NCBI RefSeq assembly: GCF_006265175.1
Contig: NZ_VDCQ01000024.1
Location: forward strand, 1 to 64,000
Reading direction: 5' to 3'
DNA from: Paenibacillus hemerocallicola
Lineage (GTDB): Bacteria > Bacillota > Bacilli > Paenibacillales > NBRC-103111
Length of the DNA stretch: 64,000 nt
In this document: positions 1 through 64,000 of the stretch, one piece after another
How the letters are laid out: each line of letters starts with the position of its first letter
Numbering within the stretch: position 1 is the stretch's first letter
The notes under the pieces: generated by a model
The model's input: only the letters and a program-made list of their open reading frames with translations
Database searches by the model: none
What the model was told of the DNA's origin: nothing
Made by a program: the position numbers and the translations under genes

Positions 1-942
1 CAGGGCGCGATAAGCAGACGGAAGCTGCTGGCGTCGCTCGGTATGGCAGGGGTTGGATTGATGGCAATGGGAACGGCAGGAGCGACGGGAACCGTGGTGT
101 CCCAAACCTATTCACCGCCAGGCGCAGACAGCTTCAATCTGAACGAACTGAACGAACCGCCGCCTCATCCCTCGGTCGTTGCCACGACGATTGCCGCGCT
201 ACGGACGAACGAACAGCCAGACGCGAATCTCGTTTACTTCGTCAAAGACGACGGAAAAGAAGGGTGTTTTCTGTACGATCCTACCGACACCAGTGGGGGA
301 TAACACGGGGACCGTTGTTGTATCTACATCCGGCGTCAGATTCAAGCGCATTTATGAAACCGGTGTGAACGTCAGATGGTTCGGCGCGACGGGAGACGGC
401 GTAACCGACGATACGGCCGCCATACGCAGTGCAGTGGACGTGGCTGATACGATTTGGTTCCCCAAGCCGCGGGTTGCGTACCGGATGAGCCTTATTACGA
501 TGCCTCGGATGTAAAGCTGTCATCGATACAGTGCGCGCTGAGTCGGGGGACGACAGATACGACGACGCCATTGAATACGGAGTGCATCGTCCTCACGCCT
601 CCCGCCGGTACGGCGAAGGTTGGTCTGAAGCTGATGAACGCTTCCAGCTACTCCACAAACGCATTCGACATTGTCTCGGTAACTTTGCATGAGGTGCGTT
701 TTGTAGCGGGCAAGGAAGGGAGAACCGGCGACTACAAGAAGCTTCATCAAACGATTGACGGTGCGCTCAGATGGGAAGGAGCATTGGAGGTGCCAGTGGC
801 TGGCGTTCACTATGCGAATTTCAAGGCTGGCGATGAACTTCAGCTCCCGCCGGCGGAAGGGGCTCCGGTCGGGTATATTTGTACGGCGGACGGCAGGCCG
901 GGTACATGGAGACCTCTGGGCACAATCGGGGAATCGCCTTAA
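1..942 (+). pseudogene. decayed Tat-exported pectate-lyase-like protein, 5' end outside window
   Basis: The reading frame is open from base 1 and begins inside a twin-arginine signal (SRRKLLASLG followed by a hydrophobic stretch). It stops at 301-303 after a GGGGG run at 296-300. The family motif [19 protein letters not shown] then continues in another frame, which stops at 512-514. A third frame from about 454 to 942 carries the C-terminal module ending VGYICTADGRPGTWRPLGTIGE. An intact relative at 34556-36328 has the same ends but several hundred residues of beta-helix between them. So this copy has two frame breaks and has lost most of the helix. A sequencing error could explain the G-run shift but not the missing helix. 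Confidence 0.75.
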
Positions 943-1014
943 CGCAAGCGGGTTCCCAATAGCCGCTTTCGGTATTTTTCCGGTTCCCGCTTCGTACGCG
1001 TTTCATCTGACGAC

Positions 1015-1058
1015 AGAACCTTCAGTTCCACTTCACTAGTGGTTTTGAAGGTTCTTTG
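1015..1058 (+). terminator. intrinsic terminator-like hairpin
   Basis: A perfect 10-bp stem, AGAACCTTCA (1015-1024) with TGAAGGTTCT (1046-1055), is followed by a short T run. It lies about 70 bases after the broken gene above and is probably its original terminator. Confidence 0.6.
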
Positions 1059-1235
1059 CATCGTGGGGATTTGCGAGGCTGCGGCACCCTCTATTGAAAG
1101 AGTCTTTTTGTTTGCGGTTGCTTGTCGAATATGAAACCCATTGACACAGGACTGCCATGTTCGACGCGCGACAGGATGCAAACTGCAGCAGATGGCTGCA
1201 AGATGGCAGCATCTTAACTTTTTCTTGTTGTCTAA

Positions 1236-1551
1236 ACCCGACATAACCTCGGAATTGAGGATCGATTTATTTTTGTTGACAAGCAGAGCGGCAAAGATTT
1301 TGACCGTCCGCGTTACCAGGCGATGCGCCTGATGATCCGTGAAGGGGATTTGGTATATCTCGATGCTCTGGATCGGTTGGGTCGCGACTACGATGGCATC
1401 ATTAGTGAGTGGAAGTACATCACTCGGGAGTTGAATGCAGACATTGTTTGTCTGGATAACGAGACGCTATTTGACTCCAGGAAATTTTAAACGATGGGTG
1501 ACTTGGGGAAACTGCTCGAGGATCAGTTTTTTAGCATGCCGTCACAATAAG
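1236..1551 (+). pseudogene. serine recombinase (resolvase/invertase family) remnant
   Basis: The frame from 1236 reads LGIEDRFIFVDKQSGKDFD, then RYQAMRLMIREGDLVYLDALDRLGRDY and a segment ending ETLFDSRKF. This is the middle of the catalytic domain of Tn3-type serine recombinases. The N-terminal catalytic-serine segment is missing, a TAA interrupts the frame at about 1487, and recognisable sequence (MGDLGKLLEDQFFS) resumes after it in the same frame. The C-terminal DNA-binding part is absent. No neighbouring inverted repeats were found, so the element it came from cannot be outlined. The rest of 943-1698 shows only the terminator at 1015-1058. Confidence 0.7.
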
Positions 1552-1698
1552 AAGCGATATGCCCGCAGTCAGGGCGGCTTGTCACTGACCCGATACTTCT
1601 CTTGCCGAAGCAGCCATCACATACCCTCCATGTTTGCATTGTTGGTTCAATAATAGAGAGTGAACGATGGCTGGTCATTGACTTATGTCAAGAGAGGC

Positions 1699-4599
1699 TC
1701 ATTGTTTCATTTTATAACTTCTCGGAGTGTCTCCCCAATATTTGCGAAATGTTCTCGAGAAGTAAGCGGCATCGGGAAACCCATTTAATGCGGCGACCTC
1801 CTGTATTTTCATGCCCGACTCCAGCATAGACTTGGAGCGCGTCATCCGAATTTGCAATATGTAGTCGGAAAATGTGAGGCCCGTTTCTTTTTTAAACATT
1901 CGACTGAGATAAGACGGATGCATGTATAGACGTTTCCCAATTTCATCGAGAGATAGTTTCTCGGCGAGTTCCTGTTCGATGATTTCCAAAATCTGTTGAA
2001 TAGCATCACGCTTTACTCGTTTCCGAGCATGCTGCTTATATCTCACGATATGCTCCGCGTATTGTTTAAGCAGCGAGTACCCTTCTTCCTCCGTTGCGAT
2101 TTTATTGAGATGAAACGCTTTGTTTAAATCATGTCCGAATACTTGGTTTAACGGCCACCCTATACGCTCGGCATGACCGATCATGCTTGAACATCCTTGC
2201 AACAGCTGCACTCTCCACATTTCTTGCGCTCCGTTCCCCTGCGATTGAAGGGTATGCATCTCCCACCACTTTTGCAATGCTTCAAGAATACGTCCAATAT
2301 CTCCCGTATGTAGTAAAGCTTGAAACGGGTTGTCTAAGCCGGACTTCTCTGAATGGTCAGGCTGAATCTCTGCAGCTGCTTTCACTCTGGGGGAATGCGG
2401 AAGCGTCAACTCGATCCAAACGGTTTGTTGCGATCCGGTAACATCGTCCACATTCAGTTCCAATATTCCAGCCGTCTCGTTATAATCCCATTCGTTTACG
2501 GGATGAGGATTGTCTGCTGCTTGTGATGACCGGCCGCAACGAATCTGAATAGGTTCTCTATCTATCCAAATATGCAGCGCATAGCTGCGCTTCGTTGGCA
2601 TATTTGGATAATCGCCGCACATGCAGCCGATTTGAACGATAACGGTATCCCGTTCCGAACGACAGCTAATCGTGGTGACCGCGACTTTCTGGTGTTGATA
2701 TTGCGATGTAAGGCCGTCATCTTCGTACAATGCAAATTCGCTGGAATGGGATGGATAAATGTGCAAGGTTAATCGTTCCGGAGCGGATGAACGAATATGA
2801 TCGAATGGTGGCCACATCGGAATGATCGCTCCTTGACGAACAAAAAGCGCTCCCCCGGCGTCCTCCGGCGCCGAATAGTGGATAAGCTTGGGCCCGGTAT
2901 ACGTATTCCCCGTCCAGTAATCGATCCATGTGCCATCCGGTAAATAGACTCTTTTATCATAAGCGGCAACCAACAAAAAATCGCCCAGCATATATTGCTG
3001 CGCGAGATCGTCACAATTGGGGTCGTATGGAAACATTAAAGGCATCGCCCTAAGCATCGGCATGCCCGTGTAAAGGGCGGCGTGCGCCGTCGAATATAAA
3101 TAAGGAATGAGCCGGTAACGGAGATGCGCATATTTTTTGAATACTTGCGATAAGGGCTCGTCCAAATAGGCGGGATGTGAAAAATACGCCCAGCTGTTAA
3201 TCAGCGACCAAGCAGTTAAAAAGCCGGCATGAATGCCTTCTCGGGACATAACATCCATACTGCTGGTCGTATGCATATGACCCGATAGTCCGAGATTCAA
3301 CATCGCCGCTATACCCTCCTGACGCTGAATCCCTTTCCCTGTTATACAGGTAGCGGCAAACCGCTGAATTCCGGTATACCCGATTGTGGAATAAATAAAT
3401 AACCGTTCCCCTTTTTGACGATGAAACCCGGCCTGCATTTGCTTGTACAAAATGACCGGGTACACGTTATGCATCTCCTCATCGCTCATTCCGTCGCCCC
3501 ATATATGACCCGGGTGCCCGTTGATTTGCCAGGCTGCCGAAACAGCAAAGGAGGAGGCTCCTTCGTCAACAAATTGTTCCAGATGGGCATACCAAGGCTC
3601 TACGTTGCCGCGACGATCGATAACGTCCGTCTCCGACGACAAATGTTCATGCAAGGTCACATCGTAGTTGCAGTACAAATTTAAGTTCAACTTAAAGCCG
3701 TACCGTTGCAATGTTCCAATAAACGTATGCGGACTTTTAATGTTATTGGCAGGGATATGAAACCGATCCTTGTTCCACTTTCTCGTTATTGAAAAATCCA
3801 TTTTGTTTTGCGTCCAGCCGCTTAAACCGATCACATCACAAGGAATCCCCGCTTCGCGAAATTGTCTGGCATCCTTGACCACATCGTTGGCATTGGAATT
3901 TTCATGGCATATATAGGTAAGCCCGTACGCCCAGATCGGAAGCAGCATAGGTTTGCCTGCAAGTTCGGCATACGCTTGAAGCAATTGCTTGTACCCGGAA
4001 CCGGTAAAAAGAAAAACGTCCAGCGGACCTTCGCTTCCTTCAATGTTTAATTCATTGGACCGCGTATATCCGAGATCGAACGTATGGCGATAGGTTGAAT
4101 TGATGAGGAGCGCCCAGCCTCGACTGCTCATCAGAAAAGGAATCGGGACAAACGCCGAATAATTTTTTAGATGCATCTCGATAACTTGTCCGCGCCGCTG
4201 AAGATGCTCGCGGGAAACATCGCCTAATCCATATAATTTTTCCTCATCGGCAAGGGAGAAATGAATGCCGAATCCACCGTGTTCTTCGGATCGCGGGGAC
4301 CTGCTCGTGCTTAACGCCCGATCTTGCGTCCCAAAGCCCCAACGGAATTGTCCGTTCAAGCGACTAACCTCAAGTAAAGCGTTTTCAAGATACACCAATA
4401 AGGTTTGATCGGTAAATTCGGTTTCAAACGCAATGGGATCCGTTTTTTGAATAATGCCGAAACGAATCGTTGCAGGGTCTTTAAAGGAGCCATGTTCGTC
4501 CATTTGCAGCCGGACGGCGTGCGGGGAAAGCGGGGAAAGCTTCATCCAATTGCCGTTACCGAGTTGAAATTGTACAGGACGGCTCAATCGATCAGTCAT
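1699..4599 (-). CDS. GH31-fold / AraC-HTH fusion regulator with lost catalytic residues
   Basis: About 966 residues from ATG 4599, which follows GGGGGATC; the frame stays open to another ATG at 4632. Residues 1 to about 760 match the GH31 alpha-glucosidase fold (YGLGD, LPIWAYGLTY, SLINSWAYFSHP, FALYEDDG). The last 100 residues are a complete AraC double helix-turn-helix (LSLDEIGKRLYMHPSYLSRMFKKETG, then FRKYWGDTPRSYK). Aligned with the GH31 at 47347-49782, the nucleophile Asp (AFKLDGA) is Ser here (SFAVSAA, codon 3538-3540). The acid/base motif WAGD reads CITG (Gly at 3337-3339). Loss of both carboxylates predicts no hydrolase activity. It has no signal peptide and lies divergent from the 4737-8507 genes. 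My inference is a cytoplasmic sugar-sensing transcription factor using the glycosidase fold as sensor. Confidence 0.88.
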   Translation of the reverse strand: MTDRLSRPVQFQLGNGNWMKLSPLSPHAVRLQMDEHGSFKDPATIRFGIIQKTDPIAFETEFTDQTLLVYLENALLEVSRLNGQFRWGFGTQDRALSTSRSPRSEEHGGFGIHFSLADEEKLYGLGDVSREHLQRRGQVIEMHLKNYSAFVPIPFLMSSRGWALLINSTYRHTFDLGYTRSNELNIEGSEGPLDVFLFTGSGYKQLLQAYAELAGKPMLLPIWAYGLTYICHENSNANDVVKDARQFREAGIPCDVIGLSGWTQNKMDFSITRKWNKDRFHIPANNIKSPHTFIGTLQRYGFKLNLNLYCNYDVTLHEHLSSETDVIDRRGNVEPWYAHLEQFVDEGASSFAVSAAWQINGHPGHIWGDGMSDEEMHNVYPVILYKQMQAGFHRQKGERLFIYSTIGYTGIQRFAATCITGKGIQRQEGIAAMLNLGLSGHMHTTSSMDVMSREGIHAGFLTAWSLINSWAYFSHPAYLDEPLSQVFKKYAHLRYRLIPYLYSTAHAALYTGMPMLRAMPLMFPYDPNCDDLAQQYMLGDFLLVAAYDKRVYLPDGTWIDYWTGNTYTGPKLIHYSAPEDAGGALFVRQGAIIPMWPPFDHIRSSAPERLTLHIYPSHSSEFALYEDDGLTSQYQHQKVAVTTISCRSERDTVIVQIGCMCGDYPNMPTKRSYALHIWIDREPIQIRCGRSSQAADNPHPVNEWDYNETAGILELNVDDVTGSQQTVWIELTLPHSPRVKAAAEIQPDHSEKSGLDNPFQALLHTGDIGRILEALQKWWEMHTLQSQGNGAQEMWRVQLLQGCSSMIGHAERIGWPLNQVFGHDLNKAFHLNKIATEEEGYSLLKQYAEHIVRYKQHARKRVKRDAIQQILEIIEQELAEKLSLDEIGKRLYMHPSYLSRMFKKETGLTFSDYILQIRMTRSKSMLESGMKIQEVAALNGFPDAAYFSRTFRKYWGDTPRSYKMKQ

Positions 4600-4736
4600 A
4601 GGGATCCCCCATAAAAAGTAATCATAATCCAAGTTTTAAGTTTTTATAATCATATATTGTGTCATTAACGCTATCTAAACATTATTTTATGAAATGATAT
4701 ACTGATTCTCAAGCAGGAAATCTTAAACAAAATGAT

Positions 4737-6431
4737 ATGAGGAGCGTGAACGCAATATTCAATCGACACATGAACAGACGACAGTTAATCCGGACCGCGG
4801 GGATAGCCGGTTTGGCATTCATCGGCGGAAATATGATCCCTCCGCAAGTAAAAGCCGATCATAACCCGCAGCATGAAGGACCGTCACATGGAAAAGGCCG
4901 CCCTGAAAAATCCAGCCCCTTTATGACCAATACGCCGGACGATTGGATCAATGTCCAGAATTATGGAGCAACGGGGGACGGAGCGACAGACGACTCCGCC
5001 GCCATCCAATCTGCCATTAATGCGGCACCTGGGCAATCGGCCGTTTACTTTCCTCAGGGCACGTATGTAATTAGTACGCCGCTGCAGTGGTCGGGCAAAG
5101 CGCTGCATCTATTCGCATTCGGTTCGGCCGTCATAAAAGAAAGCCAGGTGCTGGGTGTCCCGATGATTCAACTTACCCAAGCAGACGGCTCCACGATCCA
5201 AGGATTAGACTGCAGCGGGGCAGAAACGTATGAACTCTTTTCAGGGGCGTCCGGAATTGAAAACGCATTCATATCAGTCGATGATTCTGAATGCGTAACG
5301 ATTTCCGACTGTGTCGTCGAAAACAAATCGTACGGTTTTCTCCTCAAAAACAGCAAGTGGTGCAAAGTGCAAGACGCTCAAGTATTCGGATTCCTTCATA
5401 CAACAAAAAGCGGGCACAACTATAGCTCCTGTTGTCACATTTCCCGTGGTTCCGCCCACATCATTCAAGGATTGACAGGTGCAAACATGGGTTCGGGTGT
5501 ACTCGTCGGCAGAGAATCTACACTCAATCAAATTCATAATTGCCAATTTGAAAACATGCAGGATAACGGAGTTTATCTGTCTTCCGGAGCCGGCAACTCG
5601 GTAATCGGGGTAACGGTTCTCCAAACGCCAGGCAGCGGTGTGAAGGCTCGCGGGACGCGCAATCTCATTCTCGGCTGTCACGTGAAAGATGCTCAGGTCG
5701 GGTACAGCTTGACCGGCAACGGAGTTGTTCCCGATTCTTACGGGGCGAATGGTTACGGAACGATTTTGGAAGGATCCACAGCGGAAAATTGCTTAAGAGA
5801 CGGTGTTTCGATCGGCAAACAAGACAATTATTATGCGCGGCATTTTAAAGTGATCGGCAACGTGCTGGTGAACTGTGCGATTGAACAAGGGGGCTACGGA
5901 GCCGTTCGGGGCGGCGGTCATTATCATGAAATCGCTCATAATACAATTGTCGGTTCAAGTGGAACCTACGCCGTCATTATGGCCGGAAGCGCAGCCGAAT
6001 CGATTCGGGGATTGTGCATAAGAGACAATACCATTATGGAGGCGAATGAAGGCATCCGTGTCCATTACGCTTCAGGCGCGGACATTTCAAGGAACCAGCT
6101 CTGTTCATTATCTTCCAACGGCATTCATCTTCGTTACGTTTTCGACAGTCAAGTGACCGATAATCAGTCCCATGAGCAAGTAGGCGGGGCCGGAATTACA
6201 GCAACCCAGCAATATGGGAATACAGGGAACACGTTCCGAAGTAATAGGGGAACGACTCTCTCGCTCGACGTCAATCGCAATTACGTGTTCGAAAACATTC
6301 CTGCAGCTGTAAATCTTTCAGCTGATGCTGCGTTGCCGCCTTTTTTTGTCGGGCAAATGTGTTTAAGTGCAGGAACTGTATATATCGCTACGGGAACCTC
6401 CTCTCCTGCGGATTGGAAGCCAATGACTTAG
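4737..6431 (+). CDS. pectate-lyase-fold (right-handed beta-helix) protein, Tat signal
   Basis: 564 residues. A twin-arginine signal ([20 protein letters not shown]) is followed by the N-terminal cap motif [20 protein letters not shown] of the pectate lyase superfamily and then about 350 residues of beta-helix repeats rich in N, G and V. The protein is probably exported folded and acts on plant-type or bacterial polysaccharide; the substrate cannot be told from sequence. The first ATG is used; an in-frame ATG at 4770 starts exactly at the Tat motif and is an alternative. It heads a likely operon with the SGNH hydrolase and the solute-binding protein, and is divergent from the GH31-AraC regulator. 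Confidence 0.85.
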
Positions 6432-6458
6432 ATTCATTCCTGCGAATTTGAAGGGAGC

Positions 6459-7178
6459 ATGAGCATGATCCGGATGACGGTTTCTGAAAGATTACTTGAA
6501 CGTATGAAAGAAGCGGACCAAGATCCAAAGCGCATTGTAGCTTTCGGCTCCAGCAATACCGCACTAACATGGGGCAGCAACGGTATGCATAATTGGGTCT
6601 CGTGGTTCGGCATCAACATACGTGAAACGATCGGCAGACATATCGCTATCGTGAATCAGGGGATTAATGGAGACACAACAGAGCATTTGATACAGCGGAT
6701 GGAGCGGGACGTCCTCTCCTTATCCCCGAAAATATGTATGATTACGATTGGCGCCAACGATGCCGCCAGACGATTTGAACCACAGCAATACAAAAACAAT
6801 ATGGTGCACATTTGCGAGCGAATGAGAGATCATCACATTATTCCCGTTATTCAAACGTACTACTATCCGCTCTACGAATCGGGGCCTAACGGATTTAAAC
6901 AATTGTTTGAAGATTTTATGGAATTGAACCGAGAAATAGGTCGAGAGATGGATATACCGATTATCGATCAGTATCGTTACTTTGAACGGCTTTATGTTCA
7001 GGATCAGACCGTTTATTCGCACATTATGCGCGACTGGATTCATCTCAACCCTATCGGACAAGCGCTAATGGGCGAGATTGCTTCTCGCGCATTCGGTCTT
7101 CCCTCACTGCGAATTCCGGATTCGATGAGAGAAACGTTTGACAACATGCTGCTCCACATGAGGGTCGCCGACGATTAG
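6459..7178 (+). CDS. SGNH/GDSL-family hydrolase
   Basis: 239 residues, no signal peptide. The GDSL-type blocks are visible: FGSSNT near residue 30 (nucleophile Ser32), the Gly block GINGD, the GxND block IGANDA and the C-terminal DWIHLNP with the Asp and His of the triad. Members of the family are esterases, often deacetylating sugars or polysaccharides. The position between a beta-helix protein and a sugar-binding protein fits a carbohydrate esterase acting on imported oligosaccharide (inferred). It starts 27 bases after the upstream stop and is preceded by GGGAG. Confidence 0.85.
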   Translation: MSMIRMTVSERLLERMKEADQDPKRIVAFGSSNTALTWGSNGMHNWVSWFGINIRETIGRHIAIVNQGINGDTTEHLIQRMERDVLSLSPKICMITIGANDAARRFEPQQYKNNMVHICERMRDHHIIPVIQTYYYPLYESGPNGFKQLFEDFMELNREIGREMDIPIIDQYRYFERLYVQDQTVYSHIMRDWIHLNPIGQALMGEIASRAFGLPSLRIPDSMRETFDNMLLHMRVADD

Positions 7179-7193
7179 GACGGAGGTTGCAAA

Positions 7194-8507
7194 ATGGCTA
7201 AACATATATACCGCCCCGTATGCGGCTTCATCATCGGTTGTTCTGCTCTGCTGTCTGCCTGCGGCGGCGATTCTGGCGGTGAAGCCGCTCCCGCCAAAGA
7301 AGATGAAGCTCCAAAATCACCGATTACGATGGTCATTCACGGGGCAGGCGTTACGATGGAAGAGCTGGAAAGCCGATATCGGGACCATCTTGTCAAAAAG
7401 TTTCCTCATATTACATTTACATTTTTGCGAAACGATAAAGGGAATATGATGGAAGACTTGGTTGCACAAGGAACGATCCCCGACATCGTACGCCCGGACA
7501 CGAATAATGTTTACAGCTCTTATTTGGACCTTGGTTTGGGTGAAGATTTGACCCCCTATGTTAAAAAGTACAGGTATGACCTCTCGCGATTTAATAAGGT
7601 GTTTGTTGATGAAATCGTCGATGCTGCAAGAACGGGAGAGCTGTATGGACTGCCGCAGCCTCCATTCTTCCCGCATGCGTTGTACTACAACAAAGATTTA
7701 TTCGATCAATTTGGCGTTCCTTATCCGAAAGACGGGATGACTTGGGATGAAGTGTACGAAATAGCGAAGCGAATGACTCGGACCAACAATAACAAGCTAT
7801 ATCGCGGATTCAGTTTTAACCCCGTAAGCGGTCTCCGCGATAATCCATACCATCTCCCGATTCTGGATCTAGCGGCAGACCGACTTGCAAATACAGAACA
7901 ATGGGCGTCATTGTTTCAAAACTTTCTACGCTTCTACCAAATCCCGAACAATACCATTGCTGCATCAACTTCGGCCGAAAACGGAATGTTCGCGAAAGGG
8001 AGCGTAGCCTTGATGGCAAACCAGCATAACGTATATTTAAATATTCCGCCTGAAGTGGACTGGGATATCGTTACGTATCCGACTTACGCGGGAGGACAAA
8101 AATTAATGCCTCAACGCGGTCCTGCATACTGGTCGATTACTAAGCAAAGTAAACACAAAGATGAAGCGTTTCAGGTCATTATGGAGATGTTATCGGATGA
8201 AGTGCAGCTCGAAGATTCTCGCAGAGGAATTCCGTCAACGCTCGTAAACCCACAAATTCAACAAGTATTAGGTCAAGGCTCACCGGTATTCAGCACCAAA
8301 AACATGGCGGCCCTGTATCAATACCCGCCTGCCCCCTACACGCCAAAACGAAAAGCCGAATTACCGAATGTTCCGCAAAACATTCAACAAAATTTGCTTG
8401 GCGCCGCTTTTATGGAAGCAGCCAAAGGAGCGAAGGATGTAAATACGGCACTACGGGAATTGAACGAAATGCTTCGTTTGGAAGTCAATAAAGTGAAGAA
8501 CCAATAG
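7194..8507 (+). CDS. ABC transporter extracellular solute-binding lipoprotein (family 1)
   Basis: 437 residues with a lipoprotein signal (LLSAC, the Cys being the lipidation site) and the fold of CUT1 sugar-binding proteins. It carries YNKDLFDQFGVPYPKDGMTW, a segment nearly identical in the three other binding proteins of this window (30830, 45421, 54872). The ATG is preceded by GGAGG, 15 bases after the SGNH hydrolase stop, so it is in the same operon. No permease or ATPase gene adjoins it. It should bind a sugar or oligosaccharide outside the membrane and either share permeases encoded elsewhere or act in sensing. Confidence 0.9.
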   Translation: MAKHIYRPVCGFIIGCSALLSACGGDSGGEAAPAKEDEAPKSPITMVIHGAGVTMEELESRYRDHLVKKFPHITFTFLRNDKGNMMEDLVAQGTIPDIVRPDTNNVYSSYLDLGLGEDLTPYVKKYRYDLSRFNKVFVDEIVDAARTGELYGLPQPPFFPHALYYNKDLFDQFGVPYPKDGMTWDEVYEIAKRMTRTNNNKLYRGFSFNPVSGLRDNPYHLPILDLAADRLANTEQWASLFQNFLRFYQIPNNTIAASTSAENGMFAKGSVALMANQHNVYLNIPPEVDWDIVTYPTYAGGQKLMPQRGPAYWSITKQSKHKDEAFQVIMEMLSDEVQLEDSRRGIPSTLVNPQIQQVLGQGSPVFSTKNMAALYQYPPAPYTPKRKAELPNVPQNIQQNLLGAAFMEAAKGAKDVNTALRELNEMLRLEVNKVKNQ

Positions 8508-8522
8508 GACATTCGCTGTAAC

Positions 8523-8552
8523 ACGATCTTCTTCGACGGAGATCGTTTTTTT
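8523..8552 (+). terminator. intrinsic terminator
   Basis: Stem ACGATCT (8523-8529) with AGATCGT (8540-8546) runs into seven T. It closes the 4737-8507 operon. The remaining bases to 8759 hold no gene I can recognise. Confidence 0.85.
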
Positions 8553-8759
8553 CGTCTGCCCCTTCGTTTCCAAGGCGGAGGCGGTTTCTGCTGGCGCTAT
8601 GATGACATTCTGGACAGCGAGCCGCATGGACGAGCGGCTCGCCGGCGGCCTCGACGCCTCAACGACCGTCGCATCGGCCGCCGATGGTTGATGTCAAAGC
8701 TTAAGAAGAAATCGACTGGAGCAAGGTCGGATCTGAAGCAGGTCTGAAAAAGCCGGACA

Positions 8760-11213
8760 TCAACGGGAACGGGCGGCGCCGCGGATGTCTTCGAAGTGTC
8801 GCATGACCGCTTTGCGGCCTTTCAGTCCAAGCTTGCCGTAGATGTTTTTACAATGGGTTTTGACCGTCTCCAGCCGGATCGCGAGTTTGTCGGCAATATC
8901 GTTGTTCGAACGGCCTTCGATGAGCAACTGCAGGATGGCGTATTCCTTGTTCGTCAGTCTGGCGCGGACGAAACGGTCTTTGTCGGTGGACAGCCAGCGT
9001 TCGTCGCGAAGCTGTTGCAGCCTGCGACAAAAAGCGACGCTCTCCCCCGAGCCAGGCGTGCTGTGCAGCCGCAGTTTTTTCGTCAGCGCGCCAACCAGCG
9101 GCTCCGCCTTGTCCCACTCCTCCAGATACAGCTGCACGTAACCTTCCTTGCTGCCCGTTTCCAGCGATTTTTCCAGCTTGCGCACAGCCGTGCCGTTGTC
9201 ACCGCCATCCGCGTGCAGCAGCGCCAGCAGCAAGTTGATTTCCGCCACGTAATAATGCAGATTCCGCGCCTCGGCATAATACGCCAGCCGTTCCCCGAAC
9301 GCCAGTCCTTCGCGAGTCCTGCCCAGACAAATGTATGCGCGCAGCAAGACGATATATTCGTACAGCCAAGTGATATCGGGCACCGCGCCCGTATCTTGCC
9401 GCTGCTCCTTCAGCCACTTCCGAACCGCGGCCGTTTGGCCCGTCTTGATATGCACCAGCGCCTGGCAGGCTTCCAGCACGGCATCCGTATCAACGCTTGC
9501 CCGAGCGGCGATCTGCAGCCGGATTTCCTCCAGCATGGCGCGCGCAGCCTGCGTTTCTCCCGTGGCCAGGCGGAGCTGAACGAGCGTCAACGCGGCGGGA
9601 AGGACGATACCGGTATCGAGCAAGTCAAGTCCGATAAAGAGGCCGCGCTGCAAAGAGCGTTCGGCTTCTTCGAGTTGTCCGCGCAAGTAATAACATTCGC
9701 CAAGGATCGTTTGGATGATGCCGTATCCCTGGTTGCTGCCGCCCCAGAGCGGTTCGGCATAGCCGTAAATCGCCAAAGCTTGGTCGATCGCGCCCCAGAA
9801 TCCGGCGTTGCTTCTTAGCAACGAGCTGCCGGCCGGTTCGATGGCGTTGAAATGTGTGTACAGCCGCCCCGGACCCAGCAGCAGAGCGGCGGCTTCGTGC
9901 ATCAGCGCGATCCCGCGCTCCGAGTCAAGGCGCATCAGCGCAATGCGCGAGCGGATCGTAGCGAAATAACCGCGCAAATTTTCGCCCGTCGGACCAAACG
10001 AGTAGAACTCGTCGGTCATCAGCGCCTCAGCCAAGTCAATCACCTTCTCCGCCGCCGAAATGCGGTGATCGTTGATGAGCAGGAAGGCGTGCAGCAGTGC
10101 GAGCGACGGACGGCGCACGACTTCCTGCGTTGGGAATTGATCAAGCAACTCCAGCAAGCGGCCGCACGGCTGCGCCAGCGTAATTTCGATATCGCCGAGC
10201 AGCAACCCGGCTGCGCGTTCCATGTCCGGTGTCCGCAGCGCATGCCACACCGCTTCGACCAGCATGCCGCGCTCCTCGGCCCAACGGCTGACAAGCGCGT
10301 GGATCGTCGCCGGTGCGCGTTCGTCCGATTCGTACAGCCGGTTCCGCAGCCAGGCGGCAAACAGCGGAACGTAACGAAAACGTCCACCCTCGCCGCGGGT
10401 GAGCAGCAAATTGGTCGCCAGCAGCCGTTCGAGAGTCTCTTGACAGTCCGGGTCTTCGGTGACCAGACGGGCCAGAGCGGTATCGAAAAAGTCGGGCACC
10501 GACGTGAACAGCATAAACGGCAAAGTCTCCGGCGGTTGTTCCAGGAACACGTTGTCCAGCAGGATACCGTACATCTCCACGGGCAGTGCTTCAAGCGCTG
10601 CCCGTTCGTGCAGCGGTTCGGCCCGGTTCTCTTTGAGCAGCGCGGCATAATGCATGACAGCGAGCGGCCAGCCGTCGGTCAGCGCATACAGCCGTTTGGC
10701 CGGTCCGGCGGCCAGTTCGCGTCCGGTTTCGCGGCGTATGGCTTGCGTCATTTCGCCGGAGTTCATTTTCAGATGCTCGCATGTCAGCATATATGGGCCG
10801 GGGTGACGGCTGCGCAGACGGTGATAGAAAGGCAGCTTGACCCGGCTTGCGATATAAAATTGCACGCGCTCGCCGGCGTCTTCGATCAACTGCTCGAGCG
10901 CGCGGTGGAAGCTGTCCTCGTGAATCGCCTCGTAACGGTCTACGAAAATATGTACGTCGCTTGTCGTGCCGGCGATTGCATCGGCGATTTGTGCGAGGAA
11001 ACGATCGTTCTTGTTGTTTTCCGGACCAAGCGACAGCCACAGCACGGTGTTTTCCCCGGACAGGGTATCCGCCAATGCGCGCAGCAGCATCGTTTTGCCG
11101 TAGCCGGTCGGTGCAGTGACCGCAATGAGCGGCCGCCCCGCTTCGCGTCTCAGCACCGCAAGCGGCCGGGCAAGATGAGCGGCTGTCGGCGGAGGATTGA
11201 TGGAATCAGTCAC
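8760..11213 (-). CDS. LuxR-family transcriptional regulator, MalT-like with ATPase domain
   Basis: 817 residues from GTG 11211-11213, chosen because AGGAGG sits 7 bases upstream; the frame extends further but without such a site. Walker A TAPTGYGKT is at residues 33-41. The middle is a long helical TPR-like region and the end is a LuxR helix-turn-helix (LTNKEYAILQLLIEGRSNNDIADKL, then TVKTHCKNIYGKL). This is the layout of MalT-type LAL activators, which bind ATP and a ligand before activating transcription. It is divergent from the lanthipeptide genes and is the obvious candidate to control them. The codons are G+C-rich like the island. The long open frames on the opposite strand are shadows. 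Confidence 0.9.
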   Translation of the reverse strand: MTDSINPPPTAAHLARPLAVLRREAGRPLIAVTAPTGYGKTMLLRALADTLSGENTVLWLSLGPENNKNDRFLAQIADAIAGTTSDVHIFVDRYEAIHEDSFHRALEQLIEDAGERVQFYIASRVKLPFYHRLRSRHPGPYMLTCEHLKMNSGEMTQAIRRETGRELAAGPAKRLYALTDGWPLAVMHYAALLKENRAEPLHERAALEALPVEMYGILLDNVFLEQPPETLPFMLFTSVPDFFDTALARLVTEDPDCQETLERLLATNLLLTRGEGGRFRYVPLFAAWLRNRLYESDERAPATIHALVSRWAEERGMLVEAVWHALRTPDMERAAGLLLGDIEITLAQPCGRLLELLDQFPTQEVVRRPSLALLHAFLLINDHRISAAEKVIDLAEALMTDEFYSFGPTGENLRGYFATIRSRIALMRLDSERGIALMHEAAALLLGPGRLYTHFNAIEPAGSSLLRSNAGFWGAIDQALAIYGYAEPLWGGSNQGYGIIQTILGECYYLRGQLEEAERSLQRGLFIGLDLLDTGIVLPAALTLVQLRLATGETQAARAMLEEIRLQIAARASVDTDAVLEACQALVHIKTGQTAAVRKWLKEQRQDTGAVPDITWLYEYIVLLRAYICLGRTREGLAFGERLAYYAEARNLHYYVAEINLLLALLHADGGDNGTAVRKLEKSLETGSKEGYVQLYLEEWDKAEPLVGALTKKLRLHSTPGSGESVAFCRRLQQLRDERWLSTDKDRFVRARLTNKEYAILQLLIEGRSNNDIADKLAIRLETVKTHCKNIYGKLGLKGRKAVMRHFEDIRGAARSR

Positions 11214-11287
11214 CGGATTACCTCCTGACGAATCGGTATGTTGCCATTTTCTGTTTTCTATCAGCAACAGTATAACCGAAAGTGGAG

Positions 11288-11355
11288 CAAAAGAGGTAGT
11301 GTTTTGTCGAAAAAGAGGGATGGGTGGAATGACGATGAATTTCGAAAAGAGGGAT
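11288..11355 (+). promoter_or_regulatory. direct repeats in the regulator-precursor intergenic region (candidate operators)
   Basis: TCGAAAAAGAGGGAT (11307-11321) and TCGAAAAGAGGGAT (11342-11355) are near-identical and 35 bases apart. A weaker third, CAAAAGAGGTAG, lies at 11288-11299. They sit between the MalT-like regulator and the first precursor, where activator sites are expected. That the regulator binds them is inference. Confidence 0.45.
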
Positions 11356-11430
11356 ATGCGGTCAGATAAAGCCAAGATATACTGGAATCACGCTAAGCAA
11401 AAAATGTAAATCGTATCGGAGGGATCAATG

Positions 11431-11799
11431 ATGAGCGGATGGACGAATGAAAAAACGAATGAAGCGCTAAAGACGGTGTTTGCGAAGGCGGCGACGGACA
11501 AGGCGTTTCGCGCGCTGGTGCTGGAAAACCCGAACGAGGCGGTCAAGCAGGCGGCAGGCGTCGAGATCCCGGCGGGTTTTACGGTGCGTTTCGTGGAAAA
11601 CGACGGAGTGGATGCGACATTTGTATTGCCGGATTTTATCGGAGACAGCGAACTGTCGGACGAGCAGCTCGAAGCGGTTGCTGGCGGGAAGAAAAAGAAA
11701 AAGGACGATGATGACGATTTCGACAAAGGCGGCGGCTCCAGCCCCAGCTACAGTCGGAGCGGTTCGTTGAAACAATTTCACGGCGTTTGTGTCGACTAG
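11431..11799 (+). CDS. NHLP-leader lanthipeptide precursor A
   Basis: 122 residues. ATG 11431 (GGAGGG upstream) aligns with the start of precursor B; ATG 11428 directly before it is an alternative. Residues 1-86 are a nitrile-hydratase-like leader (EALKTVFAKAATDKAFRALV, IPAGFTVRFVEND, DATFVLPD, LSDEQLEAVAGG) ending in Gly-Gly, the cut site for the C39 transporter at 18866. The 36-residue core starts KKKKKDDDDDFDK, continues through GGGSSPSYSRSGS and ends SLKQFHGVCVD. Its single Cys at core position 34, with Ser upstream, allows one lanthionine ring. First gene of the operon; LanM starts 73 bases downstream. Confidence 0.92.
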   Translation: MSGWTNEKTNEALKTVFAKAATDKAFRALVLENPNEAVKQAAGVEIPAGFTVRFVENDGVDATFVLPDFIGDSELSDEQLEAVAGGKKKKKDDDDDFDKGGGSSPSYSRSGSLKQFHGVCVD

Positions 11800-11872
11800 G
11801 AACTGGAACAGCCAGAGCTGGCAGCGATAACCTTTGTAGTTCATTGCCGGTCAGGTGCGGTAGGTGAGAGCA

Positions 11873-14800
11873 ATGCACAAGCACAAATACGGGAACGAGT
11901 GGTTGCGAACGATTGTAGAGCGTTCAAGCGGACTCGAGGAGCGGCTGACCGACCGGTTTGTGCCGGAGACGGAGATGAGGGACAACGGGGCTGCCTCGAC
12001 CGCGGCTGACCGGCTGCGGCGGTGGAGCGAAGCGGTAGGCAAAGGCGACGCTGCGAAGTTCGCGGGCCGGCTTGCGCTTTCAGGCTGGACGGCAGACGAT
12101 GCCGGCAGGGCGGTGCATCCTGTACGACTCCGGGACGCCGCCGCCCTGCCGGATTGGGCGGATATGCTGCGGCTGTTTGCAGAGCACCTGCAGCACCGAG
12201 GTACCGTGCCATCTGCGGCGTTGCCGGAGACACTGCGGCAGCATCCATTGCTCGAGCCGGGCAAGCCGCTTGCGTTTGAGCACGCGCTGCTGCCGTTTGC
12301 CGAAGCCGGTGCAACCTATGCGGCCGCACAGGTCGGGGAGCTGTCGCGCGTCCTCTCCGCACGGGCTTGGCGCGACGCGGTGCGAAGTTTGCTGCGTGAG
12401 CTGGCGGAAGTCGCTTGGAAGACACTGGATTTGGAATTCAAGCTGTTTCGCATCGGCTCTTTTTCGTTACCGGGCAGCATGGAGCAGTATGACCGGTTCG
12501 TGCGCCGGCTGCTGGAAGGCGACTGGTTCAGACTGATGCAAGAATACAGCGTGTTGGCGCGGTTGATGGCAACTGCCGTGCTCAAGTGGGCGGATTCGTT
12601 GCAGGAGTTTCTTCGGCGTTATGACGAGGATGAAGTTTGGCGCGACGGGCGGTTGACAAGCGGCACGGCGTCTACCGGTATCATCGAACGGCTTGCGTTG
12701 GGCGAGTCCGATCGCCATAACGGCGGCCGAACCGTGGTGATCGCCATGCTGGAAGGCGGAGGTAAAGTCGTATATAAGCCGAAGCCGCTGCGGATCGATA
12801 CAGCCTACGCCGCCCTGCTGGCGTGGCTGAGGGAACATGGCGCGCCGGGCGAACTGGCGGCGGCGTTTACGGTCGACCGCGGCGAATACGGCTGGCAATC
12901 GTTCGTCGCTCGCCGGCCTTGTACGAGCGAAGCCGAAGCCGCGCGGTATTATCGCAACGCCGGGGCACTGGTGGCGATCAGTTGGCTGCTTGGCGGCTCC
13001 GATCTACACCGCGAGAATGTGATCTCAAGCGGAGTTGCGCCGATACCGGTCGATGTGGAAGTGTACATGCAGCCCGATCCGGACGCGAATTGGCCACCGG
13101 AGGAGGTGCCGAGCGATGCCGAGCGACAGGCTCGCGAAACGATTGCCCGCTCGGTGCTATGCTCGTCGCTGTTGCCGGAGTGGGTCAAGTTGGAGCCGGA
13201 TACCGGCGTGGACGTCAGCGGACTGTTTTCTTGGCTCGGGATGGACGAAGGGCAGCGAACGGTGCGGCGATTCAAGTTCGCCAATACCGACGCGATGAAA
13301 ATCGGCGATGTCGTCGACACGGAATCACGCGCGGACAACGATCCCCACACCTCCGGTTGCGCGTTCGATGTCGGGCGGGATATACCGGCGATGCTCGGCG
13401 GATTCCGCCATATGTACGATTTTTTGCTGGCACGGCGGGAAGCGCTGACGGCGGCGGACGGGCCGTTGGCCGCGTTCGGCAGCCTAGCGACGCGATTTCT
13501 GTTCCGCTCGACTGCCGTATACGGGCAACTGCTGGAAAACAGCTGGCATCCTGATGCGCTGAAGGACGGGGTCGACCGCGACATCCGGCTGGAAGCGATG
13601 TGCCGGTATGTGGCGTCGGACGAGGAGGAATACGACCGCTGGCCGATTGTCCTCCGCGAACTGGCGGCGCTGCGGGTAATGGATGTGCCTTATTTCAGGC
13701 TGAACGCGGGCGAAGTGCGGCTGGCAGACCAACAAGGGGCGTACGGTCCTATGCTGTTTAGGCGTAGCGGCCGTATGCGGTTGCTTGAGCGAGTTCGGGC
13801 GATGAGCGCAGCGGACCGCGAGCTGCAGCTTTCGCTCATTCGCGGCGTGCTATACACGAAGTTTGCCGGCGCCGGTCGAGGGCAAACGCCGGCATCTCAT
13901 GCGGAACTTGCGGCAGACAACGAAACGGTCGGGTCCGGCGGCGCCATCGGTGGCGCGCTCGGCAGCCGGACGCAAGCTGCGGTGTTTGCGGCGACGAAGA
14001 AGGAAAGCGCCAAGCTGCTGCATGCTGCTACCGCCATTGCGGACCGGCTCAACCGCCGGGCGATAACGGCCGACGACGGAACCCGGACGTGGATTGTGCC
14101 CGGCTTCGGCAGCGTCATTCCGCGCCAGCGGCCGATATCGTACCATCTGTACGGCGGCAGCTGCGGCATCGCGCTGATGTATGCGGCGCTGTACCGATCG
14201 ACTGGCGACGGACGCGCCCGTGAAGAAACGCTCTTGGCGCTGCACCTGCTTCGTCGCCGCCTTGCGGAGCGCGATGTCGATGACGATCCGCTGGCGCGGA
14301 TGACAATCGGCGGATTCTCCGGTCTTGGCTCGATCGTGTACACGTTCGTTCGCATCTCGCAGATGATCGGCGAGCCGCCGCTGCTGCGGGAGGCGATAGC
14401 CGCCGCGGAACTCGTGACAGACGAGAAGATCGCGGCGGACAACCGATTCGATCTGATGGACGGCGCGGCCGGGGCGCTGCTCGGCTTGCTTGCGCTGCAT
14501 CGGGCGACCGGCGAGGCGGAGCATTTGCGCCTAGTAAAGCGATGCGGCGAACATTTGCTGACGAGCCGAGCGAAACTGCCGTCGGGACACGATGGTTGGC
14601 AGGTTAACGGTAAAGCGCTGGCCGGTTTTTCGCACGGCGCTGCCGGCATCGCTTACGCGTTGCTGAAGCTGCATCAGGCGGCGCACGACCCGCGTCTGGC
14701 GGAAGCGGCGGACGAGGCGATCCGTTTCGAGCGGGACATCTTCGACCGTGAGCGCGGCGTATGGCCGGATTTGCGGGTAGGCTCGGAAGACGGAGCCGGA

Positions 14801-15208
14801 CTCGTAGACGCTTGGTGCAATGGCGCTGCCGGCATCGGACTGGCTCGACTAGCCGGTCTTGCGGCGCTCGACAACCCCGACATCCGCAGCGACATCGACA
14901 CGGCGATAGGCATCGTCCACCCGCCGCGGCGCGAACACGGCAAAGATTGTGTGTGCTGCGGTCATATGGGCCGGGCGGAACTGCTGTTGAGCGCGTCGCT
15001 TAAGCTCGGTCGCGGCGACTTGGCCGGCGAGGCCCGGCGGCGCGCGCTCCGCTTCGCGGAAAAGTACGGGAAACCGGGCAGTGACGACGATTGTTCATTG
15101 CCTCTGTACGAGGAGCCTTCTTTTTTTCAGGGAATAGCCGGCATCGGCTACGAATTGCTGCGGTTCCGCTCGCCGGATCTGCTGCCGAACGTGCTTGTGC
15201 TGGAGTAA
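11873..15208 (+). CDS. lanM: class II lanthipeptide synthetase LanM, CCG (ProcM-like) cyclase type
   Basis: 1111 residues from ATG 11873 (GTG 11864 is an alternative). The N-terminal half is the LanM dehydratase, which phosphorylates and eliminates Ser/Thr: VVYKPK with Lys302, and GGSDLHRENVI with Asp377, His379 and Asn382. The C-terminal 330 residues are a LanC-type cyclase with GFSHGAAGI, WCNGAAGIG and CVCCGHMGR. The predicted zinc ligands are Cys982, Cys1028 and Cys1029. Usual LanM enzymes have Cys-His-Gly where this one has Cys-Cys-Gly. The three-Cys site is known from ProcM and relatives, which are fast and tolerant of many substrates. It should act on precursors A and B on either side of it. 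Confidence 0.95.
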   Translation: MHKHKYGNEWLRTIVERSSGLEERLTDRFVPETEMRDNGAASTAADRLRRWSEAVGKGDAAKFAGRLALSGWTADDAGRAVHPVRLRDAAALPDWADMLRLFAEHLQHRGTVPSAALPETLRQHPLLEPGKPLAFEHALLPFAEAGATYAAAQVGELSRVLSARAWRDAVRSLLRELAEVAWKTLDLEFKLFRIGSFSLPGSMEQYDRFVRRLLEGDWFRLMQEYSVLARLMATAVLKWADSLQEFLRRYDEDEVWRDGRLTSGTASTGIIERLALGESDRHNGGRTVVIAMLEGGGKVVYKPKPLRIDTAYAALLAWLREHGAPGELAAAFTVDRGEYGWQSFVARRPCTSEAEAARYYRNAGALVAISWLLGGSDLHRENVISSGVAPIPVDVEVYMQPDPDANWPPEEVPSDAERQARETIARSVLCSSLLPEWVKLEPDTGVDVSGLFSWLGMDEGQRTVRRFKFANTDAMKIGDVVDTESRADNDPHTSGCAFDVGRDIPAMLGGFRHMYDFLLARREALTAADGPLAAFGSLATRFLFRSTAVYGQLLENSWHPDALKDGVDRDIRLEAMCRYVASDEEEYDRWPIVLRELAALRVMDVPYFRLNAGEVRLADQQGAYGPMLFRRSGRMRLLERVRAMSAADRELQLSLIRGVLYTKFAGAGRGQTPASHAELAADNETVGSGGAIGGALGSRTQAAVFAATKKESAKLLHAATAIADRLNRRAITADDGTRTWIVPGFGSVIPRQRPISYHLYGGSCGIALMYAALYRSTGDGRAREETLLALHLLRRRLAERDVDDDPLARMTIGGFSGLGSIVYTFVRISQMIGEPPLLREAIAAAELVTDEKIAADNRFDLMDGAAGALLGLLALHRATGEAEHLRLVKRCGEHLLTSRAKLPSGHDGWQVNGKALAGFSHGAAGIAYALLKLHQAAHDPRLAEAADEAIRFERDIFDRERGVWPDLRVGSEDGAGLVDAWCNGAAGIGLARLAGLAALDNPDIRSDIDTAIGIVHPPRREHGKDCVCCGHMGRAELLLSASLKLGRGDLAGEARRRALRFAEKYGKPGSDDDCSLPLYEEPSFFQGIAGIGYELLRFRSPDLLPNVLVLE

Positions 15209-15237
15209 ATAAACAATGGTCATGGAGGAGAAGAACA

Positions 15238-15582
15238 ATGAGCGAATGGAATCAGGAAAAGGTGCAAGAAGCGTTGAAGACGGTATTTTCGAAGACAGCG
15301 ACGGACAAAACGTTTCGCGAGCTGGCATTGAACAATCCGACCGAGGCGGTCAAACAAGCGGCGGGCATCGACATTCCGGCGGGATTCACCGTGCGGTTCG
15401 TGGAAAATGACAGAGCGGACGCGACGTTCGTGTTGCCGGATTATGTCGGAGACAGCGAGCTGTCGGACGAGCAACTGGAAGCCGTAGCGGGCGGAAAGAA
15501 GAAGAAAAACAAAGACGACAGCGATGTCGACGACGATAAACAAAAACCACTCACAATCCCAAGGGGCCTTTGTTTCGGTTAG
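15238..15582 (+). CDS. NHLP-leader lanthipeptide precursor B
   Basis: 114 residues; ATG preceded by GGAGGAG, 30 bases after lanM. Its 86-residue leader is a close paralogue of precursor A and ends in the same LSDEQLEAVAGG. The 28-residue core starts KKKKNKDDSDVDDDK and ends KPLTIPRGLCFG. The only Cys is core residue 26. The only Ser/Thr donors are Thr20 and Ser9, so the expected product has one methyllanthionine ring across TIPRGLC, a 7-residue ring containing Pro. The lysine-aspartate tract is kept between the two precursors while the ring sequence differs. Confidence 0.92.
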   Translation: MSEWNQEKVQEALKTVFSKTATDKTFRELALNNPTEAVKQAAGIDIPAGFTVRFVENDRADATFVLPDYVGDSELSDEQLEAVAGGKKKKNKDDSDVDDDKQKPLTIPRGLCFG

Positions 15583-15597
15583 GAAAGCGGACGGCCG

Positions 15598-16542
15598 ATG
15601 GAAACGATAACTTTGCTGAACTGCCGCGAGGAACGGCAAGCTTATGCGATGCTGACCTTTCCTTCCCTTCACGACGAACTGCTAAGCGAGTCGGAGCAGC
15701 GCAAGGTGGCGGCGGTCGGCGCGGAGCTGTTCGGCAAGCCGATCGGCCTCGTCTGGGCAAGCTGGTGGCCGCAACGCAAGAGGGGCGAGCTTCGCACGAT
15801 ATACATCGCGTCCGCTTATCGCGGAAGCGGTATCGGTACCGCCCTACTGAAGACGATCGAGAGGGTTTTGGCGGAAGCGGGTTGCGACACGCTCGATTTC
15901 AAATTCCGTGCGGGCACCGCCGGCGCGCCAGTATGGCAACGGATGACCGCACAGTGGGATTTGCCGCGAACCGGCATCCTGACTTTTACGATGTCGATTC
16001 CGCAGTTTCTGGCACAGCCGTGGGTCGGCGCGTGGAGAACAAACAAGCGTCTGGACATCTTCAGCTGGGACACATTAAGCGAGGCGGAGAAGGCGAGGAT
16101 CAAGGAAGGCGATAACGATTGGTATCCTCATCATTTGTCGCCTTTCATCCGCGAGCGCTATCTGGTTCCGGGGTTAAGTGTCGGTTTGCGCGATGGGAAC
16201 GAGACGATCGGTTGGATGACGGTTGAAGAGTATGACGACGGAATGGTCATCGGCGACCGTATGTTCGCCAGGCCGCCGCACGACGGGCAGGGGCGCGGCA
16301 TCATGCTGATCGCCGAAGCTGCCAGACGCTGCTGCGAAGCCGGGTTTCAGACGGCTCGTTTCGATGTCAGCATCGGCAACGTTCCCATGCGGCGGTTCGT
16401 CGAACGAAGAATGAAGCCTTGTCTCGTGGACAGCTACGAAGTCGTTCACAAAAGCAAGCGGCTGGGGAGCCCGCAGCTGGTGTCGGCGTCCGAAGCGGAC
16501 CGGCAAGGCGATGACGCGGGAGGAGTAACGATCGGGAGATGA
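15598..16542 (+). CDS. tandem GNAT-fold acetyltransferase
   Basis: 314 residues, 16 bases after precursor B, same operon. Two GNAT domains are visible. The first has the acetyl-CoA loop YRGSGIGTALLKTIERVL (about residues 80-97). The second has GQGRGIMLIAEAARRCCEAGF and FDVSIGNVPMRRFVE (about 225-270). Acetyltransferases do occur in RiPP clusters, where they cap an N-terminus or Lys; the lysine-rich cores here offer such targets. Self-protection is another possibility. The role is inference, the fold assignment is firm. Confidence 0.8.
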   Translation: METITLLNCREERQAYAMLTFPSLHDELLSESEQRKVAAVGAELFGKPIGLVWASWWPQRKRGELRTIYIASAYRGSGIGTALLKTIERVLAEAGCDTLDFKFRAGTAGAPVWQRMTAQWDLPRTGILTFTMSIPQFLAQPWVGAWRTNKRLDIFSWDTLSEAEKARIKEGDNDWYPHHLSPFIRERYLVPGLSVGLRDGNETIGWMTVEEYDDGMVIGDRMFARPPHDGQGRGIMLIAEAARRCCEAGFQTARFDVSIGNVPMRRFVERRMKPCLVDSYEVVHKSKRLGSPQLVSASEADRQGDDAGGVTIGR

Positions 16543-16591
16543 GCCAATGCGCGAACGGATTGGCGTCGGCGCTCCGATTGAAGGTTCCGAT

Positions 16592-16614
16592 AAACGGCAG
16601 CGATGCCGTTTTTT
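16592..16614 (+). terminator. intrinsic terminator after the biosynthetic genes
   Basis: AACGGCA and TGCCGTT form a 7-bp stem closed by a GCGA tetraloop and followed by a T run. It separates the biosynthetic unit (11431-16542) from the export unit (16754-24038), so the latter probably has its own promoter or is reached by readthrough. Confidence 0.85.
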
Positions 16615-16753
16615 CGTTGGTTCTTTTGGAATGGCAAGGGATCTGTCAACATTCCGGCATAGATCATGACGCCGCGTAGGGTTCAACCAAGCGATGTGCG
16701 TATTGGAGGCCCGGGACGGTACCGAGGTCGGACGGAGGAAAGGAAGAAAGACG

Positions 16754-17890
16754 TTGAACAATCGATGGTGGCTGGCCGTCATGTTGCTGTTCCTTGTTAT
16801 CGCTGGGTGCGGTGAAGGAAAGGTCGACCGTGGCGCCGCCGATCGGGAAGACATCGTAATCGGTGTCGGCTGGCCGCTGGCCAGCCGCGACGAGGGACTC
16901 TCGACAGGCGTGAGGCTTGCAATGGATGAAATCAATGCCGGGGGCGGCGTACTCGGGCGCAAGCTTCGCGTCGTCAGCGCGGACGACGGCGGCTCCGTCA
17001 CCGAAGGCTTGGCCGTCGCCGGCCGGTTCGCCGCCGATCCGCAAACGGTTGCCGTCATCGGCCATCGGGGGTCCTCGGTTTCCGTGGCTGCGGCGGCGGT
17101 CTATGAAAAGGCGGGCATTGTCATGCTGACGCCGGGCTCCACCGCACCAAGGCTGACCGAGAGCGGCTACCGGTATATCTTCAGAATGATTCCGAGCGAC
17201 AAGCGGATCAGCGAGCGGCTGGTGCAATATGCCGCATCCCAGGACTACGGGAAGGTTGCTATCCTGTATACGAACGACGAATACGGCAGGGGTCTGGCCA
17301 ACGCGTTTGAGGACCGCGGCAAGGAGCTGGGCGTGGAGACCGTGGACCGAGTGGACGGCTACACCGACTTGGGCGATCTGACCCGGCTCGTTCGCGAATG
17401 GAGGACGCTTGGCTGCGACGCGGTGTTCGTCGCTCAAGTAATGCCGCAAGCAGGCGTGACGCTCGCCGATTTGAAGCGTGCCGGATTGGACATGCCCATT
17501 CTCGGCGGGGACGGTCTGGACTCGGAGCAGCTTGCGAATATGACGGGTAACGCGGCGGAAGGAACGGTTGTGGCTTCCATCTTCGATCCGACGGAGGGGA
17601 GGGACGACGTCGGCAATTTTATCCGGAAATACAAAGCCAAGTACGGAGAAATCCCCGGCAAATGGGCGGCGCAGGGGTACGACGCGGCGAACCTGCTGGC
17701 CGAGGCAATGCGCGCGGCGGGCTCCGCCCGTCCGTCCGATATTGCCCATGCGCTTCGCCAAACGCGCGGATGGATCGGCGTTACGGGAAGCCACACCTTT
17801 GACGATTCGGGGGATGTGACGGATAAACCGATCGTTCTGAAACAAATGACGAGCGGTGCCTTTCAGTATTTGAAAGACAAGGGGGATTAG
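16754..17890 (+). CDS. LivJ-like (type 1 periplasmic-fold) ABC substrate-binding lipoprotein
   Basis: 378 residues from TTG 16754, which puts a lipoprotein signal at the N-terminus (MLLFLVIAGC); AGGAAG lies 8 bases upstream. The frame is open to 16694 but that start would bury the signal. The fold is Peripla_BP_6 (VIGVGWPLASRDEG, AMDEINAGGGVLGRKL, VAVIGHRGSSVSVAAAAVYEKAG, YTNDEYGRGLANAFEDRGKELG), as in branched-chain amino acid and peptide binding proteins. No LivHMFG genes are near. Two bases separate it from the HlyD gene, so it is co-expressed with the exporter and may bind the exported peptide or a cue. Confidence 0.85.
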   Translation: MNNRWWLAVMLLFLVIAGCGEGKVDRGAADREDIVIGVGWPLASRDEGLSTGVRLAMDEINAGGGVLGRKLRVVSADDGGSVTEGLAVAGRFAADPQTVAVIGHRGSSVSVAAAAVYEKAGIVMLTPGSTAPRLTESGYRYIFRMIPSDKRISERLVQYAASQDYGKVAILYTNDEYGRGLANAFEDRGKELGVETVDRVDGYTDLGDLTRLVREWRTLGCDAVFVAQVMPQAGVTLADLKRAGLDMPILGGDGLDSEQLANMTGNAAEGTVVASIFDPTEGRDDVGNFIRKYKAKYGEIPGKWAAQGYDAANLLAEAMRAAGSARPSDIAHALRQTRGWIGVTGSHTFDDSGDVTDKPIVLKQMTSGAFQYLKDKGD

Positions 17891-17891
17891 T

Positions 17892-18833
17892 TTGGCCCGA
17901 AGCATATTTCGCAAATCGGCGATCGACCGCCTGTCCTCGCCAGATCAATTGGATACGCTGACCCGCCTTACTTCACCCGGAGGCTGGCTCATTCTCGCCG
18001 CCGCAGGACTGCTCATCGTCGCCGCGGCGATTTGGGCGGTGGCCAGCAGCCAGCCGGTCACCGTCAAAAATCCGGGCGTTCTCGTTCGTCCGGGCGGCGT
18101 CGTCTCGATCGGCGCCGTCACGAGCGGCCAACTGACCGACATCCGTATACGGCTGAACGATCACGTCCGCCGCGGCGATGTGATCGCCCGCGTTCGCCAG
18201 CCGGCGCTGCTGGAAGAGCTGGCCGACCGGGAGAACCGGAAGCGGGCGCTCCCGGCGGATGACACGACGGAACGCGGCAACATCGACGCGCGCATTTCGC
18301 AGCTGCAGGCGTTGATCAACGAGCGATCGCGCGTGGTGAGTCCTTACGACGGACGCGTCATCGGGGTGGGTGTCCAGAAATACGACATGTTGTCCGAAGG
18401 AACTTCGGTCGCGACTTTGGAACTGGACAACGGACCGGAACGAGAGCTTCAGGCTGTCATGTACATTCCGGTTCAAATCGGCCAAAAAATCGTCCCCGGC
18501 ATGGAAGCGAAAATCAACCCGACCTCGGTCGGCAAAGAAGAATACGGCAATTTGCTCGGCCGGGTCGTCTCCGTCTCGGAATACCCGGCCACGGAGCAAG
18601 GCATGATGAACACGCTCGGCAACGAGGCGTTCGTGCGCCAGCTCGCGAGCGCGGGGCCGGCCTTGCTGGAGGTGCGCATCGAAATACTGGTCGACAAGTC
18701 GACGCCGAGCGGCTACCGCTGGTCGACGAAGCAAGGTCCTCCCATGGCCATCACGAGCGGAACGCTGATGACCGGAGAGATCATCCTGTACAGACAAAAA
18801 CCGATTTCCTATGTAATCCCGTCCTTTCGATAG
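17892..18833 (+). CDS. NHLM-system HlyD-like secretion protein
   Basis: 313 residues from TTG 17892. One N-terminal membrane helix (GGWLILAAAGLLIVAAAIWAV, about residues 30-50) is followed by a biotinyl-lipoyl-like hairpin (PGGVVSIGAVTSGQLTDIRI, HVRRGDVIARV, VVSPYDGRVIGVGV) and a C-terminal beta domain. This is the membrane-fusion subunit typically encoded with NHLM bacteriocin transporters. It links the two ATP-binding proteins downstream to the outside. It starts 2 bases after the LivJ-like gene. Confidence 0.88.
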   Translation: MARSIFRKSAIDRLSSPDQLDTLTRLTSPGGWLILAAAGLLIVAAAIWAVASSQPVTVKNPGVLVRPGGVVSIGAVTSGQLTDIRIRLNDHVRRGDVIARVRQPALLEELADRENRKRALPADDTTERGNIDARISQLQALINERSRVVSPYDGRVIGVGVQKYDMLSEGTSVATLELDNGPERELQAVMYIPVQIGQKIVPGMEAKINPTSVGKEEYGNLLGRVVSVSEYPATEQGMMNTLGNEAFVRQLASAGPALLEVRIEILVDKSTPSGYRWSTKQGPPMAITSGTLMTGEIILYRQKPISYVIPSFR

Positions 18834-18865
18834 TCAGACCCTAACGTCGTGTGCAGGGGGGCGTC

Positions 18866-21103
18866 ATGAGCGCATTCGCAGGCAAGCAACCAACTGAAAA
18901 GCCAGTCCGAGCCTCACGGGTACGAACGCCGACCGTCCTGCAAATGGAAGAAGTCGAATGCGGCGCGGCCGCGCTTGCCATCGTGCTCGCTTACCACGGG
19001 CGTCAAGTGCCGCTGGAACGGCTGCGCATCGATTGCGGCGTTTCCCGCGACGGCAGCAACGCGCTGAACATCGTGAAAGCCGCACGCAGCTATGCGCTGG
19101 CGACCAAAGCGTTCCGCAAGGAGCCGGGTGAATTGCGCGGGATGATCTTCCCCATGATCATCCACTGGCAATTCAATCATTTCGTCGTCCTGGAAGGGTT
19201 CGGCAAGGGCAAGGCGTATATCAACGACCCTTCGGCGGGTCCACGCACGGTTACGGCTGAAGAGTTCGATGCATCGTTTACCGGAATCGCGCTTGCCTTC
19301 GAGCCGACGGATCAGTTCATTCGGCACAAGGAAAGCTGGCAGACGATCCGTTCCCTGAAGAGCCGGCTTGCCGGCACCGGGGATACGCTGGCCTACGTCG
19401 TGCTGACAGGACTGCTGCTCGTCGTTCCGGGACTAGTCATCCCGGCATTCAGCCGCATATTCGTCGATGAGGTGCTGCTGGCGGGACTGAACAACTGGGT
19501 CGCGCCGCTTCTGGTCGGCATGGGACTCACCGCCTTGCTTCGCGGCCTGCTCACCCTGCTCAGACAGCATTATCTCATCCGGCTGGAGACGGGACTTTCG
19601 ATGAATATGTCCGGCCGCTTTTTCTGGCATGTGCTTCGGCTTCCGATTGCGTTCTTCCAACAGCGGCACGTCGGGGAGATCGCATCGCGGATCGCCATCA
19701 ACAGCCGTCTCGCACATCTGCTCAGCGGGGAACTGGCGGTCGCGCTGCTTGATCTTCTTATGATCGTCTTTTATTTTATTATGATGGTTCAGTACAGTTG
19801 GCTGCTGACCCTGCTCGGCATCGTCATCGCGCTGGCGAATTTCGTTTTCCTGCGCTTCATTTCCAGAGTGCAGACCGATCGCAACCAACGGTTGATGCTG
19901 GATGACGGCAAAATGGACGGGGTGTCCGTGTCGGGACTTAGCCTGATCGAAACGCTAAAAGCGAGCGGAGCGGAATCGGATTTTTTCCGCCGCTGGGCCG
20001 GCTGGCAAAGCAAATTGCTTAATTCCCAGCAGAAGCTGGGGGAAACCGGACAATACGTAACGACGGTGCCGGGGCTTCTGTTCGCGATGAATGCGACGGC
20101 CACTTTGGTCGTCGGCGGTTTGTACGTCATGAACGGCACGTTCACGATCGGCATGCTGGTTGCTTTTCAAAGCTTGATGGCGAGCTTCCTCGACCCGGTC
20201 GGCCGCATTCTCCGTCTCGGAGCGTCATGGCAGGAAATAGCAGGAAGCTTGAGCCGTTTGGATGATGTGTACCGCTATCCGACTGCCTCTGCTGCCGCTG
20301 CGCAAAAAAACGGAAATGCAATCGCTCCAGAGCCGCCCGACTTCGAAAAACGGCAGGCGGCGGCAGTTGCGACGAGCCCCAAGCTGCTGGGCACAGTAAG
20401 CCTGACTGGGGTAAGCTTCGGGTATAGCCCGCTCGAGCAGCCGCTCATTTCAGATTTTCATCTTGAGCTTAATCCAGGCGAGCATATGGCGCTCGTAGGC
20501 GGCACGGGCAGCGGCAAATCGACGATCGCCAAGCTGATCATCGGTCTGTATGAGCCACAAGCCGGAGAGATTCGTTTTGACGGCATGCAGCGGGAGGAAA
20601 TCCCTTCCGTCGTGATGGCGGGATCGCTCGCCTCCGTGGATCAGGAGATTCGCCTGTTCCAGGGCACGATCCGCGACAATATTACGCTATGGGACGAAAC
20701 GGTGCCCGAAACGGATATCGTGCGCGCCTGCAAGGACGCGCAAATCCACGATGACATCGTCTCCCGTCCCGGCGGCTACGACCACCTCGTGACGGAAGGC
20801 GGCGCCAACTTCAGCGGCGGACAGCGCCAGCGGCTCGAAATCGCCAGGGCGCTGTGCGGAAATCCTTCCATTCTCGTATTGGACGAGGCGACGAGCGCGC
20901 TCGATCCGCTGACGGAAAAGGCCGTGATCGACGCTATCAAACGGAGAGGCTGCTCCTGCATCACGGTAGCCCACCGGCTCAGCTCGATCCGCGACGCGGA
21001 CGAAATTATCGTGTTGAAGCGGGGAAATGTCGAGGAGCGAGGACGGCATGCACAATTGATCATGCAGGGCGGTCTGTACGCTGCGCTGGTTGCGGATGAT
21101 TAA
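18866..21103 (+). CDS. NHLM-type C39 peptidase / ABC transporter, permease and ATPase
   Basis: 745 residues from ATG 18866 (CAGGGGGG upstream; GTG 18851 is an alternative). The C39 bacteriocin-processing peptidase has its full triad: Cys32 (EVECGAAAL), His105 (FNHFVVLEGF) and Asp121 (INDPSAGPR). Six membrane helices follow. The ATPase has Walker A GGTGSGKST (545-553), signature FSGGQRQRLEIARA (649 on) and Walker B ILVLDEATSALD (Asp673, Glu674). It should cut both precursors after the leader Gly-Gly and drive export. Its stop overlaps the frame of the second ABC gene. Confidence 0.93.
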   Translation: MSAFAGKQPTEKPVRASRVRTPTVLQMEEVECGAAALAIVLAYHGRQVPLERLRIDCGVSRDGSNALNIVKAARSYALATKAFRKEPGELRGMIFPMIIHWQFNHFVVLEGFGKGKAYINDPSAGPRTVTAEEFDASFTGIALAFEPTDQFIRHKESWQTIRSLKSRLAGTGDTLAYVVLTGLLLVVPGLVIPAFSRIFVDEVLLAGLNNWVAPLLVGMGLTALLRGLLTLLRQHYLIRLETGLSMNMSGRFFWHVLRLPIAFFQQRHVGEIASRIAINSRLAHLLSGELAVALLDLLMIVFYFIMMVQYSWLLTLLGIVIALANFVFLRFISRVQTDRNQRLMLDDGKMDGVSVSGLSLIETLKASGAESDFFRRWAGWQSKLLNSQQKLGETGQYVTTVPGLLFAMNATATLVVGGLYVMNGTFTIGMLVAFQSLMASFLDPVGRILRLGASWQEIAGSLSRLDDVYRYPTASAAAAQKNGNAIAPEPPDFEKRQAAAVATSPKLLGTVSLTGVSFGYSPLEQPLISDFHLELNPGEHMALVGGTGSGKSTIAKLIIGLYEPQAGEIRFDGMQREEIPSVVMAGSLASVDQEIRLFQGTIRDNITLWDETVPETDIVRACKDAQIHDDIVSRPGGYDHLVTEGGANFSGGQRQRLEIARALCGNPSILVLDEATSALDPLTEKAVIDAIKRRGCSCITVAHRLSSIRDADEIIVLKRGNVEERGRHAQLIMQGGLYAALVADD

Positions 21104-21119
21104 CAGGGATGGAGGCGCG

Positions 21120-24038
21120 ATGGTGGACCGATCGGAGACGGAAAGAGAGATCGCGGCGGCAGCGGCCGTGCAGTTCGGTGGGGAACCCGTTTCCGCCATG
21201 CCGTCCGGCGGCCTGTTATTGAAGGGAAGTGGGATATGGATTGTTCGCCTTGGCGCGGTGCGCCTGTTCTCGGTGGTTGCCGGCGAGGACGGCGGCTACG
21301 GCAAACGCTCACATCTGTTCGACGCCGGCGCGGGCAGCGTGCTATTCGGATTGGGAGAGCAACTGGAGAGGACTTCGGTTTCGACGAAAGCAAGCGTACT
21401 GGCCGTCGGTCTCGAAGATGCGGAGCTTGTCCCGATGCCCCGTGCATCCATCTATGCGCTGGCGGCCGATCCGGATCTGTACCGTTGGATGACCGAACAG
21501 TTGGACCGGTGGATTGAAGCGTGGCGGGAGGCGCTCGCCGGGGAAGACGAAGCCGGCGCCGCTTCCGAAACGGTCATACGCGCGGATGTCGCGCGGCAGT
21601 GGGTACGGCTCCATGACCCCGAAGCGGAGCCGCTCCGTTGGCGCGTAAGGGGGCTCGAGCTGCCGCTTCCTGTCGGCAACGCGACGGCGTTCCCGCTTGG
21701 AGGCGCAAGTTGGCTGATCAACCCCGGCGCAGCCGATCTCATACGATTGAATACGTCCGATTGGTGGCGCGGCGATCCGGAATGGAGCGGCCTCGACGCA
21801 TTCCATGCGCTCGCCTTAACGGCGCTGCAGTGTCTTCGCGAACTGGACTCGTTAGCCGAGCAGGCCCGATTCGATGCGCGCGCTTCGCAGGATCAATACA
21901 TGCTGAACCGTGCGATTGCCCGATTGCAAGGCGTACATAGCGGAGATGAGGGGCTGAGCTTTATCGACGACGCGGATGGACAGCGTCCGCTTGTCGCGGC
22001 AGCGCAAGCCGTTGGGCGATATTTGGGCATCGAGGTGCGGCCGTCTCAGCATGCTTCGGATGCAGGAGGCGATCCGATCCAGGCGATCGCCGATGCTTCC
22101 CGGTTCCGCGCTCGGGAAGTCGCGCTTGCCGGACGATGGTGGCGGGAGGATAATGGGCCGCTGCTGGCGTTCTCGAAGCCGGACGACCGGCCCGTCGCGC
22201 TGCTGCCGCATAAGACGGGCCGGTACCGCCTGTTCGATCCGGCCGACGGCTCGCTGCGTGACGTCACGGAGACAATGGCCGGTCAACTGAAGAACACGGC
22301 CATCATGTTCTATAAGCCGCTGCCGTTTCGGAAGCTGAAGCTTAACGATATTATCCGTGCGGGAATACAGCGCGGCATTTGGAGCGATCTCGCCGTCATG
22401 CTGTCGCTAGGAGCGATCGTCGGGCTGCTTGGCTTGTTGACACCGATCTTGACGGGTATTCTGTACGATACGATCATTCCGGATGCCGACAGGTCGCAGC
22501 TTATTCAAATGGCTTTTATCCTCGCCAGCTCCGCTGTGGCTGTATTTCTGTTCGAAACCGCCCGGGGCGTAGCGATGCTGCGGATCGAAGGACGGGTGGA
22601 CATGACGATACAGGCAGCGGTATGGGATCGCCTGCTGCGCATGCCGGTTTCGTTTTTTCGCGGCTATTCGTCTGGCGACCTGTCCATGCGCGTGAACAGC
22701 ATTGCCGCCATTCGCCGCAAGCTGTCGGGAATCGCCGTTTCTTCGCTGTTTTCCGGCTTGTTCTCGGTTTTTTATCTGGTTTTGCTGTTTATGTACCATT
22801 CCGGAATTGCGCTCATCGCGCTCGGGCTTTCCGCCGCCGGCATTTTGGTCACGACGGCCTTCTCGGTCGCTCAGCTGCGTTACCAGCGGGAGCTCATGCA
22901 GCAGCAAGGGCATTTGCGCAGCCTGATGGTGCAACTATTGGCCGGCATCGCCAAATTTCGGGTCGCCGCCGCCGAGAGCCGCGCCTTTTATTTATGGGCG
23001 AGCTTGTTCGGCAAGCAAAACCGCATCCAGTTTCATATGAGCAAGCTGGAAGCCTATTATGCCGTCTTTCAGACGATGTTTCCGATCGGAACCTCCATGG
23101 TGCTGTATGATTCGGTTGTCTCGTTTGGCGCGAATTCGATCAGTACGGGGAATTTTATCGCTTTTTTCGCCGCCTTCTCCGCTATGCAAAGCGGCATGAT
23201 GGCGATGTCCGCCTCATTGTTGTCTATCTTAAGCGTCGTTACGCTGTACGAACGGGCAAAGCCGATTCTGCAGGCGCTGCCGGAGGAGGCGGACGGAGGC
23301 GAATTTCCCGGATCGCTCGGCGGAGGGGTCGAGTTGACCCATGTTTGTTTTCGCTATGCGGCAGATGGGGCGTTGACGATCCGGGACGTGTCGCTGAAGG
23401 TCAATCCGGGAGCCTTCGTTGCGATCGTGGGGGAATCCGGAAGCGGCAAGTCGACGCTGCTGCGGCTCATGCTCGGTTTCGAGAAGCCGGAATCCGGCAT
23501 CATCGGTTACGACGGCAAAGATTTAGCCAGGTTGGACATTCAAGCTGTCCGGCGGCAATTGGGGGTCGTGCTGCAAAACGGAGGATTGATGGCCGGCGAT
23601 CTGTATTCCAACATCGTCGGGTCTTCGGGATTGTCCGTCGATGACGCGTGGGAGGCGGCTCGAATTGCCGGACTGGAGGAGGACATCCGCGACATGCCGA
23701 TGGGAATGCATACCGTCTTGCCCGACGGGGGAGGGATGTTGTCCGGCGGCCAAGTCCAGCGGCTGCTTATCGCAAGAGCGGTCGTACGCAAGCCGAAAAT
23801 CCTGTTTTTCGACGAAGCGACAAGCGCGCTCGATAACCGTACGCAGGCAGCGGTCAGCGACAGCCTCGAACGGCTTCAGGCAACGCGGATCGTCATCGCC
23901 CACAGGTTAAGCACGATTCGACATGCGGATTTGATCATTGTCCTGAATCGCGGTGAGATTGTGCAGCAAGGCACGTATGAAGAGCTTATGTCCCGGCAAG
24001 GGCTCTTCGCGGAAATGGCCAAGCGGCAGACGGTATAG
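21120..24038 (+). CDS. NHLM-type ABC transporter, permease and ATPase
   Basis: 972 residues from ATG 21120 (GGAGG 5 bases upstream; the frame opens at 21090). It has a roughly 300-residue N-terminal region resembling a cyclic-nucleotide-binding-like beta roll (GSGIWIVRLGAVRLFSVV), typical of the second NHLM exporter subunit, and no C39 domain. Membrane helices occupy about 430-680. The ATPase has Walker A GESGSGKST (771-779), signature LSGGQVQRLLIARA and Walker B ILFFDEATSALD. It likely pairs with the C39 transporter as a heterodimer. Last gene of the island. Confidence 0.92.
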   Translation: MVDRSETEREIAAAAAVQFGGEPVSAMPSGGLLLKGSGIWIVRLGAVRLFSVVAGEDGGYGKRSHLFDAGAGSVLFGLGEQLERTSVSTKASVLAVGLEDAELVPMPRASIYALAADPDLYRWMTEQLDRWIEAWREALAGEDEAGAASETVIRADVARQWVRLHDPEAEPLRWRVRGLELPLPVGNATAFPLGGASWLINPGAADLIRLNTSDWWRGDPEWSGLDAFHALALTALQCLRELDSLAEQARFDARASQDQYMLNRAIARLQGVHSGDEGLSFIDDADGQRPLVAAAQAVGRYLGIEVRPSQHASDAGGDPIQAIADASRFRAREVALAGRWWREDNGPLLAFSKPDDRPVALLPHKTGRYRLFDPADGSLRDVTETMAGQLKNTAIMFYKPLPFRKLKLNDIIRAGIQRGIWSDLAVMLSLGAIVGLLGLLTPILTGILYDTIIPDADRSQLIQMAFILASSAVAVFLFETARGVAMLRIEGRVDMTIQAAVWDRLLRMPVSFFRGYSSGDLSMRVNSIAAIRRKLSGIAVSSLFSGLFSVFYLVLLFMYHSGIALIALGLSAAGILVTTAFSVAQLRYQRELMQQQGHLRSLMVQLLAGIAKFRVAAAESRAFYLWASLFGKQNRIQFHMSKLEAYYAVFQTMFPIGTSMVLYDSVVSFGANSISTGNFIAFFAAFSAMQSGMMAMSASLLSILSVVTLYERAKPILQALPEEADGGEFPGSLGGGVELTHVCFRYAADGALTIRDVSLKVNPGAFVAIVGESGSGKSTLLRLMLGFEKPESGIIGYDGKDLARLDIQAVRRQLGVVLQNGGLMAGDLYSNIVGSSGLSVDDAWEAARIAGLEEDIRDMPMGMHTVLPDGGGMLSGGQVQRLLIARAVVRKPKILFFDEATSALDNRTQAAVSDSLERLQATRIVIAHRLSTIRHADLIIVLNRGEIVQQGTYEELMSRQGLFAEMAKRQTV

Positions 24039-24084
24039 AGGAAGCGCTGCAGAAGTTCGGAGCGCTGCGGAGGGAATAGAACAT

Positions 24085-24222
24085 AAATCCGAGGCGAGAA
24101 AACCAATTCAAGACGATCTTTGTAATTTTCCGGAAAGGATTGAAGTAATTTTGCATGATGAATACGAGTATTATCCAGTACCATGACCATTTTTCCCTGT
24201 GAGTACGCTTCGACCACCATTA
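24085..24222 (-). pseudogene. IS630-family transposase fragment
   Basis: The minus strand reads VMVVEAYSQGKMVMVLDNTRIHHAKLLQSF and KDRLELVF, the DDE-domain core around the second catalytic Asp (VLDN) of IS630/Tc1-type transposases. The following PPYSPELN motif is destroyed and both ends are missing. It abuts the GC-rich palindrome at 24228. It marks the edge of the lanthipeptide island. Confidence 0.75.
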
Positions 24223-24227
24223 CGCAC

Positions 24228-24279
24228 TGTGCCGGGGCGCGGGCGGGCGCAGACCGCCGCCCGGCGCCAGGCACCCTGA
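24228..24279. repeat. GC-rich palindromic repeat, copy A (REP-like)
   Basis: A 52-base imperfect palindrome bounded by GTGCC and GGCAC with an inner GGGCGG / CCGCCC stem. Copy B lies at 26458-26509 in the same orientation with about four mismatches. The two flank the SLH-protein gene. Confidence 0.75.
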
Positions 24280-24309
24280 ACAGCTCGCGCCGGCTGACAA
24301 TGCCCTGGT

Positions 24310-24343
24310 AACAAACCGGGGACCATAGGGTCCCCGGCTTGTT
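24310..24343 (-). terminator. strong hairpin at the 3' end of the SLH gene
   Basis: AACAAACCGGGGACC (24310-24324) pairs with GGTCCCCGGCTTGTT (24329-24343) over about 15 bp around an ATAG loop, 3 bases past the stop of the minus-strand gene. The T run on the minus strand is short, so termination strength is uncertain. Confidence 0.65.
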
Positions 24344-24346
24344 GAC

Positions 24347-26314
24347 TTATATGTCGAGCATGCGAACGATGGCGGCGGCCGATTCCGCGCGAGTGGTCGA
24401 GGTCTTCGGCCGAACCTTGTTATCGTTCATGCCGCCGATAAGCGAATGCCGATAAGCGACGTATGCCGATCCCCTGGACCAGTCCGAAAGATCGGCGTCG
24501 TCGGCGTAACCGCTGGTCGGCGCGGGATCCGGAACCGTTTTGCCCGAGGCGCGCACGACCATCGCCAGCATTTCCTCGTGCGTGATGTTGTTCGACGGAA
24601 GAAACGTTCCGTCGGAATTGCCCCTTACAATATTGAGCTGAGCCGCTTGAGCGACGGCGTTGGCCGCCCACGAAGGTATATCGTTTTGGTCCGTGAACGG
24701 CAGAGCAATGCCTTCGACATCCGGCTTCAAAGCCCGCATGAGCATCACCGCGAACTCCGCCCTTGTCACGCCCTTTTCCGGCTTGAACGTCCCGTCTTCG
24801 TATCCGAAGACGATTCCCAGTTCCACCGCTTTTGCAATCTCAGGTTTGGCCCAATGGCCGTCGATATCCCGCAACACGATGCGGGGGGGCGGCGATGCGC
24901 TGACGTTCACCTCGCTAATCGCCATGTAGCCGCCTTCGTCCGTCGATGCGATCACCTTGGTTTTGCCCGCCGACACGGCCGTTACGATGCCCGCGCCGTC
25001 GACCTTGGCGACATTCGGATCGTCGCTCTTCCAATTGACTTTGCGATTGACCGCTTCGGAGGGAGCGACGGTGGCGGTTAGCGCCGCGCTCTGCCCGGCT
25101 TGCAGCTCGATCGTCGACTTATCCAGCGTTACGCTGGCAACTGGCGGCGTTCCTAGTGCGAACAGCCCGAAGCCGCTGGCAAACAGGGTGCCGTCGGAGG
25201 AGAAAACGATATTCCCGTGGCCGCCGCCGCTGTTATGAGGCATTTCGGCTTTCCACTTGGCATTGCCGTCGACGGCGGCAATCGCGTACAAATATTGACC
25301 GTCGCTGCTGTAGACATACACAAGCTCTCCCGGACCGGCGACGACTCGCGTGATGGAATTGGTAAATTTGGTGATCCATTTCACGTCCATGGCTGTGTTC
25401 AATCCGACCAGCTTGCCATTGACGAGTCCGACGTACAACTCGCCGGATTTGCCGATGACCGGGGTCGTCGAAATGTCCGCGGATGCCGTATATTTATCTT
25501 TGACGCTCCCGTCCGGCTTGTAGGCCATGACGGTATTTTTGTTGGCTACGGCATACACGGTGCCGTCGGAACCGAGCGCGGTGCCGAAGAAGTTAGCTGT
25601 GCCGCTGCCGCCGGTCATATCGCGCGACCATTTCAAGCTGCCGTCCGGCTTGATCGAGTAGAGACTCGACTTGCCGGATACGGCATACACAGTGCCGTCC
25701 GCGGCGACGCTGAGCGAATGCTGGAGCACCGAAGGCACATTGACCGACCGGATAATCGAACCCTCATCGGGGTCGATAAATACGATTTTATTCGAGTCCG
25801 CGAGCACAATCGTTCCGTCCGGCAAAAAAGAAATCTTCCCCGTGATAGAACCTGAGTACGTCCATCCGATCCGTCCGTCTTTGAATATTTGCTGCAGCCC
25901 GCCTCCCCCTCTTGCAGCGTACAAAGTGCCATCCGGTCCGACGGTCGTGTCGTAATAGCCGTTGTCGGAGAGGAGGCTCCACAACGGCCTGCCGTTAGGC
26001 GCGATGGCGGCCAGCCCGTCACCGTCGGAGTATTTGTTCCAGCTTCCGACGTATAAGGTGCCGTCCGCCGCCAGGCTCGGAGAATAATACGCTCCCTTGA
26101 GCTGGGAATACTCCCAACGGCGCTCGATCAACGGGGCGTTCGCCAAGGACCCCGAAGGGAAATCGTCATCGGGATCGATCAATATGATCGGTACAGACGG
26201 GATAGACGGGAGAGTCGGCCAAATAATCGGTTCCGCTGCCGAAGCGGTCAATGGCGAAAAGGCGAGCAACCCGAGTATGGATAATAAAGCAACCCTTCGT
26301 CGCAACTTGTTCAT
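24347..26314 (-). CDS. S-layer-anchored PQQ-type beta-propeller protein with Big2 and three SLH domains
   Basis: 655 residues. Sec signal peptide (LLSILGLLAFSPLTASAA), then about 330 residues of beta-propeller repeats (DGTLYVGSW, DGTLYAARGG, DGTVYAVSGKSSLYSI, DGTVYAVANKN). A bacterial Ig-like Big2 domain follows (VTLDKSTIELQAGQSAALTATV, about 395-470), then three SLH domains (DIDGHWAKPEIAKAVELGIV, about 480-525; NIVRGNSDGTFLP, about 540-590; DLSDWSRGSAYVAYR, about 605-655). SLH domains bind pyruvylated secondary cell-wall polymer, so the propeller is displayed at the surface. The propeller's ligand is unknown. The gene stands alone between the two GC-rich palindromes. Confidence 0.9.
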   Translation of the reverse strand: MNKLRRRVALLSILGLLAFSPLTASAAEPIIWPTLPSIPSVPIILIDPDDDFPSGSLANAPLIERRWEYSQLKGAYYSPSLAADGTLYVGSWNKYSDGDGLAAIAPNGRPLWSLLSDNGYYDTTVGPDGTLYAARGGGGLQQIFKDGRIGWTYSGSITGKISFLPDGTIVLADSNKIVFIDPDEGSIIRSVNVPSVLQHSLSVAADGTVYAVSGKSSLYSIKPDGSLKWSRDMTGGSGTANFFGTALGSDGTVYAVANKNTVMAYKPDGSVKDKYTASADISTTPVIGKSGELYVGLVNGKLVGLNTAMDVKWITKFTNSITRVVAGPGELVYVYSSDGQYLYAIAAVDGNAKWKAEMPHNSGGGHGNIVFSSDGTLFASGFGLFALGTPPVASVTLDKSTIELQAGQSAALTATVAPSEAVNRKVNWKSDDPNVAKVDGAGIVTAVSAGKTKVIASTDEGGYMAISEVNVSASPPPRIVLRDIDGHWAKPEIAKAVELGIVFGYEDGTFKPEKGVTRAEFAVMLMRALKPDVEGIALPFTDQNDIPSWAANAVAQAAQLNIVRGNSDGTFLPSNNITHEEMLAMVVRASGKTVPDPAPTSGYADDADLSDWSRGSAYVAYRHSLIGGMNDNKVRPKTSTTRAESAAAIVRMLDI

Positions 26315-26457
26315 GGAATTCCTCCAATGTCGATATATTCCGGCGGGATTCGGATACTCAAATTATATTATTAGATGGTGTTCCAATGATATTAAAACCG
26401 AGAAATTTCTTTTGTCCCCCGAGAGCGTGGCCATCCTGATCCGAAGGTTAAACGCTC

Positions 26458-26509
26458 TGTGCCGGGGCCCGGGGGGGCACAGACCGCCGCCCGGCGCCTG
26501 GCACCCTGA
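26458..26509. repeat. GC-rich palindromic repeat, copy B (REP-like)
   Basis: Partner of 24228-24279: same length and orientation, four substitutions, still bounded by GTGCC and GGCAC. It lies about 140 bases upstream of the SLH-protein gene. Confidence 0.75.
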
Positions 26510-26582
26510 GATCGATCGAGGAGCAGCAGCAGCTGAAGGAAGAGCCGGCCGAGAGCGTCGCATCCGGCTCCTGTCAGAAGAA

Positions 26583-26639
26583 AATAATGTTTTAGACTGA
26601 AAATAAAATATTAGACTAAGCAATAATGTATTAGACTGA
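26583..26639 (+). repeat. three tandem ~20-base repeats ending TTAGACTRA
   Basis: AATAATGTTTTAGACTGA, AAATAAAATATTAGACTAA and CAATAATGTATTAGACTGA follow head to tail. Such spaced 20-base units occur at the ends of Tn7- and Tn5053-like elements and as regulator arrays. No inverted partner was seen elsewhere in the window. The sequence turns AT-rich from here to 27050. Confidence 0.6.
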
Positions 26640-26688
26640 CGATGCTTCATTAAACGGGCAGGATTGCATAACAAAATTAGCATTATTC

Positions 26689-27042
26689 ATGGATAAAAAT
26701 GGTACAATTTATTGGGGTGATACATTGAAAAATATAGAGGTGACTACTGAAACTTTAAGGTTTATAAACAAAATAGACGAAGAGATCATTGTGGACTTTA
26801 AAGAATGTAATAAGAATTGGATTGCTTACCACAAAAGAAATAATAAATGGACAGAAGAAAAATACGAGCAGTTTAGGAGACAGAGTAAATGCGTTGGGCA
26901 AAGAGATATCTGTGCGAAGCCCCCTTATTTCGAGTTTTTCACTAAACCCTTTACCAATGTGGAATTAAGGAATCAGAAGGAATTTGCAGCGCTACAGAAA
27001 ATGATCCGTGATGCTGGGTGGACTACATTTGATTTAAGCTAA
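26689..27042 (+). CDS. hypothetical protein, 117 aa
   Basis: Not recognised. 117 residues, soluble, rich in charged and aromatic residues (ITYHKRNNK-like basic stretch, KPPYFEFFTKPF), two Cys (KCVGQRDIC), no signal peptide or membrane helix. Its A+T-rich composition differs sharply from the SLH gene and the lanthipeptide island, which suggests separate acquisition. No clear ribosome binding site precedes the ATG at 26689; an in-frame start further in is possible. It follows the tandem repeats by 50 bases. Confidence 0.55.
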   Translation: MDKNGTIYWGDTLKNIEVTTETLRFINKIDEEIIVDFKECNKNWIAYHKRNNKWTEEKYEQFRRQSKCVGQRDICAKPPYFEFFTKPFTNVELRNQKEFAALQKMIRDAGWTTFDLS

Positions 27043-27062
27043 CGGATAATGGACATATAAAA

Positions 27063-27089
27063 GGAGAAGCCTTAATTATTGGCTTCTCC
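27063..27089. terminator. hairpin after the hypothetical gene
   Basis: GGAGAAGCC and GGCTTCTCC form a perfect 9-bp stem 20 bases past the stop. The T run is on the minus-strand side, so it may act in both directions or only against minus-strand transcription. Confidence 0.6.
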
Positions 27090-27122
27090 AATAGACAACC
27101 TAAATAATACATGAATAATTGT

Positions 27123-27250
27123 CGGGGACAAGAACAAGTATGCTTAAGAATCCGCGTAAATCGCGGTTTTTTCATTTTATGAATATATGTTCCTATCTTG
27201 GCTCGGGACAAGAAAATATATCCTTTGTCGTAATTTGGACATAAACATAC
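27123..27250 (+). repeat. GGACAAGAAC-box/terminator repeat, copy 1
   Basis: GGGGACAAGAACAAGTATGC, then hairpin CCGCG-TAAAT-CGCGG with six T, then a reversed box (ATATATGTTCC), then forward box GGGACAAGAAAATATATCC and a degraded last box (GGACATAAACATAC). Same order and orientation as copies 2 and 4. Confidence 0.8.
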
Positions 27251-27418
27251 TCTTTTTAGCGTTTCAACAGTTTGAAGTCCTCTAAAACAATTTGCGGCTC
27301 CGTAGCAATATGCTAAGAAAAGTAGCCTTCTACGCACGGGATGTTTTATGGAATGGGTTTGCCGGCGGACAATCCCATGCAATTATTTAGAACCGGAAAA
27401 TTTTTCGCTTCGCGGGAG

Positions 27419-27449
27419 TTGACCTGGAGTCGCCTCCAGCAAGTAGAAT
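27419..27449 (+). promoter_or_regulatory. MerR-type promoter with 19-base spacer and dyad
   Basis: -35 TTGACC (27419-27424) and -10 TAGAAT (27444-27449) are 19 bases apart. The spacer carries the dyad CTGGAG-TCGC-CTCCAG. This long-spacer, dyad-centred design is the hallmark of MerR-controlled promoters and lies just before a merR gene, so autoregulation is expected. Confidence 0.8.
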
Positions 27450-27473
27450 GAGGTATGAAAGGAGGCATGCTCG

Positions 27474-27869
27474 TTGTACACAATCGGTCAAGTCGTAGAG
27501 ATGACGGGGTTCGGACACGATACGCTCAGGTATTACGAGAAAATCGGGCTGCTCAAGCCGCAGCGCAAACGGTCGGGCGGCGCGCGCGTGTTTAGTGACG
27601 ACGATCTCCGACTGCTGTCCGGACTAAAATGTTTGAAACGGTTGGGAATGTCTTTGGAAGAAATTAAGTCGTTCACGAGTACGAACCGCTGCGTGACCGA
27701 ACTCTCGTCGATGCGCGACGGAGACGAAGCCGTTCTCCGGGATCGAATCGGCCTTCTGACGAACCACTTGGCCCGGATGGAGACGCAGCGCCGCGAACTC
27801 GACGAGCTGATCGATCGGACGAAAAACAACATTCGCCTGTACAACGAGCGGTTAGACGGAACGCCGTAA
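27474..27869 (+). CDS. MerR-family transcriptional regulator
   Basis: 131 residues from TTG 27474, with AGGAGG about 10 bases upstream. N-terminal winged helix (MYTIGQVVEMTGFGHDTLRYYEKIGLL), second half LRLLSGLKCLKRLGMSLEEIKSF, then a coiled coil for dimerisation (about residues 85-125). One Cys in the effector region (NRCV) does not form a metal-site pattern. It resembles the AdhR/small-molecule-responsive MerR group, often divergent from or in operon with a dehydrogenase. The next gene is an NADP-type oxidoreductase 58 bases downstream, a likely target. Confidence 0.9.
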   Translation: MYTIGQVVEMTGFGHDTLRYYEKIGLLKPQRKRSGGARVFSDDDLRLLSGLKCLKRLGMSLEEIKSFTSTNRCVTELSSMRDGDEAVLRDRIGLLTNHLARMETQRRELDELIDRTKNNIRLYNERLDGTP

Positions 27870-27927
27870 ACGTTTCGAACGTTCCGGCGTTCGAGCCTCC
27901 AAAAACACTTGCAGAGGAGATGCGTGC

Positions 27928-28545
27928 GTGAACATTGCAATGATCGGGTCAGGACACATCGGAGGTACGTTGGGGAAAGCATGGGCGGCGAAAGGTCACC
28001 GGGTGACGTTCGGCTCGCGGGATCCGGAAAGCGAACGAATGCGCGCGCTGCTCGAGTCGATCGGCCCGAACGCCGCGGCGGCTCCCGTCAAGGAAGCGGC
28101 CGCGTTCGGCGAAATCGTCGTATTGGCCGTTCCCGGCACGGAAATCGAGCGAGTGCTGGAGGAGGTGGGAGACCTGCGGCGGAAAATCGTCGTCAATGCG
28201 ACGATGTTGTTCGACGGGCGGTCGGCTGACGCGGAAGTGAGGAGGCTCGCGAATGGCGCACGCGTCGTGCGGGCGTTCCATACGTTAACGTGGGAGGCGC
28301 TCGCGAACCCGCGGTTCGGCGGGGCGAACGCCACGCTCTTCATGAGCGGCGAGGACGAAGAAGCCAAGCAAACCGTCTTTCGGCTGGGCGCAAAAGCGGG
28401 ATTCGATATGGTGGACGCGGGCAGTACGGAAGCGATGGCCGAAATCGAAAAGGCGCTCTTTTCGTTCTGGACCGCGCTCTCGCCGCAGTTCGGCCGCGAC
28501 TACGCAATCCGGGTTCTGCGTAGGAAAGAAGCGCAGCCGTCTTAA
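27928..28545 (+). CDS. NADPH-dependent F420-reductase-like / NAD(P)-binding oxidoreductase
   Basis: 205 residues. Rossmann start MNIAMIGSGHIGGTLGKAWAAKGHRVTFGSRDP: GSGHIG binds the dinucleotide, and the SRDP after strand 2 favours NADP. The fold is the NADP-oxidoreductase coenzyme-F420-dependent type (PF03807), widespread in bacteria that lack F420. KIVVNATMLFDG and VVRAFHTLTW are typical of this group. The substrate is unknown. Probably co-transcribed with the MerR gene; an intrinsic terminator follows. Confidence 0.82.
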   Translation: MNIAMIGSGHIGGTLGKAWAAKGHRVTFGSRDPESERMRALLESIGPNAAAAPVKEAAAFGEIVVLAVPGTEIERVLEEVGDLRRKIVVNATMLFDGRSADAEVRRLANGARVVRAFHTLTWEALANPRFGGANATLFMSGEDEEAKQTVFRLGAKAGFDMVDAGSTEAMAEIEKALFSFWTALSPQFGRDYAIRVLRRKEAQPS

Positions 28546-28565
28546 ACCGGGGCCGCACGACAAAA

Positions 28566-28604
28566 CGGACCGCCGCGATCGTCCGACTGCGGCGGTCCGT
28601 TTTT
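28566..28604 (+). terminator. intrinsic terminator
   Basis: CGGACCGCCGC (28566-28576) pairs with GCGGCGGTCCG (28589-28599) over 11 bp, followed by five T. It ends the MerR/oxidoreductase unit. Confidence 0.9.
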
Positions 28605-28814
28605 GTTGCGGCAAAACACCGATAGACCGCCAAGTTGGCCGCCTCAACGAGCGATTACATTACGAACAGGCAGGCCCATCTGAACGATACGTGGTTGCAC
28701 ACGACAAGCCGGGCAAAAAACAAATAAAACAGTCGAATAATTCCCGAAGAGGAGACGAAACGATTATTCTGTGGACGAGCGGACAACTTCTTGTCGTTTA
28801 ACGGGTCAAGTTCT

Positions 28815-28960
28815 GTCGAGGGACAAGAACTTATATGCTTTGGAATCCGCGTAGATCGCGGATTTTTTATTTGAAGGATATATGTTCTTGTCCTGAGCCA
28901 TGGACAAGAACATATATCCTTCACCGTATGAGGACAAGAACTTATATGCATTGCCGTATC
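28815..28960 (+). repeat. GGACAAGAAC-box/terminator repeat, copy 2 (most complete)
   Basis: Forward box GGACAAGAACTTATATGC at 28821; hairpin AATCCGCG-TAGAT-CGCGGATT plus T run; reversed box GGATATATGTTCTTGTCC; forward box GGACAAGAACATATATCC at 28902; forward box GGACAAGAACTTATATGC at 28932, ending TTGCCGTATC. The first and reversed boxes could pair around the hairpin. It stands 200 bases upstream of the Gfo/Idh gene. Confidence 0.88.
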
Positions 28961-29064
28961 ATTCATAAGCAGGATTCCCAGTTATATGCTGCACGGATCT
29001 TTCAAGCATGAAGGCTGGGGAAATCACTCGAACGATCTTTGGGCAAAGACAGCATTGCTATTAT

Positions 29065-29156
29065 GGAAAACGTTTGGTATTATTAATTTCGTCAAATAAA
29101 TCAATTACACAAAGGGATTGTTTAGTTTTGTAATGTATTTTTAGAAAACGTTAAAG
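29065..29156 (+). promoter_or_regulatory. two AAAACGTT operator-like sites upstream of the Gfo/Idh gene
   Basis: GGAAAACGTTTGG (29065-29077) and AGAAAACGTTAAAG (29143-29156) share a central AAAACGTT, the core of many LacI-family and CcpA operators. The LacI gene at 32240 is in the same locus. Binding is inferred; neither matches the full cre consensus. Confidence 0.4.
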
Positions 29157-29159
29157 TGG

Positions 29160-30374
29160 GTGCTGGAAGTGAAAAAATACGCAATTGTCGGAACAGGGGA
29201 CAGGGCGGCTGCATTCGGAAAACCGATGGCGGACGCTTTTCCGAACGAGGTCGAGCTTGTAGGCGTGTTCGATATCAATCCACTGCGAGCAAATAAGTTC
29301 GCACAGGAGCATGGCGGAATTCCCGTTTATGCCGATTTCGATACATTGCTTGCTCGGAGCGGCGCCGAGCTTTATATCATCGCAACGCCGGATTATACCC
29401 ATCACGAATACATCATCCGAACGATGGAAGCCGGTTTTGACGTTGTTACCGAAAAGCCGATGACGACAGACAGCGACAAGTGCAAAGCGATATTGGAGGC
29501 GGAACGACGTACGGGGCGGCAAGTGACGGTCGCCTTCAACTGCAGGTTCATGCCCTATATGGCCCAATTGAAAAAAATCATCGAGGAGGGAACGATCGGC
29601 CGGCTGTTGAGTATCGATTTTAACTGGTACCTCGACACGACTCACGGAGCGCAATATTTCCGCCGTTGGCACCGACATATGAATCAAAGCGGCGGGCTGC
29701 TCGTTCACAAATCGACCCATCATTTCGATTTGGTCAATTGGTGGCTGGACGATCAGCCGGCGCAAGTCAATGCGATGGGAACCCGACAATATTTCGGGCC
29801 CGCAAGGGAGCAAAGAGGGGAACGCTGCTTGACGTGCGACTTCAAAAAATCTTGCGAGCATTATTACGATATTCAAGCCAACAAATTTATCCGCGAGCAT
29901 TATTACGATAACGAGAAGAAGGATGGCTACATCCGGGACAAATGCGTGTTTGGCGACGACATTGACATCTATGACACGATGTCTGTCCAGGTCCAATACA
30001 AAAGAGGCGCCTTGCTGAACTACACCTTGGTGGCGCACAGTCCTTATAAAAATTGGACCGCCACGTTCAACGGAACGGAGGGGAGAATGGAAGCGGGCGA
30101 ATACTTCAGGGGACCGCGAGCCGAAGAGCCCATGCACCAAATTCAAATCTATAACCGCGCCGGGGAGGTGATCAGCCGCCAGACCAAAAAAGCGACGGGC
30201 TCGCACGGAGGCGGTGACTACCGTCTTCAACAGATGATCTGCATGCAATCGAAGGATGAACTGCGGCAGCGCGCCGGTTCCATGTCGGGAGCCATGTCCC
30301 TGCTGATCGGTGTTGCCGCGAATCGTTCCATTGTGGAAGGAAAGTGCATACGGATTCAAGACTTGCTGGATTGA
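29160..30374 (+). CDS. Gfo/Idh/MocA-family oxidoreductase
   Basis: 404 residues from GTG 29160; GTG 29169 is an equally plausible start. Rossmann motif AIVGTGDRAAAFG at the N-terminus, EKPMT near residue 100 (the conserved EKP loop that contacts NAD(P)), and the GFO_IDH_MocA C-terminal sheet with GGLLVHKSTHHFDLVNWW. A cysteine pair (RCLTCDFKKSC) marks a subgroup common in carbohydrate loci of Paenibacillus. It should oxidise or epimerise a sugar or inositol-type substrate in the cytoplasm. It opens the 29-34 kb locus. Confidence 0.88.
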   Translation: MLEVKKYAIVGTGDRAAAFGKPMADAFPNEVELVGVFDINPLRANKFAQEHGGIPVYADFDTLLARSGAELYIIATPDYTHHEYIIRTMEAGFDVVTEKPMTTDSDKCKAILEAERRTGRQVTVAFNCRFMPYMAQLKKIIEEGTIGRLLSIDFNWYLDTTHGAQYFRRWHRHMNQSGGLLVHKSTHHFDLVNWWLDDQPAQVNAMGTRQYFGPAREQRGERCLTCDFKKSCEHYYDIQANKFIREHYYDNEKKDGYIRDKCVFGDDIDIYDTMSVQVQYKRGALLNYTLVAHSPYKNWTATFNGTEGRMEAGEYFRGPRAEEPMHQIQIYNRAGEVISRQTKKATGSHGGGDYRLQQMICMQSKDELRQRAGSMSGAMSLLIGVAANRSIVEGKCIRIQDLLD

Positions 30375-30384
30375 TTTCATTAGA

Positions 30385-30795
30385 CGATGTGCTAGAACGT
30401 CAAAGAAATCGGTTTCTAGCCCAATCAGCAGAAGAAAGCTGCTTACCGCTTTCGGCAGCCGGGCAGCTGCTGCCCGCGGCTTGGATGCCATTGATACGTA
30501 TTGGAGCGGAAACGACTTGACGATTACGAACAACCTGGTGGACACAACGGCCTATCATGGATTTGACCTGAAAGGCATTTTGCCGGATACGTGACGGACA
30601 ACCAGATCATCGCGTGCTGCGGGAGAGGGAATTTATCCAACAATCCGAAGACAAAATCCGCTTCCGGCGGGGACGACGGCCGTCAAAAGCAGGCGATCCG
30701 CATTGCCGGGAATCTTCGGCGGTGCGGACTGCATCGCATTGCTGGAAGGCAATGTGCAGGAGGGGACCAACGCGGCCTATCGCGCATGGCGGAGT
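30385..30795 (+). pseudogene. decayed Tat-exported beta-helix (pectate-lyase-like) gene
   Basis: One frame reads SSPISRRKLLTAFG, a twin-arginine start like those at 1, 34556 and 62636. It then jumps directly to beta-helix text (WSGNDLTITNNLVDTTAYHGFDLKGI) and stops at 30594. Further family-like text (DNQIIACCGRG, then GGADCIALLEGNV in another frame) runs to about 30795. The N-terminal cap and most of the helix are deleted and the frame is broken. Confidence 0.6.
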
Positions 30796-30829
30796 GAATG
30801 TGTCCAATTCTCAAACGAGGAGAAGAAGA

Positions 30830-32161
30830 ATGAAGAAACCAGCACATTGGATTACCCTGGGTGGACTCGCATTGCTGACGCTTGGTTTTGTCACCGCTTG
30901 CCAAAAGCAAGAGAACAAGCAGATGAAGGCGCCGTCGAAGGCCGAGGAATCGATTGTCGATCAAAAATTGGAGCTCGTATTTCATTCGAGCAGCGGCGAT
31001 ACTGAAGCATCGTTCAATACATTCTATGGAGACGCGCTCAGGAGGAAGTTCCCGAATTGGACGATCACCTACATCCGCAGTGCTGCAGGTAGGACGCTTC
31101 CGGAGCTGCTCGTGATGAATCAAAAAGTGGACGTCTTGTACAGTGCAAGCAATACGTTTAATGAAATGGCCATGCCGGTCGAGCTTCAATATGATATGAC
31201 CGGGCTGATCCAAAAGCACAGTATCGATCTGCGCCAGTATCAATCAGACTTGATTGAAGGGCTGCGTACGACAAACGGCGAAATATATGCGTTGCCAATC
31301 ACAAATATCGTGCAGTCGTTGTTTTACAACAAATCCATCTTCGATCAATTCGGTGTTCCGTACCCCATAGACGGCATGACTTGGGAAAGCATGCTGCAAA
31401 CGGCCCAGCGCCTGACCCGGAAAGAGGGGGAAAAGCAGTATCTTGGCTTTGCCGCATCGCCGTCATTTCTGAACATGAATCCGTACGGGCAATCGTTCTG
31501 GGATACGAAGTCGGAAATGCCGACATTCCAGGAGGATGTTTGGAAACGGCTGATTCAACAATATTTTATCGTTTCGGCGCAAGGGCCGGGCTATAAGGAA
31601 TGGGTGATTGCGAACAATCGTCTTCCCTATCGCCTAGAATTGACCAATTCCCAGCAACTGGCGATGTTTGTGTTTAACTCGCAGTTCCCTCTGACAGTCC
31701 CGGAAGATATGAAGAAGATTGACTGGGACATGATCGCGCTGCCCACTCTTGCCGAGAAGCCCGGCGTTGGCTCCCAGTCGACGCCGTACGTCATGGGGGT
31801 TACAAGCATATCGGAGAACAAGGATGCCGCCATAACGGCGATTCAATATTTGATGTCGCTGGAGATGCAGACCGATTATTCCCGAAAAGGCTTTATGCCG
31901 GTGCTGGATCGCGAAGATGTCCGCATTCCGTTTGCGCAGGATACGGTATTCAAGGATAAAAACTGGCAATCGGTTTTCTACAACAAGCCGGGTCCTATGG
32001 CGAAAAGCAGCCGATACGAACTGATGGCGGGCAGACAGCTGCATGCGGTCGTTCCTCGAATCGTGAAAGGGGAGGTCGATTTGAATACCGCGCTTAGAGA
32101 AGCGGCAGAAAACGCACAAAAGGCGGTTGCGGAGGTGAAAAGTAGCGTTAAGGTCCCGTAA
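30830..32161 (+). CDS. ABC transporter extracellular solute-binding lipoprotein
   Basis: 443 residues from ATG 30830 (GAGGAGAAG upstream); the frame opens far upstream but only this start gives a lipoprotein signal (LALLTLGFVTACQ). It has the CUT1 sugar-binding fold with the shared YNKSIFDQFGVPYPIDGMTWES. It is the most divergent of the four paralogues in this window. No permease genes adjoin; LacI follows after 78 bases. The sugar is unknown, and the neighbouring beta-helix genes point to polysaccharide fragments. Confidence 0.9.
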   Translation: MKKPAHWITLGGLALLTLGFVTACQKQENKQMKAPSKAEESIVDQKLELVFHSSSGDTEASFNTFYGDALRRKFPNWTITYIRSAAGRTLPELLVMNQKVDVLYSASNTFNEMAMPVELQYDMTGLIQKHSIDLRQYQSDLIEGLRTTNGEIYALPITNIVQSLFYNKSIFDQFGVPYPIDGMTWESMLQTAQRLTRKEGEKQYLGFAASPSFLNMNPYGQSFWDTKSEMPTFQEDVWKRLIQQYFIVSAQGPGYKEWVIANNRLPYRLELTNSQQLAMFVFNSQFPLTVPEDMKKIDWDMIALPTLAEKPGVGSQSTPYVMGVTSISENKDAAITAIQYLMSLEMQTDYSRKGFMPVLDREDVRIPFAQDTVFKDKNWQSVFYNKPGPMAKSSRYELMAGRQLHAVVPRIVKGEVDLNTALREAAENAQKAVAEVKSSVKVP

Positions 32162-32239
32162 CCGCCGTGGATGGCAATGTCCCCGATTCTCATTTATAAT
32201 GAAAGCATAGACCAGAACTTTCATGAATCGGGTGAATCC

Positions 32240-33232
32240 GTGGTTACGATTAAAGATATTGCTCAAATGGCGGGCGTCAGCTTCACGACGGTGTCTAAAG
32301 CGCTTAACGGCGAACCGGGTGTCCGCGCGGAAACTAGAAACAAAATCATAGCAATCGCCAATAAACTGAATTATGTTCCGAATCTTGCCGCCCGCCGCCT
32401 AGTCGACCGCAAATCGGACAGCATCGGCTTGATTTGGCCGAACAAATCCGGTCTGTTTCTTTATCACTTGTTCGAGCAATTTCAAATCCAGGCCGAAAAG
32501 GCAGGATACTCGGTGATGGTTGCGTTGGGAAACCCGGCGGCGGGGGTTCGAACTTTCATGAAACATTTTGTCGATACTATCGTTGTATGGCCGACTGCAG
32601 AGAATACGTCCCCGGAATTTATCCGGACGAGAGAATCGTTTCAGGGAACGATGCTGATGTTCAACAGTTCTCCAAGTCCTTACTACCATACCATATCCAT
32701 TGACCGACAAGAGGCGATTCAACAAGCTGTGGATCATCTTTCCGGGCTCGGCCACCGCAAGATCAGCTTTATCGGCTACAATTCGGAGAAGATCACAGGG
32801 TTTGACCGGGCCGGACAGCTTCTTCAACTAGAAGACCATCCCGACCGTCTCATCTTTACTCCGAAAAACGCTCCGGAATCGTGGAATCGGGTAGCGGATA
32901 TGCTCCGCAAAACGAAATCGCAGCGCCCGACGGCGCTAATAGTCGACAGCTATATCGCGATGTTCAAACTGCTGAAGCTGTGCAGAATGTGCAATGTGAG
33001 GATCCCGGAAGATCTTTCGCTCATCGCCTACGACGATGTTCCGGAACTTGAGGAGATGACGGACATTGTGGTTACGACAGTCGGGCCGAACGTCGAGCAT
33101 TTGGCGAGCGCGGCACTGGATATTTTGACCGGGCACGGGCATCCGGCGGAAGGCGGGTATCGTCATGTAAAAGTGGCTTCTCAATTGGCCGTCCGTGGAA
33201 CGACCCGACCGGTCTCGGACTATGCCATGTGA
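32240..33232 (+). CDS. LacI-family transcriptional regulator
   Basis: 330 residues from GTG 32240, which puts the helix-turn-helix at the N-terminus (TIKDIAQMAGVSFTTVSKALNG, then hinge helix NLAARRLV); the frame is open to 32171. The rest is a periplasmic-binding-protein-like sensor (VDHLSGLGHRKISFIGYN, LIAYDDVPELEEMTDIVVTTV). It should repress sugar genes until an inducer binds. Likely targets are the Gfo/Idh-SBP genes upstream, where AAAACGTT sites lie. Confidence 0.9.
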   Translation: MVTIKDIAQMAGVSFTTVSKALNGEPGVRAETRNKIIAIANKLNYVPNLAARRLVDRKSDSIGLIWPNKSGLFLYHLFEQFQIQAEKAGYSVMVALGNPAAGVRTFMKHFVDTIVVWPTAENTSPEFIRTRESFQGTMLMFNSSPSPYYHTISIDRQEAIQQAVDHLSGLGHRKISFIGYNSEKITGFDRAGQLLQLEDHPDRLIFTPKNAPESWNRVADMLRKTKSQRPTALIVDSYIAMFKLLKLCRMCNVRIPEDLSLIAYDDVPELEEMTDIVVTTVGPNVEHLASAALDILTGHGHPAEGGYRHVKVASQLAVRGTTRPVSDYAM

Positions 33233-33334
33233 CCGACTGCAGGCGTTCGTTCCAAAAGTAAAGCGCAACAGTTGCTGCACACAGCCCTCTATAGTATTGG
33301 GATTTGTGCTTCTCATCCTGTAAATCCAAGCATC

Positions 33335-33448
33335 CTTTTCCGCTTAAAACGCGGATTTTTTATTTTAGGGATATATGTTCCTGTCCAAACTATAGGCATC
33401 AAGGAATACTATGAATACGGGGACAAGAACATATAAGCATTGCCGTAA
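33335..33448 (+). repeat. GGACAAGAAC-box/terminator repeat, copy 3 (degenerate)
   Basis: The first box is eroded. The hairpin is CCGC-TTAAAAC-GCGG with T run, then reversed box GGATATATGTTCCTGTCC and, 40 bases on, forward box GGACAAGAACATATAAGCATTGCCGTA. After it comes CTAATGATTTGTT, also seen after copy 5 (CTAATAATTTGTT). Confidence 0.75.
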
Positions 33449-33490
33449 AACTAATGATTTGTTTAAGCTCAATAGTATGACATAACGAGA

Positions 33491-33533
33491 CAGCCGGCGA
33501 ATCGCTCGGCTGCTTCGTTCACCTAAAGGGCAG
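33491..33533 (+). repeat. CAGCCG hairpin with TTCACCTAAAGGGCAG tail
   Basis: CAGCCG (33491) pairs with CGGCTG (33507-33512) and is followed by TTCACCTAAAGGGCAG. A sister copy is at 59471-59516 (GCAGCCG, CGGCTGC, then CTCACCTAACAGGCAG). Both lie in intergenic DNA on the plus strand. Confidence 0.5.
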
Positions 33534-33602
33534 GAGGATGAATAACAACACCATGGTAGCCGATCTCGAAACGGCCTGCTGACCTGATGGAGGGACATTT
33601 GG

Positions 33603-34430
33603 ATGGAACGTGCTCCGATCGACAATTATGTGCCGCGGCTTTTTTACTCCATGTACTGGAGACGCAAGGACCGTTTTTTGCTTTATGAAGATTTGTGCCG
33701 GGAGTGGACGATTTTTGCTGTTGAGGATGGATCGTTTTATTACGAGTTTGGGGACCGGAAAGGAATCGCGACATTTGGCGATTTGGTCGTATGCCCGGCT
33801 CAGACCGTTCTGCGAAGAGTCGTCATTCAACCATTAACGTTTTATGTATTCCGGCTGCGGTGGACCGATTTGGACGGGATGGAGGCGGGATTCCATTCCG
33901 AGACACCTCTTATTGCCGGTAAAATCAGTTTCCAGAATACGAAGCGGCTCTCCTCCAATTTCGCGATGATGCGGGAGGCGGAGGAGCGTAACGAGCGTCA
34001 TCGCATGACGATCCACAACCATTATGTGCAAGATATGTGGTATTTGTATGGCAAAGAATACAGAAGCATGCATGGCCTGTCGTCTGACGAAGCAGACAGT
34101 TCCACCGCGGATCCCGTCATGGTTCAGGCGGTTGCGATGCTGCAGCAGCGGGCGTTCGAGCCGTTTGAACTACGGGAGATTGCGTCCGCTCTGCAGCTCA
34201 GCCCGGCGCGCTTTACGCAAAAATTCAAACAACAGTTTTCGGTCACCCCGAATGAGTATCTTGTTTCTTACCGGTTGAAACGGGCTAAAAGCTTGCTGCT
34301 GGAAACCAATTTGACCATGAATCAGATTGCGGAATGTATCGGCTACCAGGACGGCTACTATGTCAGCAAATTGTTTCGCAAATATTTTAATGTGACGCCA
34401 TCGATGTACCGCAGTACACATTCTGTCTAA
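33603..34430 (+). CDS. AraC-family transcriptional regulator
   Basis: 275 residues; ATG preceded by GGAGGG. N-terminal cupin-like sensor (EWTIFAVEDGSFYYEFG, GDLVVCPAQTVLRRVV), C-terminal double helix-turn-helix (FELREIASALQLSPARFTQKFKQQF, then IGYQDGYYVSKLFRKYFNVTPSMYR). It lies 125 bases before the beta-helix gene at 34556, its probable target, and after repeat copy 3. Confidence 0.92.
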   Translation: MERAPIDNYVPRLFYSMYWRRKDRFLLYEDLCREWTIFAVEDGSFYYEFGDRKGIATFGDLVVCPAQTVLRRVVIQPLTFYVFRLRWTDLDGMEAGFHSETPLIAGKISFQNTKRLSSNFAMMREAEERNERHRMTIHNHYVQDMWYLYGKEYRSMHGLSSDEADSSTADPVMVQAVAMLQQRAFEPFELREIASALQLSPARFTQKFKQQFSVTPNEYLVSYRLKRAKSLLLETNLTMNQIAECIGYQDGYYVSKLFRKYFNVTPSMYRSTHSV

Positions 34431-34475
34431 CGATTAAATTGGATACATTCGCGCGTAAATGGAAGCCATTCTTTA

Positions 34476-34489
34476 TGAAAACGATTTCA
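34476..34489 (+). promoter_or_regulatory. cre site (CcpA box)
   Basis: TGAAAACGATTTCA matches the Bacillus cre consensus TGWAANCGNTNWCA at every fixed position. It lies 66 bases upstream of the ATG at 34556, so carbon catabolite control of the beta-helix gene is expected. Confidence 0.75.
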
Positions 34490-34555
34490 ACTATGCTGAA
34501 ACAGAAGCGTACCCCCGATGGGAAGCGCCATATTTCATGCAGGGAGGAATTGAGG

Positions 34556-36328
34556 ATGGATGACCATCAACCAAGCAAATGGGAGGACAGTGAACGTTCT
34601 CGTTTGCGACTAAGCAGAAGAAAAATGCTTGCTTCTGTCGGCATGGCAGGAGCTGCGCTCGCATCCGGAGCGTTTATGACCGATGTGTTTGCTAAGCCTG
34701 CACAGACGGTGACAGAGAATGTGTACGGAACAGGGCAACCGTGGCTGGCGCATTGGGCGAAGCTTGGGGCGGTGAATGTTCTCGATTATGGCGCAAAGGG
34801 GGACGGCGTGACAGACGATACAGCGGCTTTTGCTGCTGCTGCAAGCGAAGGGAAGCCGATTCTCGTCCCGAAGACGGCGGCATGGTATGTGCTGCAAACA
34901 ATGATAAATTTGACCAACTCGATCATCGGTATCGGAATGCCGGACATTCGCATGCAGCAGCCGGACGGATCGGATAACAAACGGATGTTTTCCATTGTAG
35001 GGTATCGCGGTGGCGGCTTGCATATTGCCGGTTTGCGTTTGGACGGGCAGTATACGGGCGGGGAGCTGGGAGAGCAATCGCATTTGCTCCGCATCATTGA
35101 TTCGCGGCACGTCCATGTCCATCATAACGTCCTGGTCGATCCTTACGGAGATTGTGTCTATTTGGGATCCCATAACGGTGTCTCGTTTTTGGCCCCTTGT
35201 GAGCAAATCTACATTTACGACAACGAAATGTCGGGTCCGAGGCGGTGCGTCGTTGCAGTCGTATCGGCACGCAGCGTCTGGATTCGAAATAACGTGATGA
35301 ATCATCCGCACAACTATGTGGCGTGCATCGATTTAGAGCCGAATAAAACTTCGACGGGCAAGGAATTGGTGGAAGATGTATGGATTGAAGGAAATACGTT
35401 TTACTCCACCGGGCATTTTGTAAACTCGTTGACGCCAAATGTCGGCCTGCCCAACAAACGGATTACGGTTCACAACAATCAAGGGAGATCCCGCTATTTA
35501 TTCCGTTGCAATTCCAATTATGAGGGCAATACAGAAGAGGTCCGCATTACGAACAATTTGTTTTATGGGTCGGTTGGCGAGGCGCGGATGTTATCCATCT
35601 CGAAAATTTTAAAAGGATTGGTGATCCGCGGCAATCAGGATTACGCGACAGGAGCTCAAGGATGGGTGATTCAAAATGCGGTCGCGCCTGTTATTGCTGA
35701 TAACTGCATCGAGGCAAGCCGGGCTGTTGCGATGGCGTTGTGGAACTGCAAACAAGTCAAGCTGCATGGCAATCAGATCAAAGATGTGTATTCGTCGTAC
35801 GGTGCTGTGCAGTTTCTGGGCAATCCTTCGAGCGGGCATCACATTAGCGCCAACTCGCTGGTACATACGGACTACGGATTTGTGTTCAAGGAAGTGGTGA
35901 CCGATACGTTATTCGACGGGAACGTCATTGACGCGAAACGGTTTGCGATCAAAATGGAACCGGAGAGCCAACCTTCCGACATCAAGATCACCGGAACCAA
36001 TTTGTTTACGGGAGAGGGGGTTCCTGTCGGGGGGGCGGATACACTTTCCCGTCTCTATACTCCGGAAGCCATATCGAAAGGGGCCGGGGTCATATGGGCA
36101 GACGCCATTCCGGTTTCAGGGACATGGAGTCAAAGCAGCATTGTGATGAACCGCCTTGCACAATCGTCGAGCACTCTGGGGTGGGTTTGTGTGCAGGGAG
36201 GAACACCGGGACAATGGCAGCCGTTTGGCATTGTCGGGGAAGAGCGGCTTGTGCTGAAGGCACCGGGCGGCAGCCGGTATTCCATCCAAATTGACGACAC
36301 AGGTACGTTAATGACACAGCCGTTGTAA
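34556..36328 (+). CDS. pectate-lyase-fold (right-handed beta-helix) protein, Tat signal
   Basis: 590 residues from ATG 34556 (GGGAGGAATTGAGG upstream; the frame opens at 34439). Tat signal RLSRRKMLASVGMAGAALASG, cap motif [19 protein letters not shown], then a long beta-helix (HVHVHHNVLVDPYGDCVYLG, IYIYDNEMSG, ITNNLFYG). The C-terminal module is STLGWVCVQGGTPGQWQPFG. Probably exported folded and acting on an extracellular polysaccharide. A perfect cre site lies upstream and a terminator downstream. It is the intact counterpart of the broken copies at 1 and 30385. Confidence 0.88.
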   Translation: MDDHQPSKWEDSERSRLRLSRRKMLASVGMAGAALASGAFMTDVFAKPAQTVTENVYGTGQPWLAHWAKLGAVNVLDYGAKGDGVTDDTAAFAAAASEGKPILVPKTAAWYVLQTMINLTNSIIGIGMPDIRMQQPDGSDNKRMFSIVGYRGGGLHIAGLRLDGQYTGGELGEQSHLLRIIDSRHVHVHHNVLVDPYGDCVYLGSHNGVSFLAPCEQIYIYDNEMSGPRRCVVAVVSARSVWIRNNVMNHPHNYVACIDLEPNKTSTGKELVEDVWIEGNTFYSTGHFVNSLTPNVGLPNKRITVHNNQGRSRYLFRCNSNYEGNTEEVRITNNLFYGSVGEARMLSISKILKGLVIRGNQDYATGAQGWVIQNAVAPVIADNCIEASRAVAMALWNCKQVKLHGNQIKDVYSSYGAVQFLGNPSSGHHISANSLVHTDYGFVFKEVVTDTLFDGNVIDAKRFAIKMEPESQPSDIKITGTNLFTGEGVPVGGADTLSRLYTPEAISKGAGVIWADAIPVSGTWSQSSIVMNRLAQSSSTLGWVCVQGGTPGQWQPFGIVGEERLVLKAPGGSRYSIQIDDTGTLMTQPL

Positions 36329-36362
36329 CAGACTCGTATGGGCAGCAGCACAGCACCACAGC

Positions 36363-36408
36363 AACAAGCGGTTGGGCAGCGTTTTCCGCAGTTCAACCGC
36401 TTGTTTTC
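36363..36408 (+). terminator. intrinsic terminator
   Basis: AACAAGCGGTTG (36363-36374) pairs with CAACCGCTTGTT (36394-36405), 12 bp, followed by a T run. It ends the 34556 gene. Nothing else is recognised up to 36569. Confidence 0.88.
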
Positions 36409-36569
36409 TGCGTGCAGCTAAATCTCCATTCATGGTGCCCGGCATCATCATGCAGGGCCGGCAGAGCGCATGACTCGAACAGGAGTAGTTGTTTATCGAA
36501 TGTCGTGTTCGCCGTCTGAAAAGCGTCTTGTCCGATGACGCACGCTGTGCCGTTTGAAACAGACTCGTG

Positions 36570-37769
36570 TTAGGATTGGAACTTCAAGTGCTGCCACAGG
36601 CTAGCCATCGCCAGAAGCGGGTTATGTCCCAGGTAGTCGCGGCACGGCGTATTGAACGACGTATACGGTTTGCGCGTGAGGCTGTCCGGCGCTTCACCGT
36701 GCGGGTGATAAAACTCCCAGATCGTCCCTGTCCGTGCAAATTGCTCGGCTGAGGCGTCAAGTGCCCCCTCCAGCAATTGTAGTGCTGCATCGATGCGGTT
36801 GTAGTGCATACAACCCATTGCTGCCCAATAAGTCATACTATTCCATACCGGTCCGCGCCACATGCGCAATTCAAACGCCGGATCGGAAACGGCGACGGTT
36901 GCGAGCGGGTGTTTGGTGAAAAACCGCTCCGGGTTTAACAGATGCTCGTCGATCACCCGGTTCGCTTGCTGTGGTGTGGCTGCCCCTACCGCAAGCGGCC
37001 ACATCCCTTCCTGCGCCCCTGGCTTTGGACCTGATTGCGCCATTGTCCAGCTATCGTAAAAGAAACCTGTTTGTTCATCGTACAGCTGTTGTTGAATCGC
37101 TAGCTTCAGTTCCTTGCTGCGCTGCACAAAAGGCTCCGGATCGCTGCCGAGCTGTTGGGCCCATTGCGCGGCGTACGTATACAATTGGTACACATGGGAC
37201 GTCGCATCAACACAAGCAGTCGGGTGATGCGGGGCCTGGTCAAACCGAATCCCGTCGTCGACACCGCTTTCCCATTTGCGTGTCATAATGTCCATGTAGT
37301 AATAGCCGAACGGTGCTTTCCGCTCCGATTCGAACCAGCCGATTTGCCGCAGAAGCGCGTTGTATCCGGTTTGAAGCAAATCGTTGTCCGCATACCGCTT
37401 CACATACTGGTCCAATGCAACAGGCCATACCGGCGGATGGCTCAGTTCCATATTCCATTTTGCTTTCCCGTCCCGCATCATGATCGTGCCGGGCAAGACG
37501 CCGTTTTCCCCCTGAAAGGAGAGGTAGTTCAGAAACTGCTTTTTGGCGTGGTCCGGGTGGGTAGGCATCATATCGAAAATGGCGTGAACAAGATCCCAAT
37601 GGCCAAACGCGGGACCGTAACAGTACCCTGGACCGATTTCCTCCCAATCATACCGAAATGGAGCCGCTGCCGGCCGAACGCTGCACAGATGCAGCTCCAA
37701 TGTATATTGCAGAAGCGGCTGCCAGGCCGGTTTTCCTGTTTCATTCCATCTCGTTTCCTCGTGAATCAT
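36570..37769 (-). CDS. GH63/GH37-like (alpha/alpha)6-barrel glycoside hydrolase
   Basis: 399 residues, no signal peptide, so cytoplasmic. Motifs of the trehalase/glucosidase I barrel are seen: GPAFGHWDLVHAIFDMM, WESGVDDGIRFD (the WESGxDxSPR-type motif with the candidate catalytic Asp), MWRGPVWNSMTYWA and TIWEFYHPHGEAPD (candidate catalytic base region). Members hydrolyse alpha-linked glucose or mannose oligosaccharides. It is shorter than full GH63 enzymes, as in the MGH-type group. It is convergent with the beta-helix gene and has its own promoter region upstream of 37769. Confidence 0.83.
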   Translation of the reverse strand: MIHEETRWNETGKPAWQPLLQYTLELHLCSVRPAAAPFRYDWEEIGPGYCYGPAFGHWDLVHAIFDMMPTHPDHAKKQFLNYLSFQGENGVLPGTIMMRDGKAKWNMELSHPPVWPVALDQYVKRYADNDLLQTGYNALLRQIGWFESERKAPFGYYYMDIMTRKWESGVDDGIRFDQAPHHPTACVDATSHVYQLYTYAAQWAQQLGSDPEPFVQRSKELKLAIQQQLYDEQTGFFYDSWTMAQSGPKPGAQEGMWPLAVGAATPQQANRVIDEHLLNPERFFTKHPLATVAVSDPAFELRMWRGPVWNSMTYWAAMGCMHYNRIDAALQLLEGALDASAEQFARTGTIWEFYHPHGEAPDSLTRKPYTSFNTPCRDYLGHNPLLAMASLWQHLKFQS

Positions 37770-38175
37770 TGGTATCGTCTCCTTGTCTGCATTCGATTTG
37801 AATTCGCATCCGCTCTCTGTTTTGTGCAGCGGATCAAGGCGCAGCTGGCAAGCAAAGAACGGACAGCGGCGCTCGGGATGTCATTGTAATTTCCCCCTTG
37901 TACAGGTTTGTTTTAACGGACTCAGGCCCATCCTACAGCAAACAACGAGCGGATAAAATGGATGGATTTCCGTTTCGGATGTACATAATTAAAGGGGAAG
38001 CTTCCCCAAATAGCCAGATGGCCGATAACAGCGTTGGATGCGCGCAGAGGAGCCGAGCAGGTACTTGTTGATCCCCTCTGGCGATTTGGAATGGCGGACT
38101 TCGCTCGGGTTCGACGAGAGCGACATTCCTCCATCGGTGAACGACGTCGCACGAACCTTCTAAGTCCCAACGTCA

Positions 38176-38223
38176 CGAAGGGCCTCATCCCCCTGCATTA
38201 CGCAGAGAATTTGAGGCCCTTCG
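38176..38223. other. 12-bp perfect hairpin in the 37770-38372 intergenic stretch
   Basis: CGAAGGGCCTCA (38176-38187) pairs perfectly with TGAGGCCCTTCG (38212-38223); the loop holds a smaller CTGC-ATTAC-GCAG stem. Neither side has a T run. It may end the minus-strand gene at 38373. The rest of 37770-38372 shows short open frames on both strands but no protein I recognise. Confidence 0.5.
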
Positions 38224-38372
38224 TATCTAACCTGGAATGTTACCTTACAGTTCAAGCGATTTGGAGCCTATGTTTCATACGCGAAATATCTATACGTCCG
38301 GTCCGGTCAGTAAATTGCCGACACACTCGCAACGATAGCCACAGTGTTCCATATGTCTCCCAGAAATTGCAA

Positions 38373-39122
38373 TCAGGAGCGCGCGAGCCAATCCGCCAAA
38401 CGGGTCGGCGCAATACGCGCGTTGCTGTCGTCCGCAGGAACGAGCGCGCTATCGTCCACTTGCCCGCCGAAGTAGCCTGCCTCGTTGTCCGTGACGACCT
38501 CGCGATTATCCCCAGCCGCCTTCAAGGATTGGCGGACGAACTCGTCCATCCCGACCTTCTCGGGTCCGGCCAGGTCGACAATGCCGTTCACGGGCTCCTC
38601 CAGCGCATAGTCGGCCAAAGCCGCGCTCACATCCGCGGCCGCGATCGGCTGCATGGCGGAGGACGGCAAACGGACGGTTTGACCTTCCGTCGCCGTATAG
38701 GCAATGGTGCCGGCAAATTCGAAGAACTGCGTCGCTCTGACGATCGTGTAAGGAATCGAGGACGCTTGGATCAGCTTCTCTTGGGCGACCTTGGCGTTGA
38801 AATAAGCGTTTCCGGGCGGACGGTCCGTGCCGACGATCGACAGGGCGATATAGTGCTGCACGCCCGCGTTCGCCGCCTCGGCCAGCAGATTCTTGGTCGA
38901 CGTTTCGAAGAACGTAAGCACCGCTTGCTCTTCGAACGAAGGCGAATTGGTGACGTCGACGACGACTTGCGCGCCGGCCAGCGCCGCAGCCAGCCCTTCG
39001 CCCGTTACCGAGTTGACGCCCAGGGACGGGGAAGCCGCCACCGCTTCATGACCGAGATTGTTCAGGTTCTGTACGAGTCCTTTGCCGATAAGTCCGCTGC
39101 CGCCGATCACTACAATTTTCAT
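38373..39122 (-). CDS. NmrA/SDR-like NAD(P)-binding protein, ECF41-associated COE family
   Basis: 249 residues; ATG preceded by AGGAGG. Rossmann start MKIVVIGGSGLIGKGLVQNL, mid motif VDVTNSPSFEEQAVLTFF, and SSIPYTIVRATQFFEF as in atypical short-chain dehydrogenases of the NmrA/TMR group. ECF41 sigma factors are nearly always beside a carboxymuconolactone decarboxylase, oxidoreductase or epimerase (COE) gene. This gene is divergent from one and carries a matching promoter. The physiological substrate of the group is unknown. Confidence 0.88.
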   Translation of the reverse strand: MKIVVIGGSGLIGKGLVQNLNNLGHEAVAASPSLGVNSVTGEGLAAALAGAQVVVDVTNSPSFEEQAVLTFFETSTKNLLAEAANAGVQHYIALSIVGTDRPPGNAYFNAKVAQEKLIQASSIPYTIVRATQFFEFAGTIAYTATEGQTVRLPSSAMQPIAAADVSAALADYALEEPVNGIVDLAGPEKVGMDEFVRQSLKAAGDNREVVTDNEAGYFGGQVDDSALVPADDSNARIAPTRLADWLARS

Positions 39123-39203
39123 GAGTTTCCTCCTGGATTTTAGCCCGTATTCGCTGGGCGATTTGGTTTAAATGAAGCCTGTTGTTTTGTCCGACATACT
39201 TAT

Positions 39204-39230
39204 AACGAGCGAGCCAAACGTTCTGTGACA
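39204..39230 (-). promoter_or_regulatory. ECF41-type promoter (TGTCACA-N16-CGTT)
   Basis: On the minus strand TGTCACA (39230-39224) is followed after exactly 16 bases by CGTT (39207-39204). The published ECF41 consensus is TGTCACA-16-CGTC. It sits about 80 bases upstream of the COE gene start, in the right direction. Confidence 0.82.
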
Positions 39231-39428
39231 CGGGACGGCGAAGATTTTCGCTTGAACAAACAAAAAGTAAGCGCCCGGACTGCTTTAACTTTATCCTAAT
39301 GCGACGACATAAACGATATTGCGCCATTCCAAAGGACGTCGTAAGCCGTTTAGGCTTGGGTTGATTAATTGCCGGGCAAGTTATAAGGTAAGTACAAGAA
39401 GAAAGCAGCCGGACAAGGAAGTGACAAG

Positions 39429-40292
39429 ATGCAGGAGCTGTACGAGCAGTACAAAGGACTGCTGTTCAACCTCGCCTACCAGCTGACCGGGTCGGTCTCC
39501 GACGCCGAGGACGTGGTGCAGGACGTATTTTTGAAAGCATATCAATTGCCGCCGGAGAAATTGACCGAGCCCGGACCCTACCTGTGCAAAATGGTCACGA
39601 ACCGCTGTCGGGATCTGTACAAGTCGGCTCGCAAGAAGCGGGAGGAATATTTTGGAGAGTGGCTGCCCGAGCCCCTTGTTGCGGCGGATAGCGACCCGGC
39701 GGATTCGGTCGCGCGCGACGATCTGTTGTCCTATGCCATGCTGGTGCTGCTGGAGCGGTTGTCGGCGTCGGAGCGGGCGGTTTTTGTGCTGCGGGAGGCA
39801 CTCGGGTTCGAATATGGGGAAATCGCTAGGCTAATGGATAAAAGCGAGGTCAATTGCCGGAAGCTGTTCAGCCGCGCAAGCGCGAAAATGGGGCTGGACG
39901 CCGAGGCGCCGCTCCCGGCCCAAACGGCCGGCGAGGAATGGGTAGACGGGTTCGTGACCGCCCTCAAACAGGGGAACATGAATCGGCTTCTGTCGATGCT
40001 CGATCCCGACGTTGTGCTGCTGCCCGATGGCGGAGGCAAGGTGCAGGCGGCGGTTAATCCGATTCATACCGCAGAGCGCGTTGCGAAATTTCTTATGGGC
40101 ATCATTCGCAAGGCCGCTACGATCGAGGGAGAAGTGGTCATCCATATGGAGCGCATCAACGGGGAACCCGGCATGATTCTGCGCTCCGAGGACGGAGTTG
40201 TTCATACGGCTGCCCTATTCCGCGTCGAAGGCGGACTCATCCGCGGCCTGTATATTTTGCGCAATCCGGACAAGCTTAAGTCGCTGGCGTGA
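39429..40292 (+). CDS. ECF41-family RNA polymerase sigma factor (SigJ-like) with SnoaL-like C-terminal domain
   Basis: 287 residues. Sigma region 2 (LAYQLTGSVSDAEDVVQDVFLKAY) and region 4 (LSASERAVFVLREALGFEYGEIARLMDKSEVNCRKLFSRA) are followed by a 120-residue SnoaL-like domain. All three ECF41 signature motifs are present: WLPEP (78-82) in the linker, DGGGK (200-204) and NPDKL (279-283). In this family the fused domain replaces an anti-sigma factor and tunes activity. Target: the divergent COE gene, whose promoter matches. AAGGAAG precedes the ATG. Confidence 0.95.
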   Translation: MQELYEQYKGLLFNLAYQLTGSVSDAEDVVQDVFLKAYQLPPEKLTEPGPYLCKMVTNRCRDLYKSARKKREEYFGEWLPEPLVAADSDPADSVARDDLLSYAMLVLLERLSASERAVFVLREALGFEYGEIARLMDKSEVNCRKLFSRASAKMGLDAEAPLPAQTAGEEWVDGFVTALKQGNMNRLLSMLDPDVVLLPDGGGKVQAAVNPIHTAERVAKFLMGIIRKAATIEGEVVIHMERINGEPGMILRSEDGVVHTAALFRVEGGLIRGLYILRNPDKLKSLA

Positions 40293-40422
40293 GGGGCTGT
40301 TGGGCCAGGGGCGAGGGCAGTCAAATTTGAGGCCGCCGCAGGATCGATCGGGCGGCATCGTTAAGCTAAAGGGCATTTTGTAGCTCGCGCTGCACCGTGA
40401 TTTTGGAACGGAAGGAAGAAGT

Positions 40423-40569
40423 TTCGAGGGACAAGAACTTGTATGCTTTGGAATCCGCGTAGATCGCGGATTTTTTAATTTTACAGATATATGTTCTTGT
40501 CCTCAGCTCAGGACAAGAACATGAATCCTTAACCGTATGGGGACAAGAACATATACGCATTGCCGTATC
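40423..40569 (+). repeat. GGACAAGAAC-box/terminator repeat, copy 4 (complete)
   Basis: Forward box GGACAAGAACTTGTATGC, hairpin AATCCGCG-TAGAT-CGCGGATT with T run, reversed box GATATATGTTCTTGTCC, forward boxes GGACAAGAACATGAATCC and GGACAAGAACATATACGC ending TTGCCGTATC. Box order, spacing and orientation are as in copy 2. It follows the sigma factor gene by 130 bases. Confidence 0.88.
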
Positions 40570-41007
40570 AACATCGGCGTGTGAGAGTCATTTCCGGTGA
40601 TGCTGAAGCTTAAGCTGAAGTTGGCAGATGGTGCACGAGCAGTAGGCCCCGGCCGGTGCAGGGGAAAGGGCACCGCGTGCTGGGAGATCGACGGCCCAAC
40701 GCTGTACCAGTTCAGCCTGGAATTGCACGACGCGGCCGGCCGGTGAAGCTGAACGGGGCGCTGCTCATGCAGTTTTTGCCGCCGCGATATATGGATTGGT
40801 CTAACCGCAACATAGCAAGCATCAAGGTATCGAAGGTTCGGAGCGCGGTGGGACTGAGAAGATACCGAAAACGCGGAAACCGGCTAACTTAGATATTAGG
40901 ACGACACGAAACATACTCAAGCCATGTAATGTCGTGCTCTGAACAGAATGAGGATTATATCCGGAGAAAGGGCAATCATCTAAGCGCAGCAACGCATGGG
41001 ACACATA

Positions 41008-41063
41008 CCATAATGAATGGGTACTAGGTGCGAAATCGCATAGGAATACCCGTTCCATTATGG
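41008..41063 (+). promoter_or_regulatory. nested stem-loop overlapping the start of the 41060 gene
   Basis: CCATAATGAATGGGTA (41008-41023) pairs imperfectly with TACCCGTTCCATTATGG (41047-41063) around an inner perfect TGCG-AAAT-CGCA hairpin (41029-41040). The ATG at 41060 lies in the outer stem. It may hide that start, or the true start may be ATG 41069. The rest of 40570-41007 holds only short broken frames, none recognised. Confidence 0.45.
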
Positions 41064-41725
41064 CAAGCATGAAAGGTGTGAAGCTTACAGAGATGATCTC
41101 GCGGGCTGTTTTTGATGTGAATGTTGTCCCTGATTTTGCAAATCAAGCATTCTTAGTTGCGGGCTGCGGAGGCTCGCCATTGCCTACATTTACGGTACCC
41201 GATGGTAATGTTGTCCTGCGACGAGGGAATGCGAAAGTAAGGGTTTCCCTAACTAACAGTGATGCTTCTGAATGCATTGATAATCGAATTGACGTGGGTG
41301 TAGCAACTGCGCGAACGTTAGGCTTGATCAATAAGAGGCGCTACAATGTGCGGTTTGACTCGGTCGATCGAAGCATTTCTTTTTTTAGAAAACCGGTGTC
41401 GCGTACTTCGATTGCCACTAGGATTGGAAGCACAGTCGTTGAAATTAATACGAATGGCGACAGGACCATCACTCGTATAACGGACAATGAAATACACGTT
41501 TCGGCGATCGGCGTAGTGTTACTCGGAATTCTCAAGGATCAGCTGCTATTGAAGCGCGGACTTGTAACGAAAAGGGTTCGGCTTCAAGCAGGCACAGACA
41601 TTTTTGTTGAACCATTCATACAAGTAACTCCCAACACGGCGAAAATGTTTGGCTTGTTTGAAGAGGACACTCCGGTAGCCTTCAACCAAATCAGCTCGGT
41701 CCTTCGCATTCATCCGGGTAAATAA
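41060..41725 (+). CDS. hypothetical protein, 221 aa, with two similar halves
   Basis: Not recognised. 221 residues, no signal or membrane segment, basic, rich in V, R, T and N. Two segments look alike: IDVGVATARTLGLINKRRYNV in the first half and IQVTPNTAKMFGLFEEDTPV near the end, each of the pattern Ile-x-Val-x(4)-A-x(2)-x-GL. This suggests a duplicated beta-barrel-like unit. The ATG at 41060 lacks a ribosome binding site; ATG 41069 or 41093 may be used. It precedes a family of small Cys-containing proteins on the same strand. Confidence 0.65.
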   Translation: MASMKGVKLTEMISRAVFDVNVVPDFANQAFLVAGCGGSPLPTFTVPDGNVVLRRGNAKVRVSLTNSDASECIDNRIDVGVATARTLGLINKRRYNVRFDSVDRSISFFRKPVSRTSIATRIGSTVVEINTNGDRTITRITDNEIHVSAIGVVLLGILKDQLLLKRGLVTKRVRLQAGTDIFVEPFIQVTPNTAKMFGLFEEDTPVAFNQISSVLRIHPGK

Positions 41726-41883
41726 AAAGGTCCACCAAATACTATTATCTGGACAACATGAACGGGTCATTCCCATTCATCCGGTATTTTCGGATTGAAA
41801 GTGTGTGGTCCGCCTCCGGATAACGGTTTTCCAAACCGGAAGGATAACGAAACGTTTTTTTTAGTTGGAGGGAGCAACAACGT

Positions 41884-42270
41884 ATGACATGTTCATGTAA
41901 GCAGGGTCAGTTGCGTCGGAATCCATTCACTCGTCCAACGCATATGGGGATAGCGTCCGCATGTTCAAACGGTGACGCACTCCGCTGTCAAAGACTAATC
42001 ACTGGAATAAAGCAGCAAATAAACAGACGATTATTGTTATTAAGAACGCTTGTAGGTGCAAAAAGCGCGAGCGGGAGCTGTAACCCTCAGGGGTGTAGGG
42101 TTTCCTTTCAGGGACAAAGCCGCCCCGGTCCAAAAGAGCAGGTAGCCAGACTGAAGCGGGAAGTCATTCGTCTACTCCAGCAATTATTAAAAATAGTTGG
42201 CGCAAAGTTCGTAGATATCAGCTGTTCTCGCACAAAGTGTGGTGAATTCGTATTTAATGATCGGATTTGA
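41884..42270 (+). CDS. small Cys-containing repeat protein, two units
   Basis: 128 residues; GGAGGGAG precedes the ATG. Not recognised, but built of two copies of a unit that recurs in the next two genes: a basic helix, then I/LVG, then a Cys pair and short beta strands. Unit 1 is QQINRRLLLLRTLVGAK with SGSCNPQGCRVSF; unit 2 is KREVIRLLQQLLKIVGAKF with ISCSRTKCGEFVF. The N-terminus (MTCSCKQGQLRRNPF) adds two Cys. No signal peptide. The pattern of a helix plus Cys-containing hairpin could bind metal or be a coat-type structural protein; both are guesses. Confidence 0.7.
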   Translation: MTCSCKQGQLRRNPFTRPTHMGIASACSNGDALRCQRLITGIKQQINRRLLLLRTLVGAKSASGSCNPQGCRVSFQGQSRPGPKEQVARLKREVIRLLQQLLKIVGAKFVDISCSRTKCGEFVFNDRI

Positions 42271-42295
42271 TGAAAACAAGAAGGACGTGACGACT

Positions 42296-42469
42296 TTGAA
42301 AAAGGCTGTAAAAACCAAGCGTCCCATGGTTGCCCGTAACAAGAAAACAGTCGAACGGGAAATACAGACTTTGGCGAAAATCATTGGCACCCAAAATGTT
42401 GGAATCGCTTGCTTTAAAGTAAACGGGAAATTCAGATGCTTCTTTAGCTTCGGACCACAGCCCGGTTAA
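42296..42469 (+). CDS. small Cys-containing repeat protein, one unit
   Basis: 57 residues from TTG 42296, with AAGGA 10 bases upstream; the frame is open to 42239, overlapping the previous gene. Both this and the next gene start TTG-AAA-AAA, which supports the choice. Unit: KTVEREIQTLAKIIGTQNV, then IACFKVNGKFRCFFSF. Shares the helix-IIG-C-NGK-RC pattern with its neighbours. 16 bases separate it from the next gene, so an operon is likely. Confidence 0.68.
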   Translation: MKKAVKTKRPMVARNKKTVEREIQTLAKIIGTQNVGIACFKVNGKFRCFFSFGPQPG

Positions 42470-42485
42470 AAAGGAAGGGATATTT

Positions 42486-42683
42486 TTGAAAAAAATAAAG
42501 GGAAAAACACTCACGTGTCAGCAAGTCATAGCCCGTAAAAGACAAATCATCGAAAGAAAGATTGAAGCCATATCGAAAATTTTAGGTGAAGATCTTGTAT
42601 TTGTCAGATGTTCTCCTGTAAACGGCAAGTTAAGATGCACGTTTACTTTCCAGCATTCAAATGGAGGAGATGAAACTGGCTAA
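42486..42683 (+). CDS. small Cys-containing repeat protein, one unit
   Basis: 65 residues from TTG 42486, with AAGGAAGG upstream. Unit: KRQIIERKIEAISKILGEDLV, then VRCSPVNGKLRCTFTF, closely parallel to the preceding gene (NGK-x-RC-x-F-x-F kept). Function unknown. Third gene of the tandem family, followed by the divergent repeat at 42753. Confidence 0.7.
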   Translation: MKKIKGKTLTCQQVIARKRQIIERKIEAISKILGEDLVFVRCSPVNGKLRCTFTFQHSNGGDETG

Positions 42684-42752
42684 CAACCCACTCGCCTCAG
42701 TCTGAGCTTGCCGACAAATGTAAGAAAGCTTATAATTCCAACACGTCGTCTA

Positions 42753-42890
42753 ATGACACAACATGCCATAAATAAAATCAATAAAATCAAGGGACCCTTT
42801 TTGTTTAATGGGGATGTTTGTGTCGTAGGTTAGTGACACAAGCATTCCCTTTTACGCTTATGGTGACACAAACATATACTTATAAGATGC
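42753..42890 (+). repeat. GACACAA-box repeat with the same architecture as the GGACAAGAAC family
   Basis: Box ATGACACAACATGCC, a GGGACCC-TTTTTG segment, reversed box GGGGATGTTTGTGTCG, then forward boxes TGACACAAGCATTCCC and TGACACAAACATATAC. The order is forward, T-run segment, reversed, forward, forward, as in copies 2 and 4, with GACACAA replacing GACAAGAA. Confidence 0.6.
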
Positions 42891-43026
42891 GAAAATTATT
42901 TAGCGATATCCGCGACGTTAATCCGATACCTATGGCTTATGAAGGAATTTTGGAATATGAATCAAGATGATTGGAACAAAGCTAGGGAACTAGGACAAAC
43001 TAGGACACACGTACTGTGCAATTATA

Positions 43027-43182
43027 GTAGAAAACAAAATTGCTTCTGTGGCGGCAGTATGGAAATATTCCGAAGAAAAATGGGAAGTGGCAGCATTACA
43101 CACGAGGACAGAGTTTTTAAATCGGGGGTTTGCCAAGAGGGTTGTAAGTGTCGCTACTGAATATGCACTAGCAGGAAGCTTA
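43027..43182 (+). pseudogene. GNAT acetyltransferase remnant
   Basis: One frame reads CAIIVENKIASVAAVWKYSEE, then WEVAALHTRTEFLNRGFAKRVVSVATEYAL, the central strands and acetyl-CoA-binding segment (RGFAKRVV) of a GNAT domain. The part before is frame-broken and the frame runs past the natural end to 43293. No intact gene remains. Confidence 0.55.
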
Positions 43183-43213
43183 CAAGGAAGTCAAGTGAAG
43201 CAAAGGAGCTGCC

Positions 43214-43240
43214 GGACGCCCCCTTATATGTGGGGCGTCC
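43214..43240 (+). terminator. hairpin, probable terminator
   Basis: GGACGCCCC (43214-43222) pairs with GGGGCGTCC (43232-43240). The T run after it is poor. It lies between the GNAT remnant and the convergent AraC gene. Confidence 0.5.
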
Positions 43241-43275
43241 TCTATTCAAGACGGATCGCGAGCATACGAGGTGAT

Positions 43276-44160
43276 TTAAGGTGCCGTTTCTGACTTTAGC
43301 GTCTTCATTTTACGATATTCTGACGGCGATATACCCTTGGTGTCTCGAAAAATCCGCGAGAACGTATTATACGATCCGTAGCCAACTTCCAGTGCGATTT
43401 CGGATACGCTCATCTCCGTTGAAACGAGAAGGCTGCACGCATGGCGGATGCGAAGATCCTGAAGGAAATGGACGTACGATTGGCCTGTAGCTTGTTTAAT
43501 GATTTCACTGACCCGGGAGATGCTCAATGAGAACTGCTTGGCAATTCCGCCTAGTGTCAAACCCTCCTGATAGTTGCCGTTAATATAGTGGATGATCGGC
43601 CAGACGGCTCCTGCTGATTTGCCCGGGGCGGGCTCCCCGTTCGGTGTTATTCCATTCTTCCTCCGATAGCGGTCGAACCGAATGAGAAGCTCCTTCAGCT
43701 TAACCTGCAAATAGCTGTTCCGCCATCGGTCGCTGCCGGAGTATTCCTCCATCATATCCTCAAGCAGGTTGTCCGTCCGCGCTTTCTCCTTCCCCTCGAT
43801 CTGAACGAAGGAAGGCAGCCCTTCGGTACCATTGACCATGCCGTTCATCAACTCTTCTTGGTTCGGTTCCATGAGCAATTCCATACTGAATCGACAATTG
43901 TACAGAATTAGCTCCGATCCCGGATCGGTAAACAATTCATGAATTTGATACGGCAGCAAAAAAGAAAACGTCCCCGCCTCCATCCGATGCTTTACCCCAT
44001 TGATCGTTTCCCAGCCGGTCCCGCTCTTGACGTATGAAAATTCCAGGTAATCCTGCCGGTGGGAAGGGTAGCCTTTCTTCAGCCTATTAATTAGGAGCTC
44101 GAACTGGAACGGGCTGTCCTTGGTAGAATAGTCTTTTAAATATCTTGGGAATTGTGACAT
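43276..44160 (-). CDS. AraC-family transcriptional regulator
   Basis: 294 residues from ATG 44160 (GAGGGG upstream); the frame is open to 44226. N-terminal cupin-type sensor (DYLEFSYVKSGTGWETING, FSFLLPYQIHELFTDPGS), C-terminal double helix-turn-helix (LTLGGIAKQFSLSISRVSEIIKQ, then VGYGSYNTFSRIFRDTKGISPSEYR). Divergent from the DUF1861-like gene at 44278, its likely target together with the binding protein at 45421. Confidence 0.92.
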   Translation of the reverse strand: MSQFPRYLKDYSTKDSPFQFELLINRLKKGYPSHRQDYLEFSYVKSGTGWETINGVKHRMEAGTFSFLLPYQIHELFTDPGSELILYNCRFSMELLMEPNQEELMNGMVNGTEGLPSFVQIEGKEKARTDNLLEDMMEEYSGSDRWRNSYLQVKLKELLIRFDRYRRKNGITPNGEPAPGKSAGAVWPIIHYINGNYQEGLTLGGIAKQFSLSISRVSEIIKQATGQSYVHFLQDLRIRHACSLLVSTEMSVSEIALEVGYGSYNTFSRIFRDTKGISPSEYRKMKTLKSETAP

Positions 44161-44277
44161 AATGGCGGGTCCCCTCAGAAAAAATGGGATAATTATCGAA
44201 AAACGCGTTAGGCTTTTATTCTTCATTTATTTTACCATAAATAAAGAAAGTGAGTGCTTCTAACAGGGGGGAAAAAG

Positions 44278-45228
44278 TTGAACCGGAAGACGCAAAGAAT
44301 TGAATTTGAACAGACAAAAAAAATTTATGAGAGTGAGACATTGGTGTTTCATGGTGTGGACGGTTTTGATGTCTACAATATTTCGATCCCGTTCATACGG
44401 GGCGGGAAGCGCTATTTGTTCGGGCGGTTAGAGCGTCGAGAGGAATGGGCCCGCTCTTGGGTCCGCCTGTTCGAGGAGACGGGACAGGATGAATGGACCG
44501 TGGTGAAAGATAGCATGATTTATACGCTGGAAGACCCTTACATCTCGGAGATCGGTGATGAGCTTGTCCTGGGCGGGACACATGTACAGTATCAGTCTGG
44601 AAAATACAGCACGTTTTTCGGTTATTTCTATCGGGGAACCGACCTCCACAATTTGTACTACTTCACTACCGGACCTAACAAAATGAAGGATATTCGCCTT
44701 GTTCCGTTATCGGACGGCAAGATTGGCGTCTTCTCTCGTCCGCGCAGTGCGGAGATGAGAGGCAAATACGGGAGTGAATCCATGATAGGCTTCACGGTCG
44801 TTGACAGACTGGAAGAGCTGACTGCGGACGTCATCGAGAACGCACCTTACATCTACGGCATTTTCGGGGAAGGCGAATGGGGAGGTGTTAATCAGGCTTA
44901 TCTACTCGACAGCGGCAAAATCGGCGTCATCGGCCACATCTGCTACAAGGATGAGGATGAGAATGGCGGGGAAGTGAAGGTGTACCTGAACATGGCCTTC
45001 GTCTTCGATCCAACCACCCGTGAGTCTTCGGATCTTCATTTGATCGGAAGTCGTACCTGCTATCCGCCGGGACCTGCCAAGGCACCGCAATTGGTCGACT
45101 GCGTCTTTACTTCGGGAATTGTGATGCGTTCGGACGGCAAGGCCGAACTATACAGCGGCATTGGCGATTGCCAGACGGGACGTATTACGATCGACTATCC
45201 TTTCGAGGGACATGGGCGCATTGTCTAG
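44278..45228 (+). CDS. DUF1861-like five-bladed-propeller protein (GH130/GT108-related)
   Basis: 316 residues from TTG 44278, with GGGGGG about 7 bases upstream; the frame opens at GTG 44254. Propeller-type repeats with WARSWVRLFEETG, EDPYISEIGDELVLGGTHV, GKIGVFSRPR, GEWGGVNQAYLL and PPGPAKAPQLVDCVFTSG resemble DUF1861. This family is related to GH130 mannoside phosphorylases and the GT108 mannosyltransferase-phosphorylases. If so, it may phosphorylise beta-mannosides in the cytoplasm. The DUF assignment is from memory of motifs and needs a profile search. It is divergent from an AraC gene, with an SBP downstream. Confidence 0.65.
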   Translation: MNRKTQRIEFEQTKKIYESETLVFHGVDGFDVYNISIPFIRGGKRYLFGRLERREEWARSWVRLFEETGQDEWTVVKDSMIYTLEDPYISEIGDELVLGGTHVQYQSGKYSTFFGYFYRGTDLHNLYYFTTGPNKMKDIRLVPLSDGKIGVFSRPRSAEMRGKYGSESMIGFTVVDRLEELTADVIENAPYIYGIFGEGEWGGVNQAYLLDSGKIGVIGHICYKDEDENGGEVKVYLNMAFVFDPTTRESSDLHLIGSRTCYPPGPAKAPQLVDCVFTSGIVMRSDGKAELYSGIGDCQTGRITIDYPFEGHGRIV

Positions 45229-45263
45229 AGGAGGAAATGGGGGTGACTGCGAATATCCCACAT

Positions 45264-45283
45264 CGTCACAGTCGACTGTGACG
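45264..45283. promoter_or_regulatory. 20-bp perfect palindrome
   Basis: CGTCACAGTCGACTGTGACG is its own reverse complement. It lies 35 bases after the DUF1861-like gene and 137 before the binding-protein ATG. It could be an operator or a tight hairpin; it has no T run. Confidence 0.55.
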
Positions 45284-45355
45284 GTGATTCCGGGATGCTT
45301 CCGAACAAATTTCCCCATCATATGGACCGGTTTTGTGTCTAATTGGACCGTTTAA

Positions 45356-45369
45356 TGTAAGCGCTATTA
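45356..45369 (+). promoter_or_regulatory. cre-like site, 13 of 14
   Basis: TGTAAGCGCTATTA matches TGWAANCGNTNWCA except for T at position 13. It lies 51 bases upstream of the binding-protein ATG at 45421, consistent with CcpA repression. Confidence 0.5.
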
Positions 45370-45420
45370 TTTCAATTGTTGGTAACTTTGCTTCAACAAT
45401 AATGAATGGGGGAAACCGAT

Positions 45421-46716
45421 ATGAAAATGAATCGAATGGCCGCACTTTCACTATTATTGTTCGCAACCGCTTGCAGCAGCGGAAATAACGATAAAACGGC
45501 CGGTGAGAAGAACGCTACGCCTCAGGTTTCGACCGAGCCCGTCACGATCAAATTCGCGCTGAGCATGGGATGGCTTGGACCTGAAGAGTTCCAGAAGTAT
45601 GTCGAGGAGCCGGTGAAAAAGCGCTATCCCTACATTACGATCGTGCCCATCGATTTGTCCAAGCCGGAGAACGGTTTCGATAAGCTGATGGCCGCCGGCG
45701 AAATACCGGATTTGGTGATGACCGCCTCACCTCTCATTTACCGGTTTGTAGGAACCGGGATGGAAGATAATATCGAACCGCTGATCAAAAAATTCAATTT
45801 CGACCTCTCCCGGTTGAACCAGGTCGCCGTAGAATCGGTGAAGTCTGCAAGCCTGCAAAATAACTTAATCGGTCTTCCATGGACGACGCACTTCAGCGCA
45901 CTATATTATAATAAAGATATCTTCGACAAATTCGGTGTCCCGTATCCGAAGGACGGCATGACATGGGAGGATGCCAGAGAGCTGGCCAAAAAAGTGACGC
46001 GCAGCGATGGAGGCGTGCAGTATCGGGGCCTGGAACCGGATAAATCGACCCGCGTGGCCTCCGTGCTGTCATACGGCTTTGTCGATCCGGTAACGGAGAA
46101 GCCGACCGTGAACAACGATAACTGGAAAAAAATATTCGAATTACTCAAAAGCATATACGACATTCCCGGAAACGATACCCCCCGTTTGGCCGGCGCCGGT
46201 ACGGATCAGTTTAAGAAAGAACGGACACTCGCTATGGTGGCTTCCAATAACAACCTGCCGAATTTGAAGGATGCCCAGGATTTGAATTGGGATTTGGTCA
46301 CGTACCCGTCATTCAAAGAACGCCCTAACACCGGCATGCAGGTCGATGAGTGGATTCTTCATGTCACGGCGCAGAGCAAATACAAAGATCAAGCGTTTCA
46401 AGTCATCTCCACAATTCTATCCGACGAGGTTCAGACGGAAGTAGCCCGCAACGCGCGGCTGCCGGTATTGAAATCAAGTAATATTGAGCAGGAGTTCGGC
46501 AAAAACTTGCCTTACTTGCAAGGAAAAAATGTGATTGCCGCCTTTAAAACGGCCCCTGCAATAGCGCTTCCAGTGAGCAAATACGATTCGTTCGCGGAAG
46601 GTTATATGTCCAATGCCATCATCCCGGTCGTCAAAGGAGAGAAAGATATTAACTCGGCACTGAGAGAAGCGGAAGAACAAATTTCGAAAAACATTGAAAC
46701 GAACCGGCAAAAATAA
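45421..46716 (+). CDS. ABC transporter extracellular solute-binding lipoprotein
   Basis: 431 residues from ATG 45421 (GGGGG 9 bases upstream). Lipoprotein signal LSLLLFATACSS; CUT1 sugar-binding fold with YNKDIFDKFGVPYPKDGMTWEDA, the segment shared by all four binding proteins here. No permeases nearby. Sits between a DUF1861-like gene and a GH31 gene, so a gluco- or mannoside ligand is plausible. A cre-like box precedes it and a terminator follows. Confidence 0.92.
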   Translation: MKMNRMAALSLLLFATACSSGNNDKTAGEKNATPQVSTEPVTIKFALSMGWLGPEEFQKYVEEPVKKRYPYITIVPIDLSKPENGFDKLMAAGEIPDLVMTASPLIYRFVGTGMEDNIEPLIKKFNFDLSRLNQVAVESVKSASLQNNLIGLPWTTHFSALYYNKDIFDKFGVPYPKDGMTWEDARELAKKVTRSDGGVQYRGLEPDKSTRVASVLSYGFVDPVTEKPTVNNDNWKKIFELLKSIYDIPGNDTPRLAGAGTDQFKKERTLAMVASNNNLPNLKDAQDLNWDLVTYPSFKERPNTGMQVDEWILHVTAQSKYKDQAFQVISTILSDEVQTEVARNARLPVLKSSNIEQEFGKNLPYLQGKNVIAAFKTAPAIALPVSKYDSFAEGYMSNAIIPVVKGEKDINSALREAEEQISKNIETNRQK

Positions 46717-46820
46717 CTCAGCAATAAAATGGAGTACAATCATCGTCGAAAAGAACGGTCATCGTCAAATGTTACGAGGATAGTTGCATTTAGTTTTCAT
46801 CCTATGAGGCTACCTCTTTT

Positions 46821-46844
46821 CCGCAACTTTCAGTTGCGGTTTTT
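46821..46844 (+). terminator. intrinsic terminator
   Basis: CCGCAACT-TTC-AGTTGCGG, an 8-bp stem followed by five T, about 105 bases past the binding-protein stop and before the convergent AraC-HTH gene. Confidence 0.88.
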
Positions 46845-46891
46845 GTTTCAGTTACAGACCCCTCCGGGCAAGAACTGTCAGGCTCCGTTGT

Positions 46892-47248
46892 TCAGACTTT
46901 GTACACGCCGGGTGAAACGCCCCAATATTTTCGGAACACTTTAGCCAAGTAGCTGGAATCCTCAAAGCCGAGCGCTTTTGCTACATCGTTCACCTTGAAT
47001 CCTTGCTGCAGCATATTTTTGGCATGTTCCATTCTGCGCATCATGACGTGATCGGAAAACGTTTTACCAGTTTCCTTGCGGATCAGGCGACTCAGGTGGG
47101 ACGGGCTGACATGAAGCCGTTCCGCGATGTCTTGCAAATTGATCTGGTCCTCCAGTTCCCGCTCGATCAAGTCGAACGTTTGACGGACGAGCGGGTGAAG
47201 CCCTGTCTGCCTTTCCAGGATCATCTGCTCGGTTATGCGATCCATCAT
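46892..47248 (-). CDS. AraC-type DNA-binding domain protein without sensor domain
   Basis: 118 residues: only a double helix-turn-helix (INLQDIAERLHVSPSHLSRLIRKETGKTFSDH, then LGFEDSSYLAKVFRKYWGVSPGVYK) plus a 30-residue lead. It closely resembles the C-terminal domain of the GH31-AraC fusion at 1699 (shared ETG-TFSDH/Y and FRKYWG). The frame stays open upstream for about 75 bases with coding-like sequence (LDTVQSVRELLRG) but no ATG, GTG or TTG, so the N-terminus may be lost. Divergent from the GH31 gene at 47347. It could be a functional minimal regulator or a truncated gene. Confidence 0.75.
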   Translation of the reverse strand: MMDRITEQMILERQTGLHPLVRQTFDLIERELEDQINLQDIAERLHVSPSHLSRLIRKETGKTFSDHVMMRRMEHAKNMLQQGFKVNDVAKALGFEDSSYLAKVFRKYWGVSPGVYKV

Positions 47249-47346
47249 GCCGCGAAGAAGTTCGCGGACTGATTGTACCGTATCGAGGTTCCGCGGACAA
47301 GTTCCGGTTTGCAGCTGACTTATCGATCAACCTCCCGTTTGCAATC

Positions 47347-49782
47347 TTGATCTGTATCGGCGCTCCGCTTTCGCCGGGATCGGTCAGGCAAAGCGACATG
47401 GTTCCTTCCATCCGATCGTATCGCCAGCCTTTGTCGATTAACGAGGACGGACCGGACCGTTTTTTCGGAAGCTCGGCGCACGTGAACGACCGCCCGGATT
47501 CGGTTGAACCGATGGACCGGGACGGGGCGTACAGCGTCGAAGAGACGGACGCCGCGATGACCGTACGAACAGAGCGCGCTTCGCTGCGGATCGACCTGAC
47601 GGACGGGAGTCTCGTGCTGCTGGACCGGCGGGGACAGGTGTTGACGCGCCATGCGAGATCGCCCTGGGCGGACAAGCGAAAAGGCTTCGGAGCCGAACTT
47701 GCGCTGGCCGAGCAAGAGCGCTTTTACGGGCTGGGCGACGAGTCGCGGGAGCGGCTGCAGAAGCGGGGACACCGTTCCGGCATGTGGGTGGCCAATGTAA
47801 AGCGTTATGCCCCGATCCCGTTTGTGATGAGCAGCGGCGGGTGGGGGCTGCTGATCAATACGACATGGCGGCATTGGATCGATATCGGCCAAACGGCGGC
47901 GGATCGTCTGCGTTTTTGGGGACGCGAAGGGGAACTGGATTATTTTCTGTTTGCCGGCGACAGCTTGGCCGACTTGCTGCACAGCTACACCGACATAGCC
48001 GGCAAGCCGCAGCTGCTGCCGATATGGGCCTACGGCCTGACCTTCGTCTGCAACCAGCAAGCGAACGCCCGGGAGATGATCGACGATGCGCTGAACATGA
48101 GGCGGGAAGGTATTCCGTGCGACACGATCGGCCTGGAACCCGGGTGGATGGAACAGTTTTACGACTTTACGACGAGCAAAAGTTGGCACCCGGAACGATT
48201 TTTCATTCCGAGGCATATGCAGGACGGCGGCCCCGCCACCTTCTTCGGCCCGCTGGAGCGGATGGGCTTCAAGCTCAGCTTGTGGTTATGCTGCGATTAC
48301 GATGTTAGCTGGGAGGAAGAGCGCGCCTGCATACGCGCGGCGGAACTTGCCGGCGGGGAAGGCGGAGCGGGAACGGGAGCGAATTTCGCTCAACCAGATG
48401 CAGCTGCGGATGGCATGGCCAGTCGTGACGCGGACGATTACGAGCAGGACGTGGAACTCCAATACCCCGTATATCTGGATACCGTTACAAAACAGGACGA
48501 GCCCTGGTACGAGCACCTTAACCGTTTCGTTCGGCAGGGGGTGTCCGCCTTCAAGCTCGACGGGGCGAGGCAGGTGCTCGATCATCCCGACCGACGCTGG
48601 GGCAACGGCATGACGGACGAGGAGATGCACAACCTGTATCCGCTTTTGCTGGCCAAGCAAATGCACAACGGCTTTCGCGAGCAGACGGGCAGGCGGCCGA
48701 TGATTTATACGGCAAGCGGATTTACCGGCATCCAGCAGTTCGCGGCCACTTGGGCCGGCGACACCGGCGGCGGACCCAAACCGCTTGTGTCTCTGCTGAA
48801 CCATGGCTTATCGGGACATGTCAACACGAGCTGCGACATGGACGTATTTTCGCCGGCCGGCATCCATTTCGGCTTCCTGCAGCCCTGGTCTCAGGTCAAC
48901 AGCTGGGCGTACTGGCGTCATCCGTGGCTGCTTGGAAAAGAACTGCTTGACACGTTCAAAATGTACGCCAAGATGCGATACCGCCTGCTTCCCTACATTT
49001 ACAGCGCGGCACATGTCGCGGCCCGTACCGGCATGCCGATCATCCGGGCGATGCCGCTGGCATTCCCCGACGATCCGCGTTCGGACGACCTGCTGAACCA
49101 ATACCTGTTCGGAGATTCCTTGCTTGTTGCGGCGTTCACTAACGAGGTGCATATACCGGAAGGAGAATGGATCGATTATTGGACCCGGGAAACATACACC
49201 GGTCCTTGCGAGGTGACATGTTCAATTCCTCCGCATGCGGGAGGACCGTTGTTCGTTCGCGCCGGTTCTATAATCCCTCTATGGCCGGACATGGATTACG
49301 TAGGGGAGAAGCTGGTGGAACGTCTGGAGCTCCACGTGTATCCGCGCGGCGTCTGCGAGTTTACGCTGTACGAGGACGACGGGGCTACTTTTCGCTACGA
49401 AAGCGGCGAAGTAGTGGAAACGAAAATGGTCTGTACCGCAACGAAGGAGCATATCGCCGTTGAACTCGGGCCCCGAAAAGGGAATTATGATGGCATGGTC
49501 GGGAATCGAAGCTACGATCTAGTCCTGTATATGGAAAATAAGCCGTCTCAAGTCTTGCTAAATGGTGCAGCATTGACGGAAGCCGATTCCAGTCAGCAGG
49601 ATGCGGGAGAATCCCCGGACTTGTCGGCAAACTCCTGCTTTGCGGTTTGGCCAGAGTCAGGTTCCCTATTCGTCGAAACGGTCCGGGACAAGTGGACGTA
49701 TGACCGTAAGCGGGGATTAGTACGTCTTCATGTCGAGGAGGACAGACTGAAGCCTGCATTGGGCATTGAACTACTATGTTGA
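47347..49782 (+). CDS. GH31 alpha-glucosidase-type glycoside hydrolase
   Basis: 811 residues from TTG 47347; the frame is open further upstream without ATG and no good ribosome site is seen, so the start is uncertain. N-terminal sandwich (RFYGLGDESRERLQKRG), then the GH31 barrel with nucleophile Asp405 in AFKLDGA and acid/base Asp472 in AATWAGDTGGG, and the C-terminal FTLYEDDGATFRYESGE. No signal peptide. It should release alpha-linked glucose, xylose or galactose from imported oligosaccharides. An insertion (AELAGGEGGAGTGANFAQPD, about 340-365) is absent from the fusion paralogue at 1699. Confidence 0.9.
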   Translation: MICIGAPLSPGSVRQSDMVPSIRSYRQPLSINEDGPDRFFGSSAHVNDRPDSVEPMDRDGAYSVEETDAAMTVRTERASLRIDLTDGSLVLLDRRGQVLTRHARSPWADKRKGFGAELALAEQERFYGLGDESRERLQKRGHRSGMWVANVKRYAPIPFVMSSGGWGLLINTTWRHWIDIGQTAADRLRFWGREGELDYFLFAGDSLADLLHSYTDIAGKPQLLPIWAYGLTFVCNQQANAREMIDDALNMRREGIPCDTIGLEPGWMEQFYDFTTSKSWHPERFFIPRHMQDGGPATFFGPLERMGFKLSLWLCCDYDVSWEEERACIRAAELAGGEGGAGTGANFAQPDAAADGMASRDADDYEQDVELQYPVYLDTVTKQDEPWYEHLNRFVRQGVSAFKLDGARQVLDHPDRRWGNGMTDEEMHNLYPLLLAKQMHNGFREQTGRRPMIYTASGFTGIQQFAATWAGDTGGGPKPLVSLLNHGLSGHVNTSCDMDVFSPAGIHFGFLQPWSQVNSWAYWRHPWLLGKELLDTFKMYAKMRYRLLPYIYSAAHVAARTGMPIIRAMPLAFPDDPRSDDLLNQYLFGDSLLVAAFTNEVHIPEGEWIDYWTRETYTGPCEVTCSIPPHAGGPLFVRAGSIIPLWPDMDYVGEKLVERLELHVYPRGVCEFTLYEDDGATFRYESGEVVETKMVCTATKEHIAVELGPRKGNYDGMVGNRSYDLVLYMENKPSQVLLNGAALTEADSSQQDAGESPDLSANSCFAVWPESGSLFVETVRDKWTYDRKRGLVRLHVEEDRLKPALGIELLC

Positions 49783-49844
49783 TTCATATGTAACGAAGCT
49801 AAAATTTTAATCAATTTCAAATATTTTTAGAAAAACACGAAAAA

Positions 49845-49872
49845 AACGTCATTATTAAAATGGCGTTATTTC
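49845..49872 (+). terminator. terminator-like hairpin
   Basis: AACGTCAT (49845-49852) pairs with ATGGCGTT (49860-49867) through one G-T wobble, preceded by A and followed by a T-rich run. It lies 63 bases past the GH31 stop. Confidence 0.6.
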
Positions 49873-49914
49873 GTTTGTAAAAAACTACGATAGCAAGATC
49901 AATCATCAAGTAAG

Positions 49915-49951
49915 CCGTATTGGGACAAGAACATATATGCATTGCCGTATC
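49915..49951 (+). repeat. GGACAAGAAC-box repeat, copy 5 (single box)
   Basis: Only the last unit remains: CCGTAT-TGGGACAAGAACATATATGC-ATTGCCGTATC, preceded by the CCGTAT that normally ends the previous box. Followed by CTAATAATTTGTT, matching the flank of copy 3. Confidence 0.8.
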
Positions 49952-49986
49952 GCTAATAATTTGTTCACATAATAATTCTTATGTAT

Positions 49987-50262
49987 TCAAGTCTCGAGAG
50001 CTGAACAAAACAACAACCGTGAGGTTGTCGAGTTGATTGGCGGCCTGTTCCACTCCCTCGATATGATTTGATTTTCTCGCGCAAGCTCGTGTATTCGCAG
50101 GATTTCATCCTCCTTAGTAAGGATGATGTACGAAAGAGCGTTTAATTGGCAGGGTTTAATCGTTAGAAGGCATGCGGGAACAGAGGTGGTAGTAGCTTCA
50201 CCTAAATCGTTCCAAATGCTGCACGTATTCTCCACATGACCCCTAGCGATTCTCGCTCCCAT
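49987..50262 (-). other. unassigned open frame in the 49952-50706 stretch
   Basis: A 91-residue minus-strand frame (ending LARENQIISREWNRPPINSTTS) reads like the tail of a larger protein but I cannot name it; a second, at 50475-50666 (MNAQTAHFIALICSWN), is similar. They may be transposase debris. Otherwise the stretch shows no gene. Confidence 0.25.
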
Positions 50263-50706
50263 GTCTCAACGGGTCTAAGCCCTATCATTCCTTCGTCACA
50301 TCCTAACTAAGGAGTGGAGGTCGGTGGTACAGGTTGTACAGGATCCGGAGCACTTTCCGTTCAATGTCACTGAGCACGGTTCATCACCCCGGAAGCAAAC
50401 GTTTGTTCTTATTTTACGCGGATCTTCGGGATGGCAACTCAGGGTGAGGCTTTTTTGTTTTTTCAAGATCGCTTTCACGGGGCTTTTGCCTGATGAAAAG
50501 TCATAGCGCTCTCGGGAAAGACCTCGTGGAAGCGAAGGTCAGCTTTGTCGGTGTTGCGCCTTTTCAGACGAAGAATTGTGGTGTACCATGGAGTTACACT
50601 CGCCGTATCGATCGCCGTGTTCCACGAGCAGATTAGCGCGATGAAATGGGCCGTCTGTGCGTTCATATGGTCGGCATCGTTTTCTGGCTGAAAGGATAGA
50701 CCGCTT

Positions 50707-51312
50707 ATGTTACGATTTGTCGCTTACGAACCAAGCATGCGGGCGGAGTGGGACAAGCTGGCGCTCGCGAAGGGCACCGTCTTTCATACGACGGCATTCC
50801 GCGACGTGCTGCTGCGGGCGTACGCCTACACCTGCGGCTACCACGCCGTTGTCGATGAGGCCGGACGCATTCATGCGCTCCTGCCGCTCGTCATCGGGCG
50901 TAGCCTCAGCTTGAAGAAGGCGGGCGTGTCGCTGCTGATCGGCGGCATGCTGCTGCTGACAAGCCCGAGCAACGAGACACTGTACTACCCGTATGGGGGG
51001 ACCCTGACGGAGTACAACAACAAGTACTTGAACAACTTCATGTACTGGGAGGCGGTCCGCTTCGGCATCCGCAGCGGCATGAAGTATTTGGACCTTGGCC
51101 GTTCGCCGACGGGCTCGAGCCACTACAAATCCAAGGAGAAGTGGGGCGCGAAGCCGCAGCAGCTGACCTACCTCGTCTACAGCGGCGGGGCGGCTGAGCA
51201 GGGCACGCCCGACAAGGAGAGTCTCAGCTTCTTTATCGAACTGTGGAAGAAGGCGCCGAGCTTCATGACCGACAAAGTCGGCGGCGTGCTGATTAAATAC
51301 ATTTTGCCATAA
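50707..51312 (+). pseudogene. FemAB/GNAT-type peptidoglycan-like transferase, internally deleted
   Basis: 201 residues in one open frame, against roughly 330 usual for the FemAB-related group. The start (WDKLALAKGTVFHTTAFRDVL, IHALLPLVIGR) and end (FMYWEAVRFGIRSGMKYLDLGRSPTGSSHYKSKEKWGAKPQQLTYLVY) match. After IGR the expected middle (YGG and membrane-proximal segment) is missing and replaced by SLSLKKAGVSLLIGGMLLL. A deletion of over 100 residues that kept the frame seems likely. The product is probably inactive. Confidence 0.6.
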
Positions 51313-51373
51313 ACGAATGCGGAGGACCGAAAGACGATGAGCAATTTCAACTGGCAAAGGCGTGATTGCGATT

Positions 51374-51976
51374 ATGGAGCTAAAACAACAAATTACTGAA
51401 CATGTGATGATAGCTGAGTTTTTGAAAGCTGAAATCGATTCGCAAAGATACGGCTCTACAATTAAAAAAGCGCTGGGTGATTTTGAAGATAGTATCATTT
51501 CTAACCCAAATATGAATGATTAGGATGAAAATAAATACAGAAAGTGGTTACTAGGCGAGGTCAGAGGATATGGAAAAAATAAGGCCTTATTTGAGAACTT
51601 CCCTTCTGAAATAAATTGGAGAATAGCGGTATTTAGTAAAGAAGATCTCCAGTCCGTTATGTATATTGATTATAGCTATTGGAACGAACTTTCAAATAAT
51701 ACGCGACTTCCCTCGGATGCTGCTAAAAATGTATTAAGCAATGTCGAGATATATGGTGTGAAAAATGATGGCTTCTTAGAATTAAATTCAGTAATTAAGC
51801 AGGGCAAAACCTTTCCGAAGATGATTTTTGTTTCCCGTAATGAGAACTCAAGGATTGTTGCATTAGAAGGTCATGCAAGGTTAACTGCATACTGTATCGA
51901 TACAGAATATATCCCGCCAGAACTTGAAGTCATAATTGGATTCTCGGAAGATATTGTTGCCTGGGATTTATATTGA
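51374..51976 (+). pseudogene. hypothetical gene interrupted by an in-frame TAG
   Basis: From ATG 51374 one frame reads MELKQQITEHVMIAEFLKAEIDSQRYGS to NPNMND, meets TAG at 51521-51523, and continues in the same frame as DENKYRKWLLGEVRGYG to 51976. The segment VALEGHARLTAY resembles the ParB/sulfiredoxin nucleotide-binding turn. Without the stop it would be a 200-residue soluble protein of unknown function. A single nonsense change or a reading error are the simple explanations. Confidence 0.6.
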
Positions 51977-52059
51977 ATATCAAGGGATGGGCAACAGTTA
52001 AAGAAGGGGTCCCGCCAACAAAACGCGAAAAACGTACGCTAAGCGAAGATTTATTCAAT

Positions 52060-52101
52060 TAAGCCGGAATTTCCGTACGCTAAGGAAAACCGGCTTATTT
52101 T
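52060..52101 (+). terminator. intrinsic terminator
   Basis: TAAGCCGG pairs with CCGGCTTA (52090-52097), extended by TTCC/GGAA inside, followed by TTTTC. The loop repeats CGTACGCTAAG, also found at 52033-52043. It follows the interrupted 51374 gene by 83 bases. Confidence 0.75.
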
Positions 52102-52272
52102 CAATATTGCAAATGAATTATGGAAATTCAACTCATAAGGGTAAATCCAGCGTTTCTGTCATAAAGTTGCCATTCACCGCGGGAAGACAATGTTTTAAAT
52201 GAGTAGAGTATCTAAAGAAGACAGCGTGGAGGCATTAAGGGACGTGCGGATGGCAGAATAATCCACCTGTTT

Positions 52273-52739
52273 TTATTTTAAGTGTGGTAAAAAGGAAGTT
52301 GAATTTGCAAAGTCATCTATATATCTCATCATTTCTGATATGCCATTCATTTGATTTACCAATTGCTCATTTAGCTTCTGAAGAGCCACCTTGAAGGATC
52401 GTTCAATAACAGTTAGATCATGTGTCTCTAAAGCCTCAAGCAACTGTTTCATGCTTTCAATAAAATAGACGGTTTTCCTTAAACTGCTTAGCACAATAAT
52501 CTTTTTTAATTCCCGCGACGTAAAGGCCCTATATCCGTTTTCCGGGTTCCGCTTAGAGCGAATGAGCTCCTCCTTTTCCCAATGTCGAATAGCGGATGGG
52601 TTAACACCAGCGATAGCGGCAACCTCCCCGATTTTCATCTCTTCCGTTACCTGCACATTCCTGTACTTGGAGAAGTCGGTTTTTTGGTGCTAATATGAAG
52701 TCTCTTGGCAATTTGTTTCGGAGTAAAGGTTTTGTCCAT
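52273..52739 (-). pseudogene. MerR-family regulator with internal deletion
   Basis: The start at 52739 (AAAGGAGA upstream) reads MDKTFTPKQIAKRLHIST, a MerR-type first helix-turn-helix, and stops after 30 codons. A second frame, from about 52680 to 52273, reads NVQVTEEMKIGEVAAIAGVNPSAIRHWEKEELIRSK, a second MerR winged helix, and runs to a natural end. Intact relatives carry two such domains joined by about 100 residues, which are missing here along with the frame. The downstream part could still be translated from ATG 52656. Confidence 0.65.
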
Positions 52740-52882
52740 TCGCGAAATCTCCTTTAAACTCAAACCTTAAAGTTTAGCAACAATATTATATGAAATAACG
52801 GCTGTTCCCACAACGATTCTTGGTAGATCAAACGAAATATTGCATGAATGTTGTATGATCAAAGTTGGAGGGTGATTTGTTC

Positions 52883-53260
52883 ATGGAAAATTTGACGGCA
52901 GAAGAAAAGCAGCAGTCGGTTGAAGCGTTTAAGTCGATTATTCGTAAATCGGAAATGGCGCTTTCCCATATGAAAACAGATGCGCCACAGACGAGGTTGC
53001 TTGAGAAGTGAATGAAGTCTGCTCGGATTGGCGTAGATACGCTTCTTGCACGTTGGGAAGGCCAGGAATTGGATGTCAGCAAAACAGATTTAATTGAAGC
53101 AAAAAAGGAGCTAGAGGGCTTGCTGTTGACACTTCCTTCATTTCTTAAGAAATCAAAAGCGGGCAGTGGGCAGCGGACCTACATTACGAGAAGGATAAAC
53201 ACTTTTAAAGTTGCAGTTTTGTATATGGACGTTTTGATTGAAAAGTTGGAACAAGTGTAA
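52883..53260 (+). pseudogene. small hypothetical gene with in-frame TGA
   Basis: ATG 52883 (GGAGGGTG upstream) reads MENLTAEEKQQSVEAFKSIIRKSEMALSH to LLEK, then TGA at 53009-53011, then ATG and MKSARIGVDTLLARWEGQELD in the same frame to 53260. Joined, it is a 125-residue helical protein. CGA to TGA would explain the break. The overlapping TGAATG would also allow coupled translation of two short products, so functional loss is not certain. Confidence 0.55.
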
Positions 53261-53380
53261 TCGACAAGAACTGTTGCACATTGTGAGCGATAAAATGGTG
53301 CGATTACCCCGTTATCTGATGGGAAGCCGGTGATTACTTACTCGGTGAAGCAGGATGTTTTCTGATTGTAAATCGTAAAG

Positions 53381-53624
53381 CTCGGCGAAAGCAAAGGCTT
53401 TGGACAGGTGTTGTTTCGCCGCTTGCGCAAGCGGATCACAGAGGAGCGTCTCGCTGCAGTGCACAAGCTGGGCGTGATCGCCGGCGATTTGGGGCTTACA
53501 CCAATTATCACTCGCTTGGGTGCTGCGGCAACCCAACGTATCAAGTGCGCTGATCGGCGCGAGGCGTCCCGATCAAGTGGAGGAAAATGTCGGCGCCTCC
53601 GGCGTCGTGCTGTTGGAGGACTAG
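53381..53624 (+). pseudogene. aldo/keto reductase C-terminal remnant
   Basis: One frame gives KGFGQVLFRRLRKRITEERLAAVHKLGVIAGDLGL. After a one-base shift another gives QLSLAWVLRQPNVSSALIGARRPDQVEENVGASGVVLLED and a natural stop at 53622-53624. These are the last two helices and cofactor-binding loop (GARRPDQVEEN) of the YghZ/Kvbeta-type aldo/keto reductases. The barrel before 53380 is gone. Confidence 0.75.
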
Positions 53625-53625
53625 A

Positions 53626-53698
53626 AAATATAAGTAATAAGGTCCGCGTAAATCGCGGATTTTTTGCCGTAAAGGGACAAGAAGATATATTGTTTCCC
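53626..53698 (+). repeat. GGACAAGAAC-box/terminator repeat, copy 6 (short)
   Basis: Degraded first box (AAAATATAAG), hairpin GTCCGCG-TAAAT-CGCGGAT with T run, then CCGTAAAGGGACAAGAAGATATATTG. The reversed box is lost. It begins right after the aldo/keto reductase remnant's stop. Confidence 0.7.
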
Positions 53699-53952
53699 GA
53701 GATTGGGAATAGTTCTTAAATTTAGACAAAGAAATTAGCGAATGGCGATGGTCCTGGTACAATACAATCCGGAAGGATGTCTTTATTCTTATCCAAGAGA
53801 GTGACATTTGACAAGTATTAGCTAGTTTTTTATTGGCCTTTTAACTGTGGCAAACGAGGTTCGGATTTTAATGATATAGGACTGTTTCGTTTGTATTATA
53901 ACGAGAAGTAAGATGGTATAGTACAGTTAACCTTTCATGAGAGGGAAATACA

Positions 53953-54780
53953 ATGTCTTATTTGAATCATCTGTTGTGGGATGTGCAAGCGGATGTATTT
54001 AGTGGCTGGGACCGTTCCCAATTGCCGAAATGGTCGTATAGCAATGTGCATAATCCTCATTTTCGCATTTGGTATGTTCAGCATGGTAAGCTTCGAGGGA
54101 ACTTGGACGGGTGCGAAACGGATGTCGGCGCAGGCGATGTTTGTTTCTGGCAGGCTGCCAAGGAAGTACATTTCCGTAATTGCAGTGAAACCGAACCAGC
54201 CGGCTATATCAGCGTGTTGTTTACGCTAAAGAGCAGTCAGGGCGTTCCTTTGCGGTATTTGCCGGGCCTTCCCGTGGTCATGCACGACGTGGACGTTCCA
54301 TATGTAATCGGGATGCTGACCGATATCGTCCGTGAACTCAAACGAAGAGATGTTGCTTATCGTCTGGCCGCCAGATCCAAGATTCAGGAGCTGCTTGTTC
54401 ACTTTGCCAGACATGTTCATGTTCTTGATGGATGGCAGATGAGCCCGGATTTTCGACTGCAGCCTGTCGTTGATTATTTGACCACTCATCCTGACGTTTA
54501 TGTAACAAGTGCGGATATGGCCAAATTGCAAAATGTCAGCGAGGTTCATCTGCGCCGAATGTTCAAGCGCTGGCTAGGAACTACCCCAAACAATTTTGTT
54601 CAGCAGTTTAAGGTGGATCAAGGCATTAGCCTTTTGAAAGAAAGCGATTATTCGATTAAAGAAATCGCTTTCCGCCTTGGTTTTGACAGTCCGAACTACT
54701 TTGCTACAGTGTTTCGCCATTTTGCCGGCTGCAGTCCGCGCGAATATCGGAAGATGCTGCGCACGAATATGAATCATTAG
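53953..54780 (+). CDS. AraC-family transcriptional regulator
   Basis: 275 residues; ATG preceded by GAGGG. N-terminal cupin-type sensor (NPHFRIWYVQHGKLRGNLDG, VGAGDVCFWQAAKEVHF), C-terminal double helix-turn-helix (VTSADMAKLQNVSEVHLRRMFKRWLGTTPNNFV, then LGFDSPNYFATVFRHFAGCSPREYR). It precedes the binding protein and FAD enzymes on the same strand and is their likely activator. Confidence 0.92.
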   Translation: MSYLNHLLWDVQADVFSGWDRSQLPKWSYSNVHNPHFRIWYVQHGKLRGNLDGCETDVGAGDVCFWQAAKEVHFRNCSETEPAGYISVLFTLKSSQGVPLRYLPGLPVVMHDVDVPYVIGMLTDIVRELKRRDVAYRLAARSKIQELLVHFARHVHVLDGWQMSPDFRLQPVVDYLTTHPDVYVTSADMAKLQNVSEVHLRRMFKRWLGTTPNNFVQQFKVDQGISLLKESDYSIKEIAFRLGFDSPNYFATVFRHFAGCSPREYRKMLRTNMNH

Positions 54781-54871
54781 AATGTGCATGAAGCTTTCCA
54801 ACGTAGACATTCATTCACTCGCGATTTCAAAAACGTTGGTATTGTACCTAAAGCTATAGGGGGAATTTGAA

Positions 54872-56185
54872 ATGAGAGCATCCGGTATGTTCTTGGCCGC
54901 GCTGGCGCTGATTCTTTTGGCTGGCTGCGGCAGTGATAAAAAAGACAGCTCCTCCGCTACACCTTTGGAGCCGGAATTAAGCAAAGATCCGGTCACGCTT
55001 ACCTTTTTTAACTATGCGGGAATTAGCGACCTTACTTTCCAGACACTAATCGAAGAGCCGGTAAAAAAGAAGTATCCGTATATTACGATTAAGATGACTG
55101 AAAAAGGGGTGAGTTTGCCTGACCTGGTGGCAAGCGGGAATCCGCCTGATCTGATTCATGCAACAAACGGCGTGGCATTGCAAGCAGTAATCGATCTCAA
55201 GCTTTACGCAGACTTGACTCCGCTAATGAAGAGGCATAAGTTCGACTTGTCGATTTTCAAAGACGGAGTCATTGAGGATATAAGGCGACAATCCGCCAAT
55301 CGAAATGAAATCGTCGGATTGCCGGCCAATAACAATATGGCCGCCTTATACTACAATAAAGATATTTTCGATAAATTTGGCATCCCTTATCCGCGTGATG
55401 GGATGACGTGGGATGAAACGTACCAGCTTGCCAAACTGCTTACGAGACAGGAAGCAGGTGTAGCCTATCGTGGTTTCACCATGCAGCATACGCTGTTGCT
55501 CAACAACAACCAACTTTCGCTGCGCCTTCTCGATCCGGCAACCGACAAGCCTTTACAGAACCAGGACCAATGGGCTCGCCTGTTTCAAAATTGGAAACGT
55601 TTTTTCGAGATTAGCGGCAATGAATTGACAGATATAACGTACGGCAGCGGCTCGAATGATTTTCTGAAAATACGCAATGTGGCGATGGCGGCCTGGGGAA
55701 ATAGCGTAGTCGGCATTGAAACGATGAATGATCCTTCATTTAACTGGGACATGGTGACGCTACCGGTTTTCCCTGAGGCACCAGGAGTGTCGACGCAGAT
55801 GCATACCCCGTTATTTATCATCTCGCCGACTACTAAACATATGGATCAGGCGTTTCAAGTTGTAGCCGAAATGTTCTCGACTGACGTACAACTGCAAAGC
55901 GTAAGAACGGGAAGACCGTCGTTGATGAAGGATGCCATGTACAATCAAGCGATCGGAACAGACTTGCGCTCAATGGCAGACAAAAACAAACGCGCTTTTG
56001 CCGACATGAAGCCGGCAAGTTATCCTGAGCAGCTGTCGTCCTATGAATTGGTGGCGAGAAACGCATTTAATAATCAGTTCAAGGAATACTTGCTCGGTCT
56101 TAAAGATTTAAACACGGCGCTGCGCGTCGCGACGGATCAAATGACGAAAGATGTCGAGGCCGAAAAAGCGAAACGAAAAAATTAA
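54872..56185 (+). CDS. ABC transporter extracellular solute-binding lipoprotein
   Basis: 437 residues. Lipoprotein signal LALILLAGCGS; CUT1 sugar-binding fold with YNKDIFDKFGIPYPRDGMTWDET. Closest to the 45421 protein (EEPVKKKYPYITI in both). GGGGG precedes the ATG. No permeases nearby; 66 bases on is an FAD-dependent oxidoreductase gene, probably in the same operon. Confidence 0.92.
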   Translation: MRASGMFLAALALILLAGCGSDKKDSSSATPLEPELSKDPVTLTFFNYAGISDLTFQTLIEEPVKKKYPYITIKMTEKGVSLPDLVASGNPPDLIHATNGVALQAVIDLKLYADLTPLMKRHKFDLSIFKDGVIEDIRRQSANRNEIVGLPANNNMAALYYNKDIFDKFGIPYPRDGMTWDETYQLAKLLTRQEAGVAYRGFTMQHTLLLNNNQLSLRLLDPATDKPLQNQDQWARLFQNWKRFFEISGNELTDITYGSGSNDFLKIRNVAMAAWGNSVVGIETMNDPSFNWDMVTLPVFPEAPGVSTQMHTPLFIISPTTKHMDQAFQVVAEMFSTDVQLQSVRTGRPSLMKDAMYNQAIGTDLRSMADKNKRAFADMKPASYPEQLSSYELVARNAFNNQFKEYLLGLKDLNTALRVATDQMTKDVEAEKAKRKN

Positions 56186-56251
56186 GCAACGATAGGATCA
56201 GCCAAAGAGTGGGAAGGCGGTTTGGCCGTTGCTGTGAAGGAGGACACCAAG

Positions 56252-57097
56252 GTGCATCATGATTACAATCTGTTGGTTTGCGGCGCGACGTTCGCCGGAC
56301 TTGGCGCCGCGCTGGCTGCACAGGCCGCCGGAAGAAATGTCATTCTTATCGAACGATCGGCGTTGCTTGGCGGCGAATTTATAGAAGCCTTCCAATGCAG
56401 GCGCGCTGAATGGCTACCCCGCACGGAGACGGGGCGATGGCTGCACCAGCACATGATGGAGCGCGGTATCATCGGTCAAGACGGTTGCTCCGTGTATATG
56501 TCGGCACTCCACCCGCTGCTCTGTTTGCTAGTGAGACAACAGCGGCTTCAAGTACGCATGCTTACCGAGATCGTGGAGATCGGTAGAGGGAGGGGACAAT
56601 ATCATGTCGAATTACACGACATTCGCGGAAAAAGTACGATACAGGCCGAGGAAATCCTTGATACTTCCACCATGCGTCTGACTTGCCCCGGGGAGCTATT
56701 TACACCCGAATCGAAAAGCATACATTCTTATCTCCATCATCCGGCAGGGATTGAATGGGAGGGAGACAGCGAAGAACAGACTTGTCTTTCCTTTACGACA
56801 CGGCTTCGCCCATTCCAAGCGACATTGCAGATGGCTGTTTCCGCTGAAGACTCGTGGTCTGATGCCAGACAGCGGTTGCATCGTTGCTGGGCCGATCGCC
56901 CGAATGCATGGAAGACTTGGACGATTGCCGCAATCGCCGGAAGATTCGCCTCCCATGTTCCCGCAGGCGTACATCGTTTAGCGACAGGGTGGAATTGGTT
57001 CCCGTCGGAAGCCTATGCCAATCCGCTGGACGCCTTGGACCATGGTTACGAATATGGGGCGAAGGAGTGGGGGCAGCATGCCGCATCCAACCTATGA
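56252..57097 (+). CDS. FAD-dependent oxidoreductase, short form
   Basis: 281 residues from GTG 56252, with AAGGAGG 8 bases upstream; the frame opens at TTG 56222. Dinucleotide fold YNLLVCGATFAGLGAALAAQAAGRNVILIE with GATFAGLG in place of the usual GxGxxG. It lacks the second half of typical FAD_oxidored proteins and ends PSEAYANPLDALDHGYEYG. It overlaps the start of the larger paralogue at 57078 by 20 bases, so the two are translationally coupled and may form a complex. The substrate is unknown. Confidence 0.78.
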   Translation: MHHDYNLLVCGATFAGLGAALAAQAAGRNVILIERSALLGGEFIEAFQCRRAEWLPRTETGRWLHQHMMERGIIGQDGCSVYMSALHPLLCLLVRQQRLQVRMLTEIVEIGRGRGQYHVELHDIRGKSTIQAEEILDTSTMRLTCPGELFTPESKSIHSYLHHPAGIEWEGDSEEQTCLSFTTRLRPFQATLQMAVSAEDSWSDARQRLHRCWADRPNAWKTWTIAAIAGRFASHVPAGVHRLATGWNWFPSEAYANPLDALDHGYEYGAKEWGQHAASNL

Positions 57098-58940
57098 TTT
57101 TGATGTGATTGTCGTCGGACTGGGCACGGCAGGCGCCATTGCCGCGATTGCTTCAGCGAAACGGGGATTGCGCGTGCTGGGAATCGAACGGTTATCCGCA
57201 ATGGGAGGCACTGGAACAACGGGAGGCGTACTTAAATACTATTTTGGTTCGACGGGCGGCATGTATGAGGATGTCGATCGGAAAGCGCAGCAGGTTTCCG
57301 GTTCGATTTATACGCCGGCGATAGGAATCGGAGCGGAAAGCAAACAATTCGTGCTAGAAGAGGAAGCTTTGCAAGCCGGTGTCGTACTTCATTACGATAC
57401 GACCGTCATCGATGTGATTCGTACGGATAAAAGGTTACGGGGAGTGGCGTGCTTTTCACCGGAGCGCGGCAAGTATACGCAGACATGCCAGGTTGTGATC
57501 GATTGCACAGGCAATGCAGATCTATGTCGTATGAGCGGTTGCAAGATACGGACCGGCAGACAACTGGATGGGATGGTGCAGCCGTTTTCCAATGTGCTGT
57601 TTAAAATGGAACGAGATCATGTTCGTACTTTCTATATGGACAGCGGTTATGTCCACACAACTGATCCGCTCGATTTATCGAACAAAATTATGGATTCGGC
57701 GTTATCGCCCGCTCATTTGAGAAGCTGCTTTGGCGAGAACGACTATTTTCGAATAGCGCCGCAGATTGGGATTAGAGAGAGCTGTCATATTGAGGGTGAA
57801 ACCAATGTGACACTTTCGGACATTCTGGAAAATCGCGCTACACCGGAACCTGTATTCTGGGCGTTCTCTAATTTGGACAATCATGGAATTGACTTCGCTT
57901 TGGAAAGCAGTCTGCTTCAGGACTGGTCTGTGAACGCCGGGCTGTGGGGGATGAAGCTGAGCGTACCCATTCCTCTTGAAGCGCTGATCCCGGAAGGTTA
58001 TGATCGTTTGCTTGTTGCGGGCCGTTGTCTGGCAGTCGATCATGATCTTGCCTCTTGCGTCAGGATGAAAAGAGATATGCAAAAATGCGGAGAGGCCGCA
58101 GCTGTCGCCGCCTATATCGCTATCCGGGATCAAATTTCTTTGCGCAAGGTTCCGTACGGGGAATTAAGCGCACTGCTTCGAGAGACGGGTTGCTTGGACG
58201 ATTCGCAATCCGAAGAAGCCCGCTCTGCCCGGTCGTCACCCGGTGACGTTCGGCAATGGATGACGAGCATTGCCGATATTCAAGCCGGATTGGCAAGCGA
58301 CAGTCCCGCGATCGCGATATGGTCCGCCAAACGTATCGGCGCCGAGCTCGGGAACACCCTCATAAGCTGGATGGAGCAAGCCGACGAGGAACATTTGCGC
58401 AAACATAGCGCAATCGCACTCGCTTTGATAGACAGGCAGGAAGCGGCTACTGTTCTTTTGGAAATGGTGCGCGAACGGGATTCCTTTATTCCTGGCGGCC
58501 GTTCCAGATTTCATCATGCGCGCGGTTATACGGCTGTCTGTTTGCTGGGTCGTCTGGCTCACCAAGCGGCTATACCCGAACTTGTTCATATCCTCCAGGA
58601 TTCCGGCTTATGCACCGGAACGAATGGAAAGAAGGGGCATCACCCCTCTGAGGAGGATGAACAGTTTCAATATGTCTCGCATGCAATTGTCGCATTAATC
58701 CGTATTGGCGACCGACATCCAGACAGCCGTCTCCTTGTGTCGCAGGCTCTGGTTGATTTCCAAGCACGGCCGACTACGGAGTTTTACATGTCGCTCTGGG
58801 GCAATTCGCATTTTTCTTTGAATATGGGCGCAAGGCTGCGGGAAGTCATCGAGCAAGCTTTGTTGCGCTGGTCTGCAACAAACGCTGACTCTCGGACGCA
58901 GACGGATTTGACAGAATGCTTCGGCGGTAAAATACATTAA
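57078..58940 (+). CDS. FAD-dependent oxidoreductase with HEAT-like C-terminal region
   Basis: 620 residues from ATG 57078 (GGAGTGGGGG upstream; the frame opens at 57015). FAD-binding start DFDVIVVGLGTAGAIAAIASAKRGLRVLGIE, then MGGTGTTGG, and the second FAD motif YDRLLVAGRCLAVDHDLASCVRMKRDMQKCGEAAAVAA, as in the FAD_oxidored (PF12831) group. Residues about 430-600 look like short helical HEAT repeats. These enzymes cluster with sugar-binding proteins in Paenibacillus-type genomes; their substrates are mostly unknown. A terminator follows. Confidence 0.87.
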   Translation: MPHPTYDFDVIVVGLGTAGAIAAIASAKRGLRVLGIERLSAMGGTGTTGGVLKYYFGSTGGMYEDVDRKAQQVSGSIYTPAIGIGAESKQFVLEEEALQAGVVLHYDTTVIDVIRTDKRLRGVACFSPERGKYTQTCQVVIDCTGNADLCRMSGCKIRTGRQLDGMVQPFSNVLFKMERDHVRTFYMDSGYVHTTDPLDLSNKIMDSALSPAHLRSCFGENDYFRIAPQIGIRESCHIEGETNVTLSDILENRATPEPVFWAFSNLDNHGIDFALESSLLQDWSVNAGLWGMKLSVPIPLEALIPEGYDRLLVAGRCLAVDHDLASCVRMKRDMQKCGEAAAVAAYIAIRDQISLRKVPYGELSALLRETGCLDDSQSEEARSARSSPGDVRQWMTSIADIQAGLASDSPAIAIWSAKRIGAELGNTLISWMEQADEEHLRKHSAIALALIDRQEAATVLLEMVRERDSFIPGGRSRFHHARGYTAVCLLGRLAHQAAIPELVHILQDSGLCTGTNGKKGHHPSEEDEQFQYVSHAIVALIRIGDRHPDSRLLVSQALVDFQARPTTEFYMSLWGNSHFSLNMGARLREVIEQALLRWSATNADSRTQTDLTECFGGKIH

Positions 58941-58966
58941 TATCAGTTTGGTCGGTACTCCGGATG

Positions 58967-59003
58967 ACTCGTCACTATCTTTGGGTAGGGGCGGGTCTTT
59001 TTT
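58967..59003 (+). terminator. probable intrinsic terminator
   Basis: A GC-rich imperfect stem (GACTCGTC with GGCGGGTC) runs into TCTTTTTT ending at 59003, 27 bases past the FAD gene stop. Confidence 0.6.
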
Positions 59004-59734
59004 AACGATAAGGAAAGTTTAACTTCACTAAAGCACTAAAACGAAGAGAGACTTTCCTTACCAAGAATAAGCTACCGCTAAAACACGAATGCACATCATC
59101 GAGAAGGCTTCGATCAAAAGCTTTTCTTATCTGACGAAAGGAGTGTCCATATGAGAAATCAAGTTCTGAGAGTTTGGAGGTAATTTCGGTCGAAGCAGTG
59201 GGTGCTTGGCCGTCGGAGCGACCAAAGCTGTTTACCGCCGAGCCTCAGGAGCAGGACACGCCCACATCATCATTCGGCACGCCAAGCCGTGTAGAATTAG
59301 TTGCTATAGACATGCTAAAAATCAGTGATATATATCCTGTAAGCGATCGAAAGTCTGCATTTGTGACAATCAAACGGTGCAAAGTTTCGAGGAACACAAT
59401 CAGGGATTATTAATTCAGAAAAAGCAATAGTTCGTCGTTTAACTTTGTAATTTGAAACTCCATTTAAGAGGCAGCCGTTCAAACTGATCGGCTGCCTTTG
59501 CTCACCTAACAGGCAGTAGAGATCAACTATAACCAATAAATCCCTGTATGCTGCCCCGATGCGATATATGATTAAGAAAACTATTCATTGGCGCCAGAGC
59601 ATTTAGAGCGTTACCTTGTACAGAAGCGGGAAAACAAGTTTGTGGATGATAAATCGGGGTATCTCATGGATAAACGGGCGTGGCAAAAGTCGATTGCCAT
59701 GCGACATTAGGGTAAAAAACGGAGGATACAAGAA
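59004..59734. other. intergenic stretch with one hairpin repeat
   Basis: A 79-residue frame (59174-59413) has no recognisable product. GCAGCCG (59471-59477) pairs with CGGCTGC (59489-59495) and is followed by CTCACCTAACAGGCAG, a sister of the 33491 repeat and possibly a terminator. Nothing else is seen. Confidence 0.4.
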
Positions 59735-60751
59735 ATGAACAACCATGATGAAAGGTTTGTAAAGCCCGAAATACTGGCGCTTGTTTTGAGTAAAATGCTC
59801 GACAAGGCGATAATCCGCGCAGATTATCAACTCAAAGTGTTGCAAGGCGGGACAGTAGGAGATGTTCGGCTTGTAACAGGCATGGTTGAAACTTCCGATG
59901 GTGAAAATCTGCCGTATAAGGTGGTTTGGAAAACACAGAAAAAATTTGAGCGTTACGGTGATCCGGATTCATGGCGAAGGGAATACGACCTCTATGCATC
60001 GGATTTCAAAAAGGTTTTCTTCGATTCGTTCCGTTGTCCGGAGTGTTATCACGCCGAAATAAATGGCGATGAGATTCAACTGTGGATGGAATATATTGAT
60101 GGTGTGTCAGGCTTAAATCTGACCTCGGAAATGTATGAACGTATAGCCGAGGAATTGGGTCGATTTCAAGGCAAGCTGTACACTGAACGACCAAACGTAT
60201 TGCAGAATCTGTCCAATTTAAGCAAGGTTGAGTTTACGAAAAACTACTATCTGCGGTATCGGTCATGGAATGTTTTGTATGATTACATACGCTCCGATGA
60301 CTGCGAAATTCCGAAGCACCTGTGTAAAATGCTCATAGACATAGATAACAATGCGGACGAAATATTCAGTCGCATTGAAAAGCTGCCAATAGTGCTTTGC
60401 CACAGAGATTTTTGGGTGGCAAACATATTCTATTCGGACAGTAAAATCGTACTTATCGATTGGGATACCTCCGGATGGGGGTACATGGGCGAGGATATCG
60501 CGAGTTTAATAACGGATGAAGCGGATGTCTGTCATATGATTGAATATTACCAGAAATGCATTCCGGCGTATTACAGGGGTTTTTCGGAATATGCGGATGT
60601 GTCCCATATTTCCGATCCTTGTATCTATGAACTAATTCTTGCTATGTTCGGATACAGGCTTGTGGAGTGGTATAAATTCGCTGAGTCGCCCGAAGATAAA
60701 TCAATGCACCTTAATACCTTGCAAAAAATCCATGAGATGAGAAATATGTAG
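59735..60751 (+). CDS. aminoglycoside/choline-kinase-like phosphotransferase (APH family)
   Basis: 338 residues; GGAGG lies 14 bases before the ATG. APH fold: catalytic loop LCHRDFWVANIF (HxDxxxxN) and the metal-binding VLIDWDTSGWG (DxD-type). N-lobe VVWKTQKKFERYG carries the candidate ATP-binding Lys. Such kinases phosphorylate small molecules such as choline, sugars or aminoglycosides; the sequence does not decide which. A+T-richer than its neighbours. A GNAT remnant follows 1 base later. Confidence 0.82.
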   Translation: MNNHDERFVKPEILALVLSKMLDKAIIRADYQLKVLQGGTVGDVRLVTGMVETSDGENLPYKVVWKTQKKFERYGDPDSWRREYDLYASDFKKVFFDSFRCPECYHAEINGDEIQLWMEYIDGVSGLNLTSEMYERIAEELGRFQGKLYTERPNVLQNLSNLSKVEFTKNYYLRYRSWNVLYDYIRSDDCEIPKHLCKMLIDIDNNADEIFSRIEKLPIVLCHRDFWVANIFYSDSKIVLIDWDTSGWGYMGEDIASLITDEADVCHMIEYYQKCIPAYYRGFSEYADVSHISDPCIYELILAMFGYRLVEWYKFAESPEDKSMHLNTLQKIHEMRNM

Positions 60752-60968
60752 ATGAATATAACTATTGAGCCATTAGAAGTAAACAACTGGATGAACGTCT
60801 GTGAATTGTCTGTTTCAGAAGAATAAAAGCAAATCCTCCGAGATCGAAGCAACTCTGGAGACACATGCAGCGGAGCGTTTCCGTCTGATCTGGCTAAAGG
60901 AAAAAGAGCCGTTTGCCTATGCTGAATTAGTTCTCATAAACGATTTGAAGCGATATGCCGGGGAATAA
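60752..60968 (+). pseudogene. GNAT acetyltransferase N-terminus plus unrelated C-terminal remnant
   Basis: MNITIEPLEVNNWMNVCELSVSEE, the start of a spermidine-acetyltransferase-like GNAT, stops at TAA 60824-60826. From about 60836 another frame reads EIEATLETHAAERFRLIWLKEKEPFAYAEL and stops at 60966-60968; it looks like the tail of a different protein. Both are fragments. Confidence 0.5.
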
Positions 60969-60996
60969 AGCAGCGCTCGCATCTACGGGGCCGGAT

Positions 60997-61073
60997 GTCG
61001 AGGGACAAGAACTTATATGCTTAGAAATCCGCGTAAATCGCGGACTTTTTATTTTAAGGATATATGTTCTTGG
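60997..61073 (+). repeat. GGACAAGAAC-box/terminator repeat, copy 7 (core only)
   Basis: GTCGAGGGACAAGAACTTATATGC, hairpin AATCCGCG-TAAAT-CGCGGA with T run, and reversed box AAGGATATATGTTCTTG. The two trailing forward boxes are absent. It stands 270 bases upstream of the AraC gene at 61341. Confidence 0.85.
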
Positions 61074-61248
61074 CAACACAAGACCGAAGCCGCGAATCCG
61101 ACAGTAACAACAGTAAATCTGCAAGTGGCCAGAAACGGCCAAATCAAACTGGTAGTTTCCCATTCGTGAGAATAATAGATTAGAAAAACGTCAACTGGTA
61201 AAGTAAAATAGAGAAAAGTGGAGATATCCCTACGTCTGTTAACCGGGC

Positions 61249-61262
61249 GGAGGTGCACCTCC
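61249..61262. promoter_or_regulatory. 14-bp perfect palindrome upstream of an AraC gene
   Basis: GGAGGTGCACCTCC is self-complementary and lies 78 bases before ATG 61341. It could be an autoregulatory operator; no binding protein can be assigned. Confidence 0.4.
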
Positions 61263-61340
61263 AACGTCGGAACGAAATTCAATCTGGAACGGCTGCCGGC
61301 GGAAACGCAGATTTTATACGCTGGAGGGAGGAGACGATTT

Positions 61341-62222
61341 ATGCTGGTAAAATCATTGGCTCATTATAAGCATCCCGACAATTTCCCTTTTTGGATTCAG
61401 CGAAACCGTCATGACCAAAGAAGCATGCCTCTTTTGCACACTCACGAATTCGTCGAACTGATTTATGTGGAGAGCGGTCAAGCGACGCATTTGTTCCAAG
61501 ATACTTCATACGAGATCAATAAAGGCGATATTTTTATGATTAACCCGGGCGAGAAGCACGGTTATATCGTCACTGAAGGTCAGACCATCGAAGTGATCAA
61601 CTGTTTGTTCCATCCGGATTTTATAGCGTCATATGTGCTTCAGGCGTTACGATTGGGCGATTCGTTCGATTTTTTTTACGTACAGCCTTTTTTAAATCGC
61701 GAAATCAGGTTTAACCACAAGCTGAATTTGGTGACGGCTGGCGCTGACAAAACGCGGGACATTCTGGAGGAATTGCATCGGGAAATGACGCAGCGGGATT
61801 CCGGTTATCAAGCTCTGGTACAGCTGCGAATGACCGAACTGTTCATCCTGCTGTCCCGCTACTACAACAAGGGGAAGCACAAGCTGCAGATCCCTTCTCC
61901 GAACGAACTGCTTGTACATCGGGTCTGTGGTTATGTGGAAAGGCACTATAATCAGAAAATCACGTTGCCGATGCTGTCGAAACTGTTTTACGTCGGGGAG
62001 CGCCAGTTAAATCGGCATTTCAATCGGTATCGAGGAACCAGTGTATACGAATTTGTGCAGTTCATCCGGATCGAAAAGGCAAAGCGACTGCTGATCGAAA
62101 CCGACGACATTGTGTCTGTTGTCGCGCATCGGGTCGGCTATGAGGATGCCGCTTCCTTCGGGAGATTGTTTGTTCGCCAATGCGGTTGTTCGCCGGGCAA
62201 GTACAGAGAAGAAAATCGGTAG
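61341..62222 (+). CDS. AraC-family transcriptional regulator
   Basis: 293 residues from ATG 61341 (GGAGGGAGGAG upstream; the frame opens at 61218). N-terminal cupin sensor with HTHEFVELIYVESGQATHLF and GDIFMINPGEKHGYIV (metal- or sugar-binding His pattern), C-terminal double helix-turn-helix (ITLPMLSKLFYVGERQLNRHFNRYRG, then VGYEDAASFGRLFVRQCGCSPGKYR). Likely controls the beta-helix gene at 62636. Confidence 0.92.
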   Translation: MLVKSLAHYKHPDNFPFWIQRNRHDQRSMPLLHTHEFVELIYVESGQATHLFQDTSYEINKGDIFMINPGEKHGYIVTEGQTIEVINCLFHPDFIASYVLQALRLGDSFDFFYVQPFLNREIRFNHKLNLVTAGADKTRDILEELHREMTQRDSGYQALVQLRMTELFILLSRYYNKGKHKLQIPSPNELLVHRVCGYVERHYNQKITLPMLSKLFYVGERQLNRHFNRYRGTSVYEFVQFIRIEKAKRLLIETDDIVSVVAHRVGYEDAASFGRLFVRQCGCSPGKYREENR

Positions 62223-62484
62223 CCGCATCGAAACCGGAATTGATGATTAACCGTTGTCTGAAGCAGATCGATCCCGGAAAGCGGGAAAGTGACCGGATCG
62301 GCACACTGTCTGTCCTTTTCCGCAATAGCCTCTCCTTTCCGTTTTTTTATATAGTAGAGGAAAGCCTGTAGCCCTGACAAGCTCTTCGTCGGAAGGACTT
62401 GAAGGGAAGAAAGGAGGCAATACAAGTCCTGCATGCGACTTTACTGCAGGGGGTGAGGTCTTCTCGGGTGGCGAAGCCTATCGT

Positions 62485-62520
62485 TTCAATAAAAATGAAA
62501 TCGCTTTCATTTTTATTGAA
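62485..62520. promoter_or_regulatory. cre site inside a 16-bp-arm perfect palindrome
   Basis: TTCAATAAAAATGAAA and its exact reverse complement flank a TCGC centre. The middle TGAAATCGCTTTCA (62496-62509) matches the cre consensus at every fixed position. It lies 115 bases upstream of the beta-helix gene's GTG. Otherwise 62223-62635 holds no gene. Confidence 0.78.
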
Positions 62521-62635
62521 CAGAAACTGTCGCGATGCCGCACTTTCTTGTTTTGGACGAACACGTTTCGTAATAGAGCAAGACAATCAGTAGATTCATG
62601 ACTGATGCGCAAGAGAAAAGAAGGAGGACTGTATA

Positions 62636-64000
62636 GTGGAGAACAAGAGGATGAGTCGCAGGGCTTTGCTCGGCACCGCCGCAAGCGCGGGCGCGATGTT
62701 GGTGGCGGGCAGCGTGCTTGGTCAAACCGAAGTGCGGGCGACCGCTGGGGAACAAGTGATCGTAGTCGATGACATCGCCGCAATGATAAGCCTGTCATCG
62801 CCAGAAGACGGCCAGCTTGTAAGGACGCGAGGTTATTTCGCCTCCGGGGACGGCGGCGGCGCCTGGTACTTCATTACACCAGCTGCCAGTTATGTCGGAT
62901 CGCCGGACGGCTATGTCGATCACGGGATGATTGCATCGGGCAAAGTCGCCGTTTTGGAAATCTCGCAGGGAATCGATATGTTGCAGGTCGGCGTCCAGAC
63001 GGGCGTCGACTGCACGGCGCGAGTCCGGGCCGCGTACGCCAAAGAGGCGAAGAACTATTTCTATACCGGGGACATAGCGTCGGTCATCGATTGCGACGAC
63101 CCCGCTTATCCGACAACCAAGTTCAACGGGGGCATCCGACCACCTAGCGACAGCACCCATTGGTTCGACGGCCTGTTCCGTTTTCAAGCTAAAGCGAGTC
63201 CTTACGGCGAGCATGTGCTCTTTAACTTGCAGGGCTGCGAGCACGTTACGATGTGGCGTCCCTGGGTGATCGGGGATATCGGGACCCATACGGGGACCGG
63301 TGGAGAGTGGGGGTTCGGTTTTTATATCGCTTCCGGCAGCAAACATATCGCCATCCATAACGGAACTGCCGAGAAGTTTTGGGGCGATGGCTATTATATC
63401 GGCGTGTACCCGCACAATACGGCGCTGCCGATCCCCGAGCATATACTGCTTCAGGATTGCATTGCCGATTCCAATCGCAGGCAAGGGTTGTCGATCGTCA
63501 CCGTCCAGAGTGGACGGATCGTCGGGGGAGATTACCGCAATACCGGGAAGATCGTTTTGACGAACCCGGGTTACGGCATCGATATCGAACCCAACAGTCA
63601 GCTCGGGAACAAGATCGACATATCGCTTATCGATGTCAAGACCAGCAACAACGGACGAGGCGGTTTGCAGCTCGTACCAGGGTTCCTGACCGCCTCGAGT
63701 ACCGTAAATCCCTTATTTGATGTTTACATCGCCAACTATCGTTCCGAGTCGGACGGTCCGGTCGGGGGGCTTCGCTTCGCTTTTCCCGGACTGAGCGGCG
63801 GGGTTAACCTGACGAAAAAGATCCGGGGTTCGATCGTGATCGAGAAGGCGATGATCGTGCGGCCGGCACGCAAAGCGGTGGAGTGGGCGCGTTGGGGACC
63901 GAATGCGCCCGAAGTGATCGCGACTGATGTCGCCGTACAGGACCCCAACGAAGCGGGCGTTGCCGGCTCATCCTACCCGCAGGAGCGGAGCGCGTTCTCG
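62636..64000 (+). CDS. Tat-exported beta-helix (pectate-lyase-like) protein, 3' end outside window
   Basis: Open from GTG 62636 (AAGGAGG 8 bases upstream) through the last base, 455 codons. Tat signal MSRRALLGTAASAGAMLVAGS, then a phage-tailspike-like N-terminal cap (VRTRGYFASGDGGGAWYF) rather than the YGAxGDG motif of its relatives. A beta-helix follows (HVTMWRPWVIGDIG, YGIDIEPNSQ, NNGRGGLQL). It probably binds or cleaves an extracellular polysaccharide. Preceded by a strong cre palindrome and an AraC gene. Confidence 0.85.
   Translation, partial: MENKRMSRRALLGTAASAGAMLVAGSVLGQTEVRATAGEQVIVVDDIAAMISLSSPEDGQLVRTRGYFASGDGGGAWYFITPAASYVGSPDGYVDHGMIASGKVAVLEISQGIDMLQVGVQTGVDCTARVRAAYAKEAKNYFYTGDIASVIDCDDPAYPTTKFNGGIRPPSDSTHWFDGLFRFQAKASPYGEHVLFNLQGCEHVTMWRPWVIGDIGTHTGTGGEWGFGFYIASGSKHIAIHNGTAEKFWGDGYYIGVYPHNTALPIPEHILLQDCIADSNRRQGLSIVTVQSGRIVGGDYRNTGKIVLTNPGYGIDIEPNSQLGNKIDISLIDVKTSNNGRGGLQLVPGFLTASSTVNPLFDVYIANYRSESDGPVGGLRFAFPGLSGGVNLTKKIRGSIVIEKAMIVRPARKAVEWARWGPNAPEVIATDVAVQDPNEAGVAGSSYPQERSAFS

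Follow-up and report, generated by a model that had tools for sequence, protein, structure and literature searches.

Catalytically dead GH31 domains fused to AraC DNA-binding domains in a family of putative one-component regulators from Paenibacillus and its relatives

Results

A GH31 fold and an AraC domain share one reading frame

The window, by which we mean the whole stretch of DNA analysed, comprises 64,000 nucleotides of the Paenibacillus hemerocallicola genome. The gene of interest lies on the - strand, divergent from a short operon, and was assigned together with its neighbours as follows.

1699-4599, - strand: pseudo-GH31/AraC regulator gene, 966 aa (open frame and Pfam domains)
4075-4545, - strand: Gal_mutarotas_2, the GH31 N-terminal beta-sandwich, residues 19-175 (Pfam)
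3091-3951, - strand: GH31 TIM-barrel without the catalytic Asp pair, residues 217-503 (Pfam, alignment, structure overlay)
3538-3540, - strand: Ser codon in the nucleophile column, residue 354 (alignments)
3313-3345, - strand: rewritten acid/base loop, residues 419-429 (alignments; model confidence low at 414-436)
2821-3066, - strand: GH31 third domain, residues 512-593 (Pfam)
2575-2772, - strand: DUF5110, residues 610-675 (Pfam)
2014-2337, - strand: helical segment, residues 755-862, homologous to the pre-HTH segment of REC-AraC response regulators (model and homology)
1711-1980, - strand: AraC double helix-turn-helix, residues 874-963 (Pfam)
4600-4736, no strand: divergent intergenic region, presumed promoter/operator (position; conserved blocks upstream of related regulators)
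4737-6431, + strand: divergent gene for a beta-helix/pectate-lyase-like protein with a twin-arginine-like leader by eye (frame, Pfam)
6459-7178, + strand: next gene, GDSL esterase/lipase (Pfam)
7194-8507, + strand: next gene, ABC solute-binding protein SBP_bac_1 (Pfam)

The reading frame runs uninterrupted from the ATG at 4599 to the stop at 1699 on the - strand, with GGGGGA immediately 5' of the ATG; an alternative upstream TTG start would give a protein of 977 aa. The initial annotation described a dead GH31 joined to an AraC DNA-binding domain in one frame, and this description stands: all 966 codons are intact and all four GH31 domains are present, every Pfam domain called on the protein exceeding its cut-off. 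The C-terminus carries the two HTH motifs of the AraC family, with an HTH_18 match at residues 889-963 (E 1.1e-20), HTH_AraC matches to two stretches and model helices at 865-964. Pfam gave no match to a Response_reg (receiver) domain in the protein, and no membrane-like stretch was found in its hydropathy profile (maximum 1.28 over 19 residues). The placement of the gene divergent from a polysaccharide-type operon (beta-helix, GDSL esterase and solute-binding genes) was likewise as first described.

An AF2 model of the protein (mean pLDDT 78.7, pTM 0.71) was built from a 15-row alignment. Residues 5-733 superpose on solved GH31 enzymes (Foldseek E 1.2e-50), and the nearest solved fold is the dextranase FjDex31A (PDB 6jr6/6jr8), with 6jr8 giving the best superposition (Z 32.5, 2.7 Å over 681 residues). 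Residues 758-858 are largely helical and the HTH helices lie within 865-964. Confidence is low at, among others, 319-334, 357-364, 406-411 and 414-436, the latter pair around the acid/base loop, and in linkers such as 695-701 and 736-755. Prediction of the pocket, which the initial annotation had called for, thus recovered the GH31 fold with a model unsure around the old active site.

The fusions are confined to Paenibacillus and its family in the samples searched

The genome that contains the window (9.65 Mb, 167 contigs) encodes 11 intact fusions. In total we collected 49 fusions, defined as ORFs of at least 700 aa, from seven related genomes: 11, 14, 11 and 10 in four genomes of the genus, and one each in three genomes of the family outside the genus. 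Since the architecture of the window protein is common to 48 further intact fusions, its fusion is no chance event. Four of five genomes of the genus matched, each with 10-14 intact copies. Matches were obtained in 8 of 104 genomes of the family (those four included, and one with a truncated copy only) and in 7 of 392 sampled genomes of the order; in the class and phylum samples (398 genomes each, E up to 1e-100) the sole match was the window's own genome. In the samples searched, the fusions are therefore confined to Paenibacillus and its family. At most two candidates per genome were scored in the order, class and phylum searches and about eight in the family search, so that, with genomes sampled, copies may have been missed or undercounted, and GH31-AraC fusions may possibly have arisen separately elsewhere. 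At least 4 of 88 carried the HTH, and one more fusion end, in L088, runs beyond the edge of its stretch. Among the best 80 matches listed, the named fusion-bearing relatives are Paenibacillus oceani, P. mesophilus and Paenibacillus sp. 32352. Thirteen plasmid records gave matches, all below 60% identity (25.5-26.2% for the ten listed) and each over less than 80% of the protein.

Sequences shorter than 700 aa were left out of the counts: a 5'-truncated fusion (L050), a broken copy (L084) and fragments in L070 and L078. The two broken copies lie at 9660-11426 (+) in L050 and 8877-10910 (-) in L084; one joins part of the barrel straight to the HTH, and one is without the 5' half. Seven distant GH31 rows (L098, L101, L102, L104, two of L105, and L110) were also excluded; in the alignment, L101 carries Ser at the nucleophile position, and both Asp residues are present in the remaining six. 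Counts of GH31 genes in such Paenibacillus genomes include at least 10 proteins that are probably not enzymes.

Loss of the catalytic Asp pair tracks with the fusion

Alignments with unfused relatives place Ser354 of the window protein in the nucleophile column and Lys422, within the rewritten loop, in the acid/base column. Both catalytic Asp residues are gone, as the initial annotation held, and neither alignment puts an Asp back. In a live relative, the nucleophile column aligns with the Asp at position 414 of the listed FjDex31A chain, which we take to be D412 of the 6jr8 title, assuming an offset in numbering. The first comparison had been made with the unfused GH31 at 47347, which does keep both Asp residues; its 5' end looks damaged, and undamaged enzymes agree with it.

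The suggestion that the loss tracks with the fusion is borne out by the family. In one alignment, both catalytic Asp residues are present together in none of the 49 fusions and in every one of the 19 unfused close relatives, of which 10 belong to the genus and family and 9 to other phyla (Armatimonadota, Verrucomicrobiota, Kiritimatiellota, Planctomycetota and two uncultured). Neither Asp is present in 45 fusions. The nucleophile Asp is absent in 47 (retained only by L042 and L058), and the acid/base column lacks Asp in 47 (Asp in L063 and L081, that of L063 being doubtful because of an insertion alongside).

Of 183 sites near-invariant in the enzymes, 137 are conserved in the window protein; the mean for the fusions is 76%. 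In L055 enzyme numbering, Asp390 is kept in 2 of the 49 fusions, Asp457 in 2, Thr458 in 0, Pro464 in 4 and Trp512 in 0. Twenty-two enzyme-invariant sites are retained in fewer than 35% of the fusions; seven of these are the two Asp residues and the acid/base loop, and the other 15 lie elsewhere, so the losses are not confined to catalysis. The best-kept part of the GH31 is enzyme positions 511-690, where 0.84-1.00 of the near-invariant sites are retained. The catalytic residues have been lost, and on the retained fold we expect the fusions to hold, rather than cut, a sugar that they would bind.

The dead GH31 occupies the place of a receiver half

Trees were built from the GH31 half only, with the catalytic motifs omitted; L085, L087, L088 and L089, repeats of loci already included, were left out. 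The GH31 halves of the fusions form one clade in a quick tree (69 rows; SH-aLRT 98), in which the outgroup was L065, an unfused GH31 that is distant, retains both Asp residues and stands outside the 19. A careful tree (45 rows) gave bootstrap/SH-aLRT support of 99/96 for the clade and a single origin in 99% of 200 bootstrap trees. In the careful tree, rooted on distant phyla that fall not quite on one side of a branch, the fusions are nested among unfused Paenibacillus enzymes (99/92); the quick tree leaves this deep order open.

The C-terminal ~210 residues, including the helical segment, share up to 49.5% identity with three REC-AraC response regulators of the same genome. The best match of residues 731-963 of the window protein is the L167 regulator (34% identity, E 1e-36), and a histidine kinase gene adjoins the L168 response regulator. 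We call these regulators with a receiver and an AraC domain YesN-type, a name that PDB 3lsg also carries. All three homologues have the receiver domain that the fusions, the window protein among them, are without. Because both halves are homologous to known proteins and the homologues of the output half carry a receiver, the dead enzyme stands where a receiver had been. The data support a dead enzyme that took the receiver's place in a response regulator, possibly by replacement in a single step.

Between close fused orthologues, dN/dS of the GH31 part is 0.12-0.42 and mostly ~0.2 (26 comparisons, covering fusions that have close orthologues, which the window gene does not); two enzyme pairs gave 0.13 and 0.18. 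The dead GH31 domain is thus under purifying selection between close orthologues in the lineages compared.

Pocket columns are kept in regulators that share a locus with an enzyme

Ten fusions share their stretch with an unfused GH31 of the group, at distances from adjacent to ~7 kb; in one such pair (L078) the enzyme gene is fragmentary. The other 39 have no GH31 enzyme in the stretch, which is typically ~20 kb and in a few cases shortened by contig ends. Across the nine complete pairs, enzyme and regulator distances at the same locus are correlated (Mantel r 0.84, reached in 8 of 20,000 permutations), and with two close pairs removed r is 0.65 (177 of 20,000).

We compared non-catalytic columns that, from their position beside the catalytic residues and from the GH31 subsite residues in the part of PMC9061262 that lists them, we infer to line the sugar pocket. 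All ten enzyme-paired fusions conserve W307, K388, W454 and N503, and nine conserve E258 (the tenth has Asp). Among the remaining 39, N503 is conserved in 35, K388 and W454 in 17 each, E258 in 14 (two others have Asp) and W307 in 5. None of the 49 keeps W512. When pocket retention and the presence of an enzyme in the locus were compared free of descent, only 4 independent pairs were available and the sign test was not significant. These patterns fit paired regulators that would sense the enzyme's own sugar and other regulators with re-tuned pockets, with descent as a confounder.

At E258, W307, K388, W454, N503 and W512 the window protein has Ser, Asn, Ala, Cys, Asn and Ala. The initial annotation proposed an alpha-glycoside as its ligand, bound where the active site had been; with one of the six non-catalytic pocket columns kept (N503), this part of the proposal found no support. 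Nor does the neighbouring operon (beta-helix, GDSL esterase, solute-binding) name a substrate that would point to an alpha-glycoside signal.

The unfused enzymes L086 and L090-L097 belong to a GH31 group common to several other phyla. Judged from motif positions, in this group Asn seems to replace the usual pocket His, and Glu the usual pocket Asp.

Neighbourhoods and upstream regions

In 36 of the 49 fusions, the gene immediately upstream is divergent. One of the two nearest upstream genes belongs to the solute-binding cluster in 26 of 49 fusions, vs 101 of 538 other genes in the same stretches (p 4e-7); against other AraC genes (10 of 29) the same measure is not significant (p 0.16). Other neighbours of the fusions, sampled with Pfam, include GFO/IDH oxidoreductases, beta-helix proteins, one heparinase II/III-like protein, one DUF4838 protein and an FAD oxidoreductase. 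Permease genes seem to be absent near the solute-binding genes, an unvalidated motif being seen in 1 of the 49 stretches (L037-L084 and the window), which hints at permeases shared from elsewhere. Downstream of one set (L039, L053, L066) lie sporulation-type genes (Spo0A-like, SpoIVB-like) instead of sugar genes, unexpected for a sugar regulator.

Alignment of the regions upstream of eight regulator sets gave conserved blocks within the closer sets and one block common to two of them, the L038 set (L038, L052, L054) and the L041 set (L041, L060, L071). Blocks such as AAGTATAGA, kept within and between these two sets, are a candidate operator. Nothing firm emerged from the eight alignments as an operator of the window gene.

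Third-codon G+C is 0.47-0.51 in the window regulator, beta-helix and solute-binding genes (1699-8507) and 0.65-0.75 in the ten other fusions of the same genome, a contrast that suggests that the window regulator and its operon came together from elsewhere. Beside the regulator we noted, by eye, a degenerate serine-recombinase-like stretch at 1255-1600 and, at 1-942, a broken gene with a twin-arginine-like leader, similar to the beta-helix neighbour.

Elsewhere in the window lie the enzyme used for the first comparison and a gene remnant divergent from it:

46892-47326, - strand: C-terminal remnant of another fused regulator, ~123 matched aa (divergent from the 47347 gene)
47347-49782, + strand: unfused GH31 with both catalytic Asp residues, 5' end looks damaged (Pfam, alignment)

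The first ~55 residues of the 47347 gene are unlike those of its relatives in this frame. By their look, the two form a decayed enzyme-regulator pair.

Discussion

Proposed function and alternatives

The one-component regulator put forward in the initial annotation is still the best reading of the gene, with ligand and DNA binding predicted from its sequence. We consider it probable that the window protein is a cytoplasmic one-component transcription regulator that originated when a GH31 took the place of a receiver. A GH31 enzyme gene would have been duplicated in an ancestor of this Paenibacillus lineage, and one copy would have replaced the receiver half of a YesN-type response regulator, of which the helical segment and AraC domain were kept; the homology of both halves and the tree of the GH31 half support this step. 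Loss of the catalytic residues would leave a bound sugar held and uncut. A ligand in the old pocket may shift how the GH31 body packs against the helical segment, and so alter the binding of DNA, or activation, by the HTH domains. Where a copy lies in one locus with a GH31 enzyme, it probably senses the substrate or product of that enzyme; copies with altered pockets, the window's included, probably sense other imported oligosaccharides. The window regulator would control the divergent operon at 4737-8507 and perhaps also itself.

The dead GH31 could instead be a scaffold that dimerises the protein or docks a partner, such as the enzyme of the locus, which would supply the signal. The last part of the GH31 is indeed the best retained (0.84-1.00 at enzyme positions 511-690), and same-locus regulators and enzymes diverge together; but 39 of the 49 fusions have no GH31 enzyme in the stretch, and the enzyme-paired regulators keep their pocket columns yet lose the catalytic ones, so that we regard a scaffold as rather unlikely. 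Far less probable is a functionless product of decay or chance. Broken copies are known (L050, L084, window 46892-47326), but the window gene itself is intact, as are the 49 fusions of one clade, whose GH31 parts show dN/dS of 0.12-0.42 where comparable, and on these grounds we rejected a relic. We also rejected a bifunctional enzyme-regulator that still cuts its substrate, the least probable of these alternatives: the nucleophile Asp survives in two fusions and an acid/base-column Asp in two others, but no fusion has both, and T458 and W512 are gone from all 49.

For the family as a whole, we give an even chance to a class of pseudoglycosidase sensors that arose once, when a duplicated and inactivated enzyme was joined to a two-component output module, and that spread to at least 10 regulators per genome, each either matched to a live sister enzyme with the same pocket and sugar or re-tuned to a new sugar, with enzyme and sensor co-evolving. 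If such a class exists, it would offer a natural series for the passage from enzyme to sensor, with one origin, live sister enzymes at some of the same loci and dozens of dead descendants whose pockets are kept or changed, and an example of a two-component output module converted to a one-component switch. For a paired regulator, the enzyme at the locus would allow a guess at the ligand; this would make the sensor reading directly testable, and sugar-responsive regulators would be on offer as tools.

Comparison with known systems

A literature search of open-licence PubMed Central articles turned up no description of a GH31-AraC fusion, and a word search of PMC11238990 gave no match. That a transcription regulator can have a sensor derived from an enzyme is a known idea; we did not find the present fold, partner and radiation described. 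In the DNA-binding ROK repressors (NagC, Mlc) the sensor likewise has the fold of a sugar enzyme; unlike the fusions, they have a kinase fold and a different DNA-binding domain.

The window protein resembles GH31 glycosidases such as FjDex31A in having all four GH31 domains, but is without the Asp pair, has a rewritten acid/base loop and carries an extra regulatory C-terminus of ~230 residues. To YesN-type response regulators, including three of the same genome, the fusions are homologous over the last ~210 residues; unlike them, they carry a dead GH31 in place of the receiver half, and no phosphotransfer is therefore expected.

Predicted links between glycosyl hydrolases and transcription factors also occur in ECF52/ECF53 sigma factors, which have predicted glycosyl hydrolase domains and for which the relevant passage of a review calls experimental validation missing (PMC10766802); unlike the fusions, these are sigma factors. 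The nearest published idea that we found is RsgI6 of Clostridium thermocellum, an anti-sigma factor with a polysaccharide-binding GH10 module of very low activity, as described in an excerpt of PMC4711584. Like the fusions, RsgI6 has a glycoside hydrolase module that serves the control of gene expression; its module, by the same excerpt, is extracellular and belongs to a membrane anti-sigma factor, whereas the GH31 of the window protein is without a membrane segment and is fused to its own DNA-binding domain.
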